A stretch of DNA of 33,659 nucleotides from Candidatus Bathycorpusculum hydrogenotrophicum (GTDB lineage: Archaea; Thermoproteota; Bathyarchaeia; Bathyarchaeales; Bathycorpusculaceae), in the NCBI GenBank assembly GCA_009783705.1, contig WRCX01000015.1, positions 1 through 33,659 on the forward strand, written 5' to 3'. A program made the translations under genes and the position numbers. Under the pieces are notes generated by a model, which was given only the letters and a program-made list of their open reading frames with translations, had not been told where the DNA came from and ran no database searches. Shown here piece after piece: positions 1-33,659 of this stretch; position 1 is the stretch's first letter, and each line of letters starts with the position of its first letter.

Positions 1-505
1 AAATCCTGAGCGTTTAATTTTGACGCTTTTTCATACCGAACCAAACTACCAAACATAAACAAAACCAACTTTTACCCACAAAGCAAGCAACCACACTATT
101 TATAATTGCCGAGGAGGTCTATTTTTCTTCGCTTATGCAGAAATAAAACTAACCGAATTCAGTATAATAAGAGCCATCTGTGAGTCTGTCAAAATGTGAT
201 TCCGCAACACCGAAATGTTGACCTTTAGTAGTTTTTCATAGTCCATAACCATGATAATGCTAACTACGAACTACATGCATCATCACTAATCTGCGGAAAT
301 AATCAACCACAAAAAAGAAACTAAATCCCAAGAAGATCTAATGAACAAAAACGCTTGCCATAAAACAACAAACTAAACAAAGACCCGACGAGCTGGCGCT
401 TTGCGTAGAAGAGAAAGCCCAGAAGCAATTCTTTGAACATTTCGCGGTAGAATAGTTATTGAAGATTTATTACAAAGACAGACTCTCCTTTTTTGAGGAA
501 TCTGC
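1..505. other. Non-coding leader region before the HtrA-like gene
   Basis: I see no convincing reading frame, RNA gene or repeat in this A/T-rich stretch. The only assignable element is a GAGG ribosome binding site at about 495-498, seven bases before the protease start. Confidence 0.5.
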
Positions 506-1447
506 ATGTCCTATGATGAGAATGCAGTGTTAGATATCATCGAGAAAGCAAGCAAAAGTGTGGTAAACATATCCACAGTCAAATTGGTACACAACGTTTT
601 CTATCAAGCAGTACCGGTAAGCGGCATGGGTTCAGGCACTATCATTGATAAAAGAGGTTTGATTCTAACCAACAATCATGTCGTGGGTGGAGCACAAAAA
701 ATCAATGTAACCTTGTGGAACAATCAGGTGCTAGAGGGAGTTATCGTTGGGTCTTGTGCAATCCATGACATAGCAGTCATAGAGGTCCAAGATGGCGAAG
801 AGCTTGAAGCCGCGGAGCTGGGAGACTCAGATAAACTCAGAGTGGGACAACAGGTTTATGCTATTGGCAATCCGTTTGGTTTAGTGGGAGGCCCCAGTGT
901 AACTAGAGGCGTTGTGAGCGCTATAAATCGAACCATAGAATCTGAGCGGGGACTGATTGAAAACCTCGTACAGACCGACGCTGCCATTAACCCCGGCAAC
1001 AGCGGCGGACCACTCATTGACCTTTTGGGTAGAGTGGTTGCCATAAATACCGCCATCATTCCATATGCACAGGGCATCGGGTTTGCTATTCCTATTAATT
1101 CTGCCAAGAACTGTACCGAACAAACAGTCACAAAAAATGCTAAGCAACAACCGTGGCTGGGCATCGTTGGATTAACTATAACTATGCAGATAGCACGCTA
1201 TTATGGGTTAACGGTGGATTGGGGCGTTTTTGTAACCAAAGTGATTCAGGGCAGTCCCGCAAAACAAGCGGGTATGGTACAGGGAGATATCATTCTTCAA
1301 GTGGGCAGTATCGAAATCAAGGGGATTGAAGAGTTGGTCGCAGAAGTCCACAAATACACCATCGGCAAAACCCTACAGGTGCTTGCGGTGCGTAATAGCA
1401 AAAAATGTCTCTTTGAGTTAAAACTCGGCCAAGCACCATCATCATAA
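506..1447 (+). CDS. HtrA/DegP-like trypsin-family serine protease with C-terminal PDZ domain
   Basis: A 313-residue S1C-type serine protease that cleaves or chaperones misfolded proteins. The catalytic triad is visible as His58 (TNNHVV), Asp88 (HDIAV) and Ser166 (GNSGGP). The oxyanion-loop motif GNPFGL lies near residue 121. Residues about 215-305 form a single PDZ domain (WLGIVGL, then GSPAKQAGMVQGDIIL). There is no signal peptide or membrane segment at the N-terminus, so the protein is probably cytoplasmic, unlike bacterial periplasmic DegP. The ATG follows a GAGG site by seven bases. The next gene begins 14 bases after its stop, so the two may be co-transcribed, although that gene also has its own strong ribosome binding site. 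The family call is secure; the physiological substrate is not known. Confidence 0.93.
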   Translation: MSYDENAVLDIIEKASKSVVNISTVKLVHNVFYQAVPVSGMGSGTIIDKRGLILTNNHVVGGAQKINVTLWNNQVLEGVIVGSCAIHDIAVIEVQDGEELEAAELGDSDKLRVGQQVYAIGNPFGLVGGPSVTRGVVSAINRTIESERGLIENLVQTDAAINPGNSGGPLIDLLGRVVAINTAIIPYAQGIGFAIPINSAKNCTEQTVTKNAKQQPWLGIVGLTITMQIARYYGLTVDWGVFVTKVIQGSPAKQAGMVQGDIILQVGSIEIKGIEELVAEVHKYTIGKTLQVLAVRNSKKCLFELKLGQAPSS

Positions 1448-1461
1448 ATTAAGGTGATAAA

Positions 1462-1899
1462 ATGAACATAGAAGAAGAAATTAGAGAAATTCTTGACAAA
1501 TACCGTGTTGTTGCGGTTGTTGGTTTATCGGATACTTTGGGCAGGCCCAGTCACCGTGTTGCGGCATATCTCAAAAAACATGGTTACCAAATAATTCCGG
1601 TTAACCCGTTTGTTGAGAAAGTTTTGGGTGAGAAGTGCTACAAAAGTCTTCTAGATATTCCAGTTGATATTCAGAAAACTATAGATATTGTAGATGTCTT
1701 TCGAAAAAGTGAAGATGTTCCACCAATTGTTGCGCAGGCCATTGAACTTAGAGTTAAATTTGGCAGGCCGTGTGTGGTTTGGATGCAAAAGGGTATTATC
1801 AATTTAGATGCGGCGAAAATGGCACAGCAGTCAGGTTTGAGGATGATTATGGATCGATGTATAATGGAGGATCACCTGCAGTTGTGTCGCTCTAGTTAA
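1462..1899 (+). CDS. CoA-binding domain protein (YccU-type, CoA_binding_2)
   Basis: A 145-residue stand-alone Rossmann-fold protein of the CoA-binding family. It opens with a helix, then the nucleotide-binding strand and loop VVAVVGLSDTLGRPSHRVA (about residues 16-34). The family signature VNPFVEKVLGEKCY follows (about 48-61), and VWMQKGI comes near residue 107. Length is normal for the family. These proteins bind CoA or acyl-CoA; their biochemical role is poorly defined. The start is well supported: AGGTGAT lies just upstream, with the GGTGA core four bases from the ATG. This makes a useful yardstick for ribosome binding sites elsewhere in the window. The 3' end overlaps the convergent VIT-type gene by four bases. 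Confidence 0.9.
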   Translation: MNIEEEIREILDKYRVVAVVGLSDTLGRPSHRVAAYLKKHGYQIIPVNPFVEKVLGEKCYKSLLDIPVDIQKTIDIVDVFRKSEDVPPIVAQAIELRVKFGRPCVVWMQKGIINLDAAKMAQQSGLRMIMDRCIMEDHLQLCRSS

Positions 1900-2756
1900 G
1901 CTGCGCCCAGTATTAGTGAGACAACTGTTGCGATTATGACTATGGTTAGGGTTTCGGCGAGAGTTATTTTCCAGCTGACGCGGGTTTTCTTTGAGCGATA
2001 TCGAACTAAAAAGACTCCTGCGATGACGCTGACTATACTTAGTGAGGCTACGATGTTGTAGTATGGGGGTAGGAGTAGGTAGGTGGCTATGGGGATTATG
2101 CCGGCTATGAAGGTTGTGACTCCGCAGATGATGGCGGCGTAGAGATTTGATCGATGGATCTGGCGGCCCAACACTAGGAAGAGTTTTTGGACCAGCAGAA
2201 GGGATTTGGTGCGTTCTTTTTTGTCAGGAATATCGCTTAGACTGTAGTTCATTAGGTTCTGCAGGGTCATTATATCGTTTAGGTCCTCAGTGATGCCGCC
2301 TAATAGAAAGCTAGAAAAGTTTGTGATGGCAACTGCGCTCAGGGTTAGAAATGCAGAGAAAATAACAAGATCAGGGTTGCTAAATATGGCATTTGAGGTG
2401 AGAGTACCTATGAAGGCTGAGAGTATGACAACAAGGCTGGTAATGGAGCCGTCGACTAAACCGGCGACAACCTCCATGATGGGCTCTTTTTTGAGCAAAA
2501 GACTCTCCCACTCCTTACCTAGTCGGCGCCCCTTTGTTGTCAACCGAACATACTCACCGCTTTCCTCAATAAGATTCTCTGCGGCCATCTCTGTAAGTGC
2601 CTTATCAAGCTCAGCAGGATCAATACAAGTATAGCCTACACAAACCCGATCGATGCGTCGCTTAAGGGTAGAGCGATTAAGTTTAGCACCTTTAGTGAGG
2701 TTTAAAAGAACAATAACCCGAATAACGTCGGGTAACTCTTGAATTTCAAAGGACAC
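1896..2756 (-). CDS. VIT1/CCC1-family membrane protein with N-terminal winged-helix domain
   Basis: A 286-residue protein in two parts. Residues about 1-85 look like a winged helix: LDKALTEMAAENLIEES followed by YVRLTTKGRRLG, as in archaeal transcriptional regulators. From about residue 90 it becomes a membrane protein opening with EVVAGLVDGSITSLVV, resembling the first helix of vacuolar iron transporter (VIT1/CCC1) proteins. About five hydrophobic helices are visible (around 95-115, 130-152, 205-228, 232-250 and 265-284). VIT proteins move Fe2+ or Mn2+ across membranes. Whether this one transports metal is inference, because the typical acidic metal-binding cytoplasmic domain is not evident between helices 2 and 3. 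The gene converges on the CoA-binding gene with a four-base overlap. Confidence 0.7.
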   Translation of the reverse strand: MSFEIQELPDVIRVIVLLNLTKGAKLNRSTLKRRIDRVCVGYTCIDPAELDKALTEMAAENLIEESGEYVRLTTKGRRLGKEWESLLLKKEPIMEVVAGLVDGSITSLVVILSAFIGTLTSNAIFSNPDLVIFSAFLTLSAVAITNFSSFLLGGITEDLNDIMTLQNLMNYSLSDIPDKKERTKSLLLVQKLFLVLGRQIHRSNLYAAIICGVTTFIAGIIPIATYLLLPPYYNIVASLSIVSVIAGVFLVRYRSKKTRVSWKITLAETLTIVIIATVVSLILGAA

Positions 2757-3025
2757 TCAACTGGTCACCGATACAACAATAACATCATATGCAACCAAAA
2801 AGAAACTAAATAACATTGTGCCACAAAACATGGACAAAATAGGGTTGAGAGCAATAACCGCTAATTCGCTATAGCAGTAATTGATGTTATTAGCACTTTT
2901 TTGCATATCATAGTTTGTTTTTTGGCATGTCTGGTAAGTGTAGGGTGTTTTGATTTAGTTTCAGACAAGGTTTTGCTCCTAAAAATATTGATTAAGATAT
3001 ACGCTTATCTTTTAGTGGTGGTTTT

Positions 3026-3442
3026 TTGTCTGACAACGTTTTAGTTCGAGAAATTATGACAAAGCCTGTCAAGGTTGTACGTGAGGATACAAATCTTCAA
3101 GAAGTCATCGCGACCTTGAGTAGTTTTGATATTGATTCTATTGTTGTTGTGCAGGGAAAACGTCCTGTAGGTATCATAACATCTAGGGATGCTTTGATTA
3201 GGGGTTTTGAGCAGGGTTTGCCGGCGCGTGAAATAAAGGCGGGGATGGTTGCTTCTGCGCCGGTTATAACAATTGACCAAGAAGCCAGCTTAGAAGAAGC
3301 TACAGATCTGATGCGAAAAAAACACATCAAACATTTAGCTGTTATTAGCAACAGTGAATTGGTTGGGATTATTAGCGCCATGGATATTGTTTTTGCGATG
3401 CCCTCAATGCTACACACTATGGAAGAAGTTTGCCGACGATAA
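3026..3442 (+). CDS. Two-CBS-domain protein
   Basis: A 138-residue protein made almost entirely of a tandem CBS pair (Bateman module). CBS1 spans about residues 5-65 (VREIMTKPVKVVREDTNLQE, then PVGIITSRDAL). CBS2 spans about 72-133 (MVASAPVITIDQEASLEEA, then LVGIISAMDIV). Such modules bind adenine nucleotides or related ligands and usually regulate a partner protein; no partner domain is fused here. The start is TTG, preceded at four bases by GGTGG (3017-3021), and I see no better start upstream. The gene stands alone between two non-coding stretches. The downstream toxin-antitoxin pair is on the opposite strand. Confidence 0.88.
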   Translation: MSDNVLVREIMTKPVKVVREDTNLQEVIATLSSFDIDSIVVVQGKRPVGIITSRDALIRGFEQGLPAREIKAGMVASAPVITIDQEASLEEATDLMRKKHIKHLAVISNSELVGIISAMDIVFAMPSMLHTMEEVCRR

Positions 3443-3516
3443 ATTTGAAGCGCCAGCACATAAGTACAATTTTAAATGTCGGAAAAATAGTGCCGTAAGC
3501 ATATAAGATAGACTTT

Positions 3517-3939
3517 TCAGAAGACTTTTTTTATGCTTGTTATGTTAAAATCTTTATCATCTGTTATTATTTCTTTAGCACCAGTTCTTATTGCTACGGC
3601 TAGATGTAGAGCGTCTTCGTAGTCTAACTTGTTGCTGTCCATCAATTCAGTGGCAGTTGTCAGGTCTTCGGGTTTTAATGGCTCTATTGTTAAACCCTTT
3701 AGTTGAGTTAGAGCGGTTGTAATTTGCGCTACAAATGGGCGGTTTTTTAAGTTTTTGCCAGCTAATCCCGCCAGTACATACAGTGCTTCATAGATGGTTA
3801 AACTAGAAGTTACGTATTCTCTGGGAGAAGATGCTATGATTTTCTGTATCCAGCTATATGCTGTTTCGCCGTATACTGGGTGGTTACTTAACCAATAAAC
3901 GAATATATTGACATCTACATAGTAACGCGTTGTTTCCAC
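3517..3939 (-). CDS. vapC: PIN-domain ribonuclease toxin, VapC type
   Basis: A 140-residue PIN-domain protein. The acidic metal-binding residues are present: Asp9 (YYVDVNIFVYWL), Glu51 (TIYEALY), the YEDALHLA motif with Glu108 and Asp109, and the Asp-rich ITDDKDF at 126-131. VapC toxins are Mg2+-dependent RNases that cut tRNA, rRNA or mRNA. The gene overlaps the upstream AbrB-type antitoxin gene by 25 bases on the same strand, the usual antitoxin-first arrangement. Nothing looks truncated, so the toxin is probably active. The RNA target cannot be deduced from the sequence. Confidence 0.88.
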   Translation of the reverse strand: METTRYYVDVNIFVYWLSNHPVYGETAYSWIQKIIASSPREYVTSSLTIYEALYVLAGLAGKNLKNRPFVAQITTALTQLKGLTIEPLKPEDLTTATELMDSNKLDYEDALHLAVAIRTGAKEIITDDKDFNITSIKKVF

Positions 3940-4169
3940 CGTTTCAACATCTCCGTTTTAGCATATTCCTCTAGGTCTTCAGGCCAGTTTTCTACATGCA
4001 CTATACCATAGTATTTATCGGCTATAGACTCGGAGGCTTCTATGATCAAGACTTTCCCTTCGGATTTTATATTGACACAGCCCCCTTCGCTTAATTGGAT
4101 AGCTTCTCGGAATTTTCGGGGGATCCTGATACGACCTTTTGCATCCATTTTTACGGTGGTCTCAGTCAC
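3915..4169 (-). CDS. vapB: AbrB/SpoVT-type antitoxin, VapB
   Basis: A swapped-hairpin AbrB DNA-binding domain at the N-terminus (VTETTVKMDAKGRIRIPRKF) is followed by a C-terminal tail that would wrap the toxin; about 84 residues. I place the start at the GTG at 4169, directly before the first AbrB strand. The open frame continues upstream to another GTG at 4217, but those 48 bases consist of an 18-base repeat that looks like operator DNA, and they encode an unfamiliar VGIF/VGIS/VGIF peptide. The gene precedes vapC and overlaps it by 25 bases. Autoregulation by VapB or VapBC through the repeats is the expected control and is inferred here. Confidence 0.82.
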   Translation of the reverse strand: MTETTVKMDAKGRIRIPRKFREAIQLSEGGCVNIKSEGKVLIIEASESIADKYYGIVHVENWPEDLEEYAKTEMLKRWKQRVTM

Positions 4170-4172
4170 AAA

Positions 4173-4236
4173 TATTCCCACATACAAACTAATTCCCACC
4201 AATTTAAATATTCCCACAGTTAATTATTTGCCCACT
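4173..4236 (-). promoter_or_regulatory. Four 18-bp-spaced iterons upstream of vapBC, probable operator
   Basis: On the plus strand TATTCCCACA (4173-4182), AATTCCCACC (4191-4200), TATTCCCACA (4209-4218) and the weaker TTTGCCCACT (4227-4236) recur with an exact 18-base period. Read toward vapB they are copies of TGTGGGAATA. A/T-rich TATTTAAATT (4201-4210, minus strand) lies between two copies and could be the TATA element, so a protein bound to the iterons would block TBP. AbrB-type antitoxins bind repeated sites in their own promoters; the assignment to VapB is inference. Confidence 0.6.
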
Positions 4237-4305
4237 TTCTTATGCAGATAATAAATTAAATAAGTTACCGATTACACTTTATGGGTTACTTAGTGGTGGA
4301 TGATT

Positions 4306-4722
4306 ATGAGTAATGAAGTTTCTGTTTCTTATGAGCCTTTTAAGGAAATTGTAATTATGGAAAAGACTTGTTTTAACAGCCCTGAGGAAATTGCGCGGTT
4401 TACCAGTGTGATTGCTGGAGGTAAAATGGCAGGGTTGTATTGGGTTGATGGGGTGGTGTTTCTCTATTTCCCGCTTTCGGCGTCTAATGTTGCGGTTGCT
4501 AAGGAACTCTTGGAGAAGCGCAAGGTTTATTGGACCTATGTTGGGTTCGCCGCTATGCCACGGTATATGCCTATAATTGAAACTAAGGAAAAGATGATTG
4601 TACCGGTTGTGGATATATCCTGTGATCCTATTCTCAAGTCAGTTGCGCAGTGGTTAAAGCAACAGCTACAGACGGAGAGATGTTGTCCCCCAGAGCCGGG
4701 ACCACAAATTGGTTACAGGTAG
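4306..4722 (+). CDS. Conserved-looking hypothetical protein
   Basis: A protein of 138 residues that I do not recognise. It appears soluble: there is no signal peptide or membrane helix, and alpha and beta segments seem to alternate (EIVIMEKTCFNSPEEIARF, then GKMAGLYWVDGVVFLYFPL). The C-terminal tail carries Cys-Cys-Pro-Pro and is probably flexible. I prefer the ATG at 4306 to the one at 4300, because GGTGG (4294-4298) is seven bases from the former and only one from the latter. It is followed 27 bases later by the riboflavin kinase gene on the same strand, so co-transcription is possible. Nothing in the sequence ties it to flavin metabolism. Confidence 0.65.
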   Translation: MSNEVSVSYEPFKEIVIMEKTCFNSPEEIARFTSVIAGGKMAGLYWVDGVVFLYFPLSASNVAVAKELLEKRKVYWTYVGFAAMPRYMPIIETKEKMIVPVVDISCDPILKSVAQWLKQQLQTERCCPPEPGPQIGYR

Positions 4723-4749
4723 ACCTGTACCCTAATTGAAGGGTAGGGT

Positions 4750-5145
4750 TTGGGTCAGATAAGCTTTAGAGGCAAAGTTTTTTCGGGCAAGGGTGAGGGT
4801 AAACATTTTGTTGAGTTACCTTGGGTTAGAGCGCAGATAGAGCAGAAGTTGGGGTTTAGGCCTTATTTTGGAACGTTAAATTTGCATCTGTTTGAAGAAG
4901 AGGATGTTTTAAAAAGAAAAAGATTGCTTGAGTCTGCTTTGGGCATATGTGTGGAGCCTGAGACTGGTTATTTTTCAGGAACACTTTTTAGGGCAACTAT
5001 TTTGGGTGTTGAGGCAGCAGTTGTGATTCCTCAGGTACCAAATTATCCAGTAGATGTTTTAGAAGTTATTGCACCGGTTTATTTGCGTGGAAAATTAGAA
5101 AAGGGAAAGGGGGATTTAGCGGTTGTTGTTACAGTTACGGTTTAG
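4750..5145 (+). CDS. ribK: CTP-dependent riboflavin kinase (DUF120)
   Basis: Archaeal RibK makes FMN from riboflavin using CTP. The 131-residue protein has the DUF120 glycine-rich signature GKVFSGKGEGKHFVELPWV (about residues 8-26), then GFRPYFGTLNLHL (about 35-47). Near the end is the conserved VLEVIAPVYLRGKL. Length matches single-domain archaeal RibK, without the helix-turn-helix domain some relatives carry. The start is uncertain. TTG at 4750 sits only one base after a GGTAGGG element, and an in-frame ATA at 4759 is closer to where family members begin. The 3' end overlaps the convergent acyl-CoA synthetase gene by 11 bases. Confidence 0.9.
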   Translation: MGQISFRGKVFSGKGEGKHFVELPWVRAQIEQKLGFRPYFGTLNLHLFEEEDVLKRKRLLESALGICVEPETGYFSGTLFRATILGVEAAVVIPQVPNYPVDVLEVIAPVYLRGKLEKGKGDLAVVVTVTV

Positions 5146-6637
5146 CAGTAACTGTTTTTTTAAAGTTGGCTATGTAGGCATCTAATCCGCCGTTTTTCTG
5201 GAGGTATTCGCCATACCAGACCAGCGCTTTCATGGCGCGTGCGGCAGCTTCGGGGCTGTCAAAGCTTGGAACGCCCATTTTGTCGAAGTGGGTTCGAGTG
5301 TAGATGGCTAGATCAGTTTCGCCGATGTCGACTGCAACGATGGGTTTGTTGTATTTGCGAGCGACTTCAACGGTGCCGCCGATGTATTTCTCTTGGAGAC
5401 CCGGCATGTGGTGGAGGCCAAGTAGGATGATGCCGTGGGTTTTAGGGTCGTTGAACATGATGTCAGCAGATACGATGAATTGGTCATCGATAACTGAGCC
5501 GGTGAGGTCAACTGGGTTGTGGGTGGCGGCGATTTCGAGGATTTTGCCTTCTTTTTTGAGTTGGTCGAATTTTTCATCGGTTTCTTTGTCGAAGCGGTCT
5601 GCGGTTAGGCCTTGGGTTTCGAGTTCGTCAACGGTCATAACGCCGGGTCCGCCTGCATCGGTTAGAACACCCATGTTTTTACCGGTAGCTGGGGGTTGCA
5701 TTGCTAGGGCTTTGCCGTAGTCGAAGAATTCGTCCATGCTACGGGCACGTATGACTCCGCATTGTTCAAAGGCGGCGTCATAGACTTTGTCGCTGCCTGC
5801 GATGGCGCCTGTGTGGGATGCTGCTGCTAGGGCTCCTGCGGAGCTACGGCCGGATTTGATGACCACGACAGGTTTTTTGAGGGTGACTTTTTTAGCGATG
5901 TCGATAAAGGCGCGTCCACCCTTAACATCTTCAAGATAAACAAGAACCACTGTTGTTTCGTCATCTTGGAGCAGGTAGTTAAGAATGTCAGATTCAGAGA
6001 CATCACATTTGTTGCCAAAGCTGACGAATTTAGAAACACCCATACCACGACCGGTTAGGTAGTCAAGTGCAGCTGAGCCAAAAGCACCGCTTTGGGTAAT
6101 CATAGCAATGTTACCAGATAGGGGACGGGGGGTAGCTACAAATTTTTGACCATTGCTGAGGGTTTTCATCTCGGGTAGAAATATAGTGTCGACACCGCTT
6201 TTACGGTAAAAGACACCCAAGCAGTTGGGACCCAAAATGCGAATACCGCCCTTTTTGGCGATTTCAACCACTTGGTCTTCAAGTTCTTTGTTTCCGACTT
6301 CTTTAAAGCCGGCAGTGATTATAACAGCGCATTTAACTTTTTTAGCAACCGCCTCCTCCATGACACCAGCAACTGCTTTGGAGGGAACAATAATAACAAC
6401 TAGATCAATCTGATCAACAGGAACCTCACTTAGAGTCTTAAAACACTTAAACCCTAAAAGTGATTCTTCACTTGGGTTCACAGGGTAGAGCTCGCCCTTG
6501 TAAACGCCCTCATTTTTGTTAGTGGCAAGATTCTCAAAGATGACGCAGCCGGCTTTGCCAGGTTTTTTTGTGGCGCCAATAACTGCGACGGTTTTTGGAT
6601 TAAAGAATGCATCCAGCTTTTGTAGTGCTTCTTCCAT
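5135..6637 (-). CDS. ADP-forming acetyl/acyl-CoA synthetase, alpha subunit
   Basis: A 500-residue NDP-forming acyl-CoA synthetase alpha chain, which converts acyl-CoA, ADP and phosphate to acid, CoA and ATP. Residues about 8-140 are the CoA-binding Rossmann domain (TVAVIGATKKPGKAG, then ILGPNCLGV). The succinyl-CoA-ligase-like domain follows (MITQSGAFGSAALDYL, 179-194). The phosphorylated histidine is His275 in ASHTGAIAGSD. The length fits a separate alpha subunit. The ATP-grasp beta subunit is not in the window, so it must be encoded elsewhere. In archaea this enzyme is the standard route for making ATP from acetyl-CoA or amino-acid-derived acyl-CoAs. The gene stands alone, converging on ribK. 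Confidence 0.92.
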   Translation of the reverse strand: MEEALQKLDAFFNPKTVAVIGATKKPGKAGCVIFENLATNKNEGVYKGELYPVNPSEESLLGFKCFKTLSEVPVDQIDLVVIIVPSKAVAGVMEEAVAKKVKCAVIITAGFKEVGNKELEDQVVEIAKKGGIRILGPNCLGVFYRKSGVDTIFLPEMKTLSNGQKFVATPRPLSGNIAMITQSGAFGSAALDYLTGRGMGVSKFVSFGNKCDVSESDILNYLLQDDETTVVLVYLEDVKGGRAFIDIAKKVTLKKPVVVIKSGRSSAGALAAASHTGAIAGSDKVYDAAFEQCGVIRARSMDEFFDYGKALAMQPPATGKNMGVLTDAGGPGVMTVDELETQGLTADRFDKETDEKFDQLKKEGKILEIAATHNPVDLTGSVIDDQFIVSADIMFNDPKTHGIILLGLHHMPGLQEKYIGGTVEVARKYNKPIVAVDIGETDLAIYTRTHFDKMGVPSFDSPEAAARAMKALVWYGEYLQKNGGLDAYIANFKKTVTAKP

Positions 6638-6734
6638 TAGCTATCCCATCGTAATGCGCATATGCTCACAAGCCGATTTTTATGTCTTACTCTCCAAAAA
6701 CACAATTTTTGGTTTATTTCTACAATATTAACCT

Positions 6735-7580
6735 TTAACACGATTTCCTTCGGACGATAACTAGCGGCTTATGAGAAACTGATGCAATCATCTCCCAACT
6801 CACCCCATCCACCGCAACACCAAACCGCGAAGCCATATCCCACACCGTCGCACCCGAACCCACCCCCCGCACCCGATCAGCAACATTTGTAACAGTTAAG
6901 GCTTCCCCAGCCAAAACAAATCCCCCCGCAACCGCCAAAGGCGTAGAACTGCGCTTCAACCCCAAAACCCGCCCCAAAACATAACCAACCACCCCACCCA
7001 AAGAATGAATACCGCGCATCGGCTTAGGCCGCGGAGTAAAATAAAAATTACAAAACCGAAAAGTCTTATCAGTATCAGCAATAACTACACAAACATCACG
7101 ACCCAACTCTTCTCTGATACATCGCCGAATTTTCTGAGCAAAACCCTCAACACCACCCAGAGGCAAACTAACATAGGAATAGGCCAAATTAGAACCATCA
7201 ATCCCACCCTCAGAACCAAACATCAACGCATCCAAAAGCCCTGCATGCTCCAGCGCCACCTGCTTATGACGACTCCCCGACTCAGAGGGGTACTCCCGCA
7301 GACGCCTAAGCAACCGCCCCCCAAACCCACACAAAACCCCAAGACCATAGCCCCAAACCACACGCATCCAAACCCCAGCAATAAATTTGGCATTTCGACT
7401 AGGCTCAACCAAGGCTTCATCAACTATACAACCCGTAGCAATCGATAGAGCCTTCTCAGAAACAACCACAAAATCCCCATCTAAGAGCTTGCCGCTCAGA
7501 GCCTCAGTTATTTTATAGAGATAGTTTTCATGGGGTTTCCAGTAACTGGTCTTAACCGCCAACGCCAAATATTTAGTCAT
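6735..7580 (-). CDS. CofE-like (F420-0:glutamate ligase family) protein
   Basis: A 281-residue member of the coenzyme F420-0:gamma-glutamyl ligase fold family. The N-terminal DGDFVVVSEKALSIATG matches the conserved strand and loop of CofE, and GGIDGSNLAYSYVSLPLGG (about 127-145) corresponds to the family's GIDxSN segment. Then come VVIADTDKTF and a C-terminal GEALTVTNVADRVRG. CofE itself adds glutamates to F420-0. This protein diverges, for instance with a long Gly/Arg-rich insertion near residues 75-95, so it may act on another substrate. No other F420 biosynthesis genes are nearby. The gene is 95 bases downstream of the AmrS-like gene on the same strand and may be transcribed with it. Confidence 0.72.
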   Translation of the reverse strand: MTKYLALAVKTSYWKPHENYLYKITEALSGKLLDGDFVVVSEKALSIATGCIVDEALVEPSRNAKFIAGVWMRVVWGYGLGVLCGFGGRLLRRLREYPSESGSRHKQVALEHAGLLDALMFGSEGGIDGSNLAYSYVSLPLGGVEGFAQKIRRCIREELGRDVCVVIADTDKTFRFCNFYFTPRPKPMRGIHSLGGVVGYVLGRVLGLKRSSTPLAVAGGFVLAGEALTVTNVADRVRGVGSGATVWDMASRFGVAVDGVSWEMIASVSHKPLVIVRRKSC

Positions 7581-7675
7581 AGAGAAACGCTACCAAAGCA
7601 AACCAACTTTTCACTAATAAGACTAATCCAAGACGCCATTTTAGGATTATAGGCAATTGCAGTGTTTGTGATTGT

Positions 7676-8740
7676 TTAGAAGAGTGCGTAGGGGAATTTT
7701 TGGTTGTTTTGCCAGTGTTTGCCTTTTATGGGGATGGGGTGTCCACAGACAGAGCAGTGCATGTCGTCGGTTAGGTTCCATTGTGTGACTTCAAAGCCGC
7801 ATCGTTTGATGACAGCGATGTCGCAGTTGGGGCAAATCGTGTTCTCGGCGGGGTGATCGGTGATGTTGCCGATGTAGACATAGTTGAGACCTTGATTTTT
7901 GGCGGTTAGATAGGCATGCTCCATTTCTTGCACACTAGTAGCAGGGGTGTTGGCCATTTTATATTCGGGGTGGAAACGCAACATATGCAGAGGGGTATCA
8001 GGACCCAAGTAATCGTTTATCCACTTAGATAGAGAGCGGATGTTTTCAGACGAGTTCCCGATTTTGGGAATAACGAGGTTTGTTAGTTCGATGTGGACAT
8101 TGTGGAGTTTGAATTCTTTTAGGGTATCATATATGGGTTCGACTGTTGGAACGCTCATGTTTGTGCGGTAGAAATCGGGGTCGGCACCGCCTTTAAAATC
8201 TACAGTAACCGCATCGAGGCAGGGTGCAATTGTTTTTACTGCTTCGGGTGTCATGTATCCATTGGTTACAAAGGTGTTGAATAATCCGGCCTGTTTGGCC
8301 AGCTTGGCTATGTCATAGACATACTCCAAAAAGATTGTAGGTTCGGTGTAGGTGTAGCTTAAGCCTTGGCAACCTGTGTTTTGAGCGGCACTAACTGCTT
8401 CTTCGGCTGAGAAAGGATCGCCGGGTGCTTGGTGGTCTTGGCTTATCATCCAGTTATCGCAGAATTGGCAACGAAAGTTACAACCCGCCGCCGCTATAGA
8501 CATCACTGAGGCACCTGGATTGAAGTGATAGAGGGGCTTTTTGCTGATAGGATCAACGCCTACAGAGACAGCTTTACCATAGTTTAGGCTATAGAGAGTA
8601 CCGTTTTCATTTTTTCGGACCAAACAGAAGCCAGGTGCACCCATACTGATAAGACAACTGCGTGCACAAAGACAACATTTGACTTTGTTATCATCTTGGC
8701 GAGTGTAGAGTAGCGCTTCATGCAGAGACATATTTTCCAC
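7676..8740 (-). CDS. amrS: AmrS-like radical SAM enzyme (AmmeMemoRadiSam system type)
   Basis: A 354-residue radical SAM protein. The iron-sulfur/SAM motif is Cys87-x3-Cys91-x2-Cys94 in GCNFRCQFCDNW. An N-terminal four-cysteine segment (CCLCARSC, then GFCLVRKNENG) and the stretch VDPISKKPLYHFNPG just before the SAM motif are typical of the AmrS family. The C-terminus ends in a zinc-ribbon-like pair, CPNC about 25 residues before CSVC. Family members usually sit beside or act with Memo and AMMECR1 proteins; their reaction is unknown to me. Neither partner is in this window. The start is GTG at 8740, with an in-frame ATG three codons later. It lies 172 bases downstream of hisI on the same strand. 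Confidence 0.87.
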   Translation of the reverse strand: MENMSLHEALLYTRQDDNKVKCCLCARSCLISMGAPGFCLVRKNENGTLYSLNYGKAVSVGVDPISKKPLYHFNPGASVMSIAAAGCNFRCQFCDNWMISQDHQAPGDPFSAEEAVSAAQNTGCQGLSYTYTEPTIFLEYVYDIAKLAKQAGLFNTFVTNGYMTPEAVKTIAPCLDAVTVDFKGGADPDFYRTNMSVPTVEPIYDTLKEFKLHNVHIELTNLVIPKIGNSSENIRSLSKWINDYLGPDTPLHMLRFHPEYKMANTPATSVQEMEHAYLTAKNQGLNYVYIGNITDHPAENTICPNCDIAVIKRCGFEVTQWNLTDDMHCSVCGHPIPIKGKHWQNNQKFPYALF

Positions 8741-8912
8741 AAAGAAAAAGAGCAGATTGTGTTTAAAAGTGTTAACTCAAGGGCTTAAACAGCTCGTGCA
8801 CCGCTTAAACGCAGACCTCTCAGGCATGCGGGGTGTTTTGAAGAATTTGAGAACGCCATGTGTGTTCTACAAAGGAGGGAAAATTAGATGTTTAAGGAGG
8901 GTTGAAGGTTGT

Positions 8913-9254
8913 TTAGAGTAGTTGGTTGTAGAAGCAGCTGTATTCGCCTGTGTGGCATGCAGGGCCGGTTTGTTCGACTAGATATAGTAGTGAGTCGCAG
9001 TCGCAGTCTGTGCTTATGGAGATTATTTTTTGTGTGTTTCCGCTGGTTTCGCCTTTTATCCAGATTTCGTTTCGGCTGCGGCTCCAGTAGGTTGCTTTTT
9101 TGGTTTTTAGGGTTAGTTCTACGGCTTCTTTGTTGGCGTAGGCTTGCATTAGGACGGTTTTGGTTTTGGCGTCTTGGGTTATAACGGGGATGAGCCCGTT
9201 GCCTTTTGTGAAATCTAGTTTTTTGAGCAGTTCGGTTGGTGTTATTGTTGTCGT
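8913..9254 (-). CDS. hisI: Phosphoribosyl-AMP cyclohydrolase, with a non-standard start codon
   Basis: HisI opens the purine ring of phosphoribosyl-AMP, the third histidine step. The conserved core is complete: [42 protein letters not shown], the zinc/metal motif DCDCD and the final [12 protein letters not shown]. The first in-frame ATG, GTG or TTG is the ATG at 9149, which would delete the conserved [13 protein letters not shown] segment. Upstream the frame holds only ATA (9243-9245), overlapping the hisF TAA stop as ATAA, and ACG (9252-9254). GGTGA (9259-9263) is four bases before ACG, exactly the spacing seen at the start at 1462. I place the start at ACG (113 residues), with ATA (110 residues) as the alternative. 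It is the last gene of the his operon; no fused HisE domain is present. Confidence 0.8.
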
Positions 9255-10060
9255 ATGGTCACCCCCATTTTGTGCAGGTAGTTTTTGACTTTTGGAATGG
9301 GATAGTTGTTGTAGTGGAAAATTGAGGCGGCTAGTGCGGCGTCCGCTTTGCCTTCTGTGAATACATCGTAGAGGTGTTTGGGTTCTCCGGCTCCGCCGCT
9401 TGCAATTATGGGAACGTTGACATGTTCGCTTATATTGCGGGTTAATTCGAGGTCATAACCGTCTTTGGTTCCGTCTTTGTCCATGGAGGTGATTAAGAAT
9501 TCTCCGGCGCCTAGTTTTTCGGCTTCGGTGGCCCATGTTAGGGCGTCTATGCCTGTGGGTTTTCTGCCGCCGTAGGTGACGACTTCAAACCAAACGGGGC
9601 CCTTGGGGGTGTTTATTGTGTTTTTTGTGTTGGCTGAGGTGGCAGTGGTGGTGGGGTTGCGTTTGACGTCGATAGCGCAGACGACGCATTGTCGTCCAAA
9701 GGCATCGGCTAGTTCGGTGATTAGGTGGGGGTTTTCGACTGCGGCTGTATTAATGGAGACTTTGTCGGCTCCGCTACAAAGAATTAGGCGTGCATCTGCT
9801 ACACTTCGGATGCCTCCGCCGACGGTGAAGGGTATGTTGATTGTTTTTGCGACTTCTTGGACGTATTTGCGCATTATGTCGCGTTTTTCGCTTGAGGCGG
9901 TAATGTCTAAAAAGACCAACTCATCGGCGCCATCGTCGCTGTAGCGTTTGGCCATTTCGGTTGGGTCGCCGGCTGATTTGGGGTTTTGAAAGTTTATGCA
10001 TTTGACAACTTGGCCGTGGTCGACATCGAGGCAAGGTATGATTCGTTTTGCTAGGGGCAT
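9242..10060 (-). CDS. hisF: Imidazole glycerol phosphate synthase, cyclase subunit
   Basis: HisF is the beta/alpha-barrel subunit that closes the imidazole ring using ammonia delivered by HisH. Catalytic Asp12 ([14 protein letters not shown]) and Asp131 (CAIDVKR) are present. So are the phosphate-binding loops GGGIRS (81-86) and [13 protein letters not shown] near residue 217. At 272 residues it is about 20 longer than usual. The excess is a Thr/Asn-rich insertion at about 135-153, between strand 5 and the [13 protein letters not shown] segment. The gene starts at ATG four bases after hisA ends, and its stop overlaps the beginning of hisI. Confidence 0.96.
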
Positions 10061-10064
10061 ATTG

Positions 10065-10793
10065 TTAGGGTCCTATGGTTGTTAGTGCTTCTCTTAGTGT
10101 GAATCGGTTTTCATAGAGGGCTTTGCCGATGACGGCTCCTTTGCAGTTGATTGCTTTGAGTGCGGCTAAATCAGCTATGGAACCTATGCCGCCTGCGGCG
10201 ATGATTTTGGTGTTTGAGGATTGTTGGACGGCGTCGGTGAGGGTTTGGATGTCGGGGCCGTTTAGCATGCCGTCTTGTGCGATGGAGGTTATGAGAAATG
10301 TGTGGACACCTAGTTGGGTGTATTTGTTGAGGGCTTCATCTACGGTCATGGGGGACTCAGTTTGCCAGCCATCAACCATGATGTGGCCGTTGCAGTTATC
10401 TAGGGCAACTATGACGGTATCATCGCCGAAGGTTTTTTGGATTTTTGTGATAGCGGAAGGGTCGCTAAAGGCTAGTGAGCCCAGTATGACTTGGGCGACG
10501 CCTACTTGAAGCAGGCTCTCGGCGACTTCGTAGCTACGTATGCCTCCGCCGACTTGGAGGGGTAGGGTGATGTTTTTTGCGATCTCGGCGATGACTGGGC
10601 GGTTGTCGCCTATGCTAAATGCTGCGTCGAGATCGATTATGTGGAGTTTGCCTGCGCCTTCGCTTTGCCAGCGTTGGGCGGCTTGGAGGGGTGTACCGAA
10701 TTGGGCTTCGTAGGTTTTGGCGGTTTCGGCGGCACCTTGGGTTAGGCGGACGATTTTTCCGCCCATTAGGTCTATTGCAGGTATTAATTGCAT
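10065..10793 (-). CDS. hisA: ProFAR isomerase
   Basis: HisA isomerises ProFAR to PRFAR in the fourth step of histidine synthesis. The N-terminus reads MQLIPAIDLMGGKIVRLTQG with catalytic Asp8. The second acid is in VIVALDNCNGHIMVDGW. The phosphate-binding loops are VGGGIRSYE and AAGGIGSIADL. The length of about 242 residues is normal. I choose the ATG at 10793 because homologues begin at this point and AGTGA lies just upstream. A GTG at 10802, abutting the hisH stop, would add three residues. It lies in the middle of the his operon between hisH and hisF. Confidence 0.95.
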   Translation of the reverse strand: MQLIPAIDLMGGKIVRLTQGAAETAKTYEAQFGTPLQAAQRWQSEGAGKLHIIDLDAAFSIGDNRPVIAEIAKNITLPLQVGGGIRSYEVAESLLQVGVAQVILGSLAFSDPSAITKIQKTFGDDTVIVALDNCNGHIMVDGWQTESPMTVDEALNKYTQLGVHTFLITSIAQDGMLNGPDIQTLTDAVQQSSNTKIIAAGGIGSIADLAALKAINCKGAVIGKALYENRFTLREALTTIGP

Positions 10794-10802
10794 ATTTGTC
10801 AC

Positions 10803-11411
10803 TTACCGTACTATTATTTTTGCAAAGTTTTTGAGTATTTGGATGCCTGCTTCGCCGGATTTTTCGGGGTGGAATTGGGTGCCGTAAATGTTTTTTTGGG
10901 CGATAGCAGAGGTGAAGGTTTGGCCATAGTATGTTTGTGTGGCCACTATGTTTGGGTCCTTGGGGTCGGGATATAGGGAGTGAACAAAGTATACGTAGGT
11001 GTCCTCAGCAATGCCTTCGAGGAGTTCAGTTGGTTTTTTGATGCTAAGGGTGTTCCATCCCATGTGAGGTACTTTTACTGTTGTTGCGGGGAGTTGTTTG
11101 ACTTCTCCTTTGAATAGGGCTAGTCCTTCTCCGGGTCCTTCTTGGCTTGTTTGAAAGAATAGCTGCAGTCCTAGGCATATGCCAAGTATGGGTGTGCCTT
11201 GTGTGGCTTTGGTGTGTATGGTTTCTTTGACTGGGGCTAGTTTTTCTAGGGAGGCGGTAAAGTTGCCTACGCCGGGTAGGGCGATGGCGTCTGCTTGGGT
11301 TAGGTCTTCTTTGGTGGTGGCTATGGTGGTAGTTAATCCAGTTTTTTCTAGGGCGGTTTTTAGGCTTAGGAGGTTGCCTGCGCCGTAGTCAAATATGGTT
11401 GTGTTGGCCAC
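10803..11411 (-). CDS. hisH: Imidazole glycerol phosphate synthase, glutaminase subunit
   Basis: HisH is a class I glutamine amidotransferase that supplies ammonia to HisF. The triad is Cys79 (GICLGLQLFF), His181 and Glu183 (YGTQFHPEKSG). The oxyanion segment LPGVGNF is at 45-51, and PHMGWN at 115-120 is typical of the family. Length (202 residues) is normal. The start is GTG at 11411, immediately after the TAA of hisB with no spacer, with GGAG about eight bases upstream inside the hisB end. Its own TAA is likewise followed at once by GTG. HisF is encoded two genes downstream in the same operon, so both synthase subunits are made together. Confidence 0.95.
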   Translation of the reverse strand: MANTTIFDYGAGNLLSLKTALEKTGLTTTIATTKEDLTQADAIALPGVGNFTASLEKLAPVKETIHTKATQGTPILGICLGLQLFFQTSQEGPGEGLALFKGEVKQLPATTVKVPHMGWNTLSIKKPTELLEGIAEDTYVYFVHSLYPDPKDPNIVATQTYYGQTFTSAIAQKNIYGTQFHPEKSGEAGIQILKNFAKIIVR

Positions 11412-11996
11412 TTAGATGACTCCTTTGCTGCTGGGTACGCCTTTGCGTCTTGGGTCAATAGTGATTGCTTGGCGCAGTGCAAGTGCGAGGGCTTTGGTTG
11501 CGGCTTCGGCTTTGTGGTGGTCGTTGCTACCATATAGGACAAGGATGTGGATGTTTGCTTGGAGGGTTTGAATGAGTGATTCAAAGAAGTGCACGATGTC
11601 TTCGGTGGGCATGTCTTCTATTTTTTTGCCTTTTAGTTTGAGGTCGAGTTTGCCGTAGGGGCGTTTAACTAAGTCAACCGCAGCAAAGGCTATGGAGCAG
11701 TCCATGGGTGCGGCGGCGCTTCCAAAGCGGGTGATGCCTTCGCGGGTGCCTAAGGCTTTGTTTAGGGCTTCCCCTAGGCCCAAGGCGAGGTCTTCTACGC
11801 AGTGGTGTACCAAGTCGCCCTTAACGGATGCTGATATATCAATTAGGCTATGGGTGGCCAGAGAAGTGAGCATGTGATCAAGAAACGGCACTCCGGCAGA
11901 TATTGTGGCTTTGCCTTCTCCGTCCAAGTTGACACTAACACGAACGTCTGTTTCTTTGGTTTTACGCTGAACCTCTTGAAATCTCATTATCGTCAT
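11412..11996 (-). CDS. hisB: Imidazoleglycerol-phosphate dehydratase
   Basis: HisB dehydrates imidazole glycerol phosphate. The 194-residue protein has GVPFLDHMLTSLATHS (first metal-binding His cluster), VHHCVEDLALGLGEAL and the second repeat SNDHHKAEAATKALALALR. Compared with the textbook VDDHHTVED, the first HH motif is shortened and reads GDLVHHCVED, with Cys in place of Thr. The two histidines and Glu needed for Mn2+ binding are kept, so activity is expected. There is no fused phosphatase domain. The ATG at 11996 overlaps the hisC stop by one base (TAATG). Confidence 0.93.
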   Translation of the reverse strand: MTIMRFQEVQRKTKETDVRVSVNLDGEGKATISAGVPFLDHMLTSLATHSLIDISASVKGDLVHHCVEDLALGLGEALNKALGTREGITRFGSAAAPMDCSIAFAAVDLVKRPYGKLDLKLKGKKIEDMPTEDIVHFFESLIQTLQANIHILVLYGSNDHHKAEAATKALALALRQAITIDPRRKGVPSSKGVI

Positions 11997-13120
11997 TATT
12001 TTTTTTCTCCTTGGATTTGTTTTAGTGCCTCGATTAGTTTAGCATTCATCTGGGGCAGGCCCACAGTTATGCGGAAGCAACTCTCATATTGTAGGAGCTT
12101 ACCCCATTTTTTTAGTATGATGCCCCGTTTAAGCAGTTTGGTGTAGAGTTGGTCTGCGGGGGCTTGGGTGTTTATGAGTATAAAGTCTGCCTGTGAGGCA
12201 AATGCTTTGATACCCTCGATTTGGTTTAGTTGCTCTATGAGATTTGTGCGCTCGGTTATAAGTGCTGAGACGGCACTTTGGGCTATGGTGATGTTTTCGA
12301 GCATTTTTATACCCATCCGAATAGAGAATCCACTTACGGGGTAGGGTAGGGGGGATTTATCGCGCATCACCTTGGCTAATTCGGGGTTGGCCACAGCATA
12401 GCCTAGGCGCAACATGGCTAGACCAAAGGCTTTGGAGAATGTGCGCAGTATAATCATATTGGGGAATTCTTGGATGCGTGAAATGAAGCTATAATCGGCA
12501 AATTCGCCATAAGCTTCATCTAAGATCACTATGCCGGGGAATGCTTGGGTTAGTTTTTCGATGTCTTTGGGGTTTAGTTGGTTTGCGGTGGGGTTGTTGG
12601 GTGAACACAAATAGAGCAAACGGGTTTTCTCTGAAAATGCGTCCAGCATGGCGTTTATGTTGAGTTGAAAGTCAGCGTTTAGGGGGATTTCTATGTATTG
12701 GCCGCCTTGGCGCTTGACACAGAGCCGGGGGATAGCAAAGGAGGGCGTGAAGGCCACTGCTGCATCGCTGGGCTCAATGAAGAGTCGTACCATACGATCG
12801 ATTAACTCATCACCTGCGTTGCCCACTACTAAAAAGTCCTCAGGAACAGCGAGGTGGCGACTTAGTTTTTGGCGTAATTTGATTTCTTCATCCTCGGGGT
12901 ACATGCGCAGATCGATTTCGTCACAGAGCTGCTTCATGATATCAGTTTGTTTGGCGCGGTCGATGTAGAGGTTTTCGTTGAAATTGAGCTTAACAATTTC
13001 AGACGACTCAACGCCTAGTTGATCGGCTAGACCCTCAGGGGTGACACCGGCGCTGTAGCAGTCAATAGCGCCTAGTTTGGCCAATTTTTTATCGAGCCAT
13101 GCACGGTAGGAGGCACTCAT
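11996..13120 (-). CDS. hisC: Histidinol-phosphate aminotransferase
   Basis: A 374-residue PLP-dependent fold-type I aminotransferase that transfers an amino group from glutamate to imidazole acetol phosphate. The PLP-binding lysine is Lys230 in RTFSKAFGLAMLRLGY. Asp201 (LDEAYGEF) pairs with the PLP nitrogen, and Asn176 lies in CSPNNPTANQ. The N-terminal KLNFNENLY matches HisC rather than general aspartate aminotransferases. Its position between hisD and hisB fixes the role. It overlaps hisD by four bases (ATGA) and hisB by one, consistent with translational coupling. Confidence 0.95.
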   Translation of the reverse strand: MSASYRAWLDKKLAKLGAIDCYSAGVTPEGLADQLGVESSEIVKLNFNENLYIDRAKQTDIMKQLCDEIDLRMYPEDEEIKLRQKLSRHLAVPEDFLVVGNAGDELIDRMVRLFIEPSDAAVAFTPSFAIPRLCVKRQGGQYIEIPLNADFQLNINAMLDAFSEKTRLLYLCSPNNPTANQLNPKDIEKLTQAFPGIVILDEAYGEFADYSFISRIQEFPNMIILRTFSKAFGLAMLRLGYAVANPELAKVMRDKSPLPYPVSGFSIRMGIKMLENITIAQSAVSALITERTNLIEQLNQIEGIKAFASQADFILINTQAPADQLYTKLLKRGIILKKWGKLLQYESCFRITVGLPQMNAKLIEALKQIQGEKK

Positions 13121-14415
13121 TGTTGGAATCTCGCCTCTATGGCTTTGGAGTGATTGGGAAGGTTCTCAGTATCGGTTAGGACCTTAATGTGTGTGCGGAC
13201 TTTTTCTAAGCCTTCTTTGGAGCATTCTGCAATACTGACGCGGCGCATAAAGTCGATAACGGAGAGTCCGGAGAAGGATTGGGCGAAGCCGCCGGTGGGT
13301 AGTACGTGGTAGGTTCCGCTGGCATAATCGCTTAGTGGTACAGGGCTGTAGGGGCCTATTAGGATTAAACCGGCGATGAGTTGTTTGGAGAGAGTTTGGG
13401 CGTTGTTTGTCAAAACTTCTAGATGTTCGGCGGCAAATTGGTTGGTTAGTTTGACTGCTTGATCCATATCAGTACAGACTATGATAAAACCATATTTAGA
13501 GAGGGATTCAAGAACTTTCTCAGCTCGGGGGGCTTGAGCTACTATGTTGGTGATCCAGCTTTGTACGTCTTGGGCTAGTTTGGGAGAGGTTGTTATAAGG
13601 GCTGAGATGCTGTCGGTACCGTGTTCGGCTTGGGAGATCATGTCATAGGCGATTAGGCAAGGATCTGCGTATTGATCTGCTAGGATTAGGATTTCGCTTG
13701 GTCCTGCGGGCATGTCTATGGCGGTGTCTTGTGAGACTTGGACTTTGGCGGCTGTGACGTATTTGCTTCCGGGTCCAACTATTTTGCGTACTGGAGCTAT
13801 GGTTTGGGTGCCATAGGCTAGCGCAGCGATGGCTTGGGCGCCGCCGATTCGATAGATCTCGCTTATGCCACAAATATCAGCGGCGACAAGCACTAAGGGG
13901 TTGACTTTGCCCTCTGCATCGCAGGGAGAGCATATCACGATGCGTTTTACGCCGGCGAGTTTAGCGACCAGTGCAGTCATGATCACGGTGCTTGGGTATG
14001 CGGCTTGGCCGCCTGGAATATAGCATCCAACACTTTCCAGGGGTTGCATCAGGGTTTTTACCATAATACCCTCGTTGAAGACTTGAACGTTGGTTTGGGT
14101 GAGGAGTTGATTTTGGAAGATGCTAACGCGTTGTTTCATGAACTCGATGGCGGCTATTTGTTGTTTTGTGACTTGTTGGTAGGCGTCTTTGATCTCTTGG
14201 GAGTTGACTTGCAGGGTGGCGGGTGTGAGGTTGGCTTTGTCGAATTTTTGGGCGAACTCTATGATTGCTTGGTCGCCTTGGGTTCGAACGTGGTCTATGA
14301 TGGTTTTTACGGTGGTTTGAAGCTCCGCTTGATTTTGATTGGTTTGTTGACGACAGAACCAATCTTTGGGTAACTGATTTGTGGTCCACAGTTTTAGGAT
14401 TGGTTGGTTTTGCAT
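13117..14415 (-). CDS. hisD: Histidinol dehydrogenase
   Basis: HisD oxidises histidinol to histidine in two NAD+-dependent steps. Visible active-site residues are zinc ligands Gln262 and His265 (ISQAEHGTDS), and the catalytic Glu330-His331 pair (AAEHLEVL). The NAD-binding region contains YIPGGQAAYPST and VGPGSKYVTAAK, and the family motif DMPAGPSEILI is at 234-244. At 432 residues the length is normal. The start overlaps the end of hisG by 22 bases. It is the second gene of the operon although it acts last in the pathway. Confidence 0.96.
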   Translation of the reverse strand: MQNQPILKLWTTNQLPKDWFCRQQTNQNQAELQTTVKTIIDHVRTQGDQAIIEFAQKFDKANLTPATLQVNSQEIKDAYQQVTKQQIAAIEFMKQRVSIFQNQLLTQTNVQVFNEGIMVKTLMQPLESVGCYIPGGQAAYPSTVIMTALVAKLAGVKRIVICSPCDAEGKVNPLVLVAADICGISEIYRIGGAQAIAALAYGTQTIAPVRKIVGPGSKYVTAAKVQVSQDTAIDMPAGPSEILILADQYADPCLIAYDMISQAEHGTDSISALITTSPKLAQDVQSWITNIVAQAPRAEKVLESLSKYGFIIVCTDMDQAVKLTNQFAAEHLEVLTNNAQTLSKQLIAGLILIGPYSPVPLSDYASGTYHVLPTGGFAQSFSGLSVIDFMRRVSIAECSKEGLEKVRTHIKVLTDTENLPNHSKAIEARFQQ

Positions 14416-15395
14416 TGGTCGTCGGTTCTCCAGGCGATCTCATCAAGGGCTAGCACCTGGCGTGGTTCAAACACCACTAAGCCCTGAGTGAGTCGGCGGA
14501 TTTTTGGAAGTATGGCTATGAAGCAGTCTTTTTCAATGACTGTATTGACGCCTACCCAACCCTCATCAGCTAGAGGACATATTGTGGGGTTTTTAAGGGC
14601 GGGTAGTTCGGTTAGCAGGGTTTGGAGGTTTTCTTTTTTGACATTGACAAATATGTGTATACGTTTTGAGCCATCAACAACACCTTTTAGCAGAGCCACA
14701 ATGTCGTAGATTTTTTCTCGTTTCTGGGGGTCTTGGAGCGCTTTTTTATTGGCAATAAGTATAGCTGCGGATGTGAGAACCGTATCAATTATGCGCAAAC
14801 CGTTTGCTTCTATGGTGGTTCCGGTTTCGGTTACATCCATGATACAGTCGCTGTTTTCTGGGGGTTTGGCTTCTGTGGCGCCAAAGGAGAGAAAGATTTT
14901 AGCTTTAGGATTATCGCCCTTTCGCCACCAAGGTGTAACCAACACAGGATCTGTTTCGCCAAAGCGGGCTTTGTATTCAGGGGTGCTTTTGAGATACTCA
15001 GAAGCTATATTGAGGTACTCGGTGCTTACACGGAAGTTTTTGCCCTGACTCCAAATAGACTCCATGAACTGACCCAAGGTGGTGCCTGCGGGAACACTTT
15101 TGGGCACTGCAATAACTAGGCGGATTTTGCCGTATTCGAGGTTTTGGAGAATCTCAACATCAGCACGGTTTTCTTTTACCCAGTCCTCACCTGTGATACC
15201 TATGTCTTGGAGACCTTCGCTGACAAACACGGGGATTTCTTGGGGTCGTAGCACTTTCATCTCAATTTGGGGGTCATTTATACTTGGACGATAAGTACGA
15301 TCAGTTCCGCCGAGTTTGAAGCCAGATTTGGAGAAGAATTCTGCGGTTGCTTTTTCTAGGGAACCTTTGGGGATGGCAAATTTTAATTTATCCAT
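14394..15395 (-). CDS. hisG: ATP phosphoribosyltransferase, long form with regulatory domain
   Basis: HisG joins ATP and PRPP in the first, committed step. The N-terminal two-lobed catalytic part has KFAIPKGSLEKA, VFVSEGLQDIGITGEDWV and the PRPP-binding segment around MDVTETGTTIEANGLRII. The C-terminal segment from about residue 245 (IHIFVNVKKENLQTLLTELP) is the HisG_C domain of the long, hexameric form, which binds histidine for feedback inhibition, so no HisZ is needed. At 333 residues it is longer than most. The additional length lies around 135-165, including a WWRKGDNPKAK stretch. An AGGTGA site lies just upstream of the ATG. It leads the operon. Confidence 0.94.
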   Translation of the reverse strand: MDKLKFAIPKGSLEKATAEFFSKSGFKLGGTDRTYRPSINDPQIEMKVLRPQEIPVFVSEGLQDIGITGEDWVKENRADVEILQNLEYGKIRLVIAVPKSVPAGTTLGQFMESIWSQGKNFRVSTEYLNIASEYLKSTPEYKARFGETDPVLVTPWWRKGDNPKAKIFLSFGATEAKPPENSDCIMDVTETGTTIEANGLRIIDTVLTSAAILIANKKALQDPQKREKIYDIVALLKGVVDGSKRIHIFVNVKKENLQTLLTELPALKNPTICPLADEGWVGVNTVIEKDCFIAILPKIRRLTQGLVVFEPRQVLALDEIAWRTDDQCKTNQS

Positions 15396-15400
15396 AAATT

Positions 15401-15427
15401 TTCACCTAAATATTTAGAGTTATATCT
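15401..15427 (-). promoter_or_regulatory. Probable his operon promoter and ribosome binding site
   Basis: Reading toward hisG, AGATATAA (15420-15427) is a candidate TATA element. A palindromic CTAAATATTTAG follows (15406-15417), overlapping AGGTGAA (15401-15407), the hisG ribosome binding site. The palindrome could be an operator. The transcription start cannot be fixed from sequence. Confidence 0.4.
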
Positions 15428-15890
15428 AAGGGTTTTTTGTTTTGCAAAAACGTTCTGTTGGGGAAATGCGCCTGATTTACAATAACAAATCGACACTAAG
15501 CTTTCAATGAAGGCAATCGCCTTGTATGAACGCAATTCCTCATCATACGTCACTAAGGACACCACAACAGCTGACTCCCTAATAAATTATCGCATCAATA
15601 CTAGGCTAAATCCTCATACCAAGTACTGCAAAGCTATTTTTAGAGAGACAACCTCTTTTAAAAACAGTAAATAGATAACCCGCATATAAACAAAACGCGA
15701 AACCAACAACAGAAAACCAGCAACCAACCACAAAACCAAACGACCACCCGTGTCAGATACTAACGTAAACTAACAAAAAAAGAGCAAAAACAACAACCGC
15801 TTGGTTAAAACTCTGAGTTAAGCAGGCAATAAAAGTTATTAAAAACTTAACAGCTCAAAGTAAGAAGGAATAGTAAGATAGTGTTGCAGT
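15428..15890. other. Intergenic region between hisG and the AbrB gene
   Basis: This A/T-rich stretch contains no gene I can support. A minus-strand frame of 60 codons (15383-15565) runs into the hisG start and has a weak AGGGAG before its GTG, but it matches no family I recognise. From about 15660 to 15800 the sequence is simple, A- and C-rich on the plus strand, and looks non-coding. Confidence 0.4.
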
Positions 15891-16124
15891 ATGGACGCAG
15901 ATGAGGTTGTAGTAACAAAAAAAGGTCAGATAACCATCCCTGTAAGGTTACGTAAAAAGTTCAAAATAGAAGAAGGAACACACATAGAAGTCATTGAAAC
16001 AGAGAATGGAATTCTTGTTAAACCAAAAAAATCTATTTGGGACTACATCGGATCAGGCACAACGTATGCAACCGTTGAAGAAATGAAAAAAGAACTCAAC
16101 AAACTAAGAGAAGAAAACACCTAA
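15891..16124 (+). CDS. AbrB-family transcriptional regulator, possible orphan antitoxin
   Basis: A 77-residue AbrB/SpoVT protein. The DNA-binding swapped hairpin is VVVTKKGQITIPVRLRKKF (residues 6-24), followed by GTHIEVIETENGILVKPKK. The charged C-terminal helix (EEMKKELNKLREE) resembles the toxin-binding tail of VapB antitoxins. No intact PIN-domain gene follows, so it is either a stand-alone regulator or an orphan antitoxin. A few codons just downstream (VYDTQFLW) resemble the beginning of a PIN protein but end at once. Confidence 0.85.
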   Translation: MDADEVVVTKKGQITIPVRLRKKFKIEEGTHIEVIETENGILVKPKKSIWDYIGSGTTYATVEEMKKELNKLREENT

Positions 16125-16254
16125 CCGAGTCTACGATACCCAATTTTTATGGAAGTAGTTTACTCAAAAATCCGGAAGCTAACTTCTGTATTTGCTGTTT
16201 AGGGTTGCAGTAAACTTCATATCAGAACAGACCTATAGCCACAAGGTGGTTGAT

Positions 16255-17076
16255 ATGAAAAAGATCTTTGATGTATTTCTGTTTGTTTTGTTAGTCAGCG
16301 GATTGTGTTTTGCCGCTATATCTTGTATAGATAAAGCACAAGCGCAGAGTGCTTCAAAGAAGCCGGCTGTTCCCGAGTTTAGCGTAGAGTTCATTAATCA
16401 ATCCTATGATGTACCGCCCGCTCAATCAACAGATCCCTTCACAGGCGAAACGATAACCAAACCCGGCTATCACGTAGAAGCAGGAACCATCAAATTTACG
16501 ATTAAAAATCAACCGAATTATTCGGGTTTAATGTACAATATTCGATGCAAAGGGCATTATTCAGACACCTGGACGGAAGCATTCCGTGCTAACGACGGCT
16601 TTCCACTACAGTCGGATTCTGCATATACCGAGATAATCTTTAGCGGTGATGATAGAGGACCTAAGGACAGCTTTAGCAACCTCACGGGTAACTTTGACGG
16701 CACCCATATCGGAGGAGTATTTGCACCTTTTGGCGGGAAAGTAGATTATCAAGTACAAGCCATGAACGGAGTCCTCAAAGCAGACCTAAGTCCACCCATA
16801 GTAGTAATACCCTACTACTTTGAAGGAGAAACAAGTGAGTGGAGTAACACAAAAACCCTAACTATTGGCACACAAAACAATGAAACCCCAAATCAGTCCA
16901 ATACAACCTCATCAGGCTCCACTGATACCTCAGATCAAACAGCTCAAACAGAGATAACAATAGCAGGCCTTAACCTAGCTGAGTTTAGTTTGGTAATTGG
17001 CGTATGCACTGTAATAGGAGTGTTACTTGTTGCACTTGTGTATAAAGGTCGCATTCAATATGCTAAGACGTCATAG
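16255..17076 (+). CDS. Secreted, C-terminally membrane-anchored surface protein (SYDVPP family)
   Basis: A protein of 273 residues from the ATG at 16255, chosen because GGTGG lies about six bases upstream and a signal peptide begins there (MKKIFDVFLFVLLVSGLCFA). An in-frame ATG at 16192 would put 21 residues before the signal. The ectodomain starts with VPEFSVEFINQSYDVPP and continues with the GYHVEAGTIKFTIKNQP stretch, probably beta-sandwich folds. A Ser/Thr/Asn/Gln-rich linker follows (about 205-235). A single C-terminal helix (FSLVIGVCTVIGVLLVALVY) and a short basic tail anchor it with the body outside. I recall similar proteins as paralogues in Bathyarchaeia genomes. The function is unknown. 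Confidence 0.8.
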   Translation: MKKIFDVFLFVLLVSGLCFAAISCIDKAQAQSASKKPAVPEFSVEFINQSYDVPPAQSTDPFTGETITKPGYHVEAGTIKFTIKNQPNYSGLMYNIRCKGHYSDTWTEAFRANDGFPLQSDSAYTEIIFSGDDRGPKDSFSNLTGNFDGTHIGGVFAPFGGKVDYQVQAMNGVLKADLSPPIVVIPYYFEGETSEWSNTKTLTIGTQNNETPNQSNTTSSGSTDTSDQTAQTEITIAGLNLAEFSLVIGVCTVIGVLLVALVYKGRIQYAKTS

Positions 17077-17582
17077 TATAAACGCATAATAATGGGGATT
17101 GTTTCTGTCATCATATCTCTGCGAAATTTTTATGATGAAAGGGGAGAAGGGGTTGAACCGATTTTTTCTGTACGTATAGTTATGTACCTCGCAGATGTTA
17201 AGAATAACTTTTTCTCATCACACATACCCCTAGACCATTTCTGCAAATGATGCGCTTAATGTGCTGTGACCCCCTTTTTCCAGCTCTTTTTAAGCTTTAA
17301 ATCACCAATACGCTTCTGTTTGGGATTGTTTTTTTATAGCACATCCAAAAAATCAAAGCGCTATGAAGTGCTGAAGTGCTGGCGGTATGTTCTGACATTT
17401 CCATAAAGTATGAATTTGGACATCACCTTTAGTGCTCACATAAATGCCATAAGAACCAACAGCACATGTAGCCGCATGTTGTTGTCGATGCTGAAAGTTT
17501 GTTTAAAGACATTTTTGCACGCCATCCGAGCATAGTTTGGCCTTAAACTGAAAGTGTTGTGCAAAAAACAATTTTGCAAACT
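17077..17582. other. Intergenic region upstream of ppx
   Basis: No recognisable gene. A 52-codon frame (17092-17250, plus strand) has no ribosome binding site and resembles nothing known, so I do not call it. No tRNA-like fold or long repeat is apparent. The A/T content rises sharply toward the ppx promoter. Confidence 0.4.
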
Positions 17583-17644
17583 ATATATAATAAATAAACC
17601 AATTTACCGCATATATAATAAATAAAGCACATTTATATAATAAA
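17583..17644 (+). promoter_or_regulatory. Repeated TATA-like elements upstream of ppx
   Basis: The 16-mer ATATATAATAAATAAA occurs at 17583-17598 and again, identical, at 17611-17626, 28 bases apart. A shorter copy, TATATAATAAA, is at 17634-17644. All are good archaeal TATA boxes, lying 19 to 80 bases before the ppx ATG at 17663. They may be alternative promoters or remnants of duplication. Confidence 0.5.
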
Positions 17645-17662
17645 ATTAAAAAGCATACCCTT

Positions 17663-18598
17663 ATGAAGTATGCAATAATTGATCTCGGGTCTAATTCAAC
17701 AAGACTTGCCATCTACAGATATGAAAATGGCAAATTTGATAAAATTTTCAATCAAAAAGAAATTTTGGGACTTGCTGAATATGTTTCAAAAGATGCCTTA
17801 AGCACAAATGGCATCAAGAAAGCATGCGCCGTTCTGAATGATTTTAAAGCAAATGCACTAAACTTTACTGCATTATCCAATATTCATTTGATTGCTACAG
17901 CTTCCCTTAGAAACATTACAAACAAAGACGAAGCCGTAAAACTTATCATTGAGAAAACTGGGTTGACACCAAATGTTCTTGAAGGCGAAACAGAGGCTAC
18001 CTTAGGGTTTGCCGGGGCTTCTCAATATGTAAATTGCGATAACGGAGTAATGATTGACATTGGAGGAGCAAGCACTGAACTTGTGCTCTTCAGAAATTAC
18101 AGAGCTGTAAATCTTATAAGCCTACCAATCGGCTGTTTGAATCTAGCTGTTAAACACGTGAGCGAAATAATACCTAAAAAAAGTGAAATGAAACAGATTA
18201 CAGCAGATATAAGTAACCAATTTTCAAAGATTGATTGGGAAACAGATACAAACTATCCACTGATGATCGGCGTGGGGGGCACACTTCGAGCCGCGCTTAA
18301 ACTGTCTTGTAGCATTTTTGATCTTCCACAGGAACAAAACAGCATTGAAACTCGCTACATAAAGAAAATTACCAAACTTTTGATAGAAAATAAAAACGAT
18401 ATTTACCACACTACATACAAAACTATCCCTGAGCGGTTAATGACTATTTTACCAGGACTGGCTATCCTGCGATATGCAATAAAAAAATTCGAATGTAAGA
18501 CCATAACGGTAAGTGAATACGGTATCCGTGAAGGTTATTTAATGGACAGGGTGCTAAAGAAACATGATGAACCCCCCAACAGTGGCAAACAAAACTGA
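17663..18598 (+). CDS. ppx: Exopolyphosphatase / Ppx-GppA family
   Basis: A 311-residue member of the ASKHA-fold Ppx/GppA family, which hydrolyses inorganic polyphosphate from the end or pppGpp to ppGpp. The first phosphate loop is IIDLGSNSTRLAIYRY (residues 5-20), the central acidic loop VLEGETEATLGFAGA contains the catalytic Glu, and the second phosphate loop is MIDIGGASTELVLF. GVGGTLRAALKL follows near residue 204. It is the short, two-domain form without the C-terminal HD-like domain of E. coli Ppx. It overlaps ppk1 by 35 bases, so the enzyme that makes polyphosphate and one that degrades it are coupled. The codon choice is clearly A/T-rich compared with the his operon. Confidence 0.92.
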   Translation: MKYAIIDLGSNSTRLAIYRYENGKFDKIFNQKEILGLAEYVSKDALSTNGIKKACAVLNDFKANALNFTALSNIHLIATASLRNITNKDEAVKLIIEKTGLTPNVLEGETEATLGFAGASQYVNCDNGVMIDIGGASTELVLFRNYRAVNLISLPIGCLNLAVKHVSEIIPKKSEMKQITADISNQFSKIDWETDTNYPLMIGVGGTLRAALKLSCSIFDLPQEQNSIETRYIKKITKLLIENKNDIYHTTYKTIPERLMTILPGLAILRYAIKKFECKTITVSEYGIREGYLMDRVLKKHDEPPNSGKQN

Positions 18599-20756
18599 TT
18601 TTAATCACTGCATACAAAACAGGGAGCTATCATGGCTGAAGTTCAATGAACGGGTTTTAGAGGAAGCAAACTTTAGTAACAATCCACCATTAGAACGACT
18701 AAGGTTCATCTCTATTTGCAGCAATAACCTTGACGAGTTCTATATGATCCGGGTTGGCAGCCTAACAGACTACATGCTGTTTGCTCCCGAATATTTTGAT
18801 AATAAAACAGGCATGACAGCAAAACAACAACTTGACGCCATATTCAAACAAACAACCTCACTGTATGCACTTAGAGACAACTATTTTTTCACCGTTATAG
18901 AAAATCTAACAAAATTCGAAATTAACCATTTGAGAATGCGTGACCTGAATCATAATGAACAAAAGAAGGTTGAAAAACAATTCATACGGGATATAATGCC
19001 CTTATTGTCCCCACAAATAATTGACAGCCGCCACCCGTTTCCCCATATCGACAATAAACAACTCCATATAGCCGTGACATTGGAACATAAAAACAAATCT
19101 TCGTTTGGATTGATAGCAGTTCCCAAAACATTGGAACGAATTATCTTTCTAGAAGGAACATTTCGCTTTGTCTTATTAGAGGACGTAATTTATTATTTTT
19201 CACATATCGCTTTTAAACCGTATAAAGTACAAAATAAAACAATCCTAACCGTAACCAGAAATGCCGACATTAACACAGAACAAGGCATACTAGACGAGGA
19301 TATCGACTATCGCCAATTTATGCAAAAACTCATTAAAAAACGCCAACGCCTTACACCTGTCAGATTGGAAATTCAGTATGAGGTAAAAAACGCTTTTATC
19401 GAATTTTTCTGCGAAAAACTAAACCTAAAAGATACACAAGTTTTCTTATCTTCCACACCACTTGACCTTAACTATTGTCATAAACTTGAGGAGAAAATAG
19501 AGCTAAAAAACAGAAAAAATTTGGTAAGACCAGTACATACCCCCTGTGATATTTATCCTGTTGACAAAAAAATAAACATAATGAAATACGTTCAAAAGAA
19601 AGATCACCTTTTGTCCTACCCTTATGAGAGCATTTTACCCTTTCTTGAAATGATTAAACAAGCCGCAGAAGATCCAACAGTCTTATCCATAAAAATAACC
19701 CTCTACAGGCTTGATTCCCAGTCTAAACTTGCCGAATCACTGATTCGCGCTGCTGAAAATGGGAAAGAAGTCATTGTACTAATGGAGTTACGTGCTCGAT
19801 TTGATGAAGCCAATAATATCGAATGGTCGAATCGACTAGATGAAGCAGGTTGCCGTGTGATATATGGGCCATCTGGCTATAAGGTACATTCCAAAATATG
19901 TCTGATTACTAAAAAAGAAAACGGAAAAATACAATATATTACGCAAATAGGTACGGGCAACTATAATGAAAAAACTGCAAAACAATATACTGATCTCTCG
20001 TTGATCACAGCAAATCAGGAAATCGGTAAAGATGCGGCCAGATTTTTCAATAACCTTTTACTGGGTAATCATGATGGAGATTATACCCATCTGTGGATAG
20101 CTCCTAATTACTACAAACAGAATATTTTACAATGTATAGAGGCGGAGGAGAAGAAGGCAAAGAATGGTGAAAACGGGAGAATAATTATTAAATGCAACTC
20201 AATCACGGACAAAGACATTATAGTAAAATTAATTGAAGCATCTCAAAGTGGTGTAAAGATTTCCATGATTGTGCGAGGTATCTGTTGCCTGATACCATGT
20301 GTTCCGCAACTTACCGAAAATATCACAATTATCAGTATCATAGGCGAATTTTTGGAACATTCAAGAATTTACTGCTTTGGAGCAGGGGACGACAAAAAAA
20401 TATACATCTCATCGGCTGATTTGATGACAAGAAATACTGAACGTCGTATCGAAATTTCTTGTCCTGTTCTGGATGGGGAACTTCAGCAACGAATTTTTGA
20501 AATGCTAGAAACGATGCTTATGGATAATACAAAAGCATGGGAACAATTTTCAGACGGCAGATATGTGTTGCGTCATTCACCAATAGATCTGCCTATTAAC
20601 TCACAAACGATATTTACAGAGCAAGCCCGTGTCAGCGCCGCTCATATACTTGTTGATAACATGCAAAGCACAAAAGGAACAATAGTATCATCCGATATTA
20701 CCCATATCGGGAGAAAAATCAAAGATATATTTCTGAAATTTCGGGATTCATCGTAA
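18564..20756 (+). CDS. ppk1: Polyphosphate kinase 1
   Basis: A 730-residue PPK1, which reversibly transfers the ATP gamma-phosphate to polyphosphate. The domains are in order: N-terminal helical domain with NRELSWLKFNERVLEEA (19-35), head domain with SRHPFPHIDNK, and two phospholipase-D-like C-terminal domains. The autophosphorylated histidine is His442 (GYKVHSKICLI) and the second active-site histidine is His599 (FLEHSRIYCF). The motif GTGNYNEKTAKQYTDLSL is at 463-480. Length and motifs indicate an intact enzyme. Two adjacent ATG codons (18564, 18567) are possible starts within the end of ppx. PPK1 is mainly bacterial and patchy in archaea, and with the A/T-rich composition this suggests horizontal acquisition of the pair. 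Confidence 0.95.
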   Translation: MMNPPTVANKTDFNHCIQNRELSWLKFNERVLEEANFSNNPPLERLRFISICSNNLDEFYMIRVGSLTDYMLFAPEYFDNKTGMTAKQQLDAIFKQTTSLYALRDNYFFTVIENLTKFEINHLRMRDLNHNEQKKVEKQFIRDIMPLLSPQIIDSRHPFPHIDNKQLHIAVTLEHKNKSSFGLIAVPKTLERIIFLEGTFRFVLLEDVIYYFSHIAFKPYKVQNKTILTVTRNADINTEQGILDEDIDYRQFMQKLIKKRQRLTPVRLEIQYEVKNAFIEFFCEKLNLKDTQVFLSSTPLDLNYCHKLEEKIELKNRKNLVRPVHTPCDIYPVDKKINIMKYVQKKDHLLSYPYESILPFLEMIKQAAEDPTVLSIKITLYRLDSQSKLAESLIRAAENGKEVIVLMELRARFDEANNIEWSNRLDEAGCRVIYGPSGYKVHSKICLITKKENGKIQYITQIGTGNYNEKTAKQYTDLSLITANQEIGKDAARFFNNLLLGNHDGDYTHLWIAPNYYKQNILQCIEAEEKKAKNGENGRIIIKCNSITDKDIIVKLIEASQSGVKISMIVRGICCLIPCVPQLTENITIISIIGEFLEHSRIYCFGAGDDKKIYISSADLMTRNTERRIEISCPVLDGELQQRIFEMLETMLMDNTKAWEQFSDGRYVLRHSPIDLPINSQTIFTEQARVSAAHILVDNMQSTKGTIVSSDITHIGRKIKDIFLKFRDSS

Positions 20757-21078
20757 CACCAAATGACAATACTGCATCAAGCAACTATACACACAATCAA
20801 AGGGAGCAACAGGGTAGAATAAGTGGAAAGTTTGATGGTGACATTAAACAGCTAATCAGTTGGTGCTTCATTTTAGTTTGTTCTATTCTGCGCTAGATGA
20901 GAGCCTTTGATGTGAGCTGTCTAATGTTGTCGCACCACGCTTACCAAAAACCCAGACAATAGTTCTTCGCGAACTACCACCAACTACCCTGCAAAGTTTC
21001 TTTTTTATCAACTATTAAAAATCTATTTATCCTGTCAATAGGACATAACATAAGAAAGCACCGAGAAAGGAATACAAA
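20757..21078. other. Intergenic region between ppk1 and the flavoprotein gene
   Basis: No gene, tRNA or obvious repeat seen. Just before the next gene is GAGAAAGGAA, a plausible ribosome binding site. Confidence 0.4.
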
Positions 21079-21741
21079 ATGGATAAAGAAATAATGGGCA
21101 TATCCGGAAGCCCTGTACCAAATAGCAATACTGATAGGTTTATTATGCATATACTAAAATCCAGCGGACTGAGCTATGATTTTGTCAAATTAAGCGACAT
21201 CACAGTAAGACCCTGCCGAGCATGTAAAGCCTGCGTCAAAGACAACATCTGCAAAATTAATGACGATTTCCCAGAACTTGCCAAAAAGCTACTAACATCT
21301 AAAGCCATTGTTATCGGCGGATACGCACCATACCGTATGATAGATGGCTACACAAAAGCATTCATCGAAAGATTATGGTCAATGAGACATTTACATAGTT
21401 TAAATCAAAGCAGAATTGCGGTAACAGTCGTATCAAGCATAGAGACCTCAACTGCTCAGAAGGTGCTTTCGAGTTTGGCTGTTGTTATGCAGATGGAAAA
21501 GTTTAACCATGTAGCGCAGTTTCACATTGGCGGCAACGTGGCTTGCCTGACATGCGGCGTTGGAGGGGTCTGCAATGTCAGTGGGGCTAGACGCTTGTTT
21601 GGGCCGGATGCGGACATTTCAAAAGATTTATGCATTGCTGTCGAAACGTTACCTGTCTGGGAACAGGGCGGTCAGATTGGTTCTTTAATAGGACGCTACA
21701 TAAAAGGTGAAACAGAAACGCTACCATCGGTTAAACTTTAA
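21079..21741 (+). CDS. Iron-sulfur flavoprotein / NADPH-dependent FMN reductase-like protein
   Basis: A 220-residue flavodoxin-fold protein. The FMN phosphate loop is GISGSPVPNSNTDR (residues 7-20). The cysteine cluster Cys46-x2-Cys49-x2-Cys52-x5-Cys58 (CRACKACVKDNIC) matches the compact 4Fe-4S motif of archaeal iron-sulfur flavoproteins (Isf). A second Cys pair (CLTCGVGGVC) lies around residues 156-165. Such proteins pass electrons from ferredoxin or NAD(P)H to oxygen species, quinones or other acceptors; the donor and acceptor here are unknown. It is monocistronic and followed about 100 bases later by an intrinsic-terminator-like hairpin. Confidence 0.82.
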   Translation: MDKEIMGISGSPVPNSNTDRFIMHILKSSGLSYDFVKLSDITVRPCRACKACVKDNICKINDDFPELAKKLLTSKAIVIGGYAPYRMIDGYTKAFIERLWSMRHLHSLNQSRIAVTVVSSIETSTAQKVLSSLAVVMQMEKFNHVAQFHIGGNVACLTCGVGGVCNVSGARRLFGPDADISKDLCIAVETLPVWEQGGQIGSLIGRYIKGETETLPSVKL

Positions 21742-22155
21742 AGCTGATACTTCGTTGCCATCTTAGGCTTTTTCCACATTGTTTAACAAGCAGTATATGT
21801 GTAAAAGGTGGAACAAAATCGGTATTTGAAGTATTCTTCGTGAAAAAGCCCTGAAACGGGGCTTTTATCACGCAACTTCAAACCTTTTTCTTTAAATAAA
21901 TTTACTTCCAACGGAAAGGCTGTCAAAATGTCTATTGAAATAACCGTACAAAAAGTATATAACCGGTTTGGATGTTTCTCGACAAGTAAAACCAGAGATT
22001 TTCTTGTCCGTAAGACAAGTTGATGGCGATTTAGGGTATTATGGACGTATCATCGGAGCAATATCTGTTTGTGGGAAGTTATTTATAAGCAAAAAATGTT
22101 TGCAATAGAAATACAAAATATTGCAAGTTTTTAATAAAAAAAGATATTGGGGGGG
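21742..22155. other. Intergenic region between the flavoprotein and phosphatase genes
   Basis: It contains a hairpin at 21844-21866. A 31-codon frame starts at the ATG of AAAATGTCTATTGAAATAAC (about 21928), and a short inverted repeat CTTGTC-CGTAA-GACAAG lies at 22003-22019. The composition around 21930-22080 looks partly codon-like, so it may be a gene relic, but I recognise no family. Confidence 0.35.
21844..21866 (+). terminator. Bacterial-style hairpin terminator
   Basis: AAAAGCCC (21844-21851) and GGGCTTTT (21859-21866) form a perfect 8-base stem with a 7-base loop, ending in a T run. This is the shape of a bacterial rho-independent terminator with an A tract on one side and a T tract on the other, so it could work in both directions. 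It lies about 100 bases after the flavoprotein stop. Archaeal termination usually needs only T runs. Confidence 0.55.
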
Positions 22156-24078
22156 TTACCATGTGATGTTTTTGAGGATGAGGATCAAGTCTTCGATATC
22201 GACTCGGCCGTCACCGTTAACATCAGCACGCTTAGCAGCATTCCAGTTAGCATCGCCCTCTTTAGCCATAAAGAACAACTGAGCAGCAGTCAAATCAAGC
22301 TGATCAACAACACCATCACGATTAACATCATACTTTGAAAAGTATTGACCAATAGATGTTTGTACAAGTCCATTTGCTATCAAAGAATCAATATAGACCG
22401 CCACATCCGCATCATCATAGCCGCTTAAGACAGCATCAACCAACCTAACATCAGTAGTTCCAAGCAAGTTACTGTTTGATGCCAACACCATCTCAAAAAT
22501 ATCCAAAGCACCAGCAGCACTACTTACACCGCCATTAAAGTTGACAAGAGTAACACGACCCGTCCAAACACCAGTGCTATCCCGAGTCCACGCAACATCA
22601 CCAAGGACCTCAAAGCCATTAAGACCAGTGAAAGATTTACCGCTAAAGTATGCGCCGTCAACTTCAAACTGAAGAGTAACCGTAGCAAGCTTGCTTACAT
22701 CACTAACAGAAACAGTGTATGTAGCGTCATTACCAACAACAACATCGGTAGCGCCACTCAAAGCAACAACAGCAGACACGGGGACATTAATGGTTTTGGC
22801 AATAGTGTAGGAGTCTATTATACTAAGAGTGTTATCCGCGTTCACCTGATAAGTAGTGCAGGTGAAGGAGCTGGCAGTCATATCCACAATGCTAAACATC
22901 GGGCGGTTGTTCTGGTGCATAACTGCAGTGTAAGGTTGTTGCGCCACTAAGCTATAGTATTTTTGGCCGCTTGCGGAGTTGAGGGAGAAGTAGACAGTGC
23001 CGGTTAAGTCGGTGGCTTTGCCGTCAATCAGGTTTTCAGGTTGCATACCCAGGGTATTTGAAGTGCTGGAGTTGCCAGACCATTTCATTGGATATGAACG
23101 ACTGTAAGAGTGGTCATGTCCGTTAAATACGACATCGATACCGAACTCGTCAATCACAGGAACATATGTATCTCTGTAGTTTTTGCCGTCTGAGAGGGCG
23201 TGCGAACTGCCTTGACCGTATACGTCATAGTGGAAATTGAGGATTCTCCAAGTTGCATCCGGATTTGCGTCAATCGCATTTTGCAAAAAGTTCCTCATGC
23301 CAGCCGCGTTACCAGTGGTAGAATCCCAAACCATAAACAGGGTATCACCATATCGGTACCAATAGTCCACCACGTCCGCCCCGCCGTTTGTGTTTGGTGG
23401 GTTATAAAAGACATGTGGTGCTGTGCCTGAACCTTCGTGGTTACCCATGCATGTAGCTAGAGGTAGAGATGAGAAGATTGACTGGGGTGTGAAGAAGTAA
23501 TCATACTGAGCTCTGGTGTTAGAATCAATGTTGTCACCAGTGCTGGCCATAAAAGCAACATCAGAGTTCACGCCAAGAGCCAGTTCCAAAGTGTTTTTCC
23601 AGTTGTTACCATAGGTTTGACTGGAGACCTGTGGGTCACCGAACACTATATAGCTGAATGAGTCAGGGGTACCTGTTTTGGTGGTGTATTCAACACTCCA
23701 GTTGTCATTGCCGTCACCAAGTTGGTAAGTATAGGCGGTATTGGTCTCAAGACCAGTTACGGTAACTCTATTATAATACATGGTGCTAAGAGAGGACGGC
23801 GCGGCGCTACTTGTGCCAGTAAATTCAATTGCCTCGCTATATTGTTGCCATATACGGACAACAGGGTTATCAGCCTTGTCTGCGGTGTGCCATGAAAAAG
23901 TGAGCTGAGTCGCATCTGATCCTGGAGCCAGCGTCAGATAGCTTACATCCAGGGCTGTTGCTGCGGTAGCGTAGGGTAATGCCGCTACTATCATGCTAAA
24001 AAGAACGCAGATAGTCAGAGCAAAAGATAACATTTTTTTATTATTTTTTGTTTGTAACTTCATTTCAATTTTACCCAT
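22156..24078 (-). CDS. Secreted purple-acid-phosphatase-like metallophosphoesterase with cohesin-like and dockerin domains
   Basis: A 640-residue exported protein. A signal peptide spans about 1-40 (MLSFALTICVLFSMIVAALP, cut near ATA-AT). A fibronectin-like purple acid phosphatase N-domain follows (about 43-133). The calcineurin-like phosphatase domain (about 140-400) has metal ligands Asp148 (FGDPQ), Asp182 (GDNID), Asn213 and His214 (MGNHE), His283 (NFHYD), and His321 and His323 (NGHDHSYSR). Residues about 430-560 resemble a cohesin-type beta sandwich. The C-terminus is a type I dockerin with two calcium loops, DVNRDGVVDQLDL (584-596) and DVNGDGRVDIEDL (619-631). It probably releases phosphate outside the cell while attached through the dockerin to a cohesin partner. 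It is transcribed away from the truncated anchored protein upstream. Confidence 0.88.
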   Translation of the reverse strand: MGKIEMKLQTKNNKKMLSFALTICVLFSMIVAALPYATAATALDVSYLTLAPGSDATQLTFSWHTADKADNPVVRIWQQYSEAIEFTGTSSAAPSSLSTMYYNRVTVTGLETNTAYTYQLGDGNDNWSVEYTTKTGTPDSFSYIVFGDPQVSSQTYGNNWKNTLELALGVNSDVAFMASTGDNIDSNTRAQYDYFFTPQSIFSSLPLATCMGNHEGSGTAPHVFYNPPNTNGGADVVDYWYRYGDTLFMVWDSTTGNAAGMRNFLQNAIDANPDATWRILNFHYDVYGQGSSHALSDGKNYRDTYVPVIDEFGIDVVFNGHDHSYSRSYPMKWSGNSSTSNTLGMQPENLIDGKATDLTGTVYFSLNSASGQKYYSLVAQQPYTAVMHQNNRPMFSIVDMTASSFTCTTYQVNADNTLSIIDSYTIAKTINVPVSAVVALSGATDVVVGNDATYTVSVSDVSKLATVTLQFEVDGAYFSGKSFTGLNGFEVLGDVAWTRDSTGVWTGRVTLVNFNGGVSSAAGALDIFEMVLASNSNLLGTTDVRLVDAVLSGYDDADVAVYIDSLIANGLVQTSIGQYFSKYDVNRDGVVDQLDLTAAQLFFMAKEGDANWNAAKRADVNGDGRVDIEDLILILKNITW

Positions 24079-24403
24079 ACAAATTTTAAGAAAGCAAACG
24101 CTTTCTAAGAAGTAAAATCCAAAACGCTGATTATAAAAAATATGTTAATAGATTCAATATCTATATTGTCTCCATATTTTTCTATAAAAAATACATATTC
24201 ATTAAGGTAAATAGCGGCAGCCCCGTTAGTGCAAACACTGAAAAAGTTCACAAATCAAATAAACAGTTAACCAACTATACTTTCTGTCTCTTTCAATATG
24301 CAATAGAAACTTGCTAACAACTCTATACATCAGCCAGAACAAAGAGGACAAACCACAACTTCAAAACAGAATGACCCAAGAAAAAAAGTGTAGACGGTTT
24401 ATT
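24079..24403. other. Intergenic region upstream of the phosphatase gene
   Basis: A/T-rich; it should hold the phosphatase promoter (several TATA-like tracts around 24135-24200, minus strand). I see no gene or RNA. Confidence 0.4.
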
Positions 24404-24982
24404 TTATTGGATGTTGGTACGCTTTTTCATGATAACAAAAACACCAATGCCGCAAACCGCAACAACCAAAAGCACAAGGGCAATCCAAAAACCAACCGAC
24501 AAACCAGAATCTTTTGAATTATCCACCAATAAATCATGGGCAGCAATTAACGAAGCACTATCATCATCTGCCGATGAATCCTTGTCGCCAATTGACGATG
24601 CGTTATCATCATCTACCGACGAACCCTTAGCACCAATTGATGACCCGCCATTAGCGCCATCTCCCGACGAACCCTTAGCACCATCCACCGATAAACCTCC
24701 AGAACTATTTTCAGGCAATACTTTGATTTCAACAGGGGCGAGAAACTCACTACGGGTCTCACCATTATCAACAATCTGCGCCAATTTAATCTCTGTCAGA
24801 GTAACTTTTTGAGAATCATCATTTAAACAATTAAAAACGAGATAACCTACATCTAGTTTACCATCTTTAGGTACATACTTGTTATCTGCATTATAAAATC
24901 CCACAGAAGTATAGCCATTTTTCACCACAACCGGCGTAGTTAAAGCTGAGGAAACAGCCGATGATTTTTCATAAGCACTCGC
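24404..24982 (-). pseudogene. 5'-truncated membrane-anchored surface protein (cohesin-like end, linker, TM)
   Basis: The frame is open from just after a TAA at 24983-24985. It carries the end of an extracellular beta-sandwich (KLDVGYLVFNCLNDDSQKVT, then TEIKLAQIVDNGETRSEF) that resembles the last strands of a cohesin. A linker of near-repeats rich in Gly, Ser and Asp follows (GAKGSS, GDGANGG, GAKGSSVDDD, GDKDSSADDD). It finishes with one transmembrane helix (VGFWIALVLLVVAVCGIGVF) and the basic tail MKKRTN. There is no signal peptide, and the first possible starts (GTG near 24928) lie inside the domain, so the 5' part seems lost. tRNA-Ala lies 49 bases further upstream, which suggests a deletion or insertion beside the tRNA. 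If translated from GTG it would make a 174-residue fragment. Confidence 0.6.
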
Positions 24983-25030
24983 TTAAGAGTGAAAAGCGAT
25001 GTAACGAACTACCAACAAAACTAAGAAAAG

Positions 25031-25104
25031 TGGACCGGGGGGGATTTGAACCCCCGACCTCTTGATTGCAAATCAAGCGTTCATACCAGCTGAACTACCG
25101 GCCC
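25031..25104 (-). tRNA. tRNA-Ala (anticodon UGC)
   Basis: A 74-base tRNA without an intron and without an encoded CCA. The acceptor stem GGGCCGG pairs with CCGGTCC. It includes the G3:U70 wobble pair that identifies tRNA-Ala, and the discriminator is A. The D stem is GTTC/GAAC, the anticodon arm CTTGA-TTTGCAA-TCAAG gives anticodon TGC, and the T arm is GGGGG-TTCAAAT-CCCCC. A TATA-like TAAATATC (25130-25137, minus strand) lies about 29 bases before the 5' end. Confidence 0.97.
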
Positions 25105-25394
25105 GCGTCTGCCAAAATATACACTCTTTGATATTTAGGTTTTGCCGATCCATCACAAAAACAGGCAAAACAACACCGAAATAAGAAGCACACCCACCAC
25201 AGAGAAGCACAAAATTCGTGTTGCCAAACGGTTCTATAGAAATATTGAGCGGACAATCAGCAACGCTTGCCAATGGTTAGTCAACATTGATTGTTTGTTT
25301 GGTGTATGTGCTTTGGTGGTATTTAGCTAAGTTTTGTTTTGCAAAAAGGTAAGACAAATAACTAAAAACTTGCTTTAGCATTGCAGATGAGAGT

Positions 25395-26207
25395 ATGCCT
25401 CTGTTTCAGCCTTGGTTAGAAGTTACGACTGTGAGTAAGTGCACTATTGACTGCCGTTACTGTCCACAGCGTATCTTTCAAAAAAAGTATCAGGGTTGCA
25501 AAGTGCTAAGTTTTGATGACTTCAAGTCCGCACTATCCAGTGTGCCAAAGCAGGTGGCGATTCATTTTTCGGGGTTTGCGGAGCCTTTCTTAAACCCGCA
25601 ATGCCTAGACATGATAGAGTATACCCATGCACAGGGTTACAAGATTAGTTTGTTCTCAACTCTTGTGGGTCTTAAGAGCAAAGATGTGGAGCGGCTCAAA
25701 CGCTGTAATCCTGAGATTACTTTGCATTTGCCGGATAATTTGGGGAATGCTAAAATTCCACTTACCCAAGCATACAAAGACACCCTAACCGCAGCCATGA
25801 ACCAGCTACATATTACGACGTTTTATGTGATGAATGAGCGTTTTATATCAAATGAGCGAGCAGGATCCTGTGAGGAAACGCAAACAAGAAACTTGCGCGG
25901 CTGGTTTTTCTGCGAAAAACTTGCTGCACCCCAGTTCGTAATGTTGCCCAATGGGGATGTAACTTTGTGTTGTATGGATTTTGGTTTAAAACATCCACTG
26001 GGCAATTTAGTGTCTCAATCATGGTTTGAGATCACTCAATCTTTGGAGTATCAAAGAGTATGTGCTAATCGCTTCAAAATAGACGGCAAGATTCTATGCA
26101 GGAAATGCGCTTGGGCCTCAGTAAACTTTAGAGCCAAATACTACATCAAACGAGTGGTGCAAAGACACCAAGCTAAACAATGCATAGAACACTACTACAA
26201 AAAGTAA
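25395..26207 (+). CDS. Radical SAM protein with SPASM/twitch-type C-terminus
   Basis: A 270-residue protein. The SAM/4Fe-4S motif is Cys16-x3-Cys20-x2-Cys23 (CTIDCRYCPQRIF) in the N-terminal barrel, followed by IHFSGFAEPFLNPQCLDMI, the usual second strand. The C-terminus carries LPNGDVTLCCMDFGLKHPLG, then WFEITQSLEYQ and CRKCAWA, the arrangement of auxiliary-cluster SPASM domains. Such enzymes modify peptides, sugars or proteins; no precursor peptide gene or sugar gene cluster is adjacent, so the substrate is unknown. The gene converges on the GltD-like gene with only 35 bases between stops. Confidence 0.85.
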   Translation: MPLFQPWLEVTTVSKCTIDCRYCPQRIFQKKYQGCKVLSFDDFKSALSSVPKQVAIHFSGFAEPFLNPQCLDMIEYTHAQGYKISLFSTLVGLKSKDVERLKRCNPEITLHLPDNLGNAKIPLTQAYKDTLTAAMNQLHITTFYVMNERFISNERAGSCEETQTRNLRGWFFCEKLAAPQFVMLPNGDVTLCCMDFGLKHPLGNLVSQSWFEITQSLEYQRVCANRFKIDGKILCRKCAWASVNFRAKYYIKRVVQRHQAKQCIEHYYKK

Positions 26208-26242
26208 GGTGGTCTATTTTCTGTTAAGCTCAGTTTTTGGTA

Positions 26243-27499
26243 TTAGAGCTTATCAGGATGCGCCTGTTTTTTGACGATGTATTCATCGATAGTTTCGGCT
26301 ATTTTGCGGGAGGCAACAACGGCTTCAACTACGGTTCTTGCTCCTGTTACGACATCTCCGCCGGCAAAGACACCTTCGCGGCTTGTGTGACCCAACCCAT
26401 CAACCACTACCAACCCGTTTTGGCCTAGGTTTATGCCGGTGGTGGAGGAGGCAACAACTGTGCGGGGGCCTTGGCTTATTGCAATAATAACTGAATCGGC
26501 ACTGTAGAGTTTTTCTGTGCCGGGGATGGCTCGGGCTTGTTTGTGGCCGGTTTCATCGAGGTATATCTCTGAATCGGCAAATACTACGCCTTCGTCGGTG
26601 ATTTCGGTTGCTAGTTTGTTTAGTTCGAGTCTTGCGCCATCAATTTTGGCGTATTGGAGTTCGTGTTCAGTTGCGGTTATGCCTGATTTGTCTTTGTGAT
26701 AAACGATTAGGACTTCTTCGCAACCGTGTCGAAGGGCAGTGCGTGCCGCGTCCATGGCTACATTACCTGCGCCGATGATGATTAGGGATTTGCCGAGTCG
26801 ATAAACGGAGGGGTTTTTTAGGTATTCGATAGCGAAATGGACATGTCCTAGGCTTTCGCCTTTGATGTTTAGTTTGCGGGGTTGCCACACGCCTGTGCCC
26901 ATAAAGATGGCGAGAAAGCCGTCGCGAAATAGATCATCCACGGTTAGGTTTGAGCCTATGGTTGTGTTGGGACGGATTTTTATGCCGCTTTGGATCAGAG
27001 TGGCCATTAGTTGGTCTACGATTCGTTTTGGCAGGCGAAACTCTGGTATACCATAGCGCAGTATGCCTCCGACTTGGTCGTGTTTTTCAAAAATTGTTAC
27101 GTCATAGTTCTTTTTTGCAAGTAAAAATGCGATGGTTATACCGGCGGGGCCTGATCCAAGGATAGCTACTTTTCCGCGGTTTCGAAGGGAGCACACGGGT
27201 TTGTAGTTGTATAGGTAGTAGTCAGATATGTATTGCTCAATGGCGCTTATAAAAACGGGCGTGCCCTTTTTACCCATGATGCAGTGGCCTTCACATTGGT
27301 CTTCTTGGGGACAAACATGGCTACACACCAAAGAGAGAGGATTGTTTTCAAAGAGTAATTTGCCTGCATCTAATAATTTACTCTCAAGAAGCAATGCAAT
27401 GGCTTCTTTTATGGGAGTGTGAATTGGACAGCCCTTGCTGCATAGAGGATTTTTGCATTGTAAACATCGCTTTGCATCATCAATTATGTATTTTCTCAT
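26243..27499 (-). CDS. GltD-like NAD(P)H-dependent FAD/Fe-S oxidoreductase
   Basis: A 418-residue protein like the small subunit of glutamate synthase and NfnB/SudA. The N-terminal domain binds two 4Fe-4S clusters through Cys12, 15, 20 and 24 (CLQCKNPLCSKGC) and Cys59, 63, 69 and 73 (CSHVCPQEDQCEGHC). The FAD loop is GSGPAGITIAFLLAKK (115-130) and the NADPH loop IGAGNVAMDAARTALRHG lies near 243-260. The final FAD motif is GVFAGGDVVTGA. It is shorter than bacterial GltD, and no large subunit (GltB) or NfnA partner is adjacent. It may supply electrons to a separately encoded partner. The start at ATG 27499 has AGGAG a little upstream. Confidence 0.85.
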   Translation of the reverse strand: MRKYIIDDAKRCLQCKNPLCSKGCPIHTPIKEAIALLLESKLLDAGKLLFENNPLSLVCSHVCPQEDQCEGHCIMGKKGTPVFISAIEQYISDYYLYNYKPVCSLRNRGKVAILGSGPAGITIAFLLAKKNYDVTIFEKHDQVGGILRYGIPEFRLPKRIVDQLMATLIQSGIKIRPNTTIGSNLTVDDLFRDGFLAIFMGTGVWQPRKLNIKGESLGHVHFAIEYLKNPSVYRLGKSLIIIGAGNVAMDAARTALRHGCEEVLIVYHKDKSGITATEHELQYAKIDGARLELNKLATEITDEGVVFADSEIYLDETGHKQARAIPGTEKLYSADSVIIAISQGPRTVVASSTTGINLGQNGLVVVDGLGHTSREGVFAGGDVVTGARTVVEAVVASRKIAETIDEYIVKKQAHPDKL

Positions 27500-27613
27500 A
27501 CAACCTGTATCTCCTTACCCCAGTAAATAAAACAACCATATCTCGGAATTTTCTATCCCACTACTCCCTAAACCTCAATAAGGCAGGTTATAGAGTTAAA
27601 CCTTCCGTTTAGT

Positions 27614-27640
27614 TCCATAGCCACTTCACTGAGCTATGGA
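27614..27640. repeat. Perfect 8-bp inverted repeat in an intergenic region
   Basis: TCCATAGC (27614-27621) and GCTATGGA (27633-27640) are perfect inverted copies around an 11-base loop. It lies between the divergent GltD-like gene and the small membrane protein. It could be an operator or a structured RNA; nothing distinguishes these. Confidence 0.4.
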
Positions 27641-27765
27641 TTGTCAGCAACTCAAAACAGGCTTCTTAGCAGTCAAACAGGTATTGTCTTAGTGACTGTG
27701 CACTCTTGATTTAAGCGATTGTTTTAAAAACCCAGTGTCAAATATACTATTGGAGAAATACCACT

Positions 27766-28140
27766 ATGGATATCGTAGGATTATTGATACAAATAGTTGT
27801 TACTATAGTTGTCATTGCACCTATACTGTGGCTTGTTGGCAGAGTACTTGTAGGGAAACATAAAGCCAAATTCACAGATGCCATCTGGATAGTCGCGCTT
27901 GGTACAGTCATAAGCGCCATCGTTGGAGCTTTATTGGGCGGTGGTGTATGGGGCAGTCTGCTCTCAACAATCATCATGTTTGTTGTGTGGCTGGGGCTCA
28001 TTAAGCACTTCTTTGACTGCGGCTGGATCAAAGCATTTGTCATCGCGGTTATCACAGTGGTTGTCGCTGTCATCATATTGTTCCTGCTGGCACTCATAGG
28101 CATAGGCGTAGGCATCGGCATAGGCGCACTGGGCATCTAG
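27766..28140 (+). CDS. Small multi-spanning membrane protein of unknown function
   Basis: A very hydrophobic 124-residue protein with about four helices: about 5-26, 41-60, 62-82 and 88-122. A short basic loop (GKHKAKFTD) comes after the first helix, and one LIKHFFDCGW segment lies between helices 3 and 4. The last helix is rich in Gly/Ile (IGIGVGIGIGALGI). I chose this strand over the overlapping minus-strand frame because the hydrophobic pattern is regular, the other strand is Met/Thr/Pro-rich nonsense, and AGAAATACCACT-ATG gives a plausible start. No catalytic residue or family is evident. A T-rich tract follows the stop. Confidence 0.7.
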   Translation: MDIVGLLIQIVVTIVVIAPILWLVGRVLVGKHKAKFTDAIWIVALGTVISAIVGALLGGGVWGSLLSTIIMFVVWLGLIKHFFDCGWIKAFVIAVITVVVAVIILFLLALIGIGVGIGIGALGI

Positions 28141-28152
28141 TCCAGTATCACT

Positions 28153-28164
28153 CTTTCTTTTTTT
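28153..28164 (+). terminator. T-rich tract after the small membrane protein gene
   Basis: TCTTTCTTTTTT-like sequence about 13 bases after the stop codon is the type of T run used for archaeal transcription termination. No hairpin precedes it. Confidence 0.35.
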
Positions 28165-28354
28165 AACCCTGAACTTACATCATCGTTTAGAGTCTAAAAT
28201 ACAGGTCTTTATTTGGCAGGTTCTTTTTGAGCGGCGGTTGAACTTGAGGTTAAATAAGAACTTGAATTTGATTTGGATTGATTGATGTTTGTGGGGTTGC
28301 TACTGTAAAATGGTTTTGTGTTGAGTTGGTTGTAGTTTTGTTGGTTTTGGTTGT

Positions 28355-28522
28355 TTATCGGATGGCTTCGTCTATTCTTTGGTCGCGTTTGGTTTTGGTG
28401 ACTTCTTTGAATAGTTCGAGGCATTCTTCTTTGGTTGGTGCTTCTATGCCTATGCTGCCATAGGCGCCGATGTCGATGCGGTATTTTTTTCTACCGTCTG
28501 CTCTTTCTTCTGTTAGGCTTAT
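28355..28522 (-). CDS. 55-residue hypothetical protein starting at ATA
   Basis: The frame encodes a charged, soluble small protein: SLTEERADGRKKYRIDIGAY, then SIGIEAPTKEECLELFKEVT, ending in KRDQRIDEAIR. It looks like a strand-strand-helix unit and has clear codon bias. A TAA lies two codons upstream, and between it and the conserved-looking sequence the only near-start codon is ATA (28520-28522). GGGAGAGGG lies about five to six bases before it, in the position of a ribosome binding site. It follows the DUF2110 gene by 92 bases on the same strand and may have its own promoter (TATAATAAAAAA region). I do not recognise a family. It may be a real gene with ATA initiation or a relic that has lost its ATG. 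Confidence 0.5.
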   Translation of the reverse strand: MSLTEERADGRKKYRIDIGAYGSIGIEAPTKEECLELFKEVTKTKRDQRIDEAIR

Positions 28523-28614
28523 TTTTTACCCTCTCCCTTTCGTTTTTAATTTTTTATTATACTAAATCGGATAACTAATTATGTTCCACTTATAAGGTTA
28601 GTCCCGGGGTACAC

Positions 28615-29361
28615 TTAAAACCGCGCTTTCTTTGCGGCAAAAACCACAAACACCGCATTGCGCATATAGCGTCCCATCCGGGAGACCAATCCTGCCGCAT
28701 CAGTGCCCAACTTGCAGACCAAAGCAAACTCAAACAATCCCAGCGGTTCCACATCGATAACGTCGCGGTTTAGTCGGGTCCGCTCAATCACCTCAGAAAC
28801 CAGTTCCTTAGATGCACGCAACACAATAAGTCTATCAAGAAGAGATTGCTGCCAGTTCTGCAACGTTGTGGCCTGTTCAGATGACAACTCGGCAGTTAAA
28901 ATATCTGCATCTTTTGAGATAACCCTAACACTTAGGGGCAACCCCTCAGTGATGGCATAGGCGTCGGTGATTTGTTTGAGCATAATATTTTTGCCATCAG
29001 CCAGCTGTAACTGCAGATTTGACAGGGGGACAACAGCTTGTGTTGCTTTGGGTTCAAAAACGCCCACATCCACCATCAGCCTCTGTTTTTCTATATCGAT
29101 TTTAGAAACATAACCCTTGAGCACCATATCAGCTTCTATTGCATCAAGACTAGCAGGACATATCCCGATTTCTTTGCGTATATAAGCGGTTGCTACCGCT
29201 TGATCTTCACCCTCAATAGATATCTGTACCCATCGGTTTGTGGGATTGCTTAGAATTTTTAGGTCTACATCGAGGTCTGCGAATTGGGTGTGTAATAATT
29301 CATCTATCTGGCGTATTTGGCCGCCGTTCCAGGCTTTTGTGAGCAAGGTCAGATTAGTCAT
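28615..29361 (-). CDS. DUF2110 family protein
   Basis: A 248-residue archaeal protein of the DUF2110 family (PF09883), recognised from its N-terminus MTNLTLLTKAWNG, the central NRWVQISIEGEDQAVATAYI and the GYVSKIDIEKQRLMVDVGVF segment. That last segment looks like an S1/OB-type RNA-binding strand set. The C-terminal part contains LDRLIVLRASKELVSEVIER and GLFEFALVCKLGTDAAG. The molecular function is unknown. It overlaps the upstream HD-domain gene by eight bases and closes an operon with tfe, trm56, hflX and mbf1, so a role in transcription or RNA handling is likely by association. Confidence 0.82.
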   Translation of the reverse strand: MTNLTLLTKAWNGGQIRQIDELLHTQFADLDVDLKILSNPTNRWVQISIEGEDQAVATAYIRKEIGICPASLDAIEADMVLKGYVSKIDIEKQRLMVDVGVFEPKATQAVVPLSNLQLQLADGKNIMLKQITDAYAITEGLPLSVRVISKDADILTAELSSEQATTLQNWQQSLLDRLIVLRASKELVSEVIERTRLNRDVIDVEPLGLFEFALVCKLGTDAAGLVSRMGRYMRNAVFVVFAAKKARF

Positions 29362-29890
29362 GAGTTTCGCCTATTAGGTTTGTTATTTCTATGTGGAGTC
29401 TTCTAACTCTTTCTGCTGCTTCCCCAAATCCTGCCGTTTGTAATCGATTAATTTCGATTTCTATAGGTACAACATCTTTGTCGTTATCGATGCGTTTGTC
29501 GGCATAGCAGACAATTTTTTCTTCTAGGGTTTGGGGGATATAGATGTCTTTGGGCCAGCCTAATCGCTGGGCTTCCTTGGGGGCAATACCTGCACCTACA
29601 TGACGCTTGATGATGTTTACTATGGTTGGTGGTAAACCTAGATTTTGGGCAATTTCTACGCCGGCTAAGGAGTGATCAACGTCATGGGTTTTAGAGCGTC
29701 CGATATCATGTAACAAAGCGCCGGCTTCGATGAGAGATAAATCAAGGGTTATGCCGTTTTTTTGGAGTTTACAGGCGAGTTCCAATGCATAGTTTGCAAC
29801 AGCTATACAGTGGTTGATGACTTGGGGCGGGCAATTGGTTTCTCTAAGAAGCTGGATCGCTTGCTCCCTGTTTGGAAGCGGGGGGTTCAC
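29354..29890 (-). CDS. HD-domain phosphohydrolase (TIGR00295-type)
   Basis: A 178-residue HD/HDIG metal-dependent phosphohydrolase. The metal-binding histidines are visible as His27 (INHCIAVANYALELA), the His61-Asp62 pair (GALLHDIGRSKTHDVDHSLAG) and IKRHVGAGIAP further on. This matches the archaeal TIGR00295 family. Possible substrates are nucleotides, cyclic nucleotides or RNA 2',3'-phosphates; none can be deduced here. The start is GTG at 29890, four bases after the TFE stop. It overlaps the DUF2110 gene by eight bases, so translation of the two is probably coupled. Confidence 0.85.
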   Translation of the reverse strand: MNPPLPNREQAIQLLRETNCPPQVINHCIAVANYALELACKLQKNGITLDLSLIEAGALLHDIGRSKTHDVDHSLAGVEIAQNLGLPPTIVNIIKRHVGAGIAPKEAQRLGWPKDIYIPQTLEEKIVCYADKRIDNDKDVVPIEIEINRLQTAGFGEAAERVRRLHIEITNLIGETHD

Positions 29891-29894
29891 GTCT

Positions 29895-30407
29895 TTATTC
29901 GCCTAGTTCTCTGCGCAAGATGTTTACTTTTTCTGAGAGCTTCTCAATCATGACTTCGTTTGCAAAGTGCGTTAGAGGATTGCCGCATGCTGAGCAGTGA
30001 AAAACTAACTCGACTGCTTCTTCAAAGGGGATACGTTTGCACTCTGGGTTACCGCAGTGGTAGAAGTCATGATTTTTTTCGTATTCTAGGCGCACGTTGA
30101 GTTTTTCAAGGACACGCCTTTTTTGGCTGAGAATAAAACCTTCGAGTTGGTCGGGTTGGAGTTTCCAGTGGAAGATAAACCAGCCGGTTTTAGGATCACG
30201 GGTACGTCTTAGACTAACTAGAGAGTGATCGTAGAGTTTGTAGAGGATTTTGCGTACGCTGTTTAGACGTATAGCGGTTTTATTGGCGATTTCATCATCT
30301 GTAATTTCTTCTACGCCCTTTAGATGATCGATAAGTATTACAGCATCTTGGTCTCCAAGCGCCAAGGCCACTTTGTTTAGAGTTGTATCATCAATAGTTG
30401 ATAACAT
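29895..30407 (-). CDS. tfe: Transcription factor E, alpha subunit
   Basis: TFE helps archaeal RNA polymerase open promoters and contacts the clamp. From the ATG at 30407 the protein is 170 residues, the normal archaeal size. An extended winged helix spans about 1-90 (AVILIDHLKGVEEITDDEIA, then RKILYKLYDHSLVSLRRTRD). A zinc ribbon follows, with Cys118, Cys123, Cys138 and Cys141, and a final helical segment. An in-frame ATG at 30548 would add 47 basic residues that overlap trm56 by 74 bases and resemble no TFE, so I reject it; AAGGAA precedes the chosen ATG. It sits in an operon with genes for RNA modification and ribosome GTPase functions. Confidence 0.92.
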   Translation of the reverse strand: MLSTIDDTTLNKVALALGDQDAVILIDHLKGVEEITDDEIANKTAIRLNSVRKILYKLYDHSLVSLRRTRDPKTGWFIFHWKLQPDQLEGFILSQKRRVLEKLNVRLEYEKNHDFYHCGNPECKRIPFEEAVELVFHCSACGNPLTHFANEVMIEKLSEKVNILRRELGE

Positions 30408-30474
30408 GCTGGAAGTTCCTTTTGACACGCATAATACTGCATCTTGCTGCAATAAAACTCTTCTCACAAGACGT

Positions 30475-31083
30475 TTAGAATTCAATGTTGTTTGTTTTAA
30501 TTTCCTTACCGCGTTCTTTTGGGATAATGCTGATTTTTGCTTTTTCAAAGGGTCTACCTAGCTCTTGACCCCCAAAATATCGATCTAAAAAGAGAGCAAG
30601 AGCAGAACATTCGGAGTGAGGTTGATTGCCCACCGCAACATTAAAGTCAGAGACTTCAGGTGAGTAAAATTCACCAGGCACCTTTTGACTACCCACCAGA
30701 AGCATCACATCTTTATTTTGTACTTTAATACGGTTTAAAACATCACTTGTTTGAATATTCTCACCATAAGCAGTAAGATGTACAATAATACCACCTTGGT
30801 TTTTCCAGTCCCGAATGGCACTTTTCCATGGGATAGACATTTCAAATTTGAAGCCACCACCCCAAGTTTGGGTGATTTTAGCTATAGTTTCTTCGATATG
30901 CCGATCAGCAGTGTCAGCTAAAATAAAACCAGAGGCACCCAAAGCCCGGGCGGTTAGAGCAACATGAGTGGTGAGCCGCACATCACGCTGAACACGATGA
31001 CCCCAACGCAGAACCACAATTCGAGGGAAACCACTACTACCACTATTGTTGTTGTTGACTGGAAGTGAATTGGAATTTTCCAT
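30475..31083 (-). CDS. trm56: tRNA (cytidine-56-2'-O)-methyltransferase
   Basis: Archaea-specific SPOUT methyltransferase that methylates the ribose of C56 in the T loop of tRNAs. The 202-residue protein has the family start VVLRWGHRVQRDVRLTTHVA and ALGASGFILAD. The knotted SAM-binding C-terminal part has DVMLLVGSQKVPGEFYSPEV, then NVAVGNQPHSECSALALFLD. The N-terminal 20 residues are a low-complexity Asn/Ser stretch before the conserved part, encoded in the 41-base overlap with hflX. No later start codon is available before the conserved core, so this overlap seems real. Confidence 0.93.
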   Translation of the reverse strand: MENSNSLPVNNNNSGSSGFPRIVVLRWGHRVQRDVRLTTHVALTARALGASGFILADTADRHIEETIAKITQTWGGGFKFEMSIPWKSAIRDWKNQGGIIVHLTAYGENIQTSDVLNRIKVQNKDVMLLVGSQKVPGEFYSPEVSDFNVAVGNQPHSECSALALFLDRYFGGQELGRPFEKAKISIIPKERGKEIKTNNIEF

Positions 31084-32320
31084 TTAATATTTGGACCTTC
31101 TTTTTTATCTGCTCCATAATTGAGGGTTCAGCTTCGAGGATTATGTGCACGGAGTCATTTGTGAATTCTTCGTTGTGAATATCAGCTTTTTGATGTACCC
31201 AAGAAATAAAGGGCATCACATTACCGCTTAGAGGTACACTAAATTCTGCAGCCACATAGTGCTCAAGCACTCTAAGAACATATTTTTTGAGTTCATCAAG
31301 ATTGGTTTGACGTTTTGCGGAAAGCAAAAGAGGATTTTTAAGTTTATCTTTGAGAGCGGCAAGTTTTTCTGTTTGTTCTTGGGGAGTGAGACAGTCAATT
31401 TTGTTGAGAGCAGTTACGAGGGGGATATCAGAGGCACCGAGTTGTTCAATCGTTTGAAGACAGATATTATTTTTCTTCTCGATAGCGTTTAGGGGTTCGT
31501 CTAAATCTACAACCAATATTATGAGGTCAGCAAATATTGTTTCTTCAAGTGTTGAGTGGAACGCCTCAATCAGTGAAATAGGAAGTCGATCAATAAAGCC
31601 TACGGTATCGGTTAGAAGGAAACGCCGTCCGCTAAACTCTAGCATACGTGTCTGGGTTGAGAGGGTGGTGAAGAGACTTTTATCCACCAGAGCAGTTTCT
31701 TGGGTTAGGGCATTAAAGAGGGTACTTTTGCCTGCGCTGGTATATCCAGCCAGAGAAATTGTTAAAAAGCCTAATTCTGCACGCCGTTCTCTTTGTAAGA
31801 CACGTTTTTCTCGTATACGGCGGAGTTTTTTGCGTATGGTCTGTACTTGTGCCTTGATGGCATCACGATAGATGTCAGCTTCATAAACACCCAAGCCCAT
31901 AAATCCAGGCTGCTCACTACCCTTGGAGAGACGTACTTTTTCGCGGGCATGTCTGAGCTCGTTTTGAAGAGTGGCCAGCTGGATTTGGAGTTGAGCCTCG
32001 GTTGTGGTGGCTCGTCTACGGAAGAGCTCCAAAATAAGCTGGAATCGATCCATAACTTCAACATGGGTAGCTTTGGCCAAGTTGTAGTTCTGTAAGGTTC
32101 GAAGAGCATTATCAAAAATTATTTTTTGAGCGCCCGTTGTTTCAACGAGTTTAACAAGCTCTTCGACTTTGCCTGCACCAATTTGGTAACGGGCATCAGG
32201 TCGACGGGTCTGCTCCATAGTGCCAACTATGGTGTAGCCGGCAGTTTCGGCTAAGCTTTGGAGTTCTGCTAAGGTGGATTCTTCGCGGTTTAATCGGCGT
32301 TGAACTAAGATGGCTTTCGT
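31043..32320 (-). CDS. hflX: GTPase HflX, with an ACG start
   Basis: HflX is a ribosome-associated GTPase that splits or rescues stalled ribosomes. Motifs in full-length numbering: G1 GYTSAGKST (about 192-200), DTVGF (238-242) and NKID (306-309), with the family glycine-rich YQIGAGKVEEL upstream and a coiled linker of charged helices (110-180). The first ATG (32218) would begin inside the N-terminal domain. Upstream of it the frame keeps conserved HflX sequence (KAILVQRRLNREESTLAEL, then AETAGYTIVGTMEQTRRPD). It ends at a TGA just before GGAGG (32331-32335). The only near-cognate codon there is ACG (32318-32320), giving 425 residues beginning (M)KAILVQRR. It overlaps the mbf1 end by 16 bases and trm56 by 41. 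Confidence 0.9.
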   Translation of the reverse strand, partial: TKAILVQRRLNREESTLAELQSLAETAGYTIVGTMEQTRRPDARYQIGAGKVEELVKLVETTGAQKIIFDNALRTLQNYNLAKATHVEVMDRFQLILELFRRRATTTEAQLQIQLATLQNELRHAREKVRLSKGSEQPGFMGLGVYEADIYRDAIKAQVQTIRKKLRRIREKRVLQRERRAELGFLTISLAGYTSAGKSTLFNALTQETALVDKSLFTTLSTQTRMLEFSGRRFLLTDTVGFIDRLPISLIEAFHSTLEETIFADLIILVVDLDEPLNAIEKKNNICLQTIEQLGASDIPLVTALNKIDCLTPQEQTEKLAALKDKLKNPLLLSAKRQTNLDELKKYVLRVLEHYVAAEFSVPLSGNVMPFISWVHQKADIHNEEFTNDSVHIILEAEPSIMEQIKKKVQILNGKFQFTSSQQQQ

Positions 32321-32838
32321 TTGCCAGGTGCCTCCTCAGCGGGTTTAGTCATATCGATGAGGTCACCCAAAGTTAAACCGTCACTAGCCAGTTTTTTGGG
32401 CGTTGTGGCAGTTACTTTTTCGTCTACAATCGGAACCATCAATGTGATTTTTAGGGCATGCTCCAGCTTGTTTGCAAGCTGGTTGGTGGGTGCAATTTTG
32501 CCGGTTTCAATGTGCCGCAACACAGAAGCTTTTTCGTTGATTTTTTTACCCAAATCCTCATGAGACAGGCCTAGTTTTTCTCTGACTGAACGGATTTTGG
32601 CGGCATAGTCATCGACGACCTCGGTGGTTATTTGCACCTGTGCAACAGGCGGTTTTTTCATGATGACGGGGATATGTGCATACGATTTGGTTGGACTGGG
32701 CTGTGAAATTGCTACTTCTTCATGCATTACGACTTTACCGTGTTTAGAGCACTCAACACACACGGTCAGCTTGGCGCCTTCGATTATCGCACGCACGGGA
32801 TCCGTGTGGATTTTGCGTCCGCAGACTTCACATCGCAT
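32305..32838 (-). CDS. mbf1: Multiprotein bridging factor 1 homologue (zinc ribbon + HTH)
   Basis: A 177-residue archaeal MBF1. The N-terminal zinc ribbon uses Cys3, Cys6, Cys27 and Cys30 (MRCEVCGRKI, then VCVECSKHG). A flexible linker (about 40-70) and a Cro/C1-type helix-turn-helix follow (AAKIRSVREKLGLSHEDLGK, then EKASVLRHIETGKIAPTNQL). The tail is charged. In archaea MBF1 associates with ribosomes and has been proposed to act in translation as well as transcription, which fits its place as first gene of an operon with hflX, trm56 and tfe. It starts 39 bases from the divergent PUA-domain gene, so the two share one promoter region. Confidence 0.93.
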   Translation of the reverse strand: MRCEVCGRKIHTDPVRAIIEGAKLTVCVECSKHGKVVMHEEVAISQPSPTKSYAHIPVIMKKPPVAQVQITTEVVDDYAAKIRSVREKLGLSHEDLGKKINEKASVLRHIETGKIAPTNQLANKLEHALKITLMVPIVDEKVTATTPKKLASDGLTLGDLIDMTKPAEEAPGKRKPS

Positions 32839-32877
32839 GTAAAATAATCACCTTTCAGAGAGTTTTATTATGTTGTT

Positions 32878-33390
32878 ATGTTTATACTTGTCGAATTAAC
32901 CTCACCAGATGGTTATGATAAACTCATGGAAAACGCAAAACAAAAAGTCCGATGCATCGCAGACTACCAATTCGGCAAAGGAACCGGCACCAAACTATTC
33001 CCCGAAAACATAGAAATCCAGTATTCTCCCCGCACAGGCAGAATACGCTTCATCAACCTAGACAACCAACGACTAGCAACACTGCGCCCCACCGATGGCA
33101 GACTATCTTTAAGCGTCACAGCCGCTCAAACCATGGCAGAACACATCCCAGAAGCCAAATGCTTCGTAAAGGTACAAAATGCCGTAGCCCCCTACATCGC
33201 CAAAGGAGGAGACGTCTTTGCCGTACATGTTGTGGCAGTTGATGAAGAAGTATGCGCCAAAGATGAAGCCATTATCATTGATGAGAACCACCAAGTTCTC
33301 GCAGTTGGACGTACCCTGCTCTCTAGCAACGAAATCCGCGCCTTTAAAACCGGTGTCGCTGTCAAGACCCGACATGGTACAAACAAATAG
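32878..33390 (+). CDS. PUA-domain RNA-binding protein
   Basis: A 170-residue archaeal protein with a C-terminal PUA domain at about 88-165 (VAPYIAKGGDVFAVHVVAVD, then GRTLLSSNEIRAFKTGVAVK). It resembles the PUA module of archaeosine tRNA-guanine transglycosylase and pseudouridine synthases. The N-terminal half (DYQFGKGTGTKLFPENIEIQ, then RTGRIRFINLDNQRLATLRP) matches the domain that precedes PUA in archaeosine-pathway proteins. It probably binds tRNA or rRNA; no catalytic motif is present. It is divergently arranged with mbf1. Confidence 0.85.
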   Translation: MFILVELTSPDGYDKLMENAKQKVRCIADYQFGKGTGTKLFPENIEIQYSPRTGRIRFINLDNQRLATLRPTDGRLSLSVTAAQTMAEHIPEAKCFVKVQNAVAPYIAKGGDVFAVHVVAVDEEVCAKDEAIIIDENHQVLAVGRTLLSSNEIRAFKTGVAVKTRHGTNK

Positions 33391-33499
33391 ATAAGAGAAC
33401 TAATCACTTCTTCTATAAACAAATCTTGACACCAAAAACGATAGCTAAGTGAAAACATAACTACCAGAACCATATGATAATAGCCAAAAAGAAGCCCCG

Positions 33500-33580
33500 T
33501 TAACTCGAAGGATACACAAACATTTCAGCGGCATCGTCTATTGCTTTGACCGCATTATAAATAAGTGTTGATTGTATATG
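33500..33580 (-). pseudogene. Possible C-terminal remnant of an interrupted gene
   Basis: On the minus strand a frame reads STLIYNAVKAIDDAAEMFVY-PSS and then TAA (33500-33502). It has the look of a protein tail but no start, and a TAA lies only 26 codons upstream. It abuts the start of an IS630-type transposase gene on the other strand, so the element may have separated it from the rest of its gene. The protein is not recognised. Confidence 0.3.
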
Positions 33581-33597
33581 TTAACACGTGCTTAGTT

Positions 33598-33659
33598 ATG
33601 AATAAAAAGTACAGTGTTAACTTGACCAAAGATGAGCGTTGGATAATTTTTGAGACAAT
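33598..33659 (+). CDS. IS630-type transposase, N-terminal fragment cut by the window edge
   Basis: The visible residues MNKKYSVNLTKDERWIIFET match the usual opening of IS630-family transposases, a strand (KKYxVxLTxxER) leading into the first helix of the helix-turn-helix. Only 20 codons are in the window, so the DDE domain and completeness cannot be judged. The left end of the element should lie between about 33560 and 33597. A short inverted pair GTGTT...AACAC (33565-33587) is present but cannot be confirmed as its terminal repeat. Confidence 0.5.
   Translation, partial: MNKKYSVNLTKDERWIIFET

Follow-up and report, generated by a model that had tools for sequence, protein, structure and literature searches.

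A divergent, likely cohesin anchor and its candidate X-dockerin cargo proteins in termite-gut Bathyarchaeia

Cohesin-dockerin pairs have been described in several prokaryotic lineages. In Archaeoglobus fulgidus, binding between the cohesin of ORF2376 and the dockerin of ORF2375 was reported to be strong and specific (PMC9705933). Non-cellulosic cohesin and dockerin proteins are common in ANME archaea, where they are extracellular and have been proposed to function in surface attachment; some of the proteins contain as many as five cohesins, and dockerins are carried by the binding proteins of ABC transporters (PMC9012536). In CipA/ScaA of Clostridium thermocellum, an X module together with a type II dockerin binds a surface-anchored cohesin (PMC5141474). 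The locus presented here comes from a MAG of the Candidatus Bathycorpusculum type (genome G000; 2.24 Mb, completeness 96%), which belongs to Bathyarchaeia living in termite guts (PMC10684969). The window, i.e., the whole stretch of 33,659 nucleotides that was analysed, is contig 15 of this genome. A literature search found no paper on cohesins or dockerins in Bathycorpusculum, and Loh et al. (2021) make no mention of them. For comparison, we surveyed 91 genomes from the same family and 257 from the whole class Bathyarchaeia.

The window encodes a putative secreted phosphatase that ends in a dockerin, with the following features:

22156..24078 (-), secreted metallophosphatase-X-dockerin protein of 640 aa, intact ORF
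23959..24078 (-), approximate, signal-peptide-like hydrophobic N-terminal segment, assigned by reading the sequence
23674..23937 (-), purple-acid-phosphatase N-terminal (fn3-like) domain, residues 48-135 (PF16656 Pur_ac_phosph_N, 7.2e-16)
23104..23649 (-), calcineurin-like metallophosphoesterase domain, residues 144-325 (PF00149 Metallophos, 1.1e-9)
22369..22779 (-), X module, a conserved beta-rich region of ~140 residues between enzyme and dockerin, cohesin-like or Ig-like
22168..22332 (-), type I dockerin, residues 583-637 (PF00404 Dockerin_1, 2.9e-8)

This agrees with the initial annotation, which had read a secreted phosphatase with a two-loop dockerin in the DNA. Both calcium loops, DVNRDGVVDQLD and DVNGDGRVDIED, are canonical, and the duplicated loop D-x-N-x-D-G-x-x-[DN]-x-x-D that marks a type I dockerin is kept in all 12 dockerins of this kind that we found. 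In known dockerins, positions 10-11 determine specificity; here they are QL and IE, invariant in 12/12 X-dockerin tails. The catalytic part belongs to the metallophosphoesterase superfamily by PF00149 and by its GD, GNHE, H and GHxH motifs, and all of its metal motifs are present (GDPQ, GDNID, GNHE, NFHYD, GHDH). It resembles purple acid phosphatases in the N-terminal domain and in the GNHE, histidine and GHDH motifs. Among the five motifs of those enzymes, however, GDxxY is occupied by GDNID, and because its tyrosine is replaced, a purple Fe-tyrosinate enzyme is not expected.

The region before the dockerin (residues ~434-570) had been read as a cohesin-like domain of the phosphatase's own, and that it is a cohesin we could not confirm. 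Pfam gives no match there; a profile of X against 40 Bathyarchaeal cohesins scores weakly, with 5 of 200 shuffles equally good; and an AlphaFold model of the X-dockerin tail is poor (pLDDT 45), its fold search returning unrelated immunoglobulin-type matches and no cohesin. PDB entries 2b59 and 3kcp are among the top matches of the tail profile. X adjoins the dockerin in 12/12 loci and, across the 257 class genomes, never occurs apart from this dockerin. One alternative is that X is in fact a cohesin bound by the dockerin of the next cargo, so that enzymes would form chains for which a membrane anchor is merely the end point. Such chains would suit the beta-rich character of X and its constant attachment to the dockerin; in other Bathyarchaeia, moreover, a cohesin does stand beside a dockerin within one protein (L021, L022), and these cohesins are the best, though weak, profile matches of X. 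We nevertheless hold this to be improbable, as the profile match does no better than shuffles, the model resembles no cohesin, and chains leave the constant company of the tail and the anchor described below unexplained. The likeness to C. thermocellum, where X also directly precedes a dockerin for a surface cohesin, is at least one of arrangement; there the X-dockerin ends a multi-cohesin scaffold for polysaccharide breakdown, whereas in Bathycorpusculum it is fused straight to single cargoes.

Directly upstream of the phosphatase, on the same strand, lies the remnant of a membrane-anchored protein, of which the genome has an intact paralogue on contig C20:

24404..24979 (-), 5'-truncated gene of a membrane-anchored cohesin-like protein
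24707..24976 (-), divergent cohesin-like domain, the part that is left (matching profile positions 34-123 of 123, E 5.0e-47)
24485..24706 (-), Gly/Ser/Asp-rich linker of the remnant
24428..24484 (-), C-terminal transmembrane helix of the remnant (hydropathy 3.16), followed by KKR
G000:C20:11137-11922 (+) (L004:5138-5926), intact anchor paralogue, beside the second phosphatase-X-dockerin
L004:6392-8434, second phosphatase-X-dockerin of G000, contig C20

The window copy lacks the ~67 N-terminal residues of its relatives, a stretch that comprises the signal peptide and the first part of the cohesin-like domain. Intact relatives are ~255 aa long in total, with a signal peptide and a full ectodomain of ~120 residues. 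The linker, the transmembrane helix and the truncation that the initial annotation had proposed are thus real, and the cohesin identity that it had offered as a possibility is backed by a profile match and a low-confidence model. In profile-profile comparison with 40 Bathyarchaeal cohesin domains, the anchor aligns over 91 columns with a score of 24.6, above all 200 column-shuffled cohesin profiles (maximum 17.7). An AlphaFold model built from a four-sequence alignment (low confidence, pLDDT 55) has the Archaeoglobus cohesin 2xdh as its first PDB fold match (E 6.8e-4), and cohesins make up eight of the top nine matches at a TM of about 0.5. Pfam cohesin and a genome-scale Bathyarchaeal cohesin profile both miss the anchor, a search of PDB sequences with the anchor profile found nothing, and the homology between the ectodomain and X is weak (P about 0.04). 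From these comparisons, the ectodomain is likely a divergent cohesin. For the anchor, then, a cohesin-like fold is predicted, if at low confidence, and the genome does hold a candidate partner. A further surface protein of G000 (L044, G000:C28:26073-26342, at a contig end) has an Asp/Ser-rich linker and a C-terminal transmembrane helix like those of the anchor.

Each anchor has a single cohesin-like domain, and the scaffold with many cohesins that defines a cellulosome is not seen; the probable docking partner is a membrane anchor with one likely cohesin instead of the scaffold first envisaged. This resembles the Archaeoglobus pair, which is likewise archaeal, has one cohesin and one dockerin encoded by consecutively numbered genes, and provides the top fold match of the anchor. 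The Bathycorpusculum system differs from it in its likely but much diverged cohesin, in the conserved linker-transmembrane anchor and in a dockerin tail that includes an X module and goes with four or more exchangeable kinds of cargo. With the archaeal proteins of ANME it shares non-cellulosic cargo and a proposed extracellular role in surface attachment, but each of its anchors has a single cohesin-like domain, and it consists of one matched pair. Other Bathyarchaeia encode canonical single-cohesin transmembrane proteins:

L066:1390-2052 and L068:1363-2025, canonical single-cohesin transmembrane proteins of ~220 aa

Like the anchor with its single likely cohesin, these have a signal peptide, one cohesin and a C-terminal transmembrane helix. 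They match Pfam cohesin well, whereas the anchor family gives no such match, and its Gly/Ser/Asp linker is long. Their conserved neighbour gene encodes a secreted or transmembrane protein with a helix-turn-helix end. The same genus also encodes large surface proteins in which two cohesins flank a dockerin (L063, L064 and L061, in G032:C36, G021:C113 and G038:C12), a separate cohesin/dockerin system.

Among the 91 family and 257 class genomes, the same nine carry both the anchor and the X-dockerin, and neither was found in any other genome. There are 12 anchors and 12 X-dockerins, with equal copy number within each of the nine. Random coincidence would have a probability of 1/C(257,9) = 8.5e-17, or 3.6e-8 within the genus, figures uncorrected for relatedness. 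The distances between anchors parallel those between tails (r = 0.81 for X and 0.72 for the dockerin, with 0 of 10,000 permutations as high), which shared ancestry can partly explain; all nine carriers belong to one genus, and this inflates both the co-occurrence and the mirror-tree figures. Anchor and cargo genes are adjacent on the same strand in 9 of the 12 pairs, with either gene first; two further pairs (G012 type II and G036) are cut by contig ends, and the anchor at G012:C64 stands without a neighbouring cargo gene. Because it is co-conserved over 12 loci, the layout of dockerin enzyme and anchor is not due to chance. Neither the tail nor the anchor was found in the viral contigs searched.

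Could the anchor be a receptor, an adhesin or some other independent surface protein encoded in the cluster, with the dockerin binding another, undetected partner? That both cohesin profiles miss the anchor would fit, yet we judge this highly improbable in view of the exact co-distribution, the equal copy number, the adjacency in both orders and the cohesin-like fold and profile matches. Pfam cohesins occur in 92 of the 257 Bathyarchaeia genomes, but a Pfam search found none in six of the nine anchor-bearing genomes; over the whole of G000, neither Pfam nor the Bathyarchaeal cohesin profile found a cohesin. Four genomes (G000, G020, G035, G036) have no Pfam cohesin and, at E <= 1e-5, no dockerin besides the X-dockerins, and the anchor is therefore the visible partner there.

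The window cassette itself lies in a segment with unusual borders:

16154..24990, segment of ~8.8 kb with a secreted/transmembrane ORF of no assigned family, ppx, ppk1, an FMN reductase gene and the anchor/phosphatase cassette
17663..18598 (+), exopolyphosphatase Ppx/GppA (PF02541, 8.6e-45)
18564..20756 (+), polyphosphate kinase 1 (four PP_kinase Pfam domains)
24976..24990, sharp homology junction, anchor/cassette homology stopping at 24975
25030..25104 (-), tRNA-Ala (TGC), next to the junction

Beginning at 24991, the sequence follows, tRNA-Ala included, a locus that in another species lacks the cassette, and the two are collinear. The segment is missing from G032:C3 and G009:C1, both collinear on either side of it, and its flanks are about 1 kb apart in G032 and 0.3 kb apart in G009. 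Because the flanks are nearly joined in these genomes, the ~8.8 kb represents an insertion or rearrangement in the G000 lineage, unless the assembly is chimeric. The segment ends ~40 bp past the 3' end of the tRNA-Ala; no att-like repeats were found at its ends, and no integrase was seen. We had also considered that the anchor was truncated by a deletion between short direct repeats, and rejected this since the flank matches the tRNA-Ala region of another species and not the promoter of the anchor itself.

With its anchor lacking the signal peptide and the domain start, the window cassette might be decayed, the anchor a pseudogene and the phosphatase a free secreted enzyme. This seems quite unlikely to us: the reading frame of the phosphatase is uninterrupted and keeps every metal motif as well as the two calcium loops, and an intact anchor is present on C20. 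The window phosphatase most likely uses that C20 anchor, as its own is broken and the predicted recognition residues of the two G000 tails are identical. An archaeal dockerin enzyme next to an anchored cohesin, as originally proposed, is strongly upheld by the relatives, while in the window the neighbouring anchor is broken and the working copy lies elsewhere.

Four kinds of cargo carry the X-dockerin tail as a fusion across the 12 loci:

Cargo 1, window-type phosphatase, in G000, G010, G012 (frameshifted) and G020
Cargo 2, second phosphatase family, ~38% identical to that of the window, in G000 (C20) and G036
Cargo 3, PHP-domain protein (phosphoesterase), in G021 and G032
Cargo 4, repeat-rich surface protein, weakly GLUG-like, in G010, G011, G012 and G035
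L047:2173-3018, L046:1289-2101, L055:9952-10779 and L050:2284-3135, ModA-like solute-binding protein genes

The frameshift splits the G012 phosphatase into two overlapping ORFs (L048, G012:C144, 1759-3668). A ModA-like gene precedes each repeat-rich cargo, an assignment with its Pfam basis in the L047 copy only. The polysaccharide-degrading cargo of cellulosomes is not represented among these metallophosphatases, PHP proteins and repeat-rich proteins.

The nearby polyphosphate genes had suggested a phosphorus theme. In its full form, this would make the segment a phosphorus-acquisition island, in which a surface phosphatase frees phosphate, Ppx and PPK1 store and mobilise it, and docking keeps it near the cell. 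Such an island would account for the predicted phosphohydrolases among the cargoes (8/12), for the proximity of both G000 phosphatase cassettes to ppk and ppx, and for the presence of the window cassette and ppx-ppk1 within one inserted 8.8 kb segment. The other 4 of the 12 cargoes, on the other hand, are repeat-rich non-phosphatases whose gene neighbour encodes a ModA-like binding protein; in the genus at large, ppk is frequent with or without the system (18/32); and no ppk lies near the cassettes of G021 and G010:C63. The non-phosphatase cargoes and the commonness of ppk weaken the island as an entire explanation, which we regard as unlikely, and a specific phosphorus role is weakly supported. 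A phosphorus theme is possible, yet the observations do not require one. The system is not limited to the phosphate scavenging foreseen in the initial annotation, as PHP-domain proteins and a repeat-rich protein also bear this tail.

Catalytic parts and tails have been recombined: between G021 and G032, the PHP parts share 89% identity and the tails only 74%, whereas at the trp-ppk locus the tail of the G032 PHP protein is 85% identical to that of the G000 phosphatase. In anchor-bearing genomes, the X-dockerin is present on 6/6 genes of the two phosphatase families; in anchor-free genomes, 3/3 genes of the same families (G009, G039) end in a different tail of ~70 aa (p = 0.012). This alternative C-terminal tail ends like YVDTKGNTQIRDC (L006:8004-9695, L096, L104, L100, L008:5354-6874). 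It is also found on the same phosphatases in a termite-gut Propionibacteriaceae MAG (catalytic part 60% identical, tail 68%), an occurrence due to either gene transfer or a binning error.

Taken together, we consider a membrane-tethered socket with a single cohesin, displaying interchangeable X-dockerin cargo, to be the best explanation, and a probable one. A signal peptide would direct export of the anchor, a single C-terminal helix would fix it in the membrane, and the flexible Gly/Ser/Asp linker would extend one divergent cohesin outward. Exported cargo would end in the X module and a calcium-loaded dockerin, which, probably together with X, would bind the anchored cohesin in a presumably calcium-dependent manner, and so keep the cargo and its predicted enzyme activity at the cell surface. 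New cargoes may be acquired through gene fusion to the X-dockerin tail. Since QL and IE are invariant in 12/12 tails, any anchor may take any cargo. More tentatively, and at somewhat less than an even chance, this could be a general plug-and-socket display of gut Bathyarchaeia, with a universal connector gained by fusion, any anchor for any cargo, and orthogonal to the canonical cohesins of the genus.

An archaeal use outside polysaccharide hydrolysis, which had been put forward as a different one, has precedents in pairs already published (PMC9012536, PMC9705933). Because archaeal cohesin-dockerin pairs are already known, the system is a variant of known archaeal biology; what appears to be new is that gut Bathyarchaeia have a compact and diverged pair, anchor and X-dockerin, whose cargo is exchangeable. 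Little is known of how archaea retain enzymes at their surface, or of what their cohesins and dockerins do beyond cellulose breakdown. The system described here is made of few parts: four genomes have no dockerins besides these, and no cohesin apart from the anchor was detected in them, so that both partner and cargo can be named. The presence of the X-dockerin or of another tail on the same enzymes, tracking that of the anchor, makes the genus a natural experiment on domain exchange, and the pair could serve as a connector in archaeal surface display.

Follow-up and report, generated by a model that had tools for sequence, protein, structure and literature searches.

The window, the 33,659-nt stretch of Candidatus Bathycorpusculum hydrogenotrophicum DNA analysed here, carries on its minus strand a gene for a 55-amino-acid protein (28355..28522), recognized by its translation, by 33 homologous copies and by codon-level selection. 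An ATA at 28522-28520 opens a run of 55 sense codons that closes with a TAA stop at 28357-28355, and the translated product reads ISLTEERADGRKKYRIDIGAYGSIGIEAPTKEECLELFKEVTKTKRDQRIDEAIR. The initial annotation had described a 55-codon frame starting at ATA and had left its strand unstated; that frame is borne out and runs from 28522 to 28355 on the minus strand, the plus strand of the same stretch being interrupted by stops. ATA is indeed its sole available start, with ATG, GTG and TTG all absent from the frame, and the TAA said to lie two codons ahead is present at 28526..28528 (minus strand), followed by AAA and then the ATA, so that no in-frame upstream start is possible in this genome. The purine-rich sequence noted just upstream is GGGAGAGGG (28529..28537, minus strand), a Shine-Dalgarno-type site 6 nt before the ATA, and further upstream a BRE/TATA-like promoter element, CTAACCTTATAA (28590..28601, minus strand), aligns with ATTAACCTTATAA of relatives. 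The upstream neighbour is a DUF2110 gene (28615..29361, minus strand; Pfam), which lies upstream in 19 of the 33 loci. A convergent gene on the plus strand (27766-28140) encodes a 124-residue hydrophobic protein that belongs to no Pfam family (best E 0.68) and is conserved near the small gene in some relatives.

An open frame of 55 codons is not counted as significant in itself; homology is what counts. The 33 copies come from 21 of the 100 relatives searched (own genome included) and all lie in the genus of the window, which presumably bears the name Candidatus Bathycorpusculum throughout; among the named records, Candidatus Bathycorpusculum acetigenerans and Candidatus Bathycorpusculum termitum have a copy. 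A profile search of 32 genus genomes finds copies in 21 and none in 11, and returns a weak further copy in genome G006 (E 3.3e-4). A distant relative of the small protein in G006 (contig C3, 3985-4161, plus strand), 28% identical to the window copy and ending in IDEAVR, carries GAGAGG followed by an ATA, with a TTG two codons after the latter. Across the class, 23 of 256 genomes match in a profile search, the sole solid match outside the genus being in a member of the same family (G170, E 1.5e-24); a match in G152 (E 9.4e-4, with a stop inside) is at chance level and was rejected as a true homologue. A phylum-wide draw of 398 genomes gives 12 matches, ten in the genus and two at chance level; G547 and G479, whose matches are at that level, were likewise rejected as homologues outside the genus. 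The own genome holds a second copy (contig C6, 3439-3615, plus strand) with a TTG start, which sits between a PQQ beta-propeller protein and hypD (Pfam) and has a similar TATA-type element and a GAGAGGGG box. The gene does not behave as a viral one, its chromosomal neighbours being steady in 28 of the 33 loci, and one scan for viral contigs gave 7 candidate stretches, none of them confirmed.

Substitutions are concentrated at silent positions. Between the window copy (L001) and L005, both with ATA, codons 14-55 carry 17 synonymous changes over 27.7 sites and no non-synonymous change over 98.3 sites; in the same codons L002 and L003 differ from the window copy by 4 and 7 silent changes and no amino-acid change, and L004 by one amino-acid change and one silent change. 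Over the last 42 codons, pN/pS is 0.115 for all pairs of the 33 copies, codons 2-13 being freer (for example, 4 changes over 29 non-synonymous sites between L001 and L005), and none of the 33 matches contains an inner stop. Homology and selection together rule out a chance open reading frame, and on these comparisons it is close to certain that the stretch is a real small-protein gene.

Scanned one by one, the 33 members have no significant match in Pfam, NCBIfam or PHROG (best E 0.078, 0.066 and 0.016, the last without function), and a profile search of PDB sequences likewise has none (best E 0.92). A structure model (pLDDT 78.5, pTM 0.42) predicts, with modest confidence, a beta-beta-alpha-alpha arrangement, that is, a beta hairpin and two helices, with an N-terminus that has no predicted structure. 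Foldseek returns 74 matches to this model at E<=10 and none at E<=0.001, and the best VIA-align Z is 2.0, so that neither comparison yields a usable relationship. The neighbours in the 33 loci give no readable function for the protein; its near-constant sequence under extreme purifying selection suggests that it may bind a conserved partner.

At the matching start place, ATG stands in 17 copies, ATA in 7, TTG in 5, ATT in 4 and ATC in none, the start of each copy having been assigned by eye (ATG, TTG or an Ile codon after the purine site) together with the alignment. Homologues with ATG at the same place, which the initial annotation had proposed to look for, thus make up 17 of the 33. It had also allowed that no homologue might exist anywhere, or that homologues might extend upstream past the TAA; 33 copies were found, and the TAA two codons before the ATA closes the frame in both L001 and L003. 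Its suggestion of an undescribed small archaeal protein gains support from the homologues with ATG, TTG, ATA or ATT at the matching place and from the strong purifying selection. Ile and Met share one alignment column except in L009, L019 and L021, whose longer N-termini led the aligner to place the Ile as many as two columns ahead of Met. In nine of the 11 copies with ATA or ATT the upstream frame lacks a canonical start; in the remaining two a canonical start is possible, at a GTG six codons upstream and beside the purine site in L004, and at ATG, TTG or GTG 11-15 codons upstream in L020. An in-frame stop precedes the ATA with one codon between in L001 and L003 and with five in L007 and L021. 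ATC is found at none of the 11 Ile starts, whereas internal Ile codons are ATC in 27 of 68 cases (P about 0.004, a value that ignores relatedness), a shortage that is suggestive. A general reading of AUA as Met was rejected, the invariant Ile columns 16, 18 and 24 using ATC, ATA and ATT. Judging from the frame and its relatives, ATA is very likely the start codon of the window copy, and standard gene callers, by their start-codon rules, would be expected to skip the copies with ATA or ATT.

In 24 of the 33 copies, drawn from every start class (ATG 14/17, ATA 5/7, TTG 3/5 and ATT 2/4), GAGAGGG is found no more than 20 nt from the start. It is unlike the usual ribosome site of the own genome: it occurs 40 times on both strands of 434 kb and only twice ahead of an ATG with a 50-codon frame, and GGAGGT occurs 158 times. 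A TATA-type pattern that was drawn up with the sequences in view occurs in 29 of the 33 upstream stretches, whereas 200 shuffles give 1.0 on average and 4 at most; the window copy is among its 4 misses and is included in the 31 of 33 stretches that carry a second pattern, written afterwards. The element is present in all 17 aligned leaders, out of the 19 behind DUF2110, and no RNA structure is predicted in 17 of the 19 (L009 and L017 left out). The gene had been placed downstream of a DUF2110/TFE operon; it does lie behind DUF2110 in 19 of 33 loci, but because it has its own conserved TATA-type element it is probably not simply the tail of that operon.

The copies occur in three locus settings. 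The 19 copies behind DUF2110 comprise 5 with ATA, 4 with ATT and 10 with ATG, a non-canonical start being conserved among species in the manner of infC and sigR. Nine copies lie beside hydrogenase-maturation (hyp) genes, recognized by Pfam as HypD, HypF and an AIRS-domain protein read as HypE, and have TTG in 5, ATA in 2 and ATG in 2; the five copies beside neither all have ATG. In a tree of DUF2110 proteins from the 19-locus set, the genomes with ATA, five in all, group together as a clade (100/99), as do two of the ATT genomes (100/99), and the other two ATT genomes fall with an ATG genome (97/99), which places ATT in two separate branches, with several forks left open. If ATG is ancestral, these relationships suggest that it was left at least twice at the DUF2110 locus and that ATA then persisted. 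The initial idea of a gene that lost its start holds insofar as an ATG was probably replaced; the gene itself has not decayed. By these comparisons, the small protein is a new family with a conserved non-canonical start.

The window holds a second probable non-AUG start, in the gene for the HflX GTPase (31043..32320, minus strand; Pfam GTP-bdg_N, GTP-bdg_M and MMR_HSR1). Its first canonical codon is an ATG at 32218, and the conserved protein sequence reaches 34 codons further up, to a candidate ACG start at 32320-32318 (minus strand) with GGAGG at 32335-32331; judged by this conservation, HflX probably starts at the ACG, and taking the ATG at 32218 as the start would leave the annotated protein short at its N-terminus. 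HflX is found in 31 of the 32 genus genomes, and the 30 loci read have ACG in 28, ATG in 1 and ATT in 1; in 30 genomes that belong to the same order but to other genera the start place holds ACG in 22, ACA in 4, ACT in 2, ACC in 1 and ATA in 1. Both sets together have ACG in 50 of 60 loci, directly preceded by a stop codon in six, and elsewhere in hflX genes ACG serves for 14% of Thr. Where HflX has ACA, ACC or ACT, the codon just ahead of it is ATA, ATG or CTG in 6 of 7 loci, versus 0 of 50 where it has ACG (Fisher 2e-7; the sequences are related, so Fisher P values for HflX are only a guide).

A confounder is the upstream HTH gene, which overlaps in most genomes and whose CGA Arg codon could hold the HflX ACG; in the window it is an HTH_3 protein gene (32308-32847, minus strand; HVO_2718-like regulator match, below the curated cut-off), whose product we take to be aMBF1-like. 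In 16 loci the upstream HTH frame ends at or near the HflX start; these have ACG in 7, ATA, ATG or CTG one codon before in 6, ATT or ATA at the place in 2 and an unclear start in 1 (Fisher 0.005, from hand-entered counts, the upstream frame being one that could not be told in 5 loci). In some loci a GTG or TTG 5-9 codons downstream could serve as the start. A further 29 of 30 HflX loci were read, among them three more of the same order, with ACG in 2 and ACA after ATT in 1; outside the order, those loci have TTG, GTG or ATG in many cases and are unclear in others, with no ACG. In another family of the phylum (f50), the HflX genes of four loci (L187, L188, L189 and L192) have no obvious canonical start at the conserved N-terminus.

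General use of ATN starts has no sign in the sampled fifth of the own genome. Among 369 ORFs in 434 kb, the share preceded by a ribosome site is 0.060 for ATA, 0.045 for ATT and 0.037 for ATC, and 0.193 for ATG, 0.122 for TTG and 0.090 for GTG, a coarse comparison in which non-start codons reach 0.150 (TCG) and 0.096 (GGT). A pairwise survey of 434 kb of the own genome versus 400 kb of G004 gave 105 non-overlapping pairs, many of them shadow frames (excess third-position change in only 65 of 105 by an ungapped count). Of the 28 rows judged by eye, only that of hflX clearly shows the protein conserved upstream of its first canonical start, and a few rows with 10-16 codons ahead of a canonical start (for example, L086 at 11405) may be further cases. 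Because ATA, ATT and ATC show no ribosome-site enrichment and hflX is the sole clear survey case, the weak starts look gene-specific in these data. An altered initiator tRNA was rejected as an explanation: the own genome has a tRNA-Met with an ordinary CAT anticodon and a GGG/CCC anticodon stem (pattern GGGCTCATAACCC; ARAGORN tRNA-Met (cat)), a stem that we take to mark the initiator. As to the pattern itself, it also picks up other NAT variants in other genomes, ARAGORN finds no tRNA at L220, one of the four pattern loci submitted to it, and a reversed control pattern also matches.

The place of the start, the promoter-like element and the conservation of ATA and ATT can be read directly from the aligned sequences. 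On this basis, and by analogy with bacterial genes, we lean towards a stand-alone gene with its own promoter, in which Met initiation at a weak AUA would be kept for low, stringency-dependent expression. Transcription would begin from the gene's own TATA-type promoter, the strong purine site (GGGAGAGGG) would position ribosomes at the AUA, and initiator Met-tRNA would pair with this near-cognate codon, so that the protein begins with Met though AUA otherwise means Ile. The weak start would then keep output low and dependent on start-codon stringency (aIF1/aIF2), a form of control modelled on the AUU of infC and the GTC of sigR in bacteria. As far as the accessible parts of the sources go, IF3 in bacteria discriminates against weak starts, and infC (ATT) and sigR (GTC) use such starts for control (PMC5472188); in S. 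solfataricus, aIF1 favours discrimination against non-canonical starts (PMC6237735, PMC8211752). Regulation at the ATA/ATT start is plausible by this analogy. Ten of the 19 orthologues at this locus still have ATG, so a weak start is not required.

There is appreciable room for a less probable reading, in which the gene and its ATA start are real and the weak start is merely tolerated, a strong ribosome site compensating for it, low expression being enough and drift doing the rest. ATG, TTG, ATA and ATT do coexist among copies with nearly identical proteins, and none of the start classes lacks a purine-rich site. On the other side, AUG-to-AUU switches appear once in 61,358 ancestral AUG starts in the accessible part of a study of close genome triples (PMC5622118), a count that depends on annotated starts and is probably an underestimate, whereas here ATG, if ancestral, gave way to ATA or ATT at least twice, and five species have kept ATA over a span in which 17-19 of about 28 sites changed silently. 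It is very unlikely that initiation takes place elsewhere or otherwise, through RNA editing of the AUA, a start within the purine site or coupling to the stop of DUF2110, which lies about 90 nt upstream: the GTG beside the purine site in L004 and the upstream canonical starts in L020 would suit such a reading, but in L001, L003, L007 and L021 an in-frame stop lies close before the start, the ATG copies have their ATG after the same kind of site (L031 weakest), and the gene has its own TATA-type element. Decay or an assembly error, in which mutation or a sequencing slip removed the ATG and left the frame as a remnant, would fit the missing canonical start in the window genome but is rejected as next to impossible by the ATA common to a clade of five species (four in named records from different samples), the ATT in two branches, the unchanged amino acids of codons 14-55 in L002, L003 and L005, and the want of inner stops.

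A broader proposal, which we consider rather unlikely, is that selection in Bathyarchaeia maintains near-cognate starts on a few genes, ACG on hflX and AUA or AUU on the small gene, whose synthesis would then read out the stringency of archaeal initiation. The small protein, whose gene has the unusual GAGAGGG box, might itself contribute to this control, perhaps as a binder of its own leader or of the small ribosomal subunit. Archaeal start-codon choice rests on aIF1 and a eukaryote-like core, and variation among ATG, TTG, ATA and ATT ahead of an almost constant protein is a natural experiment on that choice. Conserved weak starts hint that these archaea keep such codons on some genes for a reason, and the case illustrates that small genes may escape annotation despite their conservation and that a known GTPase may be annotated with a truncated N-terminus.

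In the open-access literature covered, mainly listings with a few passages, no archaeal gene with a natural conserved AUA, AUU or ACG start appears. In infC, which encodes IF3 and starts with ATT or ATC in E. coli and Streptomyces, a near-cognate AUN replaces the canonical start, as in the small gene, and according to the accessible part of the source this start serves translational control (PMC5472188), which for the small gene would be conjecture. The infC product is itself the fidelity factor, forming a closed loop, whereas the small protein has no known link to initiation; the fidelity factor, IF3 for infC, would in archaea be aIF1. The GTC start of sigR in Streptomyces, repressed by IF3, is likewise non-canonical and misplaced by annotation (PMC5472188, accessible part), but sigR encodes a known protein and was tested experimentally, whereas the small gene is known here from sequence alone. 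Small ORFs found by Ribo-seq in M. mazei are, like the small gene, short and missed by annotation; they start with ATG, TTG, GTG and, in 5%, CTG, and the accessible part of that report names no ATA or ATT (PMC11456600). Another parallel is HflX of this Bathyarchaeia order, which in the same genomes and in the same window has a probable non-AUG start after a GGAGG-type site; unlike the small gene, it belongs to a known GTPase family, and its ACG mostly overlaps the end of an upstream HTH gene.
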